Both the position numbers and the translations under genes were made by a program. Below the pieces are notes generated by a model. It saw only the letters and a program-made list of their open reading frames with translations, did not search any database and was not told where the DNA came from. Below, piece by piece: positions 1 through 64,000 of a stretch of DNA of 64,000 bases. Position 1 is the stretch's first letter, and each line of letters starts with the position of its first letter. The stretch is from Leptobrachium leishanense (Eukaryota; Chordata; Amphibia; Anura; Megophryidae): NCBI GenBank assembly GCA_009667805.1, contig CM019065.1:14768952-14832951 (forward strand), in the 5' to 3' direction.

Positions 1-1926
1 GGACGCGCTCAGCGCGTCCTCCGCATTACCGCTGCTGTGCGGAGGACGCGCTCAGCGCGTCCTCCCATTGGGGTCAGCGTTCGGCCGGGTTCCGGCCGAT
101 CGCTGGCCCCTCCGGTGCGGGCTGACATCCTCGATGTCAGCCCGGCATCCGGAACCGCCGCCGCTGAAATTAGGTGTCATCGCGACAGCGCGATGACACC
201 TAATTCAGGCGCCCCCCCGCATGTGCGGAGGAGGCGCCTGAAAGGGAGGGGGGGAGGTCCTTCGGACCTCTCTCCCTCCCGATCGGCGGCATTGCGGGGG
301 TTAACCCAGGCACCATTTGCAAGGGCACAGCCTGCCCTTCCAAATGGTGCCTGGCATTAACCCCTGGGGAGCTGGATCGCTAATCGGCGCTGAAAAGCGC
401 CGGTTCGCGATCCTTTCCCGGAGCTGGCCGACATCTTGGATGTCGGCCAAGCCTCCGGGAACTCCCCCTGAGGACTGGCGTCATTGTGCGTAGCACGATG
501 ACGCCAGTCATAGAGTTAACCCCTAACTGCCACCAACGGTGGAGATATGGAGTTCCAATGAACTCCCTATCTCCCGATCCGTGGCAGCTAGGGGTTAAAG
601 TTTGGTATTGCTGGATCGGCCAGAGCATGGCCGTTCCAACGATACCAAACACTACTGTGAAAAATTTTGTAAAAAAAAAAAAGAAAAAGAAAAATTAAAA
701 AAAAATAAAAAAAAACAAACAATTTTTTTTTCTTTTTTTTGGTTTGTTAATGCAGCAATATTGTTCCCATTTCAATTATAATGTGAACAATGATGCTGCA
801 CTAACGATTTTTGTATGCGGTGCGTTTGTTAAAAATCGCGTAATTTTCCCCCAAAAAAAATGTAACGAGACCCCATCTCTAATTTTTTTAACAAGCGCAC
901 CCCATACAAAATATAACCTCAATTGCTCGCATGTTAAAAAAAACACTTTACACGTTGTAAATTATTGAAAATACATATTTTATTGCATTTTTTGTTATAA
1001 TATACAGACATGACATAACGTATACATATAATAATGACATATTATGAATCTACCGAGTCTGACGGAAAGAACGATATATAATATGTCTGGGTAATATACT
1101 AAAATAAGCCTTCAAAACACGTTTAAACATGATGAGCAAAACCGGTAAAAATGACCTCAGCACAGAGGTGTGAAAAGCCTCAGCAGCGAAAGGGTTAACA
1201 AACGCACCGCATACAAAAATTGTTAGTGCAGCATTATTGTTCACATTATAATTGAAATGGGAACAATATTGCTGCATTAACAAAACAAAAAAACTTGTTT
1301 ATTTTTTTTAGAATTTTTTTTAAATATATATTTTTATTAAAAAACTTTTTTCATGCTCATGTTTGGTATCCTTGAAAAGGCCATGCTCTGGCCGATCCAA
1401 CGATATCAAGCATTAACCCCTAGCTGCCACGGATCGGGAGATAGGGGTTCATTGGAACCCCCTATCTCCACCATTGGTGGCAGCTAGGGGTTAACTCCAG
1501 GACTGGCGTCATCGTGCTATGCACGATGACGCCAGTCCTCAGGGGGAGTTCCTGGAGGCTTGGCCGACATCCAAGATGTTGGCCAGCTCCAGGAGAGGAT
1601 CACGATCCGGCGCTTTTCAGCGCCGATTTGTGATCCGGCTCCCCAGGGGTTAATCACAGTCACCGTTTGGAAGGGCAGGCTGTGCCCTTCCAAACGGTGC
1701 CTGGATTAACCCTCTGCCCCCGACGACCTCCCCCCTCCCTTTCAGGCGCTTCCTCCGCACATGTGGGGGGGGGCGCCTGAATTAGATGTCATCGCGCCGC
1801 CGCGATGACATCTAATTGCTCCGCCGGGGTCCCGGAGTGCTGGGCTGACATCCAAGATGTCAGCCCGCATCGGGGGGGGGGGGGGGCGCAGCAATCCGCC
1901 AGAATCCATAGCAGCCAAGTGGTTAA
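1..1926. mobile_element. Hairpin-chain foldback element with a piggyBac-type TTAA end
   Basis: The two halves are long inverted copies of each other: roughly 110-838 pairs with 1195-1870, around a non-repeated core at 840-1190. Each arm is a row of separate small hairpins, for example GCTGACATCC/GATGTCAGC near 120, TAGGTGTCATCGCG/CGCGATGACACCTA near 170, GGCACCATTTG/CAAATGGTGCC near 310 and TTAACCCCTAACTGCC/GGCAGCTAGGGGTTAA near 515. The right end reads GCAGCCAAGTGGTTAA (TTAA at 1923-1926), which resembles the TTAA-anchored ends of piggyBac elements. The left end lies outside the window. No transposase is encoded, so it would be non-autonomous. The arms and hairpins are directly visible; the piggyBac assignment is inferred from the TTAA end and from similarity in style to the element at 32903-38023. 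Confidence 0.7.
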
Positions 1927-1960
1927 CTGGTGTTAAAAAAAAATTAAAAATAACATCTAA

Positions 1961-2336
1961 GGCTAGGGTCAGATGAGCGCATTTTGTACGGACTGTGTGT
2001 ATTTTTTGACTGATGTAGCAGGGAAAATAAATTAAAATGAAAAAACATTCTGTCCGTCAAAAATGCTGGACGTATAAATGCAGTCCTTCTGACCTCGTTT
2101 CATCACTCACATACAAAGCTACAAGGACGTTGCGGACGTGGCGCGCTCCGCACGTCCGTTCTAGCAGTATTACGTTCTTGCCTATCCTGCGTCCGTTTGC
2201 TGCGTCCGCCATGCATCCGCACTTCCGTGTGGACGTACTTCGTGTGTGGCGCTCCATTGGTCAGAATGCTATGCTGCCACGGAGGTACAAATGTGCGGCA
2301 AAACGGACGTGATAACTGCGCTCGTCTGACCCCAGC
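1961..2336. mobile_element. Harbinger-like MITE, copy 1 (divergent)
   Basis: It has inverted ends GGCTAGGGTCAGA and TCTGACCCCAGC, flanked by TAA and TTTA. The inside is CpG-rich with many ACGT and CGTCCG words and has no transposase. It is the most diverged of eight family members in the window. TWA target sites suggest the PIF/Harbinger superfamily. Confidence 0.7.
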
Positions 2337-2376
2337 TTTAAGCAATGTTATTTTTCACCTCGGGATTAAACATTCA

Positions 2377-3311
2377 CAGGGTTATTCAGAGAGCGATGAA
2401 AAGCAGGAGAATAACTGGAGAAGTGAAAATTCTAGGTCAAAATAGCCAAACCAGAAAAATTCTCCCATTTAACTCACTTTCCAAATTGGCTATTTGGTCT
2501 AAATTGTTCTCTTTTCCTGCCAGTTCTCCTAGCTTTCACCTCTCTCTCAGGGTTGTTCAGAGAAAGGTGAAAACCAGGAGAATGGCAGGAAAAGAGAACA
2601 ATCTGGACCAAATAGCTGATTTGGAAAGTGAGATAAGGCTAGGGTCAGACTAACGCATTTTTCACAGCGACCTTCAAAAAGTGCCTCCGAACGCATTGCC
2701 TTATTTTTTCACGGAATGCGCGAAAACAGTCATACGATGCGCATTTTTGTGCGTGATTTTTTACGGATCCAAACCAGGAAACTTTGGGTGTCTGGACGTT
2801 ATATTGGCCGGACATGAGCAGGGTCTGACGTCTCCAAATCACGCCGCTAGTGGACGCAGCGCACTCTGTACGTCCGTACCAGCGGTTCTGCGTTCTCGAA
2901 AAAATGTGTTCATTTTCCACCTGCGTTGCGCAGCCGGACGTTCGTGCGACCGTACTTTGTATATTGGCCATCATTGTCCGTTATTTGCTGATAGTGCGGC
3001 CGTGATTAAGTGCGCCTAAACGCATGTTAAAAATTCGCTAGTCTGACCCTAGCCTAAATGGGAGAATTTTTCTGGTTTGGCTATTTTGACCTAGAATTTT
3101 CCATTCTCCAGTCATTCTCCTGCTCTTCACCGCTCTCTGAATAACCCTGACAGGGTTATTCAGAGAAAGGTGAAACTCAGAAGAATGACTGAAGAGAAAA
3201 TTCTAGGTCAAAATAGCCGAACCAGAAAAATTCTCCCATTTATCTCACTTTCCAAATCGGCTATTTGGTCTAGAATTTTCCATTCTCCAGTCATTCTCCT
3301 GCTTTTCACCG
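2377..3311. repeat. Tandem palindromic MITE units (CAGGGTTATTCAGAGA ends)
   Basis: About three copies of a 170-190 bp unit lie end to end (2377-2560, 2549-2636 continuing at 3055-3149, and 3150-3311). Each has ends CAGGGTTATTCAGAGA / TCTCTGAATAACCCTG and an inner palindrome built on TTCTAGGTCAAAATAGCC and GGCTATTTGGTCTAGAA. The middle unit is split by the MITE at 2637-3054. The last unit is cut off by the hAT 3' end that follows. Relatives are at 20736-20917 and 45151-45328. Confidence 0.7.
2637..3054. mobile_element. Harbinger-like MITE, copy 2
   Basis: The ends are GGCTAGGGTCAGAC and GTCTGACCCTAGCC with a clean TAA duplication on both sides. It is inserted inside an older palindromic MITE, whose sequence resumes after it. 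It shares the internal ACGGAATGCGCGAAAACAG-type and TATTGGCCATCATTG-type segments with the other copies. Confidence 0.88.
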
Positions 3312-3315
3312 CCAA

Positions 3316-3820
3316 AAAATCAGTAAACTTTTTCTGCGTGTCCGAAAATGTCTCCTCTTTTCATACAGACTGCCGCCCCAAGCAGTTGTTTATGGATAGA
3401 TTAAAGGAAAAGCATTAACGTCATTTGAAATGTCATTTTTTGGTTTTTACATATTTCTATACATCCTAGAAATCTGCCACTTCACGGGCAGGTTATGGGG
3501 ACCTCCTAGGCACGATATTTGAAGGAATTTTTCGTTTTTATTTTTAACCCTTATTTCATGGAAAACTCACTGTCCCTTTAAAAATGTTTTTTTTTTTTTA
3601 CTTTTTGTCCTGGTTTCCTGTCCCCCAGGGCACTACCCGGACCCCCATACACTTTTTATGGCAAATATCTAGCATATATGCCCTCTTGGAGGGCACTCTA
3701 AAAACCGAATTTTCAGCCCCATTGACTTGTATGGAGTTCGAGTTCGGGTTCGGATCCGAACATTTGGAAAGTTCGGGTTCGGCTTCGAACCGAACTCAGG
3801 CAGTGTTCGTCTCATCCCTA
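3316..3820 (+). mobile_element. hAT element, 3' end only
   Basis: Bases 3316-3590 closely match the sequence downstream of the hAT transposase at 61650-61910 (shared words include CTGCCGCCCCA, CACTTCACGGGCAGGTTATGG and GGCACGATATTTGAAGGAAT). The copy continues into a mirrored GAACCGAACTC / GAGTTCGAGTTCGGGTTC region and stops at TTCGTCTCATCCCTA, a typical hAT-like terminal sequence. The 5' part is missing, so this is a truncated second copy of the family at 55.6-61.9 kb, and it preserves the terminus that the larger copy has lost. Confidence 0.7.
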
Positions 3821-5705
3821 CTTCTGAGCCACAACTTCCTGGAGTAAAAGGCTCTGGGGCTGTGACATCTTCTCCCTACTGTCACAATCAATCACAGGGA
3901 GGGCACCTTGCATTAGCCAAGTGAGGCACTGTATACAGGAAAGCCCCAATATGCAGATGATACAGAGTGGACAGCTTATGCCAGAGACCCTGCACGGTAT
4001 ACAGCACCCCTATTCTGAAAGACCGGTCTTTAGAATAGCCAGATCTGCTCTAAAGGAAATATAATACGACGCCGTGCAGAGTCTAAGGACCTAGAGATGA
4101 GACAGGAATACTGTATATCAAAATATAAACGGTACAGACAAGAAGTATCCATATCGAGAAGTCAAGGGAAAGCCAGAAGTCATAAACCAGAACGTATACC
4201 TTATACAAATGCAGGGGATCCAGAACCAGAAGATCAGTCAGCCAGGCAAGAGGGTCAGAACCAGGTAATCAGTCAGACATATAACATGAACCAGACAAAA
4301 GAGAAACCCTAGAACTAATTACACAGGAAAGACTGGACATGAACTAGAACCTGGACAAACTATAGCAACTGCAGACAGACGAGACCAAAGAAATAAGGTA
4401 AACATGAAAACACAAACTTTAACAGAAATAACAGCAGGGAGCTCTCAGGAACAAACACTCAGCAGGAACCAGGAACTGAAGCGAACCAAAATGCAAGAGC
4501 AATGGGATAAGGACCCATTGCATTATATAGGGAGGTGATCAGTCCACATCACCAGCAGGAGAGTAAACGAGGAAGCCACTACTTAACCCCTGAGTTGCAA
4601 TCCAGGGAAAGCAACACAGAAACACATGGGAACCACAGACATAAAGAATACAGAGGGCAGGGGGACAGGGCTGGAACAGGAAAACGTGCCACCTACCATC
4701 AGAGGGCTGGAGATCGTCATCAGAACAACCTCGTGAGGGGCTGGAAACAGGCACCGGGGCCCTGAAGGACACCACCACCGAAGCCTTTTCTTCTACGCCC
4801 GCTTCTTCGCTGCCGGGCCAGTTGCTGCCATACCCTTGTCTCGAGGTGTTGGGGCCATCCAATTCACTCCAGCTGCATTTCCAAGGGGCCAGCAGTAGTC
4901 TTCATCTGAGGAGCCGGAGCCCGGGGGAAGCACCGAGTATGGGGCCGTGCCATATGCTGTTCTGTCGCTGCACATAGATTCCCATATTTCCTGCTGGGGG
5001 CCCTCCAGTAGGACTTGCCGCTGCTGAGACTTCTTATCTGGCAGCCGAGACAAAGAACAGCGCCAATCCACAGGAAACTCTCTGGCTTCGGAAAAATGGA
5101 CGCTCGATTAGGCCGCACTAGGCCTGAATTCCACCAGGCCAGAAACGTGGCGTCGGCTTCCCAGCAGACTCCAACATGGGTGCCCAGGAGCAGAAGGAGA
5201 ACCCAGGAGCACCAGAGAGCCAGGGAAAGTTGAGAGGGTTGTAGGAAATCAAAGAAAAAGACAAAAAGTCGCAATGGACCTCCACAGCTTGCGACCGCTC
5301 AGTTCTGCTGCTAGCTCTGCCCCCCCATTTTTGTTTTTAACTCCAAAGTGGAAATATTTGGTGAGGGTATATATAAAACCCACCATTTTGCCTCTTAGCT
5401 GAAAAGCAGCAAGAGAGTGTGCAGTTGCTCAGAGGAGCGGCTTCTGGTTTCATTAGGGAGGACTCACCTTACTAGGGGTGCCTTGACGCGGCAGGTGAGC
5501 TTACAGTTCAATGGCCATTCAAGTAAACCGAAACCTCAGATTGAGTTTTGTTTCACATGGAGCTATATAGAAACGAGTGCAGAATGATTACACTTTTTTT
5601 TCTTGTTATGTTTTATACATGAACTGGCTTGTTACTCTTGTTCGTTGTAGCCGCCCTGGTGGGCATGGGCACGACACCGCTTTTTCTGTATTGTATGTAT
5701 ATTTT
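3821..5705. other. No gene recognised; possible retroelement-derived region
   Basis: No conserved protein was recognised in any frame. The segment 3940-4780 is A-rich and reads like retroelement non-coding sequence, with a reverse-strand TATA-like word (CTATATAATG) at about 4521-4530. The part at 4780-5330 is GC-rich and unassigned. Confidence 0.3.
5369..5378 (+). promoter_or_regulatory. TATA-box-like TATATATAAA
   Basis: A strong TATA word is followed about 30 bases later by a GC-richer stretch (5400-5520) that could be the start of a transcript. The downstream sequence belongs to no RNA or protein family I recognise. The call rests on the motif alone. Confidence 0.3.
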
Positions 5706-6374
5706 TGTCAGGGTTTGTGGTACAGGAGGTAGAGCCCAAATGCAGAGGTTGGAGATCAACTTCAGTAGCGAGGTGCAAAGGGGTTTTCCAATATTCGTTG
5801 TCAGGGTCAGAATTGAGTTCAGAGGCAGGCAGCGATATAAGGGAGGTCGAATGGCAAGCCAGGAACTGGTACACAGGAATAACATGCAGAAGCTTCTCAA
5901 TAGATAACACTACTAGGAGTGATACAACGCTGAAGCGAGGACTGAATGTGCTGGGAAACCTTATATAGGTGGTAGGGTTGTCTAGCCCCTCCCACGAGTG
6001 CCCCACCATCCAATCAGCCCACTCTGTTATGGTGGCCAATCAGGATCCGAGAATCGCCTGAGACAGTTCCCCATCAGGTCCACCCGAGTCTGGGGATCCT
6101 CCCCCTGGGTCAGAGCAATCAATCCGGGTCCCCGCGTCTGCCCCAGTGACGTCAGACCCCAGGAATCGCCCTGACCCACGTGGGCAGTGCGGAACCGCGG
6201 TGCCGACCTCCCCAGTGCGGGCACGAAGAGGTCCATGAAGGATCACGCAGGACCCCAGGATGTCCCCAGCCCTCTGAGCCACCCGCCGGGAACGCCGGTG
6301 AGGTGGTCCATCGGAGCCAGCCCCCACATGAGGTGAACTTCCTGGCCGGCGCTGCCTCGCCGGGCAGCGTGACA
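5706..6374 (-). mobile_element. Solo LTR (669 bp) with 5-bp target duplication ATTTT
   Basis: The block begins TGTCAGGG and ends CGTGACA, the TG...CA ends of an LTR, and is flanked on both sides by ATTTT (5701-5705 and 6375-6379). On the - strand it carries ACCTATATAAGG (TATA box) at about 5961-5970, which sets the orientation. No internal retroelement region follows on either side, so it is a solo LTR left by recombination. A Gypsy-type source is likely from length and duplication size but is not proven. Confidence 0.82.
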
Positions 6375-6856
6375 ATTTTGTTGAAACATCAGTTAGGTCA
6401 TTTTTGCTGCTGTTCCTTTTCCATGTTTTTTTTTTTAATTTAAAGTTTTTTATTATGTAACAAATGTCAGCATAGTTCCAGACAGTGAAATTTGAGGGTC
6501 GCCCTAGAACACCCAAGGCAATCAACAGTAACTCACTCAAAGAGAAATAGTAGAAGCAAACAAATAAGAGTCACCAAATAACAATATGTCTCAGTGGAGG
6601 GGGGTAATGGAAATGGGGGGGGGACGGACAGCAAGAGTCCGCAGATATAATGCAGGAAAAATAAAAATCTGCTTTTACTCAGCAAAAATGGGGTTTCCGG
6701 GAGGCGGGCCAAGTGGATGGCGGCTTTTGTTTGAGCTCCGTACCGAGCCGTCGAGAACACCCCTGCAGCTTGAATTTCAGGCACTTCCCTGACGGCTTCT
6801 TAGAGTGGGAGCTCATTCAGACCACTGCCCGGGGCGATATTTAACTGACCGAGTTA

Positions 6857-7281
6857 GGCTAGGGTCAGACTAACGCATTTTTCACGTTGTCCGTGAAAAT
6901 GTGCGTTCGAATAATGGACGTATTTTTTCACGGAATACGCAATAGCGGTCATACTATGCGCAGTTTCATCCGTGATTTTGTACGGATCATCAATAAAACA
7001 CTTCTTGCATCTGGACGTTATGTTGGCCGGACATTAGCAGCGTCTGATGTCTCCAATTCACGCACACACGCCGCTAGCGGACGCAGCGCACTCTGTACGT
7101 CAGTACTAGTGGTTTAACGTTCTCAAAAAAATGCGTTCATTTTCCACTTGCGTTGCGCAGCCGGAGTTTTGTGCGACCGTACTTCGTATATTGGCCGTCA
7201 TTGCCCGGCATCTGCTGCTAGTGCGGCCGTGATTAAGTGCGCCAGAACGCGCGTTCGCACTGCCTCAGTCTGACCCTAGCC
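6857..7281. mobile_element. Harbinger-like MITE, copy 3
   Basis: The inverted ends GGCTAGGGTCAGAC / GTCTGACCCTAGCC are flanked by TTA on both sides. The inside follows the family pattern (a TTTTTTCACGGAATACGC segment near 6927, TACTTCGTATATTGGCCG near 7180). Orientation is the same as copies 2, 5, 6 and 8. Confidence 0.9.
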
Positions 7282-7336
7282 TTAAGGTCCGCTCGCACGC
7301 GGTGCCACGTGTTGCGGCCATCTTGGAGATAGCATT

Positions 7337-8041
7337 GTGCGGCATCAGTACCTCCACGCGCTTCCCTCCTGTTTATTGCTTGGCTCTCCGCCTCTGACGA
7401 TCACATCGGAGGGGATAAAAAATTTGCTTCAAATCTGCTCCATCGAGCACCTTCAACATCTTGATCTTCAGCAGCTAGCGGGCTTCACATCTAATCTCCT
7501 GCAGTCATTCAAAGCGCGCTTTGGAGAATTTCGTGAGCGCACTCGTCTTTTTAAGTTCATCACCCATCCACATGAGTGTGCAGTGGACAGCGCCGACCTG
7601 AGTCACATCCCCGATGTCTCCATCAGAGATTTTGAGCTACAAGCTTCTGACCTGAAGGCCTCAGACATGTGGGTGAATAAGTTCAAGTCACTGAATGTAG
7701 ATTTGGAAAGACTTGCACGACAGCAAGCAGAGTTGGCGAGCAAACACAAGTGGGGAGAAATGAAAAAACTTCAACCCGCGGACCAGCTGATTGTCAAAAC
7801 TTGGAACGCGCTTCCCGTCACATAGCACACACTGCAGAGTGTGAGTATTGCTGTACTGACAATGTTTGGCTCTACGTATGCATGTGAGCAGTCTTTCTCA
7901 CATCTAAAGAACATTAAGACCAACCTACGATCACGTTTAACGGATGGAAGTCTCAACGCCTGCATGAAGCTTTACCTCACCACGTATCAACCAGACTACA
8001 AAGCCATCAGCAAAACCATGCAGAACCAGAAGTCGCATTAA
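7337..8041 (+). pseudogene. hAT transposase relic (C-terminal half with dimerisation domain)
   Basis: One frame runs from 7337 to 8041 with a single in-frame TAG at 7823-7825. The upstream part resembles the C-terminal region of hAT-derived proteins of the GTF2IRD2/SCAND3/ZBED5 type, including FRERTRLFKFITHPH and LASKHKWGEMKKLQ. After the stop comes the hallmark hAT dimerisation segment LTMFGSTYACEQSFSHLKNI followed by NLRSRLTDGSLNACMKLYL. The catalytic N-terminal half is absent; upstream sequence is an unrelated MITE. Because the frame is open apart from one nonsense codon, it is either a fairly young relic or was recently under constraint. I call it a pseudogene; a spliced, domesticated gene using only the first part cannot be excluded. 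Confidence 0.7.
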
Positions 8042-8298
8042 TGGTAAGAAGTACTTTATTCATCATTGGTTAGCAACAGCATAACAACGTTATTAAAAAG
8101 AATTCAGAGACTTATTGTACTTTAAAAGTGTTGGTTTTACATAAAATGCACACATTTACTTGTATTTAGTTTTAAACATATTGTGTGGCTCTCACAGAAT
8201 TACATTTTAAAATATGTGCCATTCATGTCTCTCTCAGCCAAAAAGGTTCCCTACCCGTGCTCTATACCCTATACTTAGCTTTTATGGATTGTCAGCTT

Positions 8299-8371
8299 GC
8301 CTCGTTAGCGCAGTAGGTAGCGCGTCAGTCTCATAATCTGAAGGTCGTGAGTTCGATCCTCACACGGGGCA
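8299..8371 (+). tRNA. tRNA-Met(CAT), elongator type
   Basis: A 73-base cloverleaf: the 7-bp acceptor GCCTCGT pairs with ACGGGGC (one G-T pair), the A box is TAGCGCAGTAGG, the anticodon arm is GTCAGTCTCATAATCTGAAG with CAT, the B box is GTTCGATCC, and the discriminator is A. A T-run for Pol III termination follows within about 10 bases. The copy at 29122-29194 is identical over its length. Confidence 0.97.
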
Positions 8372-8664
8372 CTAGAATTTTCCCCCACTTATTTTAATTA
8401 TTTTTTTTCTTCATCTTCTAATACTTTTAAACCGTTTCCATTGGGCTATTCTCCTATATAACGTATGCATAGAAAATACCTGTGTTCTGTAAATGTCACC
8501 ATGAGCGTCGCTGAAAGGATTCCTGATAGGATAACCCAGGAGCCTTAAGCTAAAAAAAATAATAATAATATATTGCATGAGGTAACGAAGATAATTCTAA
8601 TTTCCCACATTGCAATACAATAGATATATGTGTAAAATGAAGAATCAAATAGAAAAAGATGTCG

Positions 8665-8736
8665 TTCCCATACCGGGAGTCGAACCCGGGCCGCCTGGGT
8701 GAAAACCAGGAATCCTAACCGCTAGACCATATGGGA
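8665..8736 (-). tRNA. tRNA-Glu(TTC)
   Basis: On the - strand a 72-base cloverleaf begins TCCCATATGGTCTAGCGG, with anticodon loop TTTTCAC (TTC), T arm GGGTTCGACTCCC and 3' end TATGGGAA. All stems are intact. Two further copies are at 29629-29700 and 30641-30712. It lies about 290 bases from tRNA-Met and faces it. Confidence 0.97.
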
Positions 8737-8948
8737 AGTCATACCTTTACAGTTCCACACTTCCTCTATGTAGACTATAAAGCGTTGATCTACTCTGATT
8801 TTTTCGCGCCTATTTGTTTTCGGGTTTTCTTTTCACAGGACGCATTTCTGAGTGATTTATCCAGCCCGACATTCCTCACACAATGCACACGCACCGCTGC
8901 GCCGCCTCACGCTCCCTCTCCGTTATACCTCACAGAAGATTAGTACTT

Positions 8949-9210
8949 ATAGCCAATGGGCGCACTGGAGTCAGAGAGAGGCTTGGGACGCAAACAGTCT
9001 ATCTTTTTCCTCTTTCCCCTTCCTATGACTTATTGCTGAGCCTCGTTGTCAATGTCGAATAAAACAAGGCTTGGCTTTAATGGGCACCTAGAGATTCCTG
9101 TTCTCCGAGTCCTCAAGTGATTGATCCGCACGCAGCTCCCGCTGACCACTGGCCGCAGCCATTGCAAGACAAGCACCAGCCTTTCATATTGCGTGGGATT
9201 GGCTTGGCTG
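8949..9210 (+). promoter_or_regulatory. Possible promoter and 5' UTR exon of the kelch-like gene
   Basis: A CCAAT word (AGCCAATGGGCG) at about 8949-8960 precedes a CpG-containing, repeat-free stretch that ends in a good splice donor, GGCTTGGCTG|GTGAGTAAGG, at 9210/9211. The next exon on this strand begins at 10481 behind TTTGTAG. A non-coding first exon here would fit, but only motifs support it. Confidence 0.35.
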
Positions 9211-9423
9211 GTGAGTAAGGGGCAGCCGTATCCTGCGGGTCTTCCTTGCTGAACTCGTGCAGCTTGATCCCTGGTGGTGACGGGGATTACGCGAAGGGTG
9301 CTGCCTCGATTCCTGGCTGCATGTGATTCATACAAGCTGCCCCCATGGATAAAGGGAGGGAAGGTGAGCAGATAAGCTCCACCATGTCTGGAAATCTGGG
9401 GGGAGAGATCTTCAGAAAGGCAG

Positions 9424-9650
9424 CATCTAGTGACATTGCATATGCAGTAACAGTGGTCACGTGTCTTGTAAAGCCCACTGCAAGCTCCTATGGAAGCAGC
9501 ACTGTGTGCTCAGAGGCCACACTCCTCACACTGCAATGTGCTCACTTTGTAAGTAATGAGGAGTGTGGCCTCAGCACACAGTGCTGCTTCCATAGGAGCT
9601 TGCAGTGGGCTTTACAAGACACGTGACCACTGTTACTGCACATGCAATGC
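9424..9650. repeat. Inverted repeat (hairpin), arms about 95 bp
   Basis: The left arm, from TGACATTGCATATGCAGTAA through GGCCACACTCCTCAC, is mirrored by GAGGAGTGTGGCCTCAGCAC through TTACTGCACATGCAATG. A spacer of about 30 bases separates them (9535-9562) and few mismatches are seen. It lies just downstream of the putative first exon of the kelch-like gene. Confidence 0.88.
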
Positions 9651-10480
9651 CAGGGGACATCATAAATACAAACTGAATACCAATGTGTGCCCCCACAAAA
9701 TGCCACCACACTTTTCCAACTTGCATTAAAGGGACACTACTCATCCTCACCACTTTATAGTTTTAAAGTGCCCCCACATACACCACTCTGGTGAAAAACG
9801 CAGGGTGAAGTGAAGGAGTTATATCTCCACCCCAACCAATGTCACCCGCAGACGGGATCTTTTAATTTCCCTGCAGCCTGTCATCAGTGATGTCAGTGCG
9901 CAGAGAGCGTCCCGGCATCACCCTCTCTGAGACGCCCACTGTAGCGAGCAGTCTCCGAGAGTCAGTCTATGGATCGGTTCTGCGCAGGCACTACGGAACT
10001 TGCTTCGGTTAGGTGTGCAAGTACCGTAGTGTTGCACAATTTTCAGCTCCTACGCTGCGCAAGTTGTGTAGGAGCACAAATTGAACAAAAAAGCTTCAGG
10101 AACTTCTGGGTTCGAGAGTCCCTGAGCCGATGAGGAGGAGTTGTCCGCAGCGAAATAACCAAAAAAAAGGTGAACTCTATTTTTTTATTTTCTATAAAGA
10201 AAGAGTGTCTTTGGGTCAAGATCGTGTGTGTGTCTTTATGTGATAATGGTTATTGTGTGAAGCACTGCTACAATAACTGTAATCAGTGATTATAAACAAA
10301 CCTTTCATCTCCGCCATGTTAAGGCGGGACAGATAATACATGTCAGAAAAATTTAAAAATTTTATCTTTTTATTTTTATCTGACAGCTATTGTTTACATG
10401 AAATCGAATTGATTTTCTATAACGTTATACTTTTCTCTTTTGCACCTAAAATGTGACCTCTGTTATATTTGTTTTTGTAG
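9651..10480. other. Intergenic or intronic sequence, nothing recognised
   Basis: Moderately AT-rich sequence with no conserved ORF, RNA gene or clear repeat end. It would be the first intron of the kelch-like gene if the 5' UTR exon call is right. Confidence 0.4.
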
Positions 10481-13400
10481 GCAGCTCAAAGAAGACGAGT
10501 CAACGCAATGGAAATGTTTTCTGACTATGAGCCGCCATCCACAGAGCATTATGTCACATTACAGGAAAGTATGATGAAAGGTAGGTTGTTTTATTTCATT
10601 TTTTTACATGTATACGTTTAGAAATTAAGCTTATTAGTGAGCAGGGCCCTCTCCAAGTCCTGTCTCTGCTCATCCATGTCTTGCCCTAATATGCTGTAAC
10701 TCCTGTGCGACACTGCTGTATATGTTGGCGCACTCCTCCACTGCGCTGTCTACAGTCTCTATACCAGGGATTTTAAAGTCTGCCCTTCCCGCAGATGTTT
10801 TTGATCTACAACTCCCATGTTTTTCTGGCCATCTATGGCATTCAAAGTATTTTGAGAATTGTAGGCCGTGTTTATCGGGGGGGGGGGGGGAGAGGGGTGC
10901 AGATTTTGATATCCCTGCTCTATAGTAATGTTTTCTTCCTATCGCTCTTATTTTGACAATATCTTACCTTGCCATAAACCTCTTCTTATTTTTCCACCTA
11001 CCTTCACCTCCTCACGTGGTTTTCTTTGCATCCTCTCTACTTCATTTCCCCCCCCCTTCTCGCACACAATGCATTTTTAACACACTATTGCTCATACTCC
11101 TTGTGACGGAACCGTTCTCTTCCGCATGTCCTGACTCTCCAGACACCCCTTCGTTGCGGTCAGCCTGGCTACTGGGAGCGCTGTCCTCAGCGCCTCGAGC
11201 AGCTTGACCCGCCTGCTTCTGTTCCTCTGCCCTGGAGCCGTTAGGAATTTCCAGAAGGCCGCTCTCTTCCTTCTGAGGTTGAGTGTGGAGTGTAGCGTAG
11301 TTTGAAATAAAACACCAGACGCGGCTGTATTTTTTTAAAACAGGATCCTCCCTCTCCTCCCGAACAAAAACGCCACCATTTATGCTGAAATCCAACAGTC
11401 ATAATTTGCATAAATGACGCACCTCGTCCTACCAATAGACTAATTACATTATGTCAGATGGGTATTTACAATAAACATTCTTTACATTCTTTAGCCTGTA
11501 GCTCACACAACATTTGCATAATCCATTGTTCTATCACAGATTTCTTGAATTAAACATGCAGCCAGATAAGGGGGAAAGCCCGGTTGCATAAATTACACCG
11601 CAGTAAAGCTTGTTTACTGGCTATACAAAAACACATTTACCTTCAGGAATATAAGTATATTTAAAACTAAAGTTACGCCATTTTACACTTAACTAATTTA
11701 AACTAAAACCAAATGATGTATTATATATTTAAAAACACTCTATAAATTGAACATAAAGTCTCTTGGGGTTTGAAGCATGGAGCGTTACATCAGCTCCATG
11801 ACACTCCTGACCCTCTCCCATTCACAAGAACACTACCCTGACATCCAAGATACATTCCCACCTCTTGCTCTGGTCATTCATTCATCTTTTTACAGCAGGA
11901 TAGGTCTCCCCAATCACCCCCGCCAGCCTGCAACACTCAACCTAATTTTCTCTAATTTATGCTACTTTATGCTCCCCCTCCAATATCTCTGCCTGTTTTC
12001 ATGCCACCCCACTCACACTGATCATCCTCTCCTGACATGTGAGCTCAATATATTTTGCATCCAACAATGTGAATCTAAGCCTCGCAGGAACCTCTGCTCT
12101 CTAGATATACAGCAGCTCTGTGACAATATCTTGTTGCCCCTCTCCTCAATTTCCGATCTCGCCTGTACCAACAAAGGAACCACACACTACAATGCTACTC
12201 TTTCCTCGATAAACTTGCTCCATCTAAACCCTGGTCCCTGAAAAGTAAACACTTCCAGCCCTGGTATACTAAATTATCCTGGCATCTTTAAAGATGTTCC
12301 CCCAATGCTGAGCGCTGCTTGAGAAAATCCAGCTCCATATCAGACTGTCTCCACTTTAAGATTGGCCCTCTTTTTAGCCATGCGAGCCCATTACAATGCC
12401 CTCTTTCATAATCCCAAATGCCTATTCAACACCCTCGAATTACAGTACTACTTTGTTCTTCGACCTGAATGACAACCTCTTAGCGAGTTTCTTCATTGAT
12501 CCAATAAAGTTTAGAAAAAAATGGTATATCCTTGCTGTCATACTCCTCCACTGGACTTGACTTGACATTCATGCTTGCTCTTCTTCATTTAGCTTCTTCC
12601 AATCAGTGACTGAGCAGGAGATCTCAAAGATCCTACTATCTTTTCACCCCTCGATCCCATCCCCTGACACCTTTTTTATTAAAACTATTTCAGCTTCTCT
12701 TGTTACTACCTCCCCATCTAACTACCTTCATATATCGCTACTCCCATTCACCTCCAAACTTCTTAAAGCTTGTGTACGCAATCACTGCTTGTGGGCCCAG
12801 ATGGGACCCCATGTCTGCCGTGCTGGAACGTGCGTGGAACGTCATGGGGATTCCCTCCCCAGTGTGGAGGACGCCACACGCATGTTCTGTTGTGTCCCTG
12901 CTCAGTCCCGATCTGGCTCCGAGGAAGGGGCTGCAGCCACAGCTGGCTGACATCCTAGATGTCAGCCCTCGCTGTGGGACCAGTGGTGTATTTAGGTTTT
13001 GTGCTGCCCTAGGCCTGACTAAACTCGTGCACCCCCTAATTTAAATTTGAGGCACCTCTTCCTGTCAAGGTCACACCTCTTCCTGGTTAATCCCCACCCT
13101 TCTTCTTTAAGCTCCGCCTTTTCCTCTCTTTATATTAAAAGTGGACACCAAGTGCCTACTTGTATATTTTGTATACCATTTCAAATGTATCTATTGAGAT
13201 AAATAAAATTATGAAATGTTTAAATTCAAGCATTTTTACAAAGAACCGCCATGCATGTCAAGTATACTGGATCACAGCCGCTCTAATTGGTTGAACAATA
13301 AAATCCACAGAAACGTGCACTGCATATGAGCATATCACAGAGCTGCACAGCAATAAAACCCACAGAAATGGGCACTGTGTATGAGCATATCAGAACTGCA

Positions 13401-16400
13401 CAGCAATAAAACTCACAGTAATGTGCAGTGTGTATGAGCGTATCCCAGCGCTCCAGGGCAATAAAACTCACAGTAATGTGCAGTGTGTATGAGCGTATCC
13501 CAGCGCTCCAGGGCAATAAAACTCACAGTAATGTGCATCACAGAATCCACAGCAATAAAACTCCCAGCAATGCTGTGTGTGTGTGTGTGTGTGTGTGTCA
13601 GCGTATCAGATTCCATAGCCATAAAACTCCCAGCAAACCGAGTGAATACGAGCACACAGCAATTATTTATTCTATATTTACCGGCTTCGTCCGTGGTAGG
13701 GCTGTGTGCAGAGTCAGCAGGGACTCTGTACGGACTCAGCAGGAGGTCCCTCCAGGCCACGTTAGGATCACGGCTGTGCATGTGCGTGGAGCCATCTTGT
13801 CAGCAGTGGGGTGCCACTGCCAGAGGGTGCACGTGGCTTTGAATCCCTTCCCAGTGGGTGTTCAGTCCAGAATAGAGTGAGTCCATGTTAACGAAAGGGC
13901 GGGCAGCTGCGTGCGTACGTGGTTTAGTCAGTCAGGTGGTACTGAGATTCAGTACCACCTGACTGGCCGGACCGAGTGACCTGCACGCACGCAGCCTCAC
14001 CAGGAGCCAGGCAGCTCAATGACAAATTTCTATCACTGCAGTGCTGGTTAAGGAAAGGTCCACTTTAAACAGCAGTAAGCAGACAGGGCTTCATATTCTG
14101 CTGATTACCCCCCCCCCTTTTACTGTCCTCTTCTCTCTCTGCACGCAAATCACATTCCCCTCTCCTAGAGCTGCAGCGGGGCAGGGGAGGAGCTATGGAG
14201 GGAGGAGAGGGGGATTTTTATTCTATTCGATTTTTATTCCGTATGCAAATGCCCTGCTCCGCTGCTCATTGCTTGAGAACACAGCTCAAAGCTGACACAC
14301 AGTGGCACCTCCTAGTACCCCCTAATGACACCCCAATAATCACTGGTACCTGGGGCGGCCCACCCCCTCCCTGCCACTCCCCTAAGTACACCACAGCTCT
14401 GCGATATGCTCACACACAAGTTTGGCGAACTGCCAGCAAGTACGGTGCTGTTTGAAGGCAGTGCAAATCCCCATAGAGAAGTAATGGTTAATCTATTCAG
14501 AGAACACCAAACCGCAGAGAAATGCCCTGATGTACGGTGGTTTCAATCAGCAGGTTTATTCAGGCGAACCCCATAGGTTTCAATGTTAAAAATATTCCCG
14601 TTTTTATGCAATATCTAATAAACCATTTATTATTTTAATCTGCAGTAAAAAGTCTTTATTGTTGTGTTTTGTACCTTTTTTTTTCAGCAAAATTCCCCCC
14701 CTTTTTTTTTTTTTTTTTTATAGCGGTTTTCTGTAACAGAACTTTTTATCAATCATAGGATCTTTATATGTAAATTCCAGACATTTTCATTCAGTAGTTC
14801 TTTTGAAAACAGCAGGCCATGGGTTTGCGGTGGCAGCATTCAGCGGCCGACTCAATGCACTTTGGGGACCCTGCGGTGAATGGTGAATTCACTGCAGGGT
14901 GGGGAAATTTTATTCTCCTAAGTGCAGGGAACTACAGAACACCAAAATGTTGGCATCATTTCGGTGCTCTGTGAGTAGCTCATTTAGTGGGGAGGTTTTT
15001 TGCTGCCCCCTGGAAAGTGAAAGCCTAGGCCTTGCCTACCCAGTACATACTTGAAAATTTGTGAAATCTCAATGTATCCTTCCTGGTAAAATACTTTGCC
15101 AAAGTAAAAAAAAAACAACCTTTTTTTTAGGGGTGGGGCCACCGGTGCAGGCTGCCGCCCCCTGGAAAGTGCCGCCCTAGGCCTTGTTGGCCTAGGCCAA
15201 AATACACCACTGTGTGGGACTGTCCCCTGGTCACAAACTGGGATTCCCCTGCCCAGCCTTTGGTTCCCCCCCCCCCCCTGTATCTCTGGATCCGTGCTGC
15301 ATCCTACAAGGACGGTCCAGGTGATATTGTAAAGGTGAGAGTCTGGCCTTTCCAATGCTACTCAACTTGACTAATGTATAAAAATGGGGGGGGGGGGATA
15401 TTTTTCTTTTCTAGAAGCAGCTGCATGTTTTTTCTCCCCGTTTTATAAAGTTAACAATGTCGCTGCAATAATTCATTTTTTTTTTTTTTTCCATTTATTT
15501 CAATATATTTTAACAGTTGCAATTATTTTAATAATATACTGTATTTTATATGTACTTTAAAGAAGTTTTAAATATAAATAATAAAAAAACCACCTTTTTA
15601 TATTGGTGTGGAGCTCTGATACGCTCATACACACCGCACATTACTGGAGGTTTCTTGCTGTGGAGCTCTGTAATGTGCAGTGTGTACAAGTATATCAGTA
15701 ATGTACAAAATCTTATAAACCTGAAAAGTGATTGGCAGTTTCCCACGCTTGCCACAGGGAACTTCTGTGCTGCGGCGCAGCCTTACCCTGCAATGAGTGA
15801 GTGATGTCCGTCACAGCAGAGCGGTGGCCATCTGTAAGTCTTGAGGAAGCACAATGGATTCCCTGATTTGCTGCTGGACCAGAGTGGATTTTAATAACTC
15901 CGTAAAATCATTTTTTTGAAAATTGTGTGAAGAAATAAATTCTTTAACACAACAATGTACATGTGAGTGTTATGTTGTGTGGGCATGGCACAAGGGGAGG
16001 GGCCCATGATCTTCTATTGCCCAGGGGAACCGTAAGTTGTCAATCCGCCCCTGCTTCTTCCCCATTTTTCTAACTCTGTTGGGTCGCCCTAAGGATCAGT
16101 ATTTGGCCTCCTCTTTTCTACCTATACTGCATCCCTCAAGAAACGCATCGCCTATATGGTGATGCCACACTAATTTATCTCTCCTCTCTCCTAGATCGTG
16201 TCACTGACTGCGTCTGCCTCTAACTAGATGGTCTCGCGCTTCTTGACACTAACTAATGATACTGAAATTCTTATCTTTATCTCCTGCCAGATAGAACCAC
16301 CCACTATCCATCTCTTTGCTTGTTAATTGGACGCAAGTCAAGCTCTTGGCATCACTTTTGACTCTGACCTTACATTTACTCCTCACATCCAGTGACCAAG

Positions 16401-19400
16401 TCATTGTCATTTAATCCTTTAAAAACATTGCTCATAGTCGTATCCGCTAGTGGTCGACCGATTTTATCGGTACTACCGATAATCGGGGCTGCTATTCAGG
16501 TTTTTCCCTGTTATCAGTATCTGAATGTTTCCTTGCCGATATATATATCTACCACTTACACGGATTTTGAGTGACAGCCCGGGGTCCTCGCGCTTGATTG
16601 GGGTTACAGCTCTATGTTGGGGTGGCGCTCGGGGCTCCGTGGCATGTGCTGTGATGGAGGCGGGGATCCTCGGTAGCGGATATGGTACATGGCTGGTTGG
16701 AGGACATGTGAGTGGCGGGTGCAGCACGGCGGAGGCATGGGGATCCCGGGGAGGATATCGGGCAGGTGAGAAGGCAGGGATGCACATTGAGGGCGGCGCC
16801 AGGCGAGGGCCCAGGAAATCATCATAGCCTTACACCACTTACCGGTGCTCTGCACCCATTAGCAGCCCTGCATGACCTGCTTCTTCCTGTGTCAGGGGGC
16901 TTCGGGAGCCCTGCAACTCTGTATCCCTGACTCCCTCCATCCATACCGAGCCCTGTGTCTCCCCATCACCGACCGCCCTGTGTCACCCACTCACCCACCC
17001 CAGTCTGTGCTTCATGGAAGCCGAGACTGCAATGCTGCCTGGACGGGCCAGCCCTGAAGGGTGACAACCAGCTATATGCACCCCTCCCAGGCTGTCACCC
17101 GGGACGGCCCGCCCCCGCTAGGTACGTCACTGCCCAAGATCTCCTTATACGCAAATATTAAAAAATCCAAAGCACTCCTGGTACCAAGCATTTCAAATAA
17201 GGGATGCTCATCCTATATGTTGTACATGCACACTACAAAGAGAACACCAATAGAAAGAAGAAACATTTCCAATTGGAGATGACTTGTTTATTTCTTGTGT
17301 TTGACACGTAATCCTTTATTTTTCCTCTCGTTAGGACTGCGGGAGCTGTACCTCGCGGAGTTACTCTGTGATGTCACCTTAGTGACTGATGTCAAAAGGT
17401 TTAAGTGCCACAGGTATGCCTTTTGAATCTATGACTCGATAAATAGTAGTCTGATTATTTCAGAAACACGGGAGATCATTCCTCTGGTTTAGAACTAGAT
17501 ATCAATCAAAAAATAATAATTCTATACCAAAAACACAATGGAAAAAAAATCCCTGCAACTTTCAAAAATACAAAGGGGTCACCCTATTGTAAATGTACTG
17601 TAATCCCTTTCAAGATTGTACAACAGCATTAAATCAGAATTTTTGAGAAAATATATATAAAAGGACAAAAAGAAAAAAATAATATAAATTTTGTGCAGCA
17701 ATAATAAAATTAACAAGATGTGTGTGTATGCTAGTGTAAATTATTGGTGTCACCAACTTTTTTCACCAGTGTCATCTTTAATAAATTTATGGCCATTCCA
17801 AACGTCTTGGAATAGTCAAAACCAGTCTGGTGAGCGAACGCTGTTCTAGAATGTCATGTCATTTTGATACAAGATTGATTGTATATCCCCCTCCTATACA
17901 TCATAAAACTGTACACTGAATAGATCTGATCGACTTCGTACATAATCTAAGCTGTTCTACACCACACTAAAATTTATGTTCTGTTGGCTTCAAAAACCAG
18001 AATGTGGACCTTCTAGGGTTGACGTTAATAGGGCAGTGGGAAAATAGACAGGGTATGAAATACATACAGGGTTATTCAAAGAGCTCTGAATTGTGGCTGA
18101 CAGGTAACCGAACAGTGAAATTCAGCGTACGGTTACCTTTCCTGGCCATTCGGCTATTCAGAGAGCAGGCAGTTCCTCAAATGTTGGCGAATTGCCTGCA
18201 CATACAGTGCCTGTTCGAGGGCAGTGAAATCCCCATAGAGAAGCAATGCTTCGTCTATTTGGAGAACACAAAACAGCTGAGAAAGGGTGCCAAAATGCCC
18301 TGCTATTCGGTGGTTTCATTCGACCGGTTTATTCAGGAGAATCCCATAAGCTTCAATGTTAAAAATATTACAGTTTTAATGCAATATCTAATAAACCGTT
18401 CATTTATAAAATTCTGCAGTAAAGAGTCTATTTATATATATATTTTTTTTTCCTTTTTGTTTTTTTGATATTTTAAGCATGTTTCGGGATTTGTTTTGCG
18501 AAAAATTCTTTTTTTTTTTTTTTCTAAATCGTTTATTCTTTTTTCTTTAACAGACCTTTTTATTATCATTCATTGGATCTTTTATATGTAAATTTCAGAC
18601 ATTTTCGTTTAGTAGTTTCTTTACAAACAGCGTTTCACTTTTCAAACATTCAAGCGTACGGTCTTTTTTTTCCACTCAATTTGTCTGCGGTGTCGGGTTT
18701 TTCCGGCGGCTGCTCTGCGCTCTGATCGGCTCCTGCTCGAGTTTCTCCGGCGTGTTCGGCGGGGTTACTCCAGATGTTTTTGCGGGTTTTGGTGTGCGTT
18801 CGCCGGGTTTTGCGGCAGCTTTTCCCTGCAGTACGACGGCCCTGTGGTGCTTGCTGAATACACCGCAGGGTCGCCCGAATGGGATCGCCAAATCGCACCG
18901 AATTGAAGAGCACGAAAAGTCACCGAACGCGCGGTGGCTTTTCGAATCTCTTTGAATAACCCTGATAGTGACACGTGCATGGAGAATTAAAAAATCTTGG
19001 ACCAATAAAGAGCTGGCACCACTTCAAAATTATTCAACAATAAAATATCAACACCTCCCTCACAGAACAGAAATGTTAGTGTGGTGTAGAACAACTTAGA
19101 TTATCAGATCGATTCCGTGTACGGTTTTATGACATGTAGAGGAGATATACATCGTCTCCATGCTATTCTACACTAAACTTGTTTCAAAAATAACATAATA
19201 TCCTAGAAGAGCGTTCACCAGACGGGTGCTGCCTATTCGAAGATGGATGGGAAGGGCATAAACGTATTAAAGAGGACATGCGCAGGACAAGTTGGTGGCA
19301 CCAATAAATTTACACAAGCCTATATGCACATCTTTTATTATATATATATATATAATTAATTTTTTTTTAATTCCATTCTACATGATTATAGTATATTCTC

Positions 19401-22400
19401 TCTGCCACCAGGGTTGTCCATGGAATGATCGAATTAGCTTTTTGACCCATCTATTTTTCTTTTGAAAAATGACGTAGCTCCTTGCTTTTTTGGAATGGAA
19501 TGAAATGACCTAAAATAGAAGTTTATTCTCTTAACAGCAAAAATATGAAAAAAATTGTCCTTTTTATAAGAGGATATAGAAATCCAGATATTCTCAGGCA
19601 GCCAGGAACAATGTAGTAAAGTTGCTTGAGAGTCTCCCGGAGTAGGCAACAGATCAATCTCATGCCAGCGTTGCATATAAAACATAAATGTAACAGACGG
19701 GGCCCCATAGTGTCACAAATATTAACACCTCTCATTATAAAACAAAATAGGCTCCTTACAATCTATCCAAGTTGGTTCCAAAAAAATGGAAACCCACATA
19801 AAGTGCTTGTCTAATATGCATATAGCTATGTAGCTCACGGGTGGTGACCACATCCATATCACCACAACAAACACCCACTCACGAAGCGGACTCCCCACAC
19901 TGAGAACAAGGATGTGCCTGGGAAGGAACTAATCCCGACCAAAGCGATGAATGTGTTGGATGACCATCAGTGGCCCACAGAGACTCTGTTGTCCAGCTCG
20001 TTCAACACTTTGTCGGGAGTACATCCAGTCCGGGTGTCCTTCGCTCATCATGGCTGAGGCTGAGTCTGCTTGCTCGAGAGTGTGTCCGTTGCTGTGAATA
20101 TCTGGACGCTGTTGGTACCCGTGAGCTAAGTGGCTGCTTATACTTTAAACAAGTGCTTTAAATGGCTTTCAGATTTTTTGTATTGTTTTGGAACTCGTAG
20201 GGATGCACGATACCAAGTACCGATACTTTTATTTAAGGTCATATGACCGCATTTCAATAACACCAGACCTCGTATAGAGTGCCCCCCAGCTCATAATGGA
20301 CCCGCTCACCTATTGCCCCCTGCGCTCTCCCAGCCAGGCTCCTCCGGCGTCTTTTTTTTAGAGCGACCGCAGGCAGAGGTTGTATCCCGGCCGCTCGTTG
20401 GGAACCACGTGCACAGCCGCAGTCACGTGACCTCCGTGAGGCTGGCAGCGCGCCAAACATTACGCCGGCAAGCCAGCCCAGCGCTGGCTTCCGGTATCGG
20501 TGGCCCCTGCAGGAGTACCAAGTAGTCGTGCAGGTCCCGGTATCGGCACCGATACCAATACTAGTATCGGTATCGGTGCATCCCTAGTTTTAAGTAGCCA
20601 ATTATTTTGCCTTATAATTGTTTGGTGCAATACGAGGCCCCCGTCTGTTGCGTTAATGTGTTACATGCAACGCTGGCACAAGATTAATCTGTTCCTGGCT
20701 GCCTGAGAGCCAGCAATGTTATAAAGCTAGATATACAGGTCTATTCACTAAATGCGAGACTCAGGAGAATTGGCAGAAGTGAAAATTCTAGGTCAAAATA
20801 ACCAAACCAGAAAAATTCTCCCATTTTATCTCCCTTTCCAAATTGGCTATTTGGCCTACATTGTGCTCTTCTCCTGCCAATTCTCCAGAGTTTCACCTTT
20901 TTGTTTGAAAAGACCTGATAGTATTTGGATTTCTATCAAGCAACTTGACAAAGACCATTGTTCACATTTATATTGTCTCGGAAATAACATCTATTTTGGA
21001 TTTTCATTGTAATTAATCAAGCTTTATGTCCTGGAAGAGGTAATGAGCTTGTTGAACGCATATTGTGTTTTTGGTTTTTGGTTTTTTTGCTTACATATTT
21101 TAATTTCTGCAGGATTGTTCTTGCTTCAGTCAGTCCTTACTTCCAAGCAATGTTCACCAGCACTCTGCAGGAGTCAAAGAGTGGCGAGGTTTTCCTCTTG
21201 GATATCTCCTCGACTACCATAGAGAGCGTGCTGCAGTTTATCTACTCTGGCGAAATCACTCTTGGCTTGGATTCTGCTAAGGAGCTGTTTGTGGTATCGT
21301 GTCGCCTGCAAATCCCCTCTTTGCAGGATCAATGTAGCAGGTAATATATCATTAGAAAATGTAATCATTTGGCAATGAAAAAGTACCATTTCCCTAAATC
21401 TTCGTAGCCAGAGAATGTATGCAAACCAGAGAATTTAAAGGGCATCTGTCATTATAAAATATACTGTATATAATGCAATCAACAAATCTAGGGAAAGCTG
21501 CCTATTTTAGGATTTTCCTGCTTTCACAGGTCAGTGATAAGGGCAAAGCCTCTGCTAATGATTGAATGACCGGAGTGTCCAAGATTTTATTGACTGGATA
21601 ATAAAAGATTTGTATTATTTCTGTTGCTCAGACAGAATTTCAGGCTTTAACTGAAAGGTACAGACAAGCTCTCTTAAAGCAACATTTAAATTACAATAAT
21701 GACCAACTTTTATTGAATTAATAATTCTACAAAGAGGAAGCCCTCCAGTCAGTGGCGTAACTAGAAACCTGAGGGCCCCGGTGCAAGAATCCATGAAGGG
21801 GCCCCCCCCCCCAAAATTTTTTCTATATTTTTACTTTTTTTTCTTGCAATATAAAAAAGATAGTATTGCCCCCAGCTCACGTGGAGATATATATTATATT
21901 ATATTATATTATTATATTATCTAATATATTAATTATTATTACTCTCTCCTCCTCTGTCTGCGGCCGTTTTTCTCCCTACGAGTGGCTGCCAGCATGCAGC
22001 TTGGCCGCTTGCCGGGAACCACCTGACCAGCGCAGCCACGAGATCGCCGGCTTCACGTGAACTCCGCAATCTCGTGCGCTGGTCAGGTGGTTTCCATCCC
22101 AGGCGAGCGACCAAGCTCCAAGCTGGTGGCCGGTCGTAGGGAGAGGAACGGCCGGCGGAGCTGCTCCCAGATTCCGGCGCTGATTGCTGGAATCTGGCGG
22201 CTGCCTGGGTCCCCCTCCAGTGGCAGAATGCCAGGACCCGGTCGCAGCTGCGACCCTGGTACTTCCGTCCCTGCGTCCAGTCTGTAGAGAGACCAGTTTA
22301 TTGAGCTACCAGCAACGATTCGGCTGCTAGAACAACTTCACTGAAGCTCCGTACCACTCAGTAGGCTCTGGTACAGAGCTTGAAAAAGGCTGTGGTTGCA

Positions 22401-25400
22401 GCCGAAATGTTGCTGCTAGTTGGATTTAAACAGAATGGAGTGCTGGATTCCTTCCTCTTCTGTTGAATTTCATGTGAAGTTTTAAAACAGAAGAATCTGT
22501 GTTCTGGGCGCCACCTAGTGGTTCCTTTCACAATTGTTCATGTGTTGAGGGTTAATTAACCCCTCAAGACCTTTTAAGAGCAGAAAAAAAAAAAAGCAGC
22601 AATAAAATTGTGAATATTTCTCACAGTAAGGCTAGGGTCAGACGAGCGCAGTGCGAACGCGCGTGCAGGCGCACTTAATCACGGCCGTAGTAGCAGCAAG
22701 TGCCAGGCAATGACGGCCAATATACGAAGTACGGTCGCACAAAAGTCCGGCTGCGCAACGCAAGTGGCAAACGAACGCATTTTTTCGATAACGTAAAACC
22801 GCTAGTACGGTTGTACAGAGTGCGCTGCGTCCGCTAGCGGCTTGTGTGCGTGAATTGGAGACGTCAGACGCTGCTAATGTCCGGCCAACATAACGTCCAG
22901 ATGCACAAAGTGTTTTATTGATGATCCGTACAAAATCACGGACGAAAATGCGCATCGTATGACCGCTATCGCGTACTCCGTGAAAAAATGCGTCCATTCG
23001 TTCGAACGCACTTTTTCACAGACAACGCGAAAATGCGTTCGTCTGACCCTAGCCTTAATCAGCAGCTTGTCCGTTCACTCGGGCTTATCCCTAGAACCCA
23101 GTTAGAAGCATAAATAGAGAAAAAATGTGGCGGGACAGGCGCTTCCTTCACAATGACAGGGATGTCCTCACTTAAATGACAGTTCTCCCCTCTGTTGGAT
23201 GAGTGTAAACCTCAAACAGAACAGAAAACAAAAATAATGGTACAGTATGTCAAGGCAGTATACTATTAAAATAAAGATAAGAGGATTGCACTCACATGGT
23301 GTGGTGTCTTAGTATCAGACACCAGATGTTTATAGCGGCTGGCAGAATTATGGAAGGAACGCCAGACTTCCCTTGGTGGTGCTCCAACGTCTGTGGTGGT
23401 CCTCCAATCTTTGGGTACTCCAAGAGCCTTGATGTTGTTTCAGTATCCGTTCCCCTGATCCTCAGCAGCAGTGTAGATCACAATCATGTGGGGTACAGCA
23501 GCCAGGAAACAGGAAGAATAGGGACAGCAAGCAAGGTATAATGGGATTTATTGGTATAAAATAATTAAAATAATCTTGGTACATCCAAACGCGTTTCGCG
23601 GTATGAAGCCGCTTCCTCAGTAGATGTCGCTCAGGACATCTACTGAGGAAGCGGCTTCATACCGCGAAACGCGTTTGGATGTACCAAGATTATTTTAATT
23701 ATTTTATACCAATAAATCCCATTATACCTTGCTTGCTGTCCCTATTCTTCCTGTTTCCTGGCTGCTGTACCCCACATGATTGTGATCTACACCGCTGCTG
23801 AGGATCAGGGGAACGGATACTGAAACAACATCAAGGCTCTTGGAGTACCCAAAGATTGGAGGACCACCACAGACGTTGGAGCACCACCAAGGGAAGTCTG
23901 GCGTTCCTTCCATAATTCTGCCAGCCGCTATAAACATCTGGTGTCTGATACTAAGACACCACACCATGTGAGTGCAACCCTCTTATCTTTATTTTAATAG
24001 TATACTGCCTTGACATACTGCACCATTATTTTTGTTTTCTGTTCTGTTTGAGGTTTACACTCATCCAACAGAGGGGAGAACTGTCATTCATGTGAAGTTT
24101 TGTCTGGCCGCTCCTTGGTTCTTAGAGCACTCATCTGACCAAGAACTGATTAAACTTGTGCACAACCCTTCATATGTTTATTGTGCATAAGTAACACAAT
24201 TATTGTTGGGGTTGAGTGTAATGGATTCATAGAAGTTCTCTGATTAATGAATTGCTGTTTTTCCTTTCCTCAGCTTTCTGATTAAGGCCCTTAACAGTGA
24301 AAACTGCTTATGGATGTACAAAATGGCTCATGGACATAACAACAAGAGCCTTCTTGAAGCAACTCTGCGGTATATCAGCTGTCACATAACCTCTGTTTCT
24401 GAAGCGGACGACTTTCTTCATCTGCACTTGACAGACTTGACCAAAATCCTTTCTGCAGACAGTCTGATGGTCCCTTCAGAGCATTTTGTGTACCAGTTGG
24501 CATGTCGATGGTGGGAATTAAACAGAAGTCACCACGCTTGTTTTCCGGAAGAACTTTTGAGAGTCATACGCTTGCCTCTCATGAGTCCACAGGAGCTGAG
24601 TGAAGTCGGGGAGTATATCGATTGGCAAGGACATATGAAGCACACAAAAGGCCTTGAGCTCCGTCAAGGTATGTTTGAAGAAAGAATAGTCTGCATGGAC
24701 CTTCGGGCCAGAGAAGACCTGCAGCTTAATGTTGAAGATTTCCAGCTTGACTCGTACGATCCAGTTTCTGGAGTTTGGGAGAAGATACCTTCACTGAAAT
24801 CCCTTATGTGTCCTGGATGTTTGACTGTAGGGCACTGTTTGTATGTAACTGGTGGAATACATCAAGACGATTCCTTTTCCAGCACACTTCACGTATATGA
24901 CTCTATAAGCAATGACTGGAAGCAGTTGCCATCTATGGGTGAATCCAGAGCAATGCATGGTTTTCTAGCTCACAATAGGAAGCTGTATGCAGTGGGTGGA
25001 TCGAATGTCAAGGGCATCATTGATTCAGTAGAATATTACAGCATTGATGACAACTACTGGGTCACGTTGTCCAATTTACCATTACCATTGTGTCGCTTTG
25101 CGTTTTCTCAGATTAACGATAAACACTATGTAATTGGTGGAGAGACCAATGGAAGAGACTGTGTAGAAGAACACCAAGGATTTCTTATATACAACACAAT
25201 AACTGATGTATGGAGCCTCTTCTCTCTTAATGTAGTGTGTTCATCAGCAGGTGCAGTGGCAAGTGACAATAAAATATTTGTGATAGGAGGTTGGACTAAC
25301 TCGGAGAAATCTACTTCGTGTATGATAGCCACTTCGCGGTGCTTTTGCATGGATCATTTAGGGCGACTATGTTCCACATGCCCGGTTCCATCACTTCCTG

Positions 25401-25660
25401 TAGGTCTTGCTTCAGCAGGTGTGGTACGTTGGAAGCAAAGAATTTATGTTTTGGGTGGAGAAAACCAAAGGAAGTTTAGTAACCGGATTTACTATTGGAC
25501 GCCGGGTGCTTCTGAGTGGACGCTTTGCAACGAAAAACTGCCAGTTCCTTATCAAGGTGTGAGTGACTTTGGTTGTGTTACTTTAAAAGTCCCCAGGAAG
25601 TGTCTCCATTCTCTTATACCTGGCAGGAAGAGAATGGGTGGACAACTTGCATCCTCTTAA
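10481..25660 (+). CDS. Kelch-like BTB-BACK-kelch protein (588 aa, four coding exons)
   Basis: Joining 10508-10580, 17335-17413, 21113-21340 and 24274-25660 gives 1767 nt, that is 588 codons plus stop. Every junction is GT-AG and all phases agree. The BTB/POZ domain spans about residues 34-131 (CDVTLVTDV, FKCHRIVLASVSPYFQAMF, LQFIYSGEI), BACK about 136-240 (FVYQLACRWWELN), and kelch repeats about 287-575 with GG pairs at about 320, 368, 415, 465 and 521. Such proteins usually serve as substrate adaptors for Cullin-3 ubiquitin ligases. The start at 10508 has no competing in-frame upstream ATG in the exon; the exon begins at 10481. I cannot name the ortholog among KLHL/KBTBD genes. The gene looks intact, with no stop or frameshift. 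Its introns are almost entirely repeats, including a 914-bp palindrome in intron 3. UBL5 follows in the opposite direction. Confidence 0.93.
10508..10580 (+). CDS. Kelch-like gene, coding exon 1
   Basis: The acceptor TTTTTGTAG precedes 10481 and the donor GTAGGT follows 10580. The exon codes for the short acidic N-terminus (MEMFSDYEPPSTEHYV...) and leaves one base of a split codon, which fits exon 2. Confidence 0.88.
10581..11790. other. Intron 1, first part; one short dispersed repeat
   Basis: At 10765-10885 lies a piece of the dispersed CAGATGTTTTTGATCTACAA / CTCCCATG family with a G-run. Relatives are near 31640, 38050, 38815 and 43922. The remaining sequence is pyrimidine-rich and not recognised. 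Confidence 0.4.
11790..12785 (+). mobile_element. L2-type LINE remnant, 5' part
   Basis: Broken frames read like the linker and early reverse-transcriptase part of an L2 element: HYNATLSS, ALFLAMRAHYNALFHNPK, SVTEQEISKILLSFHPS and ISLLPFTSKLLKACVRN. The last corresponds to the conserved RPVSLLPFLSK-like motif. Many stops and frameshifts show it is old. The match stops at about 12785 and a later RT part of the same kind resumes at about 16070. Confidence 0.65.
12786..12980. mobile_element. Hairpin-chain segment, left part
   Basis: GC-rich sequence with the hairpin GCTGACATCCTAGATGTCAGC at about 12947, nearly the same as the hairpin near 120 in the element at 1-1926. It is interrupted at 12981 by a hAT element and continues after 15220 (ACTGGGATTCCCCTGCCCAG). 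This suggests another relic of the TTAA foldback family. Confidence 0.5.
13270..13640. repeat. Minisatellite, about 55-60 bp units
   Basis: About six imperfect copies of a unit like CAGCAATAAAACTCACAGTA followed by ATGTGCAGTGTGTATGAGCG. Two neighbouring units (about 13400-13515) are nearly identical. A relative in opposite orientation occurs at about 15610-15705. Confidence 0.85.
13574..13598. repeat. (TG)n microsatellite
   Basis: About twelve uninterrupted TG units inside the minisatellite. Confidence 0.95.
14440..14800 (+). mobile_element. Diverged copy of the CAGGGTTATTC 0.9-kb element (internal part)
   Basis: The segment GCAGTGCAAATCCCCATAGA through GCAATATCTAATAAACC and the pyrimidine-rich stretch after it match the middle of the elements at 18067-18964 and 27898-28763. 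Both ends are missing or diverged. Confidence 0.65.
15035..15110 (+). mobile_element. SINE 3' part
   Basis: CAGTACATACTTGAAAATTT through GTATCCTTCCTGGTAAAATA matches, on the opposite strand, the body of the tRNA-derived SINE at 63370-63570. The tRNA-like head is missing here. Confidence 0.6.
16070..16440 (+). mobile_element. L2-type LINE remnant, later RT part
   Basis: Degenerate frames read VFGLLFSTYTASLKK (compare the usual [12 protein letters not shown] box) and ALGITFDSDLTFTPHIQ, both standard L2 reverse-transcriptase segments. This is probably the continuation of the remnant at 11790-12785, split by the insertions between them. Confidence 0.65.
16448..17131. repeat. Composite repeat region with TATCGG-type and CAGTG-type ends
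   Basis: It starts with CTAGTGGTCGACCGATTTTA and TACCGATAATCGG palindromic words typical of hAT-like termini. A GC-rich stretch follows, then CTAGGTACGTCACTG at about 17117-17131, which is the reverse of the CAGTG(A/G)CGTA end type also seen at 21750. Exact element borders are unclear. No gene was recognised in 16560-17334. Confidence 0.4.
17335..17413 (+). CDS. Kelch-like gene, coding exon 2
   Basis: 79 nt with acceptor CTCTCGTTAG and donor GTATGC. It codes for the first BTB segment, LYLAELLCDVTLVTDVKRFK, and ends in a split codon completed by exon 3. Confidence 0.93.
17705..19340. mobile_element. Large inverted-repeat element with a MITE in its loop
   Basis: The arm 17705-18000 and the arm 19010-19340 are inverted and diverged copies (shared words: AAATTATTGGTGTCACCAAC versus its mirror, GGTGAGCGAACGCTGTTCTAGA versus its mirror, TTCTACACCACACTAA on the left and TTAGTGTGGTGTAGAA on the right). 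The element at 18067-18964 is inserted between them. No coding capacity is seen. Confidence 0.7.
18067..18964. mobile_element. CAGGGTTATTC inverted-end element, copy A (898 bp)
   Basis: The ends CAGGGTTATTCAAAGAG and CTCTTTGAATAACCCTG are perfect inverted repeats. Copy B at 27898-28763 is highly similar along its length, including GCCTGTTCGAGGGCAGTGAA and the TTTTTGCGGGTTTTGG-type right half. There is no transposase frame. The superfamily is unresolved; a TA-type target is possible. Confidence 0.88.
20198..20586. mobile_element. hAT-like MITE with TAGGGATGCA ends (389 bp)
   Basis: The ends TAGGGATGCACGATACC and GGTATCGGTGCATCCCTA are inverted. Next to the right end is a short TATCGG-rich run. 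I could not find a clean 8-bp target duplication. Confidence 0.75.
20736..20917. mobile_element. Palindromic MITE with CAGGTCTATTCACTAAA ends
   Basis: It starts CAGGTCTATTCACTAAATGC and ends TTTGTTTGAAAAGACCTG. The inner segment is the TTCTAGGTCAAAATA / CCAAATTGGCTATTTGG palindrome shared with 2377-3311 and 45151-45328. Confidence 0.75.
21113..21340 (+). CDS. Kelch-like gene, coding exon 3
   Basis: 228 nt between acceptor TTTCTGCAG and donor GTAATA. It codes for most of the BTB fold (IVLASVSPYFQAMFTSTLQ ... VLQFIYSGEITLGLDSAKEL) and the link into BACK. Confidence 0.95.
21750..22290. repeat. CAGTGGCGTAACTAG-type repeat with internal palindrome
   Basis: It begins CAGTGGCGTAACTAGAAACC. Inside, 21955-22085 is mirrored by 22078-22165 (ACCACCTGACCAGCGC versus GCGCTGGTCAGGTGGT; CGGCCGTTTTTCTCCCTACG versus its mirror). 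The right end was not found. Confidence 0.55.
22630..23054. mobile_element. Harbinger-like MITE, copy 4 (reverse orientation)
   Basis: The ends GGCTAGGGTCAGAC / GTCTGACCCTAGCC are flanked by TAA and TTA. Internal segments match the other copies on the opposite strand. Confidence 0.9.
23175..24088. repeat. Nearly perfect 914-bp palindrome (454-bp arms, 6-bp spacer)
   Basis: The left arm runs from AATGACAG at 23175 to AGATGTC at 23628, the spacer is GCTCAG, and the right arm runs from GACATCT at 23635 to CTGTCATT at 24088. Positions mirror exactly with no length change across the whole span. The few mismatches I could find are A on the left against G in the mirrored right arm. The centre holds CTGAGGAAGCGGCTTCATAC followed by CGCGAAACGCGTTTGG, a motif seen elsewhere in the window. 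It lies in intron 3 of the kelch-like gene. Confidence 0.95.
24274..25660 (+). CDS. Kelch-like gene, coding exon 4 (BACK and kelch repeats)
   Basis: The acceptor CCTTTCCTCAG precedes 24274. The exon stays open to TAA at 25658-25660 and supplies about 462 residues: the BACK domain and all kelch repeats (LYVTGG, LYAVGG, HYVIGG, IFVIGG, IYVLGG). Blade spacing and the GVWEKIP / DWKQLPSM / VWSLFSL / EWTLCNEKLP tryptophan motifs are typical. Confidence 0.96.
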
Positions 25661-25799
25661 TAACGCAAACTTATCAAGTAAAGCATTTTTTAGAAGAAAA
25701 CAAGTATTCTAACAGTTGATTTTTCTAACCTGACACTGTTGATGGCACTTATCATCCCATAAAAGATGTTTACACCTGCTCAATGTGTTTTCTTTTTAT

Positions 25800-25815
25800 A
25801 ATAAAAATTAATAAA
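25800..25815 (+). terminator. Polyadenylation signals of the kelch-like gene
   Basis: Two AATAAA words (25800-25805 and 25810-25815) lie about 140 bases after the stop codon, a plausible short 3' UTR. Another polyA site further on cannot be excluded. Confidence 0.6.
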
Positions 25816-25835
25816 TGTGGTATGCACATGGTGCT

Positions 25836-26900
25836 GCATGAATTTCTACTGCAGTTTGATTCTAGAAGGACCAGGTCTATTTTCTTTTCCAGATAGCAGT
25901 TGTCCATACATTTTAGCCCTTTGTGACTAACCCCAGGGTCACTACTAGAAATCTTTGTATTGGTGCCACTCACTGGTTCCCTTTACCCCCTGGACAGCCA
26001 TTCCCATCATAGTGCCCTGAGCTAAAACCGGGACGCTAAGGGGAAAAATTTGCATTGTCTAATTTCCCCTTTGCATCCCAGTTCCACTAGCGGAGTCCAC
26101 CAGCCTGCCCCGTAGCGGCCGCTAGGCTTGTGGATGCTCAGGACAGCGCTAAAGTGCTGAGCTATATCAAAAGCTGAGATATTGCATAAGTGGGCAACTG
26201 CACACTATGGAGTGCCCCTTCACCTCATTGTTTCTATCCTCCGATCTCCCTTTTTTCACAGAGCCTGTTCTTGCATTCAGTGTGTCTGACCCCAACTAAT
26301 CTCACACCCTTACTTGTCAACCTTCCCTGATCTACCTACCTCTGCTATTCTGCTCTACATTATCCCTTCTTACTCCCTTGTTTCTTTGCTGAATGCAACA
26401 GGGCTTTTTTTTTTTTTTTTTTTCTTTCCTTCAGTCTTGCTGTCTATGGTGCTGAAAGCTATTCAATACCAAGGACCGCAGCCCTGCGATGCTCCGGAGC
26501 CCTGGGGAGCTGCTATCCATTTTGCTGATTAGGTTTCAGCACCAAAGAAGGGGAGATTATTTATTTATTTTTTTTCTTTAAACCATAATCTGTTTTCAAA
26601 ATAACTAATAAAACCTAAAATGAAATCATCTGAAAAATGAATTACCAATAAAAGCAAAATAATCAATCTGAATTACGAGTTGTTGTTGATTTTGTCCGAA
26701 CCAATGAATCAATCCAAAATACTAACCAGGCAACGTAATGAATGCACCGAAACAAATTGAAAAATGGAACAAAGGCGATCTGAAACAAAAAAACATTTTC
26801 GTTGTGCACATGTCTACAATATACACAGAACAATTACATTCACGGGAGTCTTGTGGTGGTAGGGTTCACTGAAAAGAGCCACATGCCTAGGATATTCACG
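25836..26900. other. Intergenic, nothing firmly recognised
   Basis: It contains T-runs and a short reversed AACCAAT/GAATC-rich stretch (26590-26800). No gene, tRNA or clear element ends were found. Confidence 0.4.
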
Positions 26901-26924
26901 TGTCTGTAGCCTCGCGTTTCCAAT

Positions 26925-27040
26925 AAAAAACTCTTCTTTATTAAAAAATATTTTACAATCTCCGTATTATAAGAACATGTATAATAAAAAAAAAGCCAGA
27001 ACGCGTTTCGCTTTTGTTTAGGGGCTTCCTCGGCTGTGTT
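26925..27040 (-). repeat. Dispersed GAGGAAGC...CGAAACGCG motif element
   Basis: On the - strand CGAGGAAGCCCCTAAACAAA is followed by GCGAAACGCGTT, an AT-rich stretch and an AATAAA-like tail. The same order is seen at 23580-23690, 42180-42310 and 62655-62750. It is probably the conserved part of a dispersed non-coding repeat. Confidence 0.5.
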
Positions 27041-27897
27041 CTCCTTTCTTGTATGTCTATTCCCTTGCATGGTGCTGTGCAAAATATTGGGACCTGAAAG
27101 AGGAATATGGAATCCAAGCATAGTGTGGGTACCCACAAGTCTTTCTGAACACCCCCAGGCGTAGTTAACACAGCTGTGCGAGGACTTCCGGAAGAAGCGA
27201 GTAAACATTTGTTATGAACTGTAGCCACATCATCACTGGCGTGTGCAGCCATAGTGCGTTTATTAATTTAAAAATTATGTTTAGAAGATTTTGCAGAAAA
27301 CCGTTTTCTTTAGCAATAAAAAGCCTGTAATCGGAGATTACATTTTCTAGTTATACATCATGAACCAGGTAAGTGACATCTAAAATGTCAATGTAGGGGG
27401 TGAAAAATTACTTCTTTTACCTGACATTAGGGTGCGCCTGGGCACATACACTACTGGCTACAGTGCCTGGGCACACCCCCTGCGTATACCTATGCACTGC
27501 ATACTACGCTATATTCTCTGTATTTATTTTATTTTTCTTCTGTATAAAAGAAATCAGTAATTTCAAGAAATTGCCAACAAAATATTGCAGGTGTTAACAT
27601 TTTTTAGCAATTGGTTATGTAAAAACCGTTTCTGTGGTAGATGTATTGATACATTACGAATCACCTATAGACGGACAATATTTAATGGTTGCACTGTACC
27701 ACTTATGTGGTGTGTTTTGTCGTGTATTTTGCGTGAGCACCACTAGTTAGAAGCGGGGTGACGGTGAGTATTTAGTGACTGGGTTTGCGCTGCACTGTTC
27801 CAATATTGCTGGTTTGCTTGAGTGCCAGCCCCCTCCTTAATACTTGCCTGTCCCTGGGGCTGTGACAGCCCATCAGAGCTGAGCATTTAAATACATT

Positions 27898-28763
27898 CAG
27901 GGTTATTCAAAGAGCTCCGAATTGGGGCTGAAAGGTAACCGAACGCTGAAATTCAGCGTACGCCTACCTTTCCTGGCCATTCGGCTATCCAGAGAGCAGG
28001 CAGTTCACCAAATGTTGGCGAATTTCCTGCACATACGGTGCCTGTTCGAGGGCAGTGAAATCCCCATAGAGAAGCAATGCTTCATCTATTCGGAGAACAC
28101 AAAACAGCTGAGAAAGGGTGCCGAAATGCCCTGCCATTCGGTGGTTTCATTTGACCGCTTTATTCAGGAGAATCCCATAGGCTTCAATGTTAAAAATATT
28201 TCCGTTTTAATTCAATATCTAATAAACTGTTTATTATTTTATTCTGCAGTAAAAAGTCTCTTTATTTTTAGGCTTTCAGGCATTTTTCGGGATTTTTTTT
28301 GCAAATTTTTTTTTTTTTTTAAATCGTTTTATTTTTCCTGTAACCGCCCTTTTTATTATCATTCATTGGATCTTATATGTTACTTTCAGACATTTTCCTT
28401 AAGTAGTTTCTTTGCAAACAACGTTTCACTTTTCAAACATTCAAGCGTACTGGTTTATTTTTTTTCACTCCATTCGTCTGCGGTGTCGGCTTTTTCAGGC
28501 GGCTGCTCTGCGCTGTGATCGGCGGCTGCTCGGGTTTGTTCGGCGGGGTTAATCCAGATGTTTTTGCGGGTTTCGGCGTGCATTCGACGTGTTTTGCGCT
28601 GAGTGTTCATGGGGTGTGCGGCGGCTTTTCCCTGCATTACGGCGGCCCTGTGGTGCTTGCTGAATACACGGCAGGGTCAGCGAAATGGGATCGCACCGAA
28701 TTGAAGAGAACGAAAAGTCACCGAACGTGCGGTGACTTTTCGATTTCACTTTGAATAACCCTG
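27898..28763. mobile_element. CAGGGTTATTC inverted-end element, copy B (866 bp)
   Basis: Ends and body match copy A (18067-18964), with perfect CAGGGTTATTCAAAG / CTTTGAATAACCCTG termini. A few indels separate the two copies. Confidence 0.88.
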
Positions 28764-29121
28764 TAAATAAAGAAAAAAAAACAGGAATACTTGCTGTGGG
28801 TGTATATAGAGTTAACAATTAACTTCTGTGGTCTCCCCACCTCCTTTTTTTTAGTCTATCAAACATCTGTAACGTATACTTTCACAAATATACACAGTTC
28901 ATTTAAACAGGCGAATCCAATAGGTTTCAGTGTAATATCTTTTTTATTTATTTTTTTTAAAGACCTTTTTTTTCTTTTTCTCAGAAACCCTTTTATTAGG
29001 AGTGCTTGCTGGATAAAGGCTTAACTATTTCTATCAAACCTCTATACCCTATACTTTCAGAAATACACAAAGTTCAGGTACATCCGCCATTTTTGTGTGT
29101 CTGAGGTAATCTTGTCAGCCC

Positions 29122-29194
29122 GCCTCGTTAGCGCAGTAGGTAGCGCGTCAGTCTCATAATCTGAAGGTCGTGAGTTCGATCCTCACACGGGGCA
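29122..29194 (+). tRNA. tRNA-Met(CAT), elongator type, second copy
   Basis: It is identical to the copy at 8299-8371, and the flanks are also shared: the downstream CTAGAATTTTCCC, the CCATTGGGCTATTCTCCT segment and the CATGAGGTAAC segment recur in the same order. The cassette was therefore duplicated as a unit. Confidence 0.97.
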
Positions 29195-29628
29195 CTAGAA
29201 TTTTCCCACACTTATTTTGATTATTTTTCATTTTCTAATACTTTTAAACCGTTTCCATTGGGCTATTCTCCTGTATAACGTATGCATAGAAAATACCTGT
29301 GTCGTATAAATGTCACCATGAGCTGTGATTAACTTTAGGGTTTTTTTTTCACTAGCAAAATACTTTATTTTTTCTTCAATGGCAGAACATTCATTTATTT
29401 ATTCATTTAGAACATAAGTGTTTTTTTTTTTTTTTTTTCACTCTATGATTAACCTTTTAATATATTTTTTTTAGAAGCGTCGCTGAAAGGATTCTTGATA
29501 GTATAACCCAGGAGCCTTCATCTGAAAAAAATAATAATAATATATTGCATGAGGTAACAAACCTAATTCTATTTTTCCAATACAAATTAATAAGGTTTAT
29601 GTGTAAAATAAATAAGAAAAAGATGTCG

Positions 29629-29700
29629 TTCCCATACCGGGAGTCGAACCCGGGCCGCCTGGGTGAAAACCAGGAATCCTAACCGCTAGACCATATGGGA
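29629..29700 (-). tRNA. tRNA-Glu(TTC), second copy
   Basis: The same 72-base gene as at 8665-8736, in the same position relative to tRNA-Met but with about 145 extra bases between them. Confidence 0.97.
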
Positions 29701-29745
29701 AGTCATAAACATTTTCCCCCTCCTACACACTAATGCAGATTCAGT

Positions 29746-29804
29746 GTGACGTTCTAATTGGTTCATGCTCTTTAGTATAGAGTATGAACCAATTAGAACG
29801 TTAC
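29746..29804. repeat. Short hairpin, 26-bp arms
   Basis: GTGACGTTCTAATTGGTTCA is mirrored by TGAACCAATTAGAACGTTAC around a 7-base loop, with two mismatched pairs in the whole stem. It lies just downstream of tRNA-Glu. It may be a tiny foldback element. Confidence 0.85.
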
Positions 29805-30640
29805 AATTTTATATCCTGTCTTATTGAGGAGTCACTTTAGCCAATTAGATAGTTGCCCCCCCCAGACTGAGGCTTGGGATAGATATTGCAAATGCTCTGC
29901 CAGGCTCTCTTCCGGTTCAGTTGGACACGTGATCTTAGCTGCTAAGGTACAGAGCCCCTCAGCTCTAGGGCTTGAGACCCCCCCCCCCACCACACTTTAA
30001 ATGATCCTGCTCTGACATAAAAGTGAAAGCAGGAAACACACAGTGAAGGTCTTACTTTACTATGACAGTCAGGGGGTCAAAGGACACCCATTTGCATTCT
30101 GCTCTGTTCAATGCCCTATAGGAATGGGCACAGGAAATTATTACGATTTAAACTTTATTTTTTGACATATTACACCACTGGTGCCAAAAAAATAAAGAAA
30201 TCACCATGTCAAAGTCCTGCTGGAAGAAGTGTGAGAGGCCCAGGACTGTCACTTGGTGCTTGTAGGACCCTCACACTATCATCCAATCCAGCCATATTTA
30301 TATGAGGAGACATGTCAGAGTGAAAGACTCAATGGCTGCAATTGGAATAAGAACAGGTGTCTGTGGATTTCACCTGTGGGAAAAAGACAAGGAAAAATGT
30401 GACTGAAAACTGAAGGTTTATGCACATTGAATGGGTGATTATTGGTAGACACTGACAGAGCACATGTGAAGCACATGGAATGCACTTTATACATAAATCC
30501 ATGTGTAGGAGAGACATTATGACATTTTAATACTCGTCCTCGAATGAAGAAATGTGAATTCTAATAAACAGCTTTGTTTAAATGTCTCAAAATTAAAAAT
30601 CAATAAGGTTTATGTGTAAAATCTAATAAAAAAGATGTCG

Positions 30641-30712
30641 TTCCCATACCGGGAGTCGAACCCGGGCCGCCTGGGTGAAAACCAGGAATCCTAACCGCTA
30701 GACCATATGGGA
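30641..30712 (-). tRNA. tRNA-Glu(TTC), third copy
   Basis: Identical cloverleaf. Upstream AATAAGGTTTATGTGTAAAA is shared with the second copy, so this is a partial duplicate of the cassette without tRNA-Met. Confidence 0.97.
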
Positions 30713-30959
30713 AGTCGTGATTATAGGTTAGTGACAAGGACACCTTGACCAAAGGAACACATTATTATGAGATAAGACTGTCATATCTAAAGAGAAAACT
30801 AAGGAGGAAAATGTTACCTTCAGTAATTAAACGATAAAACATATAATAAACTCCACAGAGTGTGCCTTTAAAAACCTTACTGTGCACATTAAAGCAAGGT
30901 TAATTGTAAGAGATTGCCATCTAGTGGCCGTTTATTAAATTACATGGCTGTATTACAAC

Positions 30960-31416
30960 AGTGGTTCCCAAACCTGATCTTCAAGTATCACTAACAGCCA
31001 AGCCAGGTTTGCAAGATATGTGAAGAACCAGACAGGTGATGGGATTTGCTCCTCAGTGATTGCAGGATACAGTTTGAATTTCCCAAAGGTAATCCTTAAC
31101 CCGTTCCCGCTGCAGGGCATACTGTGCTGTCCCCACGTGGCGGGTGGCCCTTAACACTGCGGGTTTGCATAGCACGCTCCGCTAGCTTCTACAGGCCCCT
31201 GCAGTCCCACCCACCAGTTGGCTTGCGGCACGTGCCATTGGCTGCCGTGGGATGGCCTGAACTCAAACCGTCCCCTTGCAGCCAATGTGCGCGTCAGTTG
31301 TTTAGGCGGGTCCCGCCCCAGCAGCCGGCAAGCGGGGTGTACACCACCCACCTGGCAGCAAACAATTAAAATCTGGCAAGTTAGGGGGACTTGTGGGGCT
31401 GGGGTGGAAACCACTG
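30960..31416. mobile_element. hAT-like MITE (CAGTGGTTCCCAAAC ends) carrying a TTAA insertion
   Basis: It starts CAGTGGTTCCCAAACCTG and ends GTGGAAACCACTG. The body matches the element at 32093-32670 (GCCAGGTTTGCAAGATA, TTGCTCCTCAGTGATTGCAG). The copy is interrupted at TTAA by the segment 31100-31368. Confidence 0.75.
31096..31368. mobile_element. GC-rich insertion between two TTAA (piggyBac-type non-autonomous element)
   Basis: The host repeat reads GGTAATCC-TTAA-[insert]-TTAA-AATCTGGC here, while its relative at 32093 reads GGGAATCA-TTAA-AATCTGGC with no insert. The 265-bp insert is therefore a TTAA-duplicating insertion. It starts CCCGTTCCCGCTGCAGG; its terminal repeats are weak. Confidence 0.8.
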
Positions 31417-31704
31417 CACTACATGTCAAACAAGTTATACTGTGTTCACCATTCATTTGCTATAAATTGATAAAGAGAATTCTATCAATGCTTCTAGTTG
31501 TTAGGGATTATAATTCAGCATAAGCGCTTGTGCACCGATGTAAATTCTGCAATACGGTGCTAATGTCCATTCATGAAGTTACGGAGTGTTACTATTCATC
31601 CAAAAGATTGTGAGAAGCACTTTATGAAATGTCTACACCAAGGCTGTCAAACTCCAGGCCCCCAGATGTTTCTGAACTACAACGCGCATGATTCTCTGGC
31701 CATC

Positions 31705-31995
31705 TATTTAAATGGAAACAAAGTAGCAAAACAAGAGGACATAGTCTTAGATTAGAGGGGCAAAGGTTTAAAAGTAACATCAGGAAGCATTATTTTACTG
31801 AGAGGGTGGTGGATACATGAAACAGTCTTCCAGTAGAAGTGGTAGAGGCCAAAACAGTAATTGAATTTAAGCAGGCATGGGATAGGCATAAGGCTATCCT
31901 AAACAAAAGATAAATCCAGGTAAAGTATCCATGTAATTGGGCAGACTAGATGGGCCGAAAGAAAAATGTCGGCAGATAAGAACCTATGTTTCTAA
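31705..31995 (+). mobile_element. CR1 LINE, 3' end only
   Basis: From GGAAACAAAGTAGCAAAACA to the tail TATGTTTCTAAG it matches the last 280 bases of the CR1 copy at 56256-58183. It is 5'-truncated and inserted within a fragment of the dispersed CCCAGATGTTTCTGAACTAC repeat (31638-31704). Confidence 0.85.
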
Positions 31996-32092
31996 GTATG
32001 AAATGACTCCAAAGGATTTTTCATTCTTTTTACTGACACGATGATGCGCATGCTTCACATTAGAATGTCTAGCTTTGCAAAAACCTCTCGAC

Positions 32093-32670
32093 CAGTGTTT
32101 CCTGACCCTGTCCTCGGGGATCACTAACAGGCCAGGTTTGCAAGATAGCTGAAGATTAGAATACAGGTGATATGATTTGTTGCTCAGTGATTGCAGGATT
32201 CTGTCTGCATTTCCCCAAGGGAATCATTAAAATCTGGCCTGTAAGGCTAGGGTCAGACTAACGGATTTTTTGCGTCGTCCATGAAAAAGTGCGTTTGAAC
32301 GAATGGACGTATTTTTTCACGGAATACGCGATAGCGGTCATACGATGCGCATTTTCGTCCGTGATTTTGTACGGATCATCAATAAAACACCTTTTGCGTC
32401 TAAACGTTATGTTGGCCGGACATTAGCAGCGTCTGACGTCTCCTAATCACACACACACACCGCTATGCGGACGCAGCGCACTCTGTACGTCAGTACTAGC
32501 GGTATCACATTCTCGAAAAAATTGCATTTGTTTGCCGCGTGCGTTGCGCGGCCGCACTTCGTACATTGCCCGTCATTGCCGCTACTACGGCCATGATAAA
32601 GTGCGGCTGCACGCGCGTTCGTCTGACCCTAGCCTGAGTGGGACCTGAGGACCAGGCTTGGGAAACGCTC
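32093..32670. mobile_element. hAT-like MITE carrying Harbinger-like MITE copy 5
   Basis: Related to 30960-31416, with ends CAGTGTTTCCTGACCCTG and CAGGCTTGGGAAACGCTC. It is the uninterrupted reference for the TTAA insertion but is itself split by the MITE at 32244-32634. Confidence 0.75.
32244..32634. mobile_element. Harbinger-like MITE, copy 5
   Basis: The ends GGCTAGGGTCAGAC / GTCTGACCCTAGCC are flanked by TAA and TGA. It is inserted in the hAT-like MITE 32093-32670. Confidence 0.9.
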
Positions 32671-32996
32671 ATCTAAATAATATGCTAGAAAATAAAATTA
32701 TTTCCTTACAGTGGACAGTAACATTTTACCTGGAGCAAACCATGAATTGGATCATTCTGGATCTCATTTTAGAATATATGATCATTTAACGGCATGCCAC
32801 TGCATGGTCCCCAACCTTCTGCACTGAATACCAGTGAAAGCATTCCTGCCTGCCTGCTTAAATGAATATTCTATGGTTAAATCAGGCTGCAAACGGAGGG
32901 GGTTAACCCCTTAGTGACCGGGCGGTTTTACACAAATCCGTCCTTTAGTGACTGCTGCTGTTTTTACGTTTCTGTTTACGTCAAATTTTCCTCTTA

Positions 32997-33432
32997 GGCT
33001 AGGGACAGATGAGCGCATTTTCTGCGGCCACCGTCAAAATGTACGTCGATGCGTGCGCACGCATTTTTTCACGGAATACGCTTAAGTGGTCAGACGATGC
33101 GCAATTCTGGACGTATTTCATGACGGTGGGGTAAAAAGAAGTCTAGGGAAATCCGGCTGTTTGAACGTTATGTAGGCCGCACACTAGCAGCGTCTGACGT
33201 CTCCTAATCACGCACACACGCCGCTATGCGGCCGCAGCGCACTCTGTACGTCAGTAGCAGCGGTTTCACGTTCTGATAAAAATGCGTTCATTTGCTGGTT
33301 GCGTGGTGTCGGCGCACTTTCGTACGCACGTACTGCGTATATTGGCCGTCATTGGCCGTTATGTGCTGCTACTGCCGCCGTGATTTAGTGCGCCTGCACG
33401 CGCGTTCCGACTGCCCCACTCTGACCCTAGCC
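32997..33432. mobile_element. Harbinger-like MITE, copy 6
   Basis: The ends are GGCTAGGGACAGA / CTGACCCTAGCC with TTA on both sides. It is inserted in the piggyBac element. Confidence 0.88.
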
Positions 33433-33996
33433 TTACTCGTTTATGCAACCCACACATATTTTACACTGTTTTTCTCACCATTAAATGGACTTTATAAAGA
33501 TACCATTTTTTTCATCACTTCATATAATTTACTATAAAAAACATTGTGAAATATGACAAAAAAAAAAATTGAAAAAACACAATTTTTTCGAACTTTGACC
33601 CCCAAAATTTCTTATGTATCAACAACCGTCAAAATTTTTTAATTCCTTAGTAGTTTCTAAATTTAGCAATACCCAATGTTTACATATTGCTCGCTTTGCT
33701 CCTTATCTTAAGCAACAATAAGTGAAAGTAGCACTTTGCCATTTACAAAGGGTTTACTTTTAAAAGTAGTCATAGTGACATTGTAACACTGATATCTGTC
33801 ACTAATTCCTGAATAACCCTCCACATATACATATTTTTTTAAAGTACACAAATCAAGGTATTAAACTTGGGGTATTTTGACTCTTTCCATGCAAACCATT
33901 TTACCACAAATCTATGCCAAAGTTTGAGAAAAAAAAAATTTTGGTGATTTTTTTTTTTGGAATGCAATTTAAGAATACATGTACTGTGAACTTTAA

Positions 33997-34423
33997 GGCT
34001 AGGGTCAGACGAACGCAGTTTTAACGTGCATTTAGCCGCACAAAATCACGGCCGTGCTAGCAGCAAATGACGTCCAATGCCGGGGGAACATACGACGAAC
34101 GGCCGCACGAAAGTTCGTCCGTGCAACGCAAGTGGCAAACGAACGCATTTTTTCGAGAACGTCAAACCGCTACTACTGACGTACAGAGTGCGCTGCGGCC
34201 GCATAGTGGCGTGTTTGCGTGATTGGGAGACGTCAGACGCTGCACACGTCCGGCCAACATAACGTCCAGACGCAAAAGGGTTTTATTGATGATCCGTACA
34301 AAATCACGGACGAAAATGCGCATCGTATGACCGCTATAGCGTATTCCGTGACAAAATACGTCCATTCGTTCGAATGCACTTTTTCACGGACAACGCGAAA
34401 AATGCGTTAGTCTGACCCTAGCC
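33997..34423. mobile_element. Harbinger-like MITE, copy 7 (reverse orientation)
   Basis: The ends GGCTAGGGTCAGAC / GTCTGACCCTAGCC are flanked by TAA on both sides. It is inserted in the piggyBac element in the opposite sense to copy 6. Confidence 0.9.
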
Positions 34424-34432
34424 TAAGGTTTA

Positions 34433-35655
34433 CTGCCAAAAACCACCCCAAAATATGTTCAGCAACATCTTTTGAGTAAATTGATACCACCCATGTATAG
34501 GTATGTCGGGTCATTTGGGGACTAATAGGCCTTATTTGGGGGGTGCACATTTCAGTTTTCCAACTTGGAATTTTCACATTTCGTCATCATGCACCCATGT
34601 CCTATTTGGGACATTTTTGAAGCCGGCCAAAGTAATTTACCCCCATCAAACCATATATTTTTAGAAAGGGCACACCCTAGGGTGCTTCAAAGAGTTGTAT
34701 TTTAACACTTTCCATTCTCTTTGTCAAACTTTCAGGTAGTCACTTTTTCTGTTATTTTTTCACACACATTGTACTTTAGGCATGAATTGTCAAATCCAGT
34801 TATGGGTTACTGCCAAAAAACACCCCAAAATATGTTCAGCAACATCTTCTGAGTTAAGGGATACCACCCATATATAGATTTGTTCCGTTGTTTTTGGGGT
34901 GCTACGCCAATCTTTTGACATGTGCTTGTCATTTTTCTGATTTGGCATATCTTCTTTGCTTATCTTCTTTTTAGGGGCCTTTTTACATACCCCAATTTTA
35001 TGAACGTGCATATATTTGGTAAGCTAACACCCCAAAGTATTGTAAATGGAGTGTTTTTATGCCATGGATGCAACTGTTTGCTCCAAACAAATTGGATACT
35101 GTTTGGTGGTCATTTTTCATTTTCACACCCACATCAGTTTTGGACTGTGATTAAGGAGACACCGTTGTCGGTTACTGCATGAAAACTCTCCAGGTTGTTT
35201 TCTGCAAGGTCTCCTGAGTACACCCATGCCCCCCATGCATAGGTTTGCCAGGATTTTGGGAAGGTTCAAATACAATTTTTATGACTTTGTCATTGGAGTT
35301 GAAATTGAGATTATTTCTTCAGCTAGGCCTATCTTTGGTTTTGGGTCTACCGCATACCTCAGTTTGAATTATTGCCAGAAAATTGTCTATATTTGTTATG
35401 TTGACACCCCAAGGTATTGCATATGGAGTGCTTTGATGCCATGGATGCAACGGTTTTAGCCCAAACCATTTGAGAAGGTGTGTGGCGGTAATTTTTCAAT
35501 TTTCAGATTTTCACACCCACATTAGATTTGGACTGTGATTTAGGAGACACTGTTGTCGGTTACTGCATGAAAACTCTCCAGGTTGTTTTCTGCAAGGTCT
35601 CCTGAGTACACCCATGCCCCCCATGCATAGGTGTGCAAAGATTTTGGCAAAATAC
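34433..35655. repeat. Ladder of diverged 370-390 bp tandem repeats inside piggyBac
   Basis: TTACTGCCAAAAA(A)CACCCC followed by AAAATATGTTCAGCAACATC recurs at about 34438 and 34806. A block with TTTGGACTGTGATT, GAAAACTCTCCAGGTTG and ACCCATGCCCCCCATGCATAGG recurs at 35123 and 35511 (period 388). Confidence 0.85.
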
Positions 35656-35762
35656 AGCACCAATTGTAGAACATAAAAATGTAGGAATAAAATGTAAAAG
35701 AAAAAGAAAAAAAAAACTAAACTGAACTGACTAGAAGAAAAAATAAAAAATAAAATCACAGA

Positions 35763-37068
35763 TCACGCACAGTGTGATACATCTTGAAACAGTCCAAGAC
35801 ACAGACCGGGTTGTCCAGGGCATTCTGGGCAGTAAAAGATTGTGTCTCTCCTCTGCCCCCTCTTGAAACACACCCTGCATCTTTTTTGGGGTTTCTGTTT
35901 GCCCTCAGCCCCAACTCTGTCCCCCATCACCGCCCGGGGAGCAGGTGCATCCTGGTACAAAAACCCCGAAATGACCTGGAGCTGAAACTATAAAAAGGAC
36001 AGCGTCACTCCGGGGTTTGCCTTTTTGCAGAGCAAAAAGGCATTGTGGGTTGCAATTTGCATCAGGTAAATTGCAACCTTTTTGTACAATGCCCTTGACT
36101 TCCACATAATCTGGTAGGGCTGGAGCAGCTGATCTGCCAGATCAAGCCCACCCATATGCCGGTTATAGGCTTTGATGCACACTGGCTTCCTGATGCACTC
36201 AGCTCTGCCACGTACAGAGACCTCCACAGACCTCTCAGTGTGGATGGTGGATAGAAGGTATACATCCTTCTTGTCTCTGTACTTGACCGCCAACAGCTCC
36301 TCCCTTCCCTTGTATTTCATTAGGGATTCATCTACGCAGATATTCCTTCCAGGTGTATAAGCCTCTGCAAACCTGGCGCCGAAGTGGGTAATCAGGGGGC
36401 GGATTTTATACAGCCTGTCAAACTGGGGATGCTCTCTAGGGGGGCACAGGCTGTTGTCACTGAAGTGCATGAAACGCAAAATGTTTTCATACCTTCTACG
36501 TGACATTGATTGGGGGTAAATGGGGGTAGAGCAGATGGGGCTACTGCTCCAGTAGGAGCGAATTGAGGGCTTCTTTATGATTCCCATCAGCATAGTAAGT
36601 GCCCAGAATTTCAGAAATTCTGGCACATCTAGCGGGGTCCATTGCTGCCTTGCCAAGTAGGAGTCTGGCTTCGCAGCACAATGCTGATGGGCATACAGAT
36701 TTGATTGGGCAACAATGTGGCCCAACAAATCATCCCCCATAAACACCTGCAAAAACTGTGGTGGTAAATCCTGCAACATCAATATTGATGCCAGGATTTG
36801 CCGTTAAATGAGGGATATCTGGCCTCTGGCCATGAGGCACTACCCACTCCTCAGCTGGAGCTGTGCGTCTCCGGCTGGCAGGTGGTTGCCCAGGATCTGC
36901 ATCAGAAACATCACTAGGAGATACATCAGCCAGCATAGATGATGTATCTAGCGATGTCTCTGAGCAGTTAGCGGGGTCAAAATCTGGGTCGGAGTCCGAC
37001 GCAGATCCCTCAGATTCTGACACCAGGATGGCATATGCCTCCTCGGCGCTGTACACCCTCTCAGACAT
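35763..37068 (-). pseudogene. piggyBac transposase, internally deleted and frameshifted
   Basis: The start MSERVYSAEEAYAIL at 37068 is followed by an acidic, Ser/Asp-rich N-terminus, usual for piggyBac transposases. A frameshift falls near 36730-36780. The second frame holds FLKFWALTMLMGIIKKPSIR, RRRYENILRFMHFSDN and NICVDESLMKYKGR, which carries the first catalytic Asp. It then jumps directly to KYRDKKDVYLLSTIH and YNRHMGGLDLADQ, which carries the last catalytic Asp. The stretch between, which in intact family members holds the second Asp near a DNFYTS-like motif, is missing. After an in-frame TAG the C-terminal cysteine-rich finger (CRVCFKRGQ ... CPECPGQPGLCLGLF) is preserved. The enzyme cannot be active as written. 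Confidence 0.9.
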
Positions 37069-37489
37069 AATAGAAATATATATATATATATATATATAAA
37101 TTTTATTGGTTCTCAAAAGAACCGTTGGGTTTCACAAGAAAATACAAATAAACACCTAAATCTCTTTAAATCCCTCTAAACCTGCCTCAATTTTTCTAAT
37201 CTCACTAAATCTACCTACAATCTCTAACCTGTCAAATCTGATCTCTCTCTCTCGCTCAACAAAACACAAGTGAGGAGAGGGAGGGAGAATCACAGAGGTC
37301 ACAGCCAATATTTACAAAATATTGACCTGACAAATTAGAAAATTTTGATTTTTTTTTAACTCTTGATTGGATGTTGCTAGCCTGCCTCTCTGATGAGGCA
37401 GGCTAGGAACATCCCCAAGATGACCCTGCCCTTAGAAGGGCAGCGCCATCTTGGCTGTCACATTTATTTATTTTTCCTTTTTTTTTTTT

Positions 37490-38019
37490 TTTTTTACACT
37501 TTTTTTAGTCTGCTGGGTGCCTTGATCCCTCGAGGCACCCAGCAGAGCACCTGATCACTCATGTGATCGTTTTTGTACTGCGTGCCACGATACCTCGTGG
37601 CACTCAGTACTTCCTGCCGCTACCGGAAGTGATCGCTCGGGGGGAGCGATCACAGACGGACCGGCGGCAGGTAACCATATTGCAAGGATGCCTCGATGTC
37701 AAGGCATCCCTGCAATATACTCAGAGCAGCTGGAAGCGATACCGATTGCTTCCAGCGCTCTGTAGAAGTGCAGGGCACCTTTCTGGTCAAACCGGATGTT
37801 GATCGCTCCCCCTGAGCGATCACAAGGGGCCCCGGCACTTCTGTCCGCCATTGCACGGATGCCTGGACTCCCAGGCTGCGTGCAATGGCCCTGGAGCTGC
37901 TGGAAGCGATCCGATCGCTTCCAGCGCTCAAAAGACCGCAGGACGTACCATGTACGTCAGCGGGTCTAAAAGAGACCCGCGGCCGTGACGTACATGGTAC
38001 GTCCGCGGTGACTAAGGGG
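37490..38019. repeat. Hairpin chain next to the piggyBac right end
   Basis: Successive hairpins include CTGCTGGGTGCC/GGCACCCAGCAG, GTGATCGCTC/GAGCGATCAC, ATATTGCAAGGATGCC/GGCATCCCTGCAATAT, GCTGGAAGCGAT/ATTGCTTCCAGC and GACGTACCATGTACGTC. The design is the same as in 1-1926. Confidence 0.88.
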
Positions 38020-38455
38020 TTAAACCTTTACCCCATCCAACATAACCTTTAGATCAGGGCCCCCCCAGGAGGTTTTGGAACTCCCATGCTGCTCTGCTCG
38101 TCAATTGCACTCAAGAAATTCTGGGAATTTTAGGCACCAACAGCAGGGGGGGGGGGGGGTCAGGGGTTTTGGACAGCCCTGCTTTTGACACTTAAAAGTT
38201 GCCTTCTTTACAACTGTCGACTCTGCATTTCGTCCGAGGTGACATGCTGCCAGCTTCCTGAAAGCCGTATCATGTCACGTGACCATAAAAGGGTCTGGTT
38301 TCCGAGATAGGGACTGCTTTCACTGAGATTCTGAGCAGAGCCAAGCCCCTGAGGGGTGAATCAGTCCTCAGGAGAGGGGCAAAAAGGCATTGAAGTTACT
38401 GTAACCACTGAATTTACAGTGAGTGGTCATAATCCCTTGAGTGTCCCTTTAAATG

Positions 38456-38720
38456 TACACTATATGGACATAATTATTGAATTTGGGTGTTTCAATACTT
38501 AGGCTGTGTCCTAATTAGACCCATTGGCACAGGTGTATAAAATCGCACACCTAGTCGTGCAGTCTGCATTTACAAACATTGGGATAAACATGGGTTGTTC
38601 TGAAGAGCTTCATTTCCATTCAAGCCTGACAGTGCCCAGACGCACAAACCAAGGACTGTAAAGACATGGTTGGAGGAGTTTAGTGCGGAAGAACTTGACT
38701 GGCCCACCATGGAAATGGAG
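38456..38720 (+). mobile_element. Tc1/mariner-like element, 5' fragment
   Basis: TACACTATATGGACATAATT is a typical end of this group. Downstream, TGTAAAGACATGG and GGAAGAACTTGACTGGCC look like joined pieces of a Tc1-like transposase gene, so most of the inside is deleted. Confidence 0.55.
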
Positions 38721-38799
38721 CAGAAAGAGGCAAGAAGTTCTCATTACAAAAGGTCTGACAACCAAACTGATACATGTTACCGCTGCCACAATAGGTAAT

Positions 38800-38940
38800 C
38801 AACCCTTTAAAGCTCAGCCCCCCAGATGTTTTGGAACTGCAATTCCCATGATGCTCAGTCTAATGAACGCTGAGCACCATGGGATATGCAGTTCCAAAAC
38901 ATCAAAACATGGGGGGGGGGGCACATTTGAGTAGCCTTGT
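38800..38940. repeat. Dispersed palindromic repeat (AGATGTTTTGGAACTGCAA)
   Basis: CCAGATGTTTTGGAACTGCA and TGCAGTTCCAAAACATC are inverted around CCATGATGCTCAGTC / GCTGAGCACCATGG. It is related to 38047-38160 and 43922-44053. Confidence 0.65.
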
Positions 38941-39254
38941 TTTAAACAGGAACCTCGACCATTCCTTTGATACATCTATGCTATTGCCTGAACCTCATCT
39001 GGGCTCTGGTGCCCCCCCCCTCTCTGAAATCGGGAAGCACAAATGAAACACACACACGACTTAGAAAGAAAAGGGAGTCGTCGTTACATAAGAGGATCCT
39101 AGGAATATCATGCGCAAAAGGTGACCTCGCACAAAAGGATTGATTTTAGTAATCTGAATATTCTGTATGGCAGGAACATGGAGCTCTCTTTCTGAACATT
39201 AAAGGTTCAATACGATTGTAAGGCAGGGGTTTGGTGTAAGGGACGTAGCAAAGC

Positions 39255-39950
39255 ATTCACCTATTCCAATATCTCTATGCTGATGACACCCAAATCTACC
39301 TTACCTCCCCCGATCGCTCGTTCGTGCAGGACCGTGTTACAGCCTGCCTATCGGCGGTCTCCAAATGGATGACCTCCCGTTTCCTAAAGCTCAACCTCCC
39401 CAAAACTGAACTTCTTCCCTCCTCTGCAGTCTGTTATTAATGCCTGTGCCAGACTCCTACACCTCACCCCTTTGTCAATCTCTACACTGGCTCCGTCTCC
39501 TTCAGAATCCAATTCAAAACACTGGTACTCACACAATGCTCTCCATAACCGAGTCCCTGCCCACATCTCCCTTATTAGCAGGTACATCCCATCCCGACCA
39601 CTTCGCTCTTCCAATGATCGGACGACAGCCTTCAAGACTTCTCCCAAGGTGCCCTCTTTCTATGGAACTCCCTCCCATGCAACAATAGACTCTCCATCTC
39701 TCCAGTCCTTCAAGAAGTCTCTGAAATTGCATTGCTGGAGTGAGCTGATGTACTTTTTTTTGCACCCTGCTACGTCACGTACTCTTTTACCCCTCACCTA
39801 AAGTGCCTCTTCGATTGTAAGCTCTCGAGCAGGGTGTTGCACTACTGTTCTGTGTGTTTAACCTGTATGTGTATTTGTTATGCTGTCTCGCCCATTTTAC
39901 AGCGCTACAGAACTTGTTACAGGTATTTATAAAAGCGCTAACTATTCCTG
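39255..39950 (+). mobile_element. L2 LINE, RT end and 3' tail
   Basis: [15 protein letters not shown] gives the catalytic YADD box of an L2 reverse transcriptase. SKWMTSRFLKLNLPKTE follows, then the 3' part with WNSLP-like and CTTCGATTGTAAGCTC sequence and a tail ending in TACAGCGCTACAG and ATAAAAGCGCTA. An internal deletion follows LPKTELLPSS. The frame is broken. Confidence 0.8.
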
Positions 39951-40131
39951 TTGTCAGCATCAAGAAGTTCTTTTAGAAAAAAGAAAAAAAAATGGAAGTC
40001 TAGTGAATTTAGGGTGTGCAAACAATAGAGATCTCTACCATAAAATATTTGCAAATGAAAAATTCAAATTCGGGAAAAAATGTTTTAAGTATAGAGGGGA
40101 AAAAAAAAAAAAAAAAGACACAGGAATAAAA

Positions 40132-40137
40132 TTTATT
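40132..40137 (-). terminator. Polyadenylation signal of UBL5
   Basis: AATAAA on the - strand lies about 245 bases after the UBL5 stop codon. Confidence 0.5.
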
Positions 40138-40380
40138 CAAATTTTATTATTAAAGCACAAAATATCAGAGCATATTACTACCAAATAAAAGTCTTGCATT
40201 ACTGATGCAAAAATAGGCTCATAGAACGAACTGAAGGTTTCAGTAGAAATTATGCAACTATAACCAGGTCGCAGACATTATGACGGCCATTGTGGAAGGT
40301 GCCCAGGTGTACTCCAGGAGAGGAGAATCCTTACATAAGAAAGGGGGTGTTCAATGGATTCCAAATAGGGCAGGAGAAAG

Positions 40381-40424
40381 TTATTGGTAATACAATTCCA
40401 GGTTCATCCCATCATGAATTTCAT
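40381..40424 (-). CDS. ubl5: UBL5 last coding exon
   Basis: The acceptor TTCTCCTACAG precedes the codons for (Y)[13 protein letters not shown] and TAA. Confidence 0.95.
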
Positions 40425-43400
40425 CTGTAGGAGAACGTCAAGGATCAACATGACAAATAAAAAAAATAAAAAAAACAGTACACTGAAATGATCGACAGAG
40501 CCAACAAGTTGGAAGGTGCCCGTCAAACTGGTCGGCTCTGCTGATGTTCCGTCAAATAAAAATACAGATCCCTCAATATATTTCATTAAAAATCGAGGTT
40601 GACCTCAAATTTTCCTAATGTAATGCATAGCTATCATGTTTGATAAGCTCCTCTACAGCTCAAACTGTGCAAACCTATGGTAAGTATTTAGAAGACTGGT
40701 GGTGCGTTTTGTTTATAGATTTTACAGTGAACCTGTAGCTGCCAGGTACAAATTCTCAGGGATAAGTGGAAAAGGTATACTGCTACAGATTCACATTAAC
40801 ACCGTCACTACCGATAGAGATATCTCGGACTTCAAAAAGGCACCATCTGGTGCCCCAAGAGATATCGTGATCTGCAGCCCAAAAGCAAATGAAATCCGTT
40901 TGCCACAAAGGAATTTTGTTTGCTTTTGGGCTGCAGAAGGTGCCCCTAAAGTGTTAGCCCTGTGAGCATAATGTCCAAAGAGCTAAACCTGTGTAAAAAA
41001 AAATCAGCTAATGAATGCTCTGACATATCAGGCTTTCAGCAGCCGATTCAGGGAAAAATAGAGCAGCAGATCAAACCTCTAACTCAATTTGGCAGTAGAC
41101 AGCACCATCTACTGGCCAAAAATAGGTAAGATATACAATGGGTATAAACTGCAGGGGATTTGTTGTGTTCTCCAGACTACAAGAGATGTCTGCTGAATAA
41201 GAAGCCAGGGAGCTTAAATACTTCTAATCTACCCCTGGTGTTGTCCTATGAATACATACCACACAACACAATGATGAGTCAGAATGGAGTCTATGGGTTG
41301 ATCACTATGGCTTAAGCCACATAGTGACGAGCAAGTGATGGAAAGATACTGGGCAATATCACACTTAACGCTCACACAGCTGAGCACTAAAATTAGCATA
41401 GGTGGCCCTAGCATAGGATGACCATATTACATTCTGAATGTCAACAGGTTAAAAAAAAAAAAAAAAAAAACGTTAGCAATTCAGATCTTGCACTTTCCAG
41501 CATGAGCTTACAGTACTTTGCTCTCCCCATGTTAAGCATAGGAAGTGCAGAGTTAATTAGCGTTTGTAATCCTTCCCAAGTGCTAACACTAATTACATCC
41601 TGCTGCGGTTAACTGAAAGTTACCCACAGCTTGGAGCTGTTTTTGTGGAATCAGTCAGCACCAGCTGAAACAAACCCCCCCCCTCCAGTCACATACTCTC
41701 CTCCCGCAACAAGAGCGGCTGCCCGATCCACCTCTTCTGGACGCCAGGAGCAGAGTGAGACTGGGGGAAAAAAAAGTTTCTCAGTCTCCGTACGCGAATC
41801 ACTCCACTGACCTGCAGGATCTTGAGGAGATATCCTGCAGTCGAAGCCTCAATGGAGTTTTATGGACTCCATGGAGGGGATGCTCAGCGAGTATCCTCCA
41901 GCTTAGCGCTATGATACGAGGCAGGCTGCTGAATCAGCGCCTTACCTGTAATGGGGAGCTAAAACGGGGACTCCAAGGAGAGACCTGCTGGCGCAGGTTC
42001 TTAGCATCCCTGTTTTAGCGGTATAATATTATACTAGTATTATGTAATACTGCCCACTGTGGGGCAATTTACAACCCAAAATATCACACAATGGATGCAC
42101 CCAGTGACAGTAAAATATTTTAACTAAAACATACAAGAGAAAAACAAAGCACATGTAAGATATCAGCAACATGAAATAAACACAATAAGGGCATTTCATG
42201 TTTTGGTGGTATTGGCCCTTTAAAACATGTATGTAAAATCAGATGGAGTAAAAGCCAAGACGCATTTCGCCTGTGTAGGATATTGGCTTCCTCGATTGGC
42301 TAAATAAAACTTTATGTTTACACTAATGTTTCTGACACTGACACAAAGTAACAAACTACCAATGTCAAGGCTGATTAGAAACAGAAAGGATACAATCAGA
42401 TAATGTCACATGGTCCTTGAATATGGTGTACCTAAAGAAAACAAGAGAAAAAGGAAAATGAGCAACCTGAACAAAGCATTCCTGTAGATTTCCATTCTTC
42501 AATGGCTGCAGCTTCCCAGTTGCCTTCTGCACATAGCTACAGATCCATAAACATGCAACACTAATACTTTCGGAGTACACTAGCAAAGCATTATGGATGT
42601 TGTAGTTCTTCGATGGCAGTGTAATTAAATTTTGGCTGCCCTTGCCTGAGATGAACAGTTACACAGACAGGTGAGCATTAAATGCTGAAATCCCATCTCA
42701 TGATATCCAAATCCTGTAATAGTATTAGCAGCGGACACTTCAGCCCCGGTATAAGCTCTCCGTGCACAAGCTCATAAGCAATATATGGATATACAGGCTC
42801 TAAATAACTCTTGTTCTAGCCAACTCACCATTTCTTCAACACAATCTTGTCGTGTCGGGTGCCGGTCTGGGCTGCGATGAGTTTCTTCAGATCCTTAATT
42901 GTATCTTCAGAGCTGCAGATGGTTGAATTAAGGAAACCTGGAGTTTTTCTCTACAAATAAGGGCCGCCGCGATTACCAGGAATGGAGTTGTTCAGGAAAC
43001 ACCAGTGCCTTCAACACAAGCACAGTTGTTGTACCAGTGTTAAGCTTCAGCGTTTCACTGAAGCTTCTCATGCAGCCATTTGGGGTTATGATGTCACAAA
43101 GCATCAGTGTTTGTCACCATTACAAGCAGAGACATATCCTGGTAAACTTCGGCAACCAGCGGCGATTGCTGAATAACTCCTATAAACTTTATCCCATGTG
43201 GACACCAAATCTTCTGGCTACACATTTTTTCTGGCACAATATAAAGGCTGCATCCCCTAATTTTGGACACTCAACTGTAACTACATAGAGGAACAAAAAA
43301 CTAGCGAGCTACTTTAGGAATTGGAGATTTAAGGATCAAATCTGTGAATTAAGTGTAAGATTTTAATTTCCTGTAAATATAATAAATATTTTGTCTTAAA

Positions 43401-45625
43401 AAGCCTGTTCTTATAAAATGGGCTGTGAAATTCCCCCCTCCATTTTTGTTAGTGTCAATACTGCATAGACAGTTGTTCCTTCTATAGGATATGAGCTGTG
43501 GCCGATTTCCTGTTATGTTCAGTGCAGGAAAATGTGCGCAGAAGCGGGAAGATGGGAAAAGGATTTCTTGTGAACCATATATGGTAGTAAGTTAACGGAG
43601 TGGCTAAACTTTGATGTTGTAATGTATCTGTACACTGATTATTAAAATTCACAGAATTTATAGCCAAATAGATCTGACTTAACGAGGAAAGCTAGACTTC
43701 TGAGAAAGACCAACACAGTTTCAGTGATTGATTCTTTTTGGGGGTCTCCGCCATGGCGTAGCGCAGCTCTTACTTCAGTTTTGATATATAAGAAGAAACT
43801 TGGAAAAGGTTTATGGTAATTATAATGAAAAATAGAATTGTTCATTAAGCATAAAAAGAAAAATACCCGAGTAGAGATTCTAGGCCTGTTTAATGCTCTG
43901 CGAACCACCCATTCTCTAAATCACAGGTCGGCAACCATGACCATCGTTTTTGGAACTACATTTCCCTTGAGGCTCTGCAAGCCCTATGAGCAACAGAGCA
44001 TCATGGGAGATGAAGTTCCAAAACATCTGGATGGCCAAGGTTGCTGACCCCTGATCTAAATTGATAGGCACTACAGATCATGCAGCCCCCTTTACCCCGA
44101 AATTTAGTCCGTGAGTAAAATTACCACCCCCCCAAATAAGTGATAACTACTCACCACTTTATAATTATTTCCTATATATTCACAGCCCATTTCCAGTCAA
44201 AAACATGGATGCCTCATGCATAGTACTAGTTACAATAATAAAAATTATATATATTTTTTTTATGTGTAGATTTGATAAGCAGGGTTGGTCCAATAAAAAA
44301 AAAAAAATCACTACTAAGCACTGCTCTACTCTAGTGGTTTTGGCATCTGGACTAACATTACTATTAAAAGACAAGCTTTCGATAGTATAGATCTCTTCTT
44401 CAGGTCTGGACGCTATACCGAGTACAGGCTCCAGATCTGAAGAGGAACGGTATACTATTAATATTGAAAGCTTTTCTATTAAACGTAACATTCGTCCAAT
44501 AAGGATAAAAAGGTATCACTACGCACTGAAATCTCAAGTGATTTTGGCATCTGGACCAACACTGCCTATCAAATCTACACATAATATAGACATACGTATA
44601 GCCTCATTAACCTTCCTGCTGATTTTCCCCGAGTGTGGCTCGGGGTTAAGTTTCACTGCTGAAAGCGGTAACCCGGAGTCACACTTGGGCTGGATACATA
44701 CCTTTATCTGCGCTCCCTTTGCTGTCATCCCACAATCGCATTCTCCTCAGTTCGATCACGGCGTCCTGCTTCCCTTCGAGAGAAGGGAACCAGGACGCCG
44801 TGATCGTACAAAAAGGTGACTGCGGGGATCAGTTAGCGAGTACAGGGACAGGTATGTATACAGCCCGAGTGTGGCTCCGGGTTACCGCTTTCAGCAATGA
44901 ATTTAACCCTGAGCCAAACTCAGGGAAAACCGCCAGATATAAAAAAAAATATATGTTCAGATTCTGACATAAAATGTCAGAATTGGAACACCAGTGAGGT
45001 GAACTCTTGAACACATCAAGGATCACATATTAACGGCAGCGGTTATTGCACAATATTATAGTTGTGCCCCGCAAGGCTGACTCATTCTGGAGCCTCTCAC
45101 TTATTCCACAGAATAGAGACTGTCATTAGCACAGAAGTCCACATGACAAAGGTATATTCACTAAAGGTGAAACGCAAGAGAATGTCAGGCAATGAGGACA
45201 ATCTACACCTAATAGACAATTTGGAAAGTGAGATAAATGGGAGAATTCTTCTGGTTTGGCTATTTTGACCTAGAATTTTCACTGACGACAAATTTTCCCG
45301 GGAGTTTCACCTTTAGTGAATAGACCTGTATATCTATGCATTTGGTAGCACAATGTATAGATATTTAAATGAAAGTTCTTCAAATATAAGCATCATTGTT
45401 AGAAAATAAAAAAAAGCTATTTTTATGAAAATCATGAAGTTATTTTAAGAGATTTGGTCCTGCCAATAAAGCTTATTTTGATTTGATTTGAGAGATGACA
45501 CTCCTCACTGGCACCTATTGAAACGTGCACCTTAATTTCCAATTATTTTTTTGCCATAACAAAGGATACTTGCATTTTACTCGGACCTTCTTCCCCAAAC
45601 GGTCATTACAAACAACCTCGATCAT
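40381..45625 (-). CDS. ubl5: Ubiquitin-like protein 5 (Hub1), 73 aa in four coding exons
   Basis: Exons 45625-45570, 42912-42829, 42431-42394 and 40424-40381 join to 222 nt, exactly 73 codons and a stop, the usual UBL5 length. The start is [18 protein letters not shown], the middle [18 protein letters not shown] and YTIFKDHV, and the end [14 protein letters not shown]. It therefore has the double-tyrosine ending instead of a C-terminal di-glycine, so it acts by non-covalent binding. Asp22, used by yeast Hub1 to bind the HIND element of Snu66, and His63 are present. UBL5 works with the spliceosome and in the mitochondrial unfolded-protein response. All junctions are GT-AG. Substitutions compared with mammals are few and conservative. 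Only the N-terminal exon lies outside the repeat-rich 40-43 kb part. The kelch-like gene converges on it. Confidence 0.96.
40425..42393. other. UBL5 intron 3: short inverted repeats, otherwise unassigned
   Basis: A hairpin near 40870-40940 pairs GCAGCCCAAAAGCAAA with TTTGCTTTTGGGCTGC. A motif element (GAGGAAGCCAATATCC ... GGCGAAATGCGTC on -) lies at 42180-42310. The GC-richer block 41690-42010 was not recognised. Confidence 0.45.
42394..42431 (-). CDS. ubl5: UBL5 coding exon 3 (38 nt micro-exon)
   Basis: The acceptor TTGTTTTCTTTAG and donor GTATCC bound the codons for (W)[12 protein letters not shown](Y). Confidence 0.94.
42829..42912 (-). CDS. ubl5: UBL5 coding exon 2
   Basis: 84 nt between acceptor ATCTGCAG and donor GTGAGT, coding for the stretch around [20 protein letters not shown]. 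Confidence 0.96.
43922..44053. mobile_element. hAT-like MITE, 132 bp
   Basis: The ends CACAGGTCGGCAACC and GGTTGCTGACCCCTG are imperfect inverted repeats. The 8-bp flanks are CTCTAAAT and ATCTAAAT (one difference). It is inside UBL5 intron 1. Confidence 0.7.
44262..44590. repeat. Inverted repeat with CTGAAGAAGAG...CGAAAGCTTG motif
   Basis: The left arm (GTAGATTTGATAAGCAG, TTTTGGCATCTGGAC, AAGCTTTCGATAGTATAG) is mirrored at 44420-44590. On the - strand it reads GACCTGAAGAAGAGATC followed by CGAAAGCTTGTC. Confidence 0.7.
44607..44945. mobile_element. TTAA-anchored palindromic element
   Basis: TTAACCTTCCTGCTGATTTT begins at 44607. The arms 44627-44705 and 44848-44935 mirror each other (CCCGAGTGTGGCTC, GAAAGCGGTAACCCGG versus CCGGGTTACCGCTTTC), around a central hairpin GATCACGGCGTCCTG/CAGGACGCCGTGATC. 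No TTAA was found at the right end. Confidence 0.6.
45151..45328. mobile_element. Palindromic MITE, GGTATATTCACTAAAGG ends
   Basis: It starts GGTATATTCACTAAAGGTGA and ends TTTCACCTTTAGTGAATAGACC. The inner AGTGAGATAAATGGGAGAAT segment is shared with 2377-3311 and 20736-20917. Confidence 0.75.
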
Positions 45626-45633
45626 GGTAAAAC
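45570..45633 (-). CDS. ubl5: UBL5 first coding exon
   Basis: The exon opens after TTCTTCTCTTTAAG at 45633. The ATG is at 45625-45623 and the donor is GTATCC after 45570. It codes for [18 protein letters not shown] plus two bases of the next codon. The eight bases before ATG are 5' UTR. Confidence 0.95.
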
Positions 45634-48541
45634 CTTAAAGAGAAGAAGTGTGTTATACGTGACTAAGGTTTCGCAAGTGTATAAACCTTAACATGTAAGC
45701 AAAAGAAAAGGGTTTGATGTTGCAGTTTCAAATGACAACAAGCATGAAGAAAAATGTTGCAGCAAAACAACATGAGAAAAGGAGACACATACAATGATGG
45801 AAAGCAAAAGAGAATACTAGAGGCAGTGAAGCACAGAGACAAGTCCTACATGAGATGGGAGGAGATGAGGAAAGAAAGAACCTGGGCAGTGGCCAAAGAG
45901 AAAAGTAACAAGAGCAGGACAGGATAATGACACATGGTACGGATTAAGGTTCCAAGTCTACTGCAAGAACCAGACTTGCAAATTGACACCACGGAAATGA
46001 GAAGAGACGACTTCTCCAACCCTGCCTCATAACGCAATGTTATGGATTGTGGTTGAGGATGCAAGTGAAAAATTATAAGAGCGATTTGCAGGGACCATAC
46101 TAACACACCAGGGACGTGAAGTCAGGGTAGGCAGGTGAGGCAGAGCCTCACCTGCCATTAAGCGTTAAAATACTTAAACTCACCTGCATTGCACTCGTCG
46201 GCTCCGTCCTCTGCACCCATTCTTTTTACAGCCTATGCTACTTGTGTAGTGGTGGTATGCTTCCCCGCTACTCTAATCGTGTAAGCTGCTTAAAGAAGTC
46301 TGCAACTGCGCCTGTTCAAGTAAGCACACAAGCACGTTGCCTACTTCCTGAGCACTGCTTGTCAGAGCCTCAGAAAGGCCCTGACAGAGCAATGGAATAG
46401 CTTGGACCAAGGCATTCAAAAAAAAAAACTGCCTGCATTGAAGGCTGGCCTCTGACAGGCACAAGCAGCTCCCTCTATTGGCAGATACAGAGTATGACAG
46501 GCACAGAAAAAAGTTAAATTTTTCAATAAGAAAGTATAAAAATAATGGTATCTTTATAAAGTCTATTTAATGGCGAGAAGTTATGTGTACAGTATATGAG
46601 TAAAAGATAATTTACAGCTAAACACAAACCGCAGAAAGTTAGTTAATATCTGCGTATATCTGGCTCTGGTACTAGACAGTGCCGCACCAGCCACTGACCT
46701 CACGCCGCTGTAACACACACACAGCAGGAGTTGTCGCGGGTAACACACACACACACGACCAGTAAAAGCCTAAATTTCTAGAAAGTAATTAAAATGTTAA
46801 TGAGGTTTGTCTCTTTGGTGGCCCCTAAGTCCCCTTTTGAAGGGATATCACAGGCTCTTGCAGAATAGGTTTTCTTTGATCAGCCTGATACGGGGGAAAT
46901 TACCCACTTGCTCGAATGGAATGTCTTGTGTCCCGTCCCCACGAGTCCATTAGCCTTTCACACCTTGGGCAAATGGAAATGCACCTCCAAGAGCACATCC
47001 CAGACCCAGCGGCACCGTTGTGACCAAAAGGGCATTTCAAAGAAACAAATCTGTCCTTTGATCGCTAGAGACGATTTTGGGATGATATTACAGCTGTGCA
47101 TTAAAATTAAAGAAGCCGTGAACTGGGCATGCCCATGAGTAACAGGAGGGGGTATTCTGGGAAACTGTATTGGGCGGGCTGTACCATCTATGGGCTGTTC
47201 TTTTTGAATGAACTGGAAAACTATATTCTAAGTCCAGCAAGGGCTCAGCGCTTTCGTCCACTTGGGGTTTCACGTTAGAAGTGAGGATTTGGCCAGTGTT
47301 TCTAATCTCCAGCCCCAGGAGTCACCGATGTCCCGTTAGCTTGCTGTCGTGCGAGTAAGGTTCTGTGTTGTAATACTTTAATTTTTGCTGCTTTGTGTGT
47401 GTAATTATTGATTATCATATCTATTTTTCTGTAATCAGATGCACTGTGATTTTTTATCATAATAAATCTCAAAACGTAAGATCTGCTTCTGCCTGATAGT
47501 CGATCCACGCTAACTGAAGGACTGGATTATCATAGAGCTTTGCCTTTGTTGAAGCTCGAGTCTATCTACCAAACAGTGAGTTGTGGTGGGGTACAGTCAC
47601 TGTACTGTTCCCCTATTTTGGGGTGCATAATCAGAGTCTCAGACCAGCTCTGATTCAGGTATTAGGTACCCTGGGAAAACGTCATGGTCTGTGGTGGCAG
47701 TGCAACGAGTAGTATAAGGAAAGTGGATACAGGGATTGTGGGCAACGTAGTCAGTATTCCGGGTCGAGTGTAGACAGATCCTGCGTTGCAACCCTGTGAT
47801 TATTTCATCACGTGGCATGCCCTTCTGGAGCGAAGACCTTGCTGTGACAGTTTAGGCAACCGTGTGCGGGGGATTGTGGGCCACATAGTGATTTGCTTAA
47901 GCCTGCATTTCCTTCGCCGCGGTGCGCGTTTTGTGACCGGAGTGACCACAACTTCTGGCTCCACCAGGGAGTTGGACGGCATGAGAAGGAAAAAAAAAAA
48001 AAAGCCATGGACATTACTGAGAAAGGGAGGGGATGGTAATGCTGCTGATCCCACAGAGGGGAAAGTGGGGATGATAGTAGGCACTGACTATACACCAGAG
48101 AGGAGGAGGGAAGTCACTGATGGCATCAACAGTAAAAAGGAACCAATGACAGCGTGACTACCAAACCCTGGGGTGACAATTCTTTTTTAAAAAAATTACA
48201 GGGACTTGGGCAATGATAGTGCTGACACACACCACCAGAAAGATGGGAAGAGGGAGAGCACTGGCAATGTTATTGGGAGGTGATGGTTACACTGCTGACG
48301 TCAGTGGCCGAAGGGATGACGTCAGCACTGATGCTGCAAGTGTGGATGAGCAGTTCAACCAAATGGTAACAAGGCAAAGAGGCATCTCTGGGGCAGATGG
48401 GAAGAGGGGGGGTATGGAGAAGCTGGCATGAGGACTGGAAGGTGACATAAAAACAAACACCTGAATTACAGGAACAACTGACCCGGGGTGACCCGGAGCC
48501 TCTACATAAAAAGGAAAGAGTAATGACCGAACCGCTCACCC
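45634..48541. other. UBL5 first intron (inferred), mostly unassigned
   Basis: It contains a repeat beginning CCAGGGACGTGAAGTCAGGG (about 46108), a CA-repeat near 46745, and a block at 46800-47580 with an AATAAA at about 47461 that could be an old LTR. No conserved coding segment was recognised. Confidence 0.35.
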
Positions 48542-48720
48542 GCAGAGATTCACGGACAGTCGGTAACCCACGCCCTGGACAAGAACCGAAATCTCCTTAT
48601 TGAGCTACAGCACCTTCTCTAGTAGTTTCCCCAAACAGGAAGTGACGCATGTAGGAACCGCCCACCGGAATAGCGAAGTGCACAGTGATTACGTAGAGGC
48701 CGAATTCTACATCTGTGGAT
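48542..48720 (-). promoter_or_regulatory. ubl5: Likely UBL5 promoter and 5' UTR exon
   Basis: On the - strand a repeat-free stretch holds GTCACTTCCTG and CTATTCCGGTG (ETS-like sites common in housekeeping promoters). It ends in the donor TCTCTGCGG|GTGAGCGG at about 48542. The acceptor before the UBL5 ATG exon would pair with it. Motif-based only. Confidence 0.45.
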
Positions 48721-49309
48721 CAAACTCTTAGGCTCCGTGTGCCTCATAAAAAAACACCGCCTGTAGCCCGGATCTCGCGTTCAGCCTCCGTTTAATATCC
48801 TTTTGCTAGAGATATAACCGCTATGGTGAAATGCAAACACAGGAAGAGATGTTTTCTTTAAGCGTGTCTCCTGCTAGGGGTCTTGTGTCTCCGGCAAAAT
48901 GGCCCCGATAATAGAGCTGTAAACGCAGAGTTGGATTTAGATTTTCGTCGCCAGTCCAAAGAATGTGGCTTGTGGTTGTTGCTGAGCATGCATAGTCGTA
49001 TTATGGTCGTATTATGGTTCTAATGCAATGTACTCCAAGTCTAATAGGAAATCATGGGTGTTAACGTTTAATTAATAAAGCAGGCATTAAAGGACGAAAC
49101 AAAACCTGAGGCTCGAAAATGGAAGAGGCCCCTCCCACATCACGTGGAAAACCCATTTATTTAAGCAGTCTTGTGAGTTTCAAAAAAATGTTCACTTTGA
49201 ACATTTACAGATTTGCTGCAAATTACCTTTTATTTATTTTTCTATTGCAGGGAAGGCAGTCAATTAGTATGCGTCTGCGAGTGCTAAATTAGCAAATCGT
49301 ACTTGAAAG

Positions 49310-50382
49310 TGTTATGGCTAACTGACCGGGTATTTAGATGATGACTCGACAAAAGAAATGCCAGACGGAGGCCTTGATTCTTGAAAGGAAAAAAGGTTTT
49401 ATTCGGTACCGGATGAGAGCTGCAAGTCTTGCTCACAATCAAAGCTCAAGTCCCGAGCCAACAGAAACAAAGAATTTATACATTGCAAGTAAAAATGCAC
49501 ACCTTATTCCCCTCCCCAGGTTACCCTCCCACTTCTCATATCAACCTTCATTATACATATTGGACTTTATTCATCATTTTGCAAGTCAGCAAGGTTCACC
49601 TCAAAGACACGACCCTTGAGCCCACCCGAGACAATCTGAATTCTCTGTCTAGTCAATAAGGTTGTAAAAGGGAATCATTCTTCCAAAACAAATATGGCCA
49701 GCTACAGGATTTACTCATTCCTTCCGCGGCCTTGATATATTAAGCCAACTTTTACGGTTTAGCTAGCAATATTTAGAGACCTGCGGAGGGAGAAGAGGTA
49801 ATTCTTCAGTCAGCAGAAATCAGGTTTAAAACAAGATATTAGAGGCTACACTGAGGCTAGGGTCAGACTAACGCATTTTTCACGTTGTCCGTGAAAAAGT
49901 GCGTTCGAACGAATGGACGTATTTTTTCACGGAATACGCAATAGCGGTCATACGATGCGCAGTTTCATCCGTGATTTTGTACGGATCATCAATAAAACAC
50001 TTTTTGGGTCTGGACGTTATGTTGGCCGGACATTAGCAGCGTCTGACGTCTCCTAATCACGCACACACGCCGCTAGCGGGCGCAGCGCACTCTGTACGTC
50101 AGTACTAGTGGTTTCACGTTCTCGAAAAAATGCGTTTGTTTGCCGCTTGCGTTGCGCGGCCGCACTTTTGTGCGACCGTACTTCGTATATTGGCCGTCAT
50201 TGCCCGGCATCTGCTGCTAGCATGGCCGTGATTATGTGCGGCTGCACGCGCGTTCGCACTGCCTCAGTCTGACCCTAGCCTTAGCTATTAGTTTATACAG
50301 TTCTATTTTCTATCAAAAATGGTGGACAGGGAACAGAGAGGGTGACGCTGGGGGTTATTGAATCCCAGGTAGCGCTCTTTCA
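49310..50382 (-). mobile_element. 3' LTR of the endogenous retrovirus (with a nested MITE)
   Basis: Read on -, a purine tract AAAGGAGGGAA is followed at 50382 by TGAAAGAGCGC, and the block ends ...TAACA at 49310. A TATAAA lies at 49480-49475 and AATAAA at 49403-49398, in the order expected for U3-R-U5. Removing the Harbinger-like MITE (49855-50280) leaves about 645 bp. No second LTR is visible because of the gap at 54109-54208. Confidence 0.7.
49855..50280. mobile_element. Harbinger-like MITE, copy 8
   Basis: The ends GGCTAGGGTCAGAC / GTCTGACCCTAGCC are flanked by GAG and TTA. It is inserted in the retroviral LTR. Confidence 0.9.
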
Positions 50383-50524
50383 TTCCCTCCTTTGGCGGAG
50401 AGTCATAAAGTGATCTCTCCTAGCCAACTTACTCTATATCATTAAAGATTTATAATCAGTAGGGGTTACTTGGCTCATTGGATGGTAATTCGAAGTGTCC
50501 CCCAGGGCCTATCTTCTGGCTTCA

Positions 50525-51657
50525 TGAATTTATGGCAGATTGGCCACAGACACATGGTTAACTTGTAGGTTAGTGCACAGATAAGAAGAATTAGTATACC
50601 AATGAGGATCAGGGACCCTACCCCGGAAATAGCAGTTAGGATTGAGCCAAACCATGACCCAAATGTACCCCAGATAGGACACTTTCTCTTGGTGCTTGAG
50701 AATTACATCAAAATATTCAGGTACATCATCAGTAGCTGTGCGGAGATAAGTACTATATTCATATTGTATCGTCATTTCACACATTCCATTTAATACAGCC
50801 TGGATCTGTTTAATAGCTATTTTCTGATATAACTTTAATTTACGAATTTCTCGGAGCTCCGCATTCAACAGTTGGATGTCAGCAATAGTAATATTCACAA
50901 TTTCATCCTTTAGTACAACATATTGATTAAGCCTTCTCATCATTTCAATGTCCCATCCTGTGAAGGAAGGAAACCAGAACCAGGCCATATCACCTTTTGG
51001 AAAAACAGTTCTCGCTAGGCAAAATTTAAGGAATAACGTGGGTGTGGTGTCCCTAGGTCCAGGGTATCACCTTGGATCTGCTGCAGGGGTACTACCCAAG
51101 CCAAATAACACCACGTCTTTATATCAGTATTTATCCACATGTGACATAAAGGTTCCGCAACAAACCATTGCTTGGAGACTATTTCCCAATGCCCCTGGAT
51201 CAGATACATCTAGTGTTGCATTAAACAAGGATTCTTTACACATTGAACTAGGTGGGGCCTGATTTTTCTTTAGTTTAAAACACCATAAAGGGAAGTAAGC
51301 CCAATTATTGATCTGAATAGTGTGGTATGTTTTTGGCATAATTAAGCTCTTAGTCAGTTTAAGGACACTAGGTGCCACCACGCTTTTATTAACCGGGAAA
51401 CTGGGCAAGTTAAGGGGTACCGCTAAGGTAGGGATAACTGATGACCCTTGGTTCAATTTGTTACAAACCCAACAAGATTCATATCCTGATTTCTTTGCAT
51501 ACGCATACGTAAATTTAATAAGCAGTTTATCCTCTGGTCTTGTCAATTCTCGTTTCCGGCGATCCTGTGCCGGTAGGACAGTCACATCATAGTCTGGTGT
51601 CAACACAGTTGGGGTTGGCAGCAATCCCTTAGGGAACTGGATTGGGAAAAAGTTCAA
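50525..51657 (-). pseudogene. Endogenous retrovirus env relic
   Basis: It follows pol on the same strand and precedes the LTR, as env should. The part 51657-51124 has two cysteines in a CWVC motif and several potential glycosylation sites. After an in-frame stop at about 51124 the same frame continues at 50988 with a heptad-like stretch, typical of a transmembrane subunit. A strongly hydrophobic anchor-like segment near 50690-50560 is readable only in another frame, so a frameshift lies in front of it. The protein cannot be made as written. The closest retroviral genus was not determined; its neighbour pol looks gammaretrovirus/epsilonretrovirus-like. Confidence 0.7.
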
Positions 51658-51974
51658 CAGAAAGTGTCAAAACTGTCAAAAATAAAACAATAATCCCAAT
51701 GCATATAAGGATCCTTTGGTACTGTTCAAATGGTCTTTTTAACCTCTTAAAAATAGTATCTGGAAGCAGAGGCTCATGGGCCTCCTGGGGTACCTCTGGA
51801 GCTTCCATTTGTGGCAGTGTATCAAGTTTAACTGCCTTTCAACAAAAATTGACACAAAGACTTAGGTGTAGGAGATAAGCGGTCAACCAGACTTTTGATC
51901 CACTTATTCGTCTCTGGTCTGTGCGGCTGCTCGGGTACGGTGGAATAGCTTCAGCGGTTTAGATTCACTGGCTA

Positions 51975-54108
51975 TCACTTTCCAAGGGGAATCCGCATCC
52001 ACAGCAGCACCTCAGCAACTTTCACTGCTCTGGGAGTGGATAACAAGACAACATAAAAACCTCTCCATTTAGCCCCTAACGGGTCTACCTTCCATTCCTT
52101 AACCCATACTGAGTCCCCAGGACAATATCTGTGTAAAGGTAGGTATAGAAAATGTGGTATGTGTTCATTAACCCATGTGTACATGCTCTGCATCGTCTGA
52201 CCTAACCTGATCACTTGCTGGCGTAGGTCAGTTTCTCCTAATATCCGGGGATCCCCCCTCAACCCAGTTATCAAAGGGGTGTGCTGACCGAACATCATCT
52301 TGTATGGGCTCAATTTTAGGAGTGAGGTAGGACTGCTTCTCACGTGCAGTAGAACAATTGGCAACACATCCAGGCATTTCAGTGATGTTTCTTGGCATAT
52401 TTTAGCCATCAATGTCTTTAGAGTTCTGTTCATTCGTTCTACTTTTCCACGGCCTTTTTTTTGGGTCGGTATGCAGGGTGCAGTTTCCAGGCGGTGCCCG
52501 ACAGGTGGGCAAGTTGGTGCAGGCAGTCTTTGATGAAGGCTGGGCCATTGTCTGACCTGATTTCGAGTGGCAATCCGTATCGTGGAATAATGTCTCTCAA
52601 GAGGCACCTTACTACCTCTGCAGTCTTTTCTGTTCGGGTTGGATAGGCCTCGACCCATCCAGTGAGTGTGCATACCAGCACCAATAGGTATTTGTATCCT
52701 CTGCATGGTGGGAGAACAGCAAAGTCAATTTGTAGAGAGGACATTGGAGATAGTACTCCTGGTGGTTGTACTAACCCTTGCCTTGGGTTGTTCTTAGCAC
52801 AGGTGACACATTGTTGGGCAATTACTCTGCAGATGGAGGTGAGTCCAGGAACGTAGAAGTGCGGTTCTAGTTGTTGCTCCATGGCTGTCTTTCCTCCATG
52901 TGTTCTGGAAGGCAGGGCCCGGACAATTTCTGGTGCCAGGGTGGCTGGTAGGACAATTCTTTCATTCTCCAACTGGTACCATCCGTCTTCTCTGTATTCT
53001 CCCGGCTCTTCGGGGAGCCATTTCTTCTCCTTTTCAGAGTAGGCCGGAGTCCAGTGAGTAATGGGTGTTGGTAACAGGGGTGTCACTACTGATAGAAGTC
53101 TTTTGACATACTTGGGTATTCTGTGCTTCAGAGCATATTCAGACAGTGCATGTTTTTCATGTTCATTCTGTACAGCCGGCAGGGAATGCTTCAAAGCACT
53201 TTCTTTCATATTTTGCAGCTGGTCTTCAACCAGTATCTCTTTCAGGAAGAACTTCACCAGCGGAGCTTGGTATTGTGCAGTCCCCAGTTCTCCCATGCTT
53301 TTCACAATTTGGGTAATTCTCAGGTTATTGTGGGTGTTGGTATTCAAATTGGAGAAGCGTGTCGAAAAATTTGAGTCTCGTATCACTTCTATCTCCTCTT
53401 CCCCCACTAATTTTACGCCGAAGAAATTCAGCATCAGCTTGTAGGCTCTACGGAGTCTTTGTTGGATTTCAGCGGTGTTCTTCATAATTTCAATTTCAGA
53501 AGTAGTTAAAGGTTGTGCATGTGCATTCTGGCCTTGTTCACACAGGGGAAACAGCCATTGAATATAATTGTGTTTTTTCTCTAACAGTTCATATTCACTG
53601 TACCAGTGGCAAAGAATGTCTTCAATAAATTCTCCATGAGGTGCAAATCTTCTCTTATGCCTAACGTTGACTTCTATATGAATATCTTGAAGCGCAGTAT
53701 TTAGACAGAGCAGAGTTTCGACTTTCATTTGCGTTGATACGGGTTTACATACCGGAATCTTGATACGTGAGTCAACTTGAACCAGTCCTCTCTGGGGAAC
53801 CAAAGTTTCTGTTCGGTGTTCTGGATTTCTATTCCGGAAGCTTTTCAAGTGATTCTCCTGTTGCTGTCGAGTTCTCTTGGCATTGGTTTCTTTCCAATCA
53901 CAGCCACGCTCAAGGGCTTGTGTCTGTCTTGCTGCTTCCTTTGCCACTTGATCTGCTTTATGGTTTCCTATGGAAACTTCTTCTTTGCCTTTCTGGTGTC
54001 CTCGACAATGTATAACACCAACTGCGGACAGTTTCCACACCGCATCTAGAAGCTTCAGTATTTCAGGAGCATATTTGACTTCTTTACCTGCGGAGGTCAA
54101 GAGGCACG
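51975..54108 (-). pseudogene. Endogenous retrovirus pol relic: RNase H end, OGFr-like domain, integrase
   Basis: The frame enters from the gap. Residues just after it form the end of RNase H (APEILKLLDAVW, VIHCRGHQKG, GNHKADQVAKEAAR). Next comes about 255 residues matching the OGFr_N domain (separate entry). Then integrase follows: the zinc-binding region with THGG and CVTC, the catalytic core with LQIDFAVLP and IRSDNGPAF (first two acidic residues) and, after a frame change in a run of eight A/T at about 52450, GKVERMN (the third acidic residue) and the C-terminal domain to 51975. The RNase H-to-integrase frame is open for more than 550 codons, so the copy is fairly young. The reverse transcriptase, protease and gag are not in the window. 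Confidence 0.88.
53135..53899 (-). CDS. OGFr_N-like domain embedded in retroviral pol
   Basis: Between RNase H and integrase, in the same open frame, lies a domain with the hallmarks of the opioid growth factor receptor N-terminal family: PHGEFIEDI, then HNYIQWLFPL, then PLTTSEIEIM, RLRRAYKLMLNFFGVKL, RFSNLNTNTHNNLRIT and MGELGTAQYQAPLVKFFLKE. The order and spacing are those of OGFR/OGFRL1 proteins. No introns are present. OGFR in vertebrates is a nuclear-associated protein that binds met-enkephalin and restrains cell growth; whether this copy keeps any such activity is unknown. Some lentiviruses and related viruses carry a dUTPase at the same place, so the site tolerates extra domains. The domain frame has no stop. 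Confidence 0.87.
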
Positions 54109-54208
54109 NNNNNNNNNNNNNNNNNNNNNNNNNNNNNNNNNNNNNNNNNNNNNNNNNNNNNNNNNNNNNNNNNNNNNNNNNNNNNNNNNNNNNNNNNNNN
54201 NNNNNNNN
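54109..54208. other. Assembly gap (100 N)
   Basis: One hundred undetermined bases, probably a gap of unknown true size. The retrovirus enters it on one side and an L2 fragment on the other, so the upstream pol, gag and 5' LTR may be missing from the assembly. Confidence 0.99.
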
Positions 54209-54787
54209 TGAGTTGTTTTGTGGTGACAGCGGTAAGAAATGGCCGAATTCTGGAAATATTACGCAGTTGGTATCAGCAGGAGGAGGAAAGAGACTTGATG
54301 TGGGGATGAAGGAAAGAGCAGAGTCAAGTGTAACTCCAAGACAGCGAACTTGGTGGGTGATACCCTCCACCATGATAGAGAAGTCAGGAGGTAGGGAGGC
54401 ATTGGAGGGAGGAACAAGTAGGAGTTCAGTCTTTGACATGTTGATCTTTTAGGTGGTGGGAGGCCATCCAGGAGGAGATGCCAGATAAACAGTAACTGAC
54501 TTTTGAAAGGACAGGGGAGAGAGATCAGGGGTAGAGAGGTAGATCTGAGTGTCATCAGCGTAGAGGTGGTAATTGAAGCCAAAGCTGTTGATGATTTTGC
54601 CCAGGGAGGAGGTGTAGATGGAAAAGAGCAGAGGACCAAGGACAGAGCATTGAGGTACACCAACAGATAGAGGCAATGAGGAGGAGGAGTTACCAGCAAA
54701 GGAAAAACAGAAGGACCTGTTGGATAAATAGGATTCGACCCAAGCGAGTGCAGTGTCACCGAGACCCAGAGAGTTGAGGGTCAACAT
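54209..54787 (-). mobile_element. L2 LINE reverse-transcriptase fragment
   Basis: On - the frames read [31 protein letters not shown] and [19 protein letters not shown] (YADD box), then after a shift VRCLGVTLDSALSF. The usual VPQGSVLGP is VPQCSVLGP here. It runs into the gap. Confidence 0.85.
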
Positions 54788-55480
54788 ATCTCAGAATTGT
54801 TCTAATCTTTGTGTTCTCACTGCCACAAACTATTTTGGGGGTCTCATTTCTACAAAATATATGGGAATTGTTCTAATCTTTTTGTTCTCACTGCCACCAG
54901 TAATTGTGGGGGTCTCATTTCTACAAAATATCTGGGAATTGTTCTAATCTTTGTGTTCTCACTGCCATCAGCAATTGTGGGGGTCTCATTTCTACAAAAT
55001 ATCTGGGAATTGTTCTAATCTTTGTGTTCTCACTGCCATCAGCAATTGTGGGGGTCTCATTCTACAAAATATCTGGGAATTGTTCTAATCTTTGTGTTCT
55101 CACTGCCACCAGCAATTGTGGGTGTCTTATTTCTACAAAATAACTGGGAATTGCTCTAATCTTTGTGTTCTCACTGCCACCAACTGTTTTGGTGGTCTCA
55201 TTTCTACAAAATATCTGGGAATTGTTCTAATCTTTGTGTTCTCACAGCCACCAACAAATTGTGGGGGTCTCATTTCTAGAAGATATCTGGGAATTGTTGT
55301 AATATGTGTGTTCTCACTGCCACTCATCAGGGGGTCTCACTGATTTATAGGTGGTTTCTGGGAATTGTAATTTGCGTCTTGTCACTGCCACCCATCAGGG
55401 GGTCTCACTGATTAATAGGAGTTTTCTGGGAATTGTAATCTGTGTCTTGTCACTGGCTGCCAGCTATCAGGGTGTCTCAC
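54788..55480. repeat. Minisatellite, about 62-64 bp units
   Basis: About nine close units of the pattern GGGAATTGTTCTAATCTTTG, TGTTCTCACTGCCACCA and GGGGGTCTCATTTCTACAAA, decaying after 55260 into two looser units (TGCCACCCATCAGGGGGTCT). It ends just upstream of the hAT coding start and may be its 5' non-coding region. Confidence 0.92.
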
Positions 55481-55611
55481 TGAGTCATACCAGAGTTTGG
55501 AATCTTTAATCTTTAATACCAGAGTTGAATCAAGTTCTGCAGCATATCTCCAATTTTTAAAACAGAGTTGAATCAGAGTTCTGTATATCTTTAATCTATA
55601 TATCATTTACC

Positions 55612-56255
55612 ATGTCAGAAAGACCAAAATGGACTGGCAGACGCTCCCAGACAAAGATAAGAGGGCAAGCAGCCTCTGTGTCGGGAGGCTGTTCCTCTTA
55701 TCGTCGTGGACGTGGTGCATCCTCTGCAGGGGCACGCTTGTCCTTTCTAACTGGTGCTGGCCGTCTTAAGCAGTAGCAACATACAGAAGATTTGGTGGAT
55801 TGGCTAACCAGGATATCCTCATCCTCCGAGTCCTCTGCCAGCCAGGCTTGTAGTGGTTTACAGTCCACCTCAGCTGGCAAAGCATCTAATGCAGCCTTTA
55901 TGTCCACAGCTACTCCTGCCGTAACCTCATTATCACACACGGAGGAGTCAGCTGAATTGTTTGACTACAATGACAGTGACATGTTGCTTGAGGAGGCGCA
56001 GCAACTACTGTGCTCTGATTAAATTTCTGAGGTTGAGGAAGGAAGTATAATCAACATAGAGGAGGGGGTGCAAGTGATGACACACAAATAACTGGCACTC
56101 ATGTTGCCCCAGCAGCTGCAGCATACTGCCAAGTTGGCTCCAGTGACAAGGAGATAGGGGGTGATGACAATGATGATGAGGTCACTGACTCCACCTGGGT
56201 GCCTGATCGAACAGAGGAGTCAAGTAAGGTGGAGGAGGCACAACAAACACAAGGC
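55612..56255 (+). pseudogene. hAT transposase, N-terminal part
   Basis: From ATG at 55612 the frame has TAG at 55771-55773 within a CAG TAG CAA stretch, continues with LVDWLTRISSSSESSASQAC, and has further stops near 56020 and 56090. The acidic stretch NDDEVTDSTWVPD ends at the CR1 insertion. Confidence 0.6.
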
Positions 56256-58183
56256 AAATCTATGTCAGAGTGAAGAAGATAGGCAAACCTATAAGATTAG
56301 GCAGAAAGAGGCAAATCAATTTATAAAAGCTTCCAAAGAACACGCAGAAGAGAAAATAGCTCAGTCAGCAAAAAAGGAGGACAAAACATTTTTTAGATAC
56401 ATAAATGAGAAAATAAAATTAAAACAAGGATTATTTAGATTAAAAACATTGGAAGGAAGGTATGTAGAAGAGGATACAAGTCTCGCTGACTGCCTCAATG
56501 AATATTTCTGTTCAGTCTTTGCAGAAGAAAAGGAAGGAAAGGGACCTCAGTTAGGAGGAAACACTAACGAGACATTTGCATATCAGTTTACAGAGGAGGA
56601 GGTCCTACAGCAGCTGTCTAAATTAAAGACAAATAAGTCAATGGGGCCTGATGGGATCCACCCTAAGTTATTAAAAGAGCTCAGTGGTGTAATAGCAAAA
56701 CCGTTAACAGATTTATTTAACCAATCCTTGTTAATGGGAGTTATCCCAGAAGACTGGAAATTAGCAAATGTTGTGCCCGCTTACAAGAAGGGTAGTAGGG
56801 AGGAATCGGGGAACTATAGGTCAGTTAGTCTTATGTCAGTAGTGGGGAAATTAATGGAAACCATGTTAAAGGAAAGGATTGTTGAACATCGAAAAACACA
56901 TTGTTTACAAGATCAGAAACAACATGGGTTTACCTCAGGGAGATCATGCCAAACTAATCTTATTGACTTTTTTGATTGGGTAACAAAAATAATAGACAAA
57001 GGTGGGCAGTAGACATTGCTTATTTAGATTTCAGTAAGGCTTTTGATACTGTTCTGTATAGAAGGCTTATCAAGAAATTGCAATCTTTGAGCTTGGATTC
57101 CAATATTGTTGAATGGATTAGGCAGTGGCTGAGTGACATGCAACAGAGGGTTGTGGTAAATGGAGTTTATTCGGCGCAAGGTCTTGTTACCAGTGGGGTA
57201 TCTCAGGGGTCAGTACTTGGACCCATTCTCTTTAATATTTTTATTAGTGATATTGCAGAAGGTATTAAATGGTAAAGTATGTATTTTTGCTGAAGACACA
57301 AAGATTTGCAACAGGGTTGACGTTCCTGGAGGGATCAGCCAAATGACAAATGATTTAGGTAAACTAAATAAATGGTCGGAGCTGTGGCAATTGAGTTTTA
57401 ATGTGGAAAAGTGCAAGATAATGCACCTGGGAGTAAAAACCCAAGGGCTGAATATAGAATATTTGATACAGTCCTAACCTCAACATCTGAGGAGAGGGAT
57501 TTAGGGGTTTTTATTGCAGAGGATCTAAGGGTAAGTAGTCACTGTAATAGAGCAGCAGGAAATGCTAGCAGAATGCTTGGTTGTGTAGGGAGAGGTATTA
57601 GCAGTAGGAAAAGGGAAGTGCTCATGCCACTGTACAGAGCACTGGTAAGACCTCACTTGGAGTACTGTGTGCAGTACTGGAGGCCGTATCTCCAGAAGGA
57701 TATAGACATCTTAGAGAGAGTTCAGAGAAGGGCTACTAAAATGGTGTACGATTTGAAGGAGAAAAGTTACCAGGAAAGGTTTAATGATCTTAACATGTAT
57801 AGCTTGGAAAAAAGACGAGACAGAGGAGATATGATAGAAACATTTAAATACGTTAAGGGAATCCACAAGGTAGAGGAAGGGAGTATATTTAAAAGGAAAC
57901 AAAGTAGCAAAACAAGAGGACATAGTCTTAGATTAGAGGGCAAAGGTTTAAAAGTAACATCAGGAAGCATTATTTTACTGAGAGGGTGGTGGATACATGG
58001 AACAGGCTTCCAGTAGAAGTGGTAGAGGCCAATACAGTATTTTAATTTAAGCAGGCATTGGATAGGCATAAGGCTATCCTAAACAAAAGATAAATCCAGG
58101 TTATGTATCCATATAATTGGGCAGACTAGATGGGCCGAAAGATTCTTATCTGCCAACATTTTCTATGTTTCTATGTTTCTAAG
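56256..58183 (+). mobile_element. CR1 LINE, 5'-truncated
   Basis: The reverse transcriptase is nearly continuous over four frames: [90 protein letters not shown] in place of the usual FADD catalytic box, and YRALVRPHLEYCVQYW near the end. The 3' tail repeats TTTCTATG, as in CR1. The endonuclease is missing. It sits between the N-terminal part and the BED finger remainder of the hAT. Confidence 0.92.
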
Positions 58184-60119
58184 ACACCGGACGCTTTGGT
58201 ACCACGTGCTTGAGGCGACATATGACCAGCTGCTACGCATCCTGTTGGCGCAAAACTTTGCGTAGGTCCTCCTCACCTGTCTCTACCCCCACTATATGTC
58301 CTGCCATGTCATTGACTCCAACCTCCACTGACAGGGATGATGCTACAGTAATGGATGTACCAGGTCCTTCCTCACAATGTGACAGCATCCCATCAGCTGA
58401 AGATTTACGCAGTCAGATTATGTTTCCCCAGCTGCTGCAGCGTAAGAAAAAATATAGTCCCAACCATCCCCAAGCACAGCGTCTAAATGCCAGTTTAGCA
58501 AAATTACTCGCTGCCTTTCCAGCTGGTGGACTCTGCTTCCTTCCGTGAATTTGCTGAATGTGCTGTACCACAGTGGCAGGTTCCAAAATGCCATTTCTTT
58601 TCACGGAAGGCCAATCCAGCACTATACCAGCATGTGGAAGACAATGTTATGGAGTCATTAGGAAAGGCAGTCAGCAGCAAGGTGCATGTGAGTTTAGACA
58701 CGTGGTCCAGCAAGCATGGACAGGGTCGTTACATTTCCTTCACGGCACACTGGGTAACTCTGATTGCAGCTGGGAGCGATCCAAGACAAGGCTCTGTGCT
58801 GGAGTTTGTTCATCCACCACGCCTCCAGAAAGCTGCTTGTATGAGGTCTGTCTGCTCCACCACCACCTCTCCCTCTTCCTCCTCCTCCTCCTCCTTCTCT
58901 GTCTCTGGTGAAGTGGCAGTTAAACTGACGCATGGCAGGGGCTACACAATGGCTCAAGCAAAAAGATGCCATACTGTGCTTGAGCTGGTTTGTTTAGGAG
59001 ACAGGGGCCACACCGGGCCAGAAATTCAGTCAGTTCTGCAGGGGCAGGTGCAGAGATGGTTAACACCATGCCAGCTTCAGCTGGGAATGGTCATCTGTGA
59101 TAATGGCAGCAACCTTCTCTTTGCCCTACGCCAGGGTAAGTTGACGCATGTACCATGCCTAGCACACGTCCTAAATCTGGTGGTACAGCGTTTCCTAACC
59201 AAGTACCCAGGGCTGGCAGAGCTTCTCAGCCAGGCCAGAAAAGTCTGCAGCCACTTCAGATGGTCATTCCCAGCAAGTGTTCGCCTGGCAGAAATTCAAA
59301 GAGAATTCCACCTTCCCACAAACCGTCTGATCTGTGACATGCCCACCAGGTGGAACTCGACATTAGAAATGCTGCAGCATCTGCACAAGCAGCAGATGGC
59401 AATCAACGAGTACCTGTGTGAGTATGGCACAAGGACAGGTACAGGTCAACTTGTTTCCCCCCCACAGTGCCTGATGATCAAGGATGAATGCACTGTACTG
59501 TCACCATTTGAGGAGGCAATGAGGATGGTGAGCAGGGACAGTGCATGCATCAGTGACACAATTCCTTTAGTGTTCCTGCTGGAGCACACTCTGCGGGGAA
59601 TTATAAATGTGGCTTTAGAGGCAGAGCAGTGGGAGGAAGAAGAGGCCTTCCAAAGCTCTCAAGGCCCCAGTCTTTCCACAGACAGCATTCCAGTGGGTCC
59701 TCCTCAGATCAGACAGGAGGAGGATGAGGAGGAGGCAGAATATTTAAGTAGTGGGGGCACTGAAGGTGGGGATTCCTCAAGGGAGGGTTTTGTGTGCCCA
59801 GAAACCCAAGGACTAGTACGTGGCTGGGAGGAAGTGCACGATGGGGTCATCCTCATTGACCAGGAAGACTCAGAAGCTAATGCCACCTCCAACCTATGCT
59901 GCATGGGCTCCCTTATCCTGCAAAGCCTGCTAAAGGACCCCAGGATTCGTGCTATCAAGGAGAGGGATCATTACTGGTTGGCAACCCTTCTTGATCCACG
60001 ATACAAGGGTAAAGTTGCAGAGCTCATCCTGCTTGCACAGAGGGAGCACAGGATGAAAATACTTGAGGACACTCTAAAGCGACACTTGTGTAACACCTTT
60101 CCAGGCACTGGTAGGTTAC
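58184..60119 (+). pseudogene. hAT transposase, BED finger remainder and catalytic part
   Basis: TTCLRRHMTSC at about 58200 is the tail of a BED zinc finger. A frameshift falls near 58510-58525. From 58526 one frame of 531 codons carries VHVSLDTWSS (first catalytic Asp), VICDNGSN (second), HVPCLAHVLNLVVQ and CDMPTRWNSTLEMLQHL, then YWLATLLDPRYKGKVAELI. This order is that of ZBED-type hAT transposases. A poly-Ser tract and an acidic insert (EEDEEEAEY) interrupt it. The frame would run on into 60913 if the LTR were not there. Confidence 0.92.
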
Positions 60120-60907
60120 TGTAATGTCCAGGGTCCAAGGAGGCAGGCAAGAGGACCCTGGAGGAGCCGTTCCGCCTGGCCGGGTGCCAGGAACTCCGGC
60201 GGCACCAGGCACGTTTGCATGTAATCAGGGGGTGGGTCACACCCTGATGACGCGGCGCTGCCGAGCTTCAAAGGAGCAGCGTGCGCATCAGCCCTGGCCT
60301 TGTCGTGAACTTGCATTCCCGCATCGCTGCTGTCATAATTAAGTTTGTTTATCTGATATTGACCCTGCTGTTCTGAGGACCTGAATTGTTGCTGACCTTT
60401 TGCCTCAACTTCAACTACTCTCTCTCTCTTTCTCCCTGCCTGTACTATTGCCTCATGGTGCTGTTAATGAGTTGCATATCGCTATCATATACTGTCGCGC
60501 AGTACTAAGTGTCCTTACACTGCTTGTAAGGTTCTGTCCATACAACCACCCTTGCTCTGTGTTCCTGTCTGGTTATCTGTTGCCTGTCATTCAAGGTGTG
60601 TGTTGCATATCTCTGTTATATACTGCTGCGCAGTACAAAGTGTCCCTACGCTGCTTACAAAGTTCTGTTTATACAACCACCCCTGCTCTGTGATCCTGTC
60701 TGGTTATCTACTGCCTGTCAATTAAGGTGTGCGCTGCATATCTCTGTTGTATACAGTTGTGCAGTATACTCCTTTTCAGTGTTGCCTTTTTCCCTGGCCT
60801 CTGTGGCTGCTAGAGGTTAGGGTTAGCGTTCCCGACCATTCTAAGGATTGGAGGGCTAGAGGTCTGTTGCCAGGGATCCAATCAGGTCTGTCCTGGGGAA
60901 CGTTACA
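60120..60907. mobile_element. Solo LTR (788 bp) with target duplication GTTAC
   Basis: It begins TGTAATGTCC and ends GAACGTTACA, and is flanked by GTTAC at 60115-60119 and 60908-60912. Inside are three copies of an approximately 131-bp tandem unit (TGCATATC(G/T)CT... to TGTCATTCAAGGTG, from about 60470). Orientation was not determined. Confidence 0.9.
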
Positions 60908-61363
60908 GTTACCAAGTGATGACACAGGTGCTTCTGAGGCTGCGGATGATCAGAGGAATAGTGGTGAAGGCGGGGCCGCTTGACTGATGCCTTTTTAATT
61001 TTTTTTAGTCCACGACGCCCAGGGACGTCAAATGTAGGCACCCATTGCCAGCGCCTTCACCGTATGGTGCAGGACTACCTAAGGGCAAGGGCAGACCTGG
61101 ATACCTTTCCAGCAGATGATCCACTGGCTTACTGGGTGTTGAGATTGGATCACTGGCCAGAACTTAGCCAATATGCTATGCAGCTACTAGGCTGCCCTTC
61201 ATCTAGTGTGCTTTCTGAAAGGACGTTCAGTGCCGCTGGAGGTTATGTCACAGACAAAAGAGTGCGTCTGTCCACCGACTCTGTAGAGCGGCTGACATTT
61301 ATAAAAATGAATCAGTCCTGGATCAGCAGCTATCAATCCCCTGATGCTGAAGTAACGGAATAG
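60908..61363 (+). pseudogene. hAT transposase, C-terminal dimerisation domain
   Basis: It resumes with LPSDDTGASEAADDQRNSGE, stops at 60981, and continues one frame over behind TTTTTTTTAG at about 61009 (an intron or frameshift). It includes YWVLRLDHWPELSQYAMQLL and PSSSVLSERTFSAAGGYVTD followed by KRVRLSTDSVERLTFIKMN, the classic hAT dimerisation motif. Confidence 0.9.
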
Positions 61364-61924
61364 ATCGGGGATCTCTTTGGCATTTCCAAAACCTCCACCC
61401 CTGCACTCTTCCACAATACCACAAAAGGGTTACGGTGTGAAGGCTCTTGCTGCCACAATATTTGGCTGCACTGACACTGACGCCTATATTACCAGATTTA
61501 TATCATTTTAATTTTTTGGACCGCAGGGTCCAACCCTGTACTCTTCCACAATACGACAGAGGGGTTACGGTGTGATGGTACTGTTGCCGACACTAAAGGC
61601 CCAATTTTAAAGCACCTATTGTTAGTTTCATCCAAAGCCTGCATAAGTTTCACCATAATTTAGCCAAAAAATCACTAAACTTGTTCTGCGTATCCTAAAA
61701 CGTCTCCTATCTTCATACAGGCTGCCGCCCCAAACAGTTGTTTATGAAAAGATTAAAGGAAAACCATTTACCGTCATTTGAAACGTCATTTTTTTGTTTT
61801 AAAATATTTCTATACATCCTACAAATCCGCCACTTCACGGGCAGGTTATGGAGACCTCCTAGGCACGATATTTGAAGGAATTTTTTGTTTTTATTTTTAA
61901 CCCTTTTACTTTTTGTCTTTGTTT

Positions 61925-62203
61925 GGGTTTTATGTCAATAATAACTCTTTTGACCTTTAAACATTGATCAGGCACAGAAGTATTAGAAATATTTTTTATT
62001 TTATTTTGTGGGTTTTTTTTGTTTGTTTTTTTTGTGTTTGTTTTTGTAGCAACCAGCAAACATATAACAGGGTCATATGCTGGTTGTTACAAAAAAAACC
62101 CACAAAAAAACAAAAAAAACCCCACAAAATAAAAAATATTTCTAATACTTCTGTGCCTGATCAATGTTTAAATGTCAAAAGAGTTACTATTGACATAAAA
62201 CCC
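61925..62203. repeat. Foldback element, arms about 130 bp
   Basis: GGGTTTTATGTCAATAATAA is mirrored by TTACTATTGACATAAAACCC. The stem continues through GATCAGGCACAGAAGTATTA and a T-rich/A-rich run to GTAGCAACCAGCA / TGCTGGTTGTTAC, with a short loop at about 62066. Confidence 0.9.
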
Positions 62204-62649
62204 ATATATCGGGGAAATATATGTTTTGGTTTTTATTAGGAGATTTTAGAATTAAAATGGAATAAAAGATGACTATTCAGTCTTCCCAGTCTGGTATGAA
62301 AACATGGACACCTGTGGAAGCGCAAGAAGAATACGAAGAAAATACACACCGGATCTTCTAGAGAAAAATGCTGTGACATAGATACGCTGTTAAATTAAAG
62401 GCGTTGCATGAGAAATATGTCATCGAGGAAATAGGCGGGCAGACACCGTGGAGGAAGTGGGATCCCGAGCGCCATGTTTTTGGTGGAGGGAGAAAACACC
62501 ACGGGAACGAGGCTGACGTGATTGTGATGAATAAGGTAGCGCTGTTTGGTGTTTAATTGACCAGTTATGTTAATGAATGTGTTTATAAAATGGTGATGTT
62601 CAGAATTGATTTCTATACACTTTTATTTTTTAACCATGTACTTATGACT

Positions 62650-62755
62650 GCACATATTTCTCCTGATGAAGTCTTTTGACGAAATGCGTTGAGCGTGAGC
62701 AGTCTTATCTTTATTTTTATTAATAAAATCCTTTGACTGGAGAAACTTTGGTCTT
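62650..62755 (+). repeat. Dispersed GATGAAGT...CGAAATGCGTTG motif element
   Basis: CCTGATGAAGTCTTTTGACG is followed by AAATGCGTTGAGCG, CTTATCTTTATTTTTATTAA and TAAAATCC. The order is the same as at 23635-23720. Confidence 0.5.
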
Positions 62756-62944
62756 GGCTGATTGTTCCTGAAGTGCGCCGGCTGTGGAGGAAATCATACC
62801 CCAGGTCCCAGGCATCCATGGAACGGTGATAACGATCTTGTTTTTTGATGTGTGTGAATTGATTCAAATACTATTTGTTCATTTAACATGCACCTCTAAG
62901 TGATTTTAATTCGTTGTAGGATTACCCTCTACCTTCTTCTTATT

Positions 62945-63032
62945 GCTAACTTAACCAGAGCTGTTGTTAACTTCCCAGAGCCATTATAATCTATGGAGTT
63001 GTTAAGTTTACAACAGCTCTGGTTAAGTTAGC
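62945..63032. repeat. Short hairpin, 23-bp arms
   Basis: GCTAACTTAACCAGAGCTGT is mirrored by ACAGCTCTGGTTAAGTTAGC. The loop includes a second, inner match around ATTATAATCTATGGAG. Confidence 0.85.
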
Positions 63033-63107
63033 ACCAGCTTTGTAATAGTGTCCACTGTGTCTAGTTCTTTAAAAAAAAAAAGGTGATTTGTCTGCTTTTT
63101 CCTATAG

Positions 63108-63211
63108 ATATGGCAATGTAAGCAGCGATGCTATCAAACCAACATGGCTCCCATTCAGCTCCACCATATCAGCAGAAGAGTGCCCATCTTTCTCTTTGAA
63201 GCTGATGGCTG
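63108..63211 (+). CDS. ZP3-like zona pellucida domain exon (single exon)
   Basis: A 104-nt exon between CTTTTTCCTATAG and GTATGG codes for [18 protein letters not shown] followed by [14 protein letters not shown]. This matches the segment of ZP3-type egg-coat proteins in which a conserved PTW(V/L)PF is followed by a SEE/SAEE..FSL(R/K)LM motif. ZP3 proteins are secreted glycoproteins that polymerise through the ZP module. The phase (one base in, one base over) suits a ZP3 internal exon. I found no other ZP3 exon on either side, so it is the edge of a gene that continues to the right, or an orphan copy. Confidence 0.75.
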
Positions 63212-63369
63212 GTATGGTGTGTGTATTTTATTATGTATTGGATGGAAGGTGGCCCTGCCTCCAGTATCAGTCTTGGGAAACTTCCAGATGATTTGAGTGT
63301 CCCACATTCATCTACATGACACCTCCCAAATAGAGGCGTCTGTGAGCACGAAGAACTACGTCCTTTACC

Positions 63370-63570
63370 TGGTGAAGGTCTTTTTTTTTGAGAAAGTATT
63401 TTACAAGGAAGGATACATTGAGATTTCTCTCGTTTTCAAGTACTTCCTGGGTGGCGAGTATGTACCTTTTGGAGAGGTGCTTATTGGGATCGAACCCATG
63501 ACTCCACAGGCTCTCTCCACGCAGAGCAGTGATGTTACCTCTACTCCACCCAGCCGGTGCCTTTGACAGA
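63370..63570 (-). mobile_element. tRNA-derived SINE
   Basis: On - the head holds an A-box-like TGGGTGGAGTAGAGG and a B box GGTTCGATCCC, but no complete cloverleaf. The body continues with CTCAATGTATCCTTCCTTGT, which is shared with 15035-15110. Confidence 0.7.
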
Positions 63571-63602
63571 TGTGTAGCCACATTATCCCCTGATAACACT
63601 TT

Positions 63603-63940
63603 TAGGCCTGTGTCAAACAAGCGCACTAGCTGCGCCCGTACTGACGTGGCTTCCGGCGTCCGTCACAGCATTGTGATGGGGCAGGCCACACGCCGTGTGG
63701 CGTGCGAATTGCGTGCAACAGCGGCCGTGCTGTGTCCGTGCAAAAGGCCTCTCTGTCAAAGCGTTAGGATGCACGTTGACGGAGATCAAAGCATGATCCT
63801 CTATAGGGGGATCGAGCCTTACAGCGCTGAGCACACTAACTGCATTCAGCAAGGTGGCCAGACAGGCGTCGAGTGGAAGGAACGTCCACTCACACGTACG
63901 TTCCTTCCACTCTTCAAAACACTCGTCTGAGCGCGGCCTA
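63603..63940. mobile_element. TAGGCC-ended MITE related to the Harbinger-like family
   Basis: The ends TAGGCCTGTGTCAAACAAG and CTCGTCTGAGCGCGGCCTA are imperfect inverted repeats that resemble TAGGCTAGGGTCAGACGAGC. Internal palindromes are GCCACACGCCGTGTGGC and GGAAGGAACGT/ACGTTCCTTCC. Confidence 0.7.
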
Positions 63941-64000
63941 AGACGTAATTATAATATTAGACCTAAAAAAGCCCCACTCTTGAAATCCTTCTGGTGATTG

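What the first reader, a model, noticed from the sequence alone, without database searches (positions are those of the whole stretch)
53135..53899. A retroviral pol frame carries an opioid-growth-factor-receptor (OGFr_N) domain between RNase H and integrase
Seen: one open frame on - runs from RNase H (VIHCRGHQKG) through HNYIQWLFPL, RLRRAYKLMLNFFGVKL and NTHNNLRIT to the integrase zinc region and LQIDFAVLP. Known: the middle block is the signature of OGFR/OGFRL1 proteins; some lentiviruses have a dUTPase in this position. Inference: a retrovirus captured a host OGFr domain, which may be released or used as part of Pol. I do not recall a description of this arrangement, but I cannot check the literature.
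Basis: partly seen in the sequence, partly recalled or inferred. Interest (0 to 1): 0.95.

Follow-up and report, generated by a model that had tools for sequence, protein, structure and literature searches.

The report
Retrovirus wearing a captured frog gene
A retrovirus family in a toad genome (likely the Leishan moustache toad) carries part of a host growth-control gene inside its polymerase protein, likely captured once from a host messenger RNA; selection has kept it, and it is predicted to be delivered into newly infected cells, where it would interfere with the host's own growth brake.

Summary
Confirmed and extended. The window frame holds RNase H, a strong OGFr_N domain (PF04664, E 3.6e-64) and integrase. 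It is no one-off: in the window's own genome (3.54 Gb, likely Leptobrachium leishanense) all 150 scored OGFr matches pass the cut-off, from 5,871 first-look candidates. In 47 copies read closely, integrase follows OGFr in 47 and RNase H precedes it in 44. All 47 OGFr domains form one clade beside the Leptobrachium host OGFR, apart from Pelobates. Host introns are missing and five early-branching copies keep host N-terminal sequence: one capture from spliced RNA, later trimmed. Three OGFr-less sister copies show the empty site. OGFr dN/dS is 0.06-0.18 in 14 of 16 chosen pairs, so selection kept it. Six of ten copies tested have LTR pairs 0-3% apart. The ancestral RT/IN cleavage-like motif lies after OGFr and a second conserved motif before it; release by the viral protease, and interference with host OGFR's G1/S brake, are inferred. 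Eight literature searches listed no description.

The parts
53120..53656 (-). OGFr_N domain (PF04664), captured host OGFR segment inside pol
   Evidence: hmmscan E 3.6e-64, 216.6 bits, profile 15-193 of 208; tblastn 53093-53653, 88% to the lineage B OGFr piece
53921..54103 (-). RNase H, C-terminal part only (cut at the assembly gap)
   Evidence: PF00075 22 bits, below its cut-off; 89% to the lineage B RNase H piece
53657..53920 (-). Linker between RNase H and OGFr; in this sub-family possibly a decayed remnant of the host OGFR N-terminus
   Evidence: in-frame linker read; alignment to the host N-terminus is weak here (p 0.02), clear in copy L054
53060..53089 (-). Motif VVTPLLPTPI at the OGFr-integrase junction; counterpart of VVAALIPAPL at the RNase H-integrase junction of OGFr-less copies (likely RT/IN protease site)
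   Evidence: cleavage itself inferred
52757..53077 (-). Integrase N-terminal extension and H2C2 zinc region
   Evidence: PF17921 29 bits; 91% to the lineage B piece
52436..52768 (-). Integrase core (rve)
   Evidence: PF00665 54.3 bits; 74% to the lineage A piece
51987..52133 (-). Integrase C-terminal domain (MLVIN_C), in another frame
   Evidence: PF18697 44.4 bits in the frame 51975-52724
50437..51838 (-). Env-like region, broken into pieces
   Evidence: tblastn 57% and 74% to the long ORF after integrase of copy L011; no Pfam env match
49391..50383 (-). 3' LTR, matched in two pieces (49391-49852 and 50288-50383)
   Evidence: blastn 87% and 91% to the LTR of copy L011
49854..50283 (.). About 430-base interspersed repeat inserted in the 3' LTR
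   Evidence: 80-94% matches, some partial, at other places in the window; the LTR match breaks there
54109..54208 (.). Assembly gap (100 N) that cuts off the 5' part of the provirus

Best explanation
A gammaretrovirus-like endogenous retrovirus family carries, in frame between RNase H and integrase, a segment of the host's opioid growth factor receptor that was likely captured once from a spliced OGFR messenger RNA, is kept by purifying selection, is predicted to be packaged with Pol and cut free by the viral protease, and would act in the newly infected cell as a competitor of host OGFR. SHOWN: the order RNase H-OGFr-integrase in dozens of copies; one viral clade beside the Leptobrachium host gene; absence of the host introns; host N-terminal sequence in five early-branching copies; three OGFr-less sister copies with an empty site; OGFr dN/dS of about 0.06-0.27; LTR pairs from identical to about 3% apart in six of ten copies tested. 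INFERRED: (1) capture went through a co-packaged spliced host mRNA and illegitimate template switching into pol just upstream of the RT/IN site, followed by trimming of the host N-terminus; (2) protease cuts at the retained VVAAL(L/I)-PAPL motif after OGFr, so integrase keeps its own N-terminus, and probably also at the new (K/R)(V/M)L(P/L)C motif before OGFr, freeing a ~25 kDa domain (otherwise it stays as a C-terminal tail of RT); (3) the freed domain, which lacks the OGFR C-terminal part, competes with host OGFR and loosens its G1/S brake, which would suit a virus of the gammaretrovirus kind that needs dividing cells.
For: Domain order and scores. Many copies: 150 of 150 scored, from 5,871 candidates; 23 of the 120 listed rows carry PF04664 with a pol domain, all 23 from L. 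leishanense. Order: (OGFr then integrase zinc piece in 47 of 47, RNase H piece before it in 44 of 47; spacing in frame in 42 of 47 and 35 of 44). One origin: 27 predicted proteins, 100/100; 47 copies, 100/99; viral copies plus the Leptobrachium host gene apart from Pelobates and the rest, 99/95. Host introns inside the domain near residues 161, 183 and 233, none in the copies. Host N-terminus in L054 (E 3e-6; 0 of 2,000 shuffles as high), L006, L005, L050, L067. Empty site in L070-L072. Selection: medians 0.11-0.18, 14 of 16 chosen pairs with finite OGFr dN/dS 0.06-0.18, highest upper bound 0.38; ML omega 0.170 (13 A copies) and 0.266 (7 B copies) against RNase H 0.062 and 0.122. 49 of 65 host-invariant residues kept in at least 90% of copies. 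Fold: pLDDT 92.9. Low confidence (pLDDT under 50) at both candidate sites. Recent copying. OGFR as a G1-S inhibitor: passages of PMC8363427.
Against: No protein, cleavage or phenotype was measured. OGFr changes two to three times faster at the protein level than RNase H or the integrase core in lineage A. The OGFr fold has no confident PDB match, so its biochemistry is unknown, and the opioid role rests on mammalian work. The upstream motif was found in 34 of 47 copies and not in 13, the window among them; its pattern was written after seeing the linkers and the shuffle control ignores kinship; no cleavage rule of this virus is known. The model also has a low stretch inside OGFr (262-266) and pTM is only 0.49. 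The copies were drawn by their OGFr match, so retention across the whole virus family is not measured; some may be two haplotypes of one insertion. Copies with deletions in OGFr exist and some have multiplied. Of the first branch (L001, L006) only L006 shows host N-terminal sequence, and the forks that order the early copies are partly weak.
Confidence: 0.55

Rival explanations
1. The OGFr domain stays covalently attached and works as an adaptor of the polymerase or integrase complex, for example a nuclear-import or chromatin tether, and is never released.
For: It sits in Pol next to integrase in all 47 copies read; OGFR is described as acting at the nuclear membrane (PMC10377280 passage); the model shows a compact domain between two linkers.
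Against: OGFr-less sisters have VVAAL(I)PAPL (VVAARIPAPL in L071) directly between RNase H and integrase, and the same motif is kept downstream of OGFr, so the likely RT/IN cut leaves OGFr off integrase. A tail on RT is not excluded.
Confidence: 0.3
2. The OGFr insert is a neutral passenger that amplified because the family is prolific.
For: Copies with deletions in OGFr also multiplied; OGFr evolves faster than RNase H and the integrase core; 11 of 47 copies have a stop in OGFr.
Against: dN/dS 0.06-0.18 with upper bounds of at most 0.38 in 14 of 16 chosen pairs, the other two being saturated; 36 of 47 copies free of stops in OGFr; 49 of 65 host-invariant residues kept. The deletions read in L074-L077 also take all or part of the integrase zinc piece, so those copies are defective rather than OGFr-free versions of a working virus.
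Confidence: 0.04
3. The arrangement is a one-off insertion or an assembly artefact.
For: The window copy abuts a run of N.
Against: The same order at dozens of places on chromosomes and unplaced contigs, with LTR pairs in 6 of 10 tested.
Confidence: 0.01
4. The OGFr domain does a job for reverse transcription itself (as dUTPase may in a similar place in some lentiviruses) through an old, non-opioid activity of this domain.
For: Same slot upstream of integrase as the dUTPase of non-primate lentiviruses (PMC8278194 passage); a relative of the fold in a giant virus; residues kept by host and virus include YIQWLFP and HNNLRIT.
Against: No known enzymatic activity; fold searches gave no confident match.
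Confidence: 0.15

Closest known systems
Transduced cellular genes of acute retroviruses (v-src, v-sis; recalled, and named in the abstract start of PMC13297096 listed)
   Same: A host coding sequence taken up without introns and carried by a retrovirus.
   Different: Here it lies inside the pol frame beside RNase H and integrase, has diversified with the virus and is under purifying selection; classic oncogenes are young and mostly replace viral genes (recalled).
dUTPase of non-primate lentiviruses and of betaretroviruses (PMC8278194 passage)
   Same: An extra domain carried with pro-pol; in non-primate lentiviruses also upstream of integrase.
   Different: The domain is OGFr_N, not dUTPase, and its donor is a recognisable amphibian host gene.
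Host OGFR (P0046)
   Same: PF04664 domain; 51% identical to the lineage A reference and 53% to the window copy, 65-67% to copies L001 and L005.
   Different: The host gene has introns within the domain and host N-terminal sequence that derived viral copies lack.
OGFr-like protein of Marseillevirus LCMAC202 (A0A481YX38)
   Same: A viral protein with the same predicted fold (E 6.9e-7).
   Different: A 186-residue protein of a giant virus, 19% identical; presumably an independent acquisition.
Invading ERVs reported in L. leishanense (PMC10435555, passages seen)
   Same: Ongoing retroviral invasion of this species is reported there.
   Different: A term search of the main text found 'opioid' 0 times and 'captur' 0 times; supplements were not read, so whether it is this family is not known.

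Membership tests
Gammaretrovirus-like (class I) endogenous retrovirus | Gag matrix of the p15 type (PF01140) | tested here: met
   3 of 3 tested 5' ORFs of other copies, 42.7-45.9 bits against 30; the window copy lacks its 5' part
Gammaretrovirus-like (class I) endogenous retrovirus | Integrase with MLV-type C-terminal domain (PF18697) and pol closest to gamma-like ERVs | tested here: met
   44.4 bits in the window; nearest OGFr-less pols are ERV proteins of lizards, a caecilian and others, many with the same C-terminal domain
Gammaretrovirus-like (class I) endogenous retrovirus | Paired LTRs | tested here: met
   6 of 10 copies tested; fetch limits were guessed, so the 4 misses are not evidence of absence; in the window only the 3' LTR was found
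Gammaretrovirus-like (class I) endogenous retrovirus | Gamma-type Env | tested here: inconclusive
   3 long ORFs after integrase, each with CWVC and a membrane-spanning-like stretch, none with CX6CC, no Pfam env match
Gammaretrovirus-like (class I) endogenous retrovirus | Primer-binding site and target-site duplication | not tested
   not examined
OGFr_N domain family (PF04664) | Score over the curated cut-off | tested here: met
   window 216.6 bits against 22; 150 of 150 scored places; 3 of 3 copies rescanned, 245.5-266.9 bits
OGFr_N domain family (PF04664) | Residues invariant in vertebrate OGFR | tested here: met
   49 of 65 kept in at least 90% of 47 copies
OGFr_N domain family (PF04664) | Binding of met-enkephalin | not testable with these tools
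   -
Transduced host gene | No introns, although the donor gene has them in the same stretch | tested here: met
Transduced host gene | Phylogenetic nesting beside the host gene | tested here: met
Transduced host gene (acute oncogene type) | Replaces viral genes | tested here: not met
   RNase H piece in 44 of 47 and integrase zinc piece in 47 of 47 copies beside OGFr; Gag_MA in 3 of 3 tested
Pol-embedded dUTPase | dUTPase domain | tested here: not met
   Pfam scan of the window frame and of 3 copies gives OGFr_N and no dUTPase

The most novel reading that the evidence does not exclude
A retrovirus turned a host growth-control receptor domain into a permanent, selected part of its Pol polyprotein: captured once in the megophryid lineage, trimmed from a longer N-terminal piece of OGFR to the bare domain, flanked by two protease sites, delivered inside every virion and used to unlock the cell cycle of the next host cell, in a family that has spread to hundreds and probably thousands of copies and was copying until very recently.
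Probability: 0.35. Interest if true: 0.93.

Novelty: new variant of a known kind. Interest (0 to 1): 0.84.

Why it matters
It is a clear, datable case of a retrovirus domesticating a host gene, the reverse of the usual story, with donor gene, empty site, intermediate forms and a selection record in one genome. It turns the question of what the OGFr_N domain does into a testable one, because a virus has kept just that domain under selection, and it adds a new kind of cargo to the dUTPase-like slot of retroviral Pol.

Full report
OBSERVATION. The minus-strand frame at window 52439-54448 (669 aa) holds, in order, the C-terminal part of RNase H, an OGFr_N domain (PF04664, 216.6 bits, E 3.6e-64), the integrase zinc region and the integrase core. 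MLVIN_C follows in another frame. The OGFr match lies at about 53120-53656. The frame's first part looks like a non-LTR reverse-transcriptase piece (my reading, untested) and is followed by a 100-base gap of N (54109-54208), so this copy is truncated; its env-like part is broken and its 3' LTR (49391-50383) is split by a 430-base repeat.

MANY COPIES. The window lies in a held genome of 3.54 Gb. A host OGFR protein of Leptobrachium leishanense (P0046) matches two of its exons at 100%, and the published genome has 3.5 Gb (abstract start of PMC6895153) and 13 chromosomes (passage), so the species is likely L. leishanense. A search for PF04664 gave 5,871 first-look candidates; 150 were scored and all 150 pass the cut-off. 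I read 47 copies in detail (46 fetched, plus the window; L027 and L049 dropped as duplicates). They were chosen by hand from the list. The integrase zinc piece follows OGFr in 47, and an RNase H piece precedes it in 44 (none in L001, L005, L006). The spacing is in frame for 42 of 47 on the integrase side (5 of those 42 show a stop there) and for 35 of 44 on the RNase H side. Eleven of the 47 have a stop inside OGFr and 36 do not. Some copies on unplaced contigs may be second haplotypes of placed ones. Among predicted proteins, 23 of the 120 rows listed join PF04664 to a pol domain; all 23 are from L. leishanense. No listed row or 84 adds another species.

ONE CAPTURE. In the tree of 27 predicted viral domains and 26 host domains the viral rows are one clade (100/100), and viral rows plus the Leptobrachium host gene part from Pelobates and the rest at 98/88. 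With 47 copies the values are 100/99 and 99/95. The donor was thus an OGFR of the Leptobrachium lineage after its split from Pelobates (assuming a root outside the anurans). The host gene has introns near residues 161, 183 and 233, inside the domain; the copies have none, so the donor was spliced RNA. Five copies (L054, L006, L005, L050, L067) carry sequence like the host's acidic N-terminus, DSWDEEE and following, upstream of the domain (run without composition correction). L054 matches at E 3e-6 and no shuffle of 2,000 scores as high; the others are weaker (E 5e-5 to 0.006), partly broken by stops, and in L005 the match lies over a kilobase upstream. In the tree these five branch early (L006, L005, L067, then L050 with L054 beside lineage B), but L001, sister of L006, shows no such match and several of these forks are weakly supported. 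I infer that the capture began near the host start codon and was later trimmed. In the window's own sub-family the linker resembles a decayed remnant only weakly (p about 0.02).

EMPTY SITE. Searching the genome with an RNase H-integrase protein of a lizard ERV (80 scored of 33,218 candidates) found contiguous matches. Four were read at the junction. Three have no OGFr (L070-L072): RNase H runs straight into PVVAALIPAPLTEWVPVYSE (VVAARIPAPL in L071). In OGFr-bearing copies the same stretch, PVVAALLPAPLSEWTPVYSE in lineage A, comes after OGFr. The insertion thus lies just upstream of it. The fourth, L073, turned out to hold the end of OGFr, which I could not square with its contiguous match. 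L074-L077 are deletion derivatives: L074 and L075 lost the end of OGFr and the zinc piece, L076 and L077 nearly all of OGFr and the first part of the zinc piece; some have multiplied.

SELECTION. NG86 dN/dS medians for OGFr are 0.11 within lineage A (104 pairs, median dS 0.88), 0.18 within B (15 pairs) and 0.16 between A and B (41 pairs with usable dS of 90) (26 of the 47 copies were placed by hand in three sets, 21 were left out). Of 16 hand-chosen pairs, 14 gave finite values of 0.06-0.18 with a highest upper bound of 0.38; two were saturated at synonymous sites. ML omega (GY model): OGFr 0.170 (13 A copies) and 0.266 (7 B copies); RNase H 0.062 (13) and 0.122 (5); integrase zinc part 0.097 (13) and 0.321 (7); core 0.073 (13) and 0.195 (6). 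OGFr is looser than RNase H and the core but far from neutral. Of 65 residues invariant in 24 host proteins, 49 are kept in at least 90% of copies.

ACTIVITY. Of 10 copies tested, six show LTR pairs of 421-686 bases with K2P distances 0, 0.002, 0.010, 0.011, 0.013 and 0.030; four showed no clear pair (nothing, or matches of 45-123 bases), but the fetch limits were guessed. Gag_MA was found in 3 of 3 tested 5' ORFs; the three ORFs after integrase have no Pfam env match but share a CWVC motif and a membrane-spanning-like stretch and are related to each other. Ongoing retroviral invasion of this species is reported (PMC10435555, passages).

HOW IT WORKS (inferred). AlphaFold gives a compact domain (pLDDT 92.9). 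In a 490-residue piece from RNase H to the integrase zinc part (pTM 0.49), pLDDT falls below 50 at residues 148-165, which hold the upstream motif KVLIC (155), at 379-384, which is PVVAAL, at 262-266 inside OGFr and at the end, 483-490. The downstream motif (LL/LI)P.P is seen in 38 of 47 copies by a strict pattern and the upstream (K/R)(V/M)L(P/L)C-like motif in 34 of 47, against a shuffled mean of 0.29; both patterns were written after seeing the linkers and the shuffles ignore kinship. I read them as two protease sites; the downstream one is ancestral. The domain would then be packaged as part of Gag-Pol and act early in the next cell. Host OGFR restrains G1-S through CDK inhibitors (PMC8363427 passage; PMC10377280 passages). 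A domain without the receptor's C-terminal part could compete with it, helping a virus that needs dividing cells (recalled knowledge of gammaretroviruses). This last step is the least certain (about 0.3).

LITERATURE. Eight searches listed no paper on an OGFr domain in a retrovirus; I judged by titles and abstract starts, and several lists were capped (for example 40 of 127 and 15 of 285). Passages were read in PMC10377280, PMC8363427, PMC8278194, PMC10435555 and PMC6895153; no supplement was read. dUTPase upstream of integrase in non-primate lentiviruses is the nearest precedent for the slot (PMC8278194).

VERDICT. Real, recurrent, of single origin and under selection. It is a new variant of a known kind (host-gene capture, Pol-embedded extra domain), with a combination that these searches did not find in print.

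Noticed in passing
window 54209-54790 (-): Beyond the N gap lies a reverse-transcriptase piece (RVT_1, 37 bits, at 54452-54790) that looks like a non-LTR element rather than the provirus; no retroviral RT piece matched there.
   Followed up: partly
window 54782-55483: Array of a ~71-base tandem repeat next to the RT piece.
   Followed up: no
window 49854-50283; also 2636-3055, 6856-7284, 22627-23055, 32244-32559 (partial), 33159-33435 (partial), 33994-34427: A ~430-base interspersed repeat in both orientations; one copy sits in the provirus's 3' LTR.
   Followed up: partly
window 24251-25660 (+): Long ORF with BACK and Kelch repeats, a KLHL-type host gene or exon.
   Followed up: no
window 35988-36803 (-): Transposase fragment (DDE_Tnp_1_7, 168 bits), piggyBac-type by recall.
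   Followed up: no
L074, L075 and, by their match pattern, five or six further places: A multiplied, non-autonomous sub-family in which the end of OGFr and the integrase zinc part are lost; only two members were read.
   Followed up: partly
G000:C899:47573-49099 (part read as L073): Scored as a contiguous RNase H-integrase match, yet its integrase is preceded by the end of OGFr.
   Followed up: no
L011 against L021: Synonymous distance differs strongly between pieces (OGFr 1.2, integrase zinc 0.38, core 1.4), which suggests recombination between lineages.
   Followed up: no
G000:C12:9496638-9497210 (-): A second host OGFR-like locus about 15 kb from the first (92% and 84% on two stretches).
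   Followed up: no
P0016, P0017 (dart frogs), P0019, P0024 (fish): Host proteins with two OGFr domains in tandem.
   Followed up: partly
A0A481YX38, Marseillevirus LCMAC202: A giant-virus protein with the OGFr fold, found by structure search.
   Followed up: no
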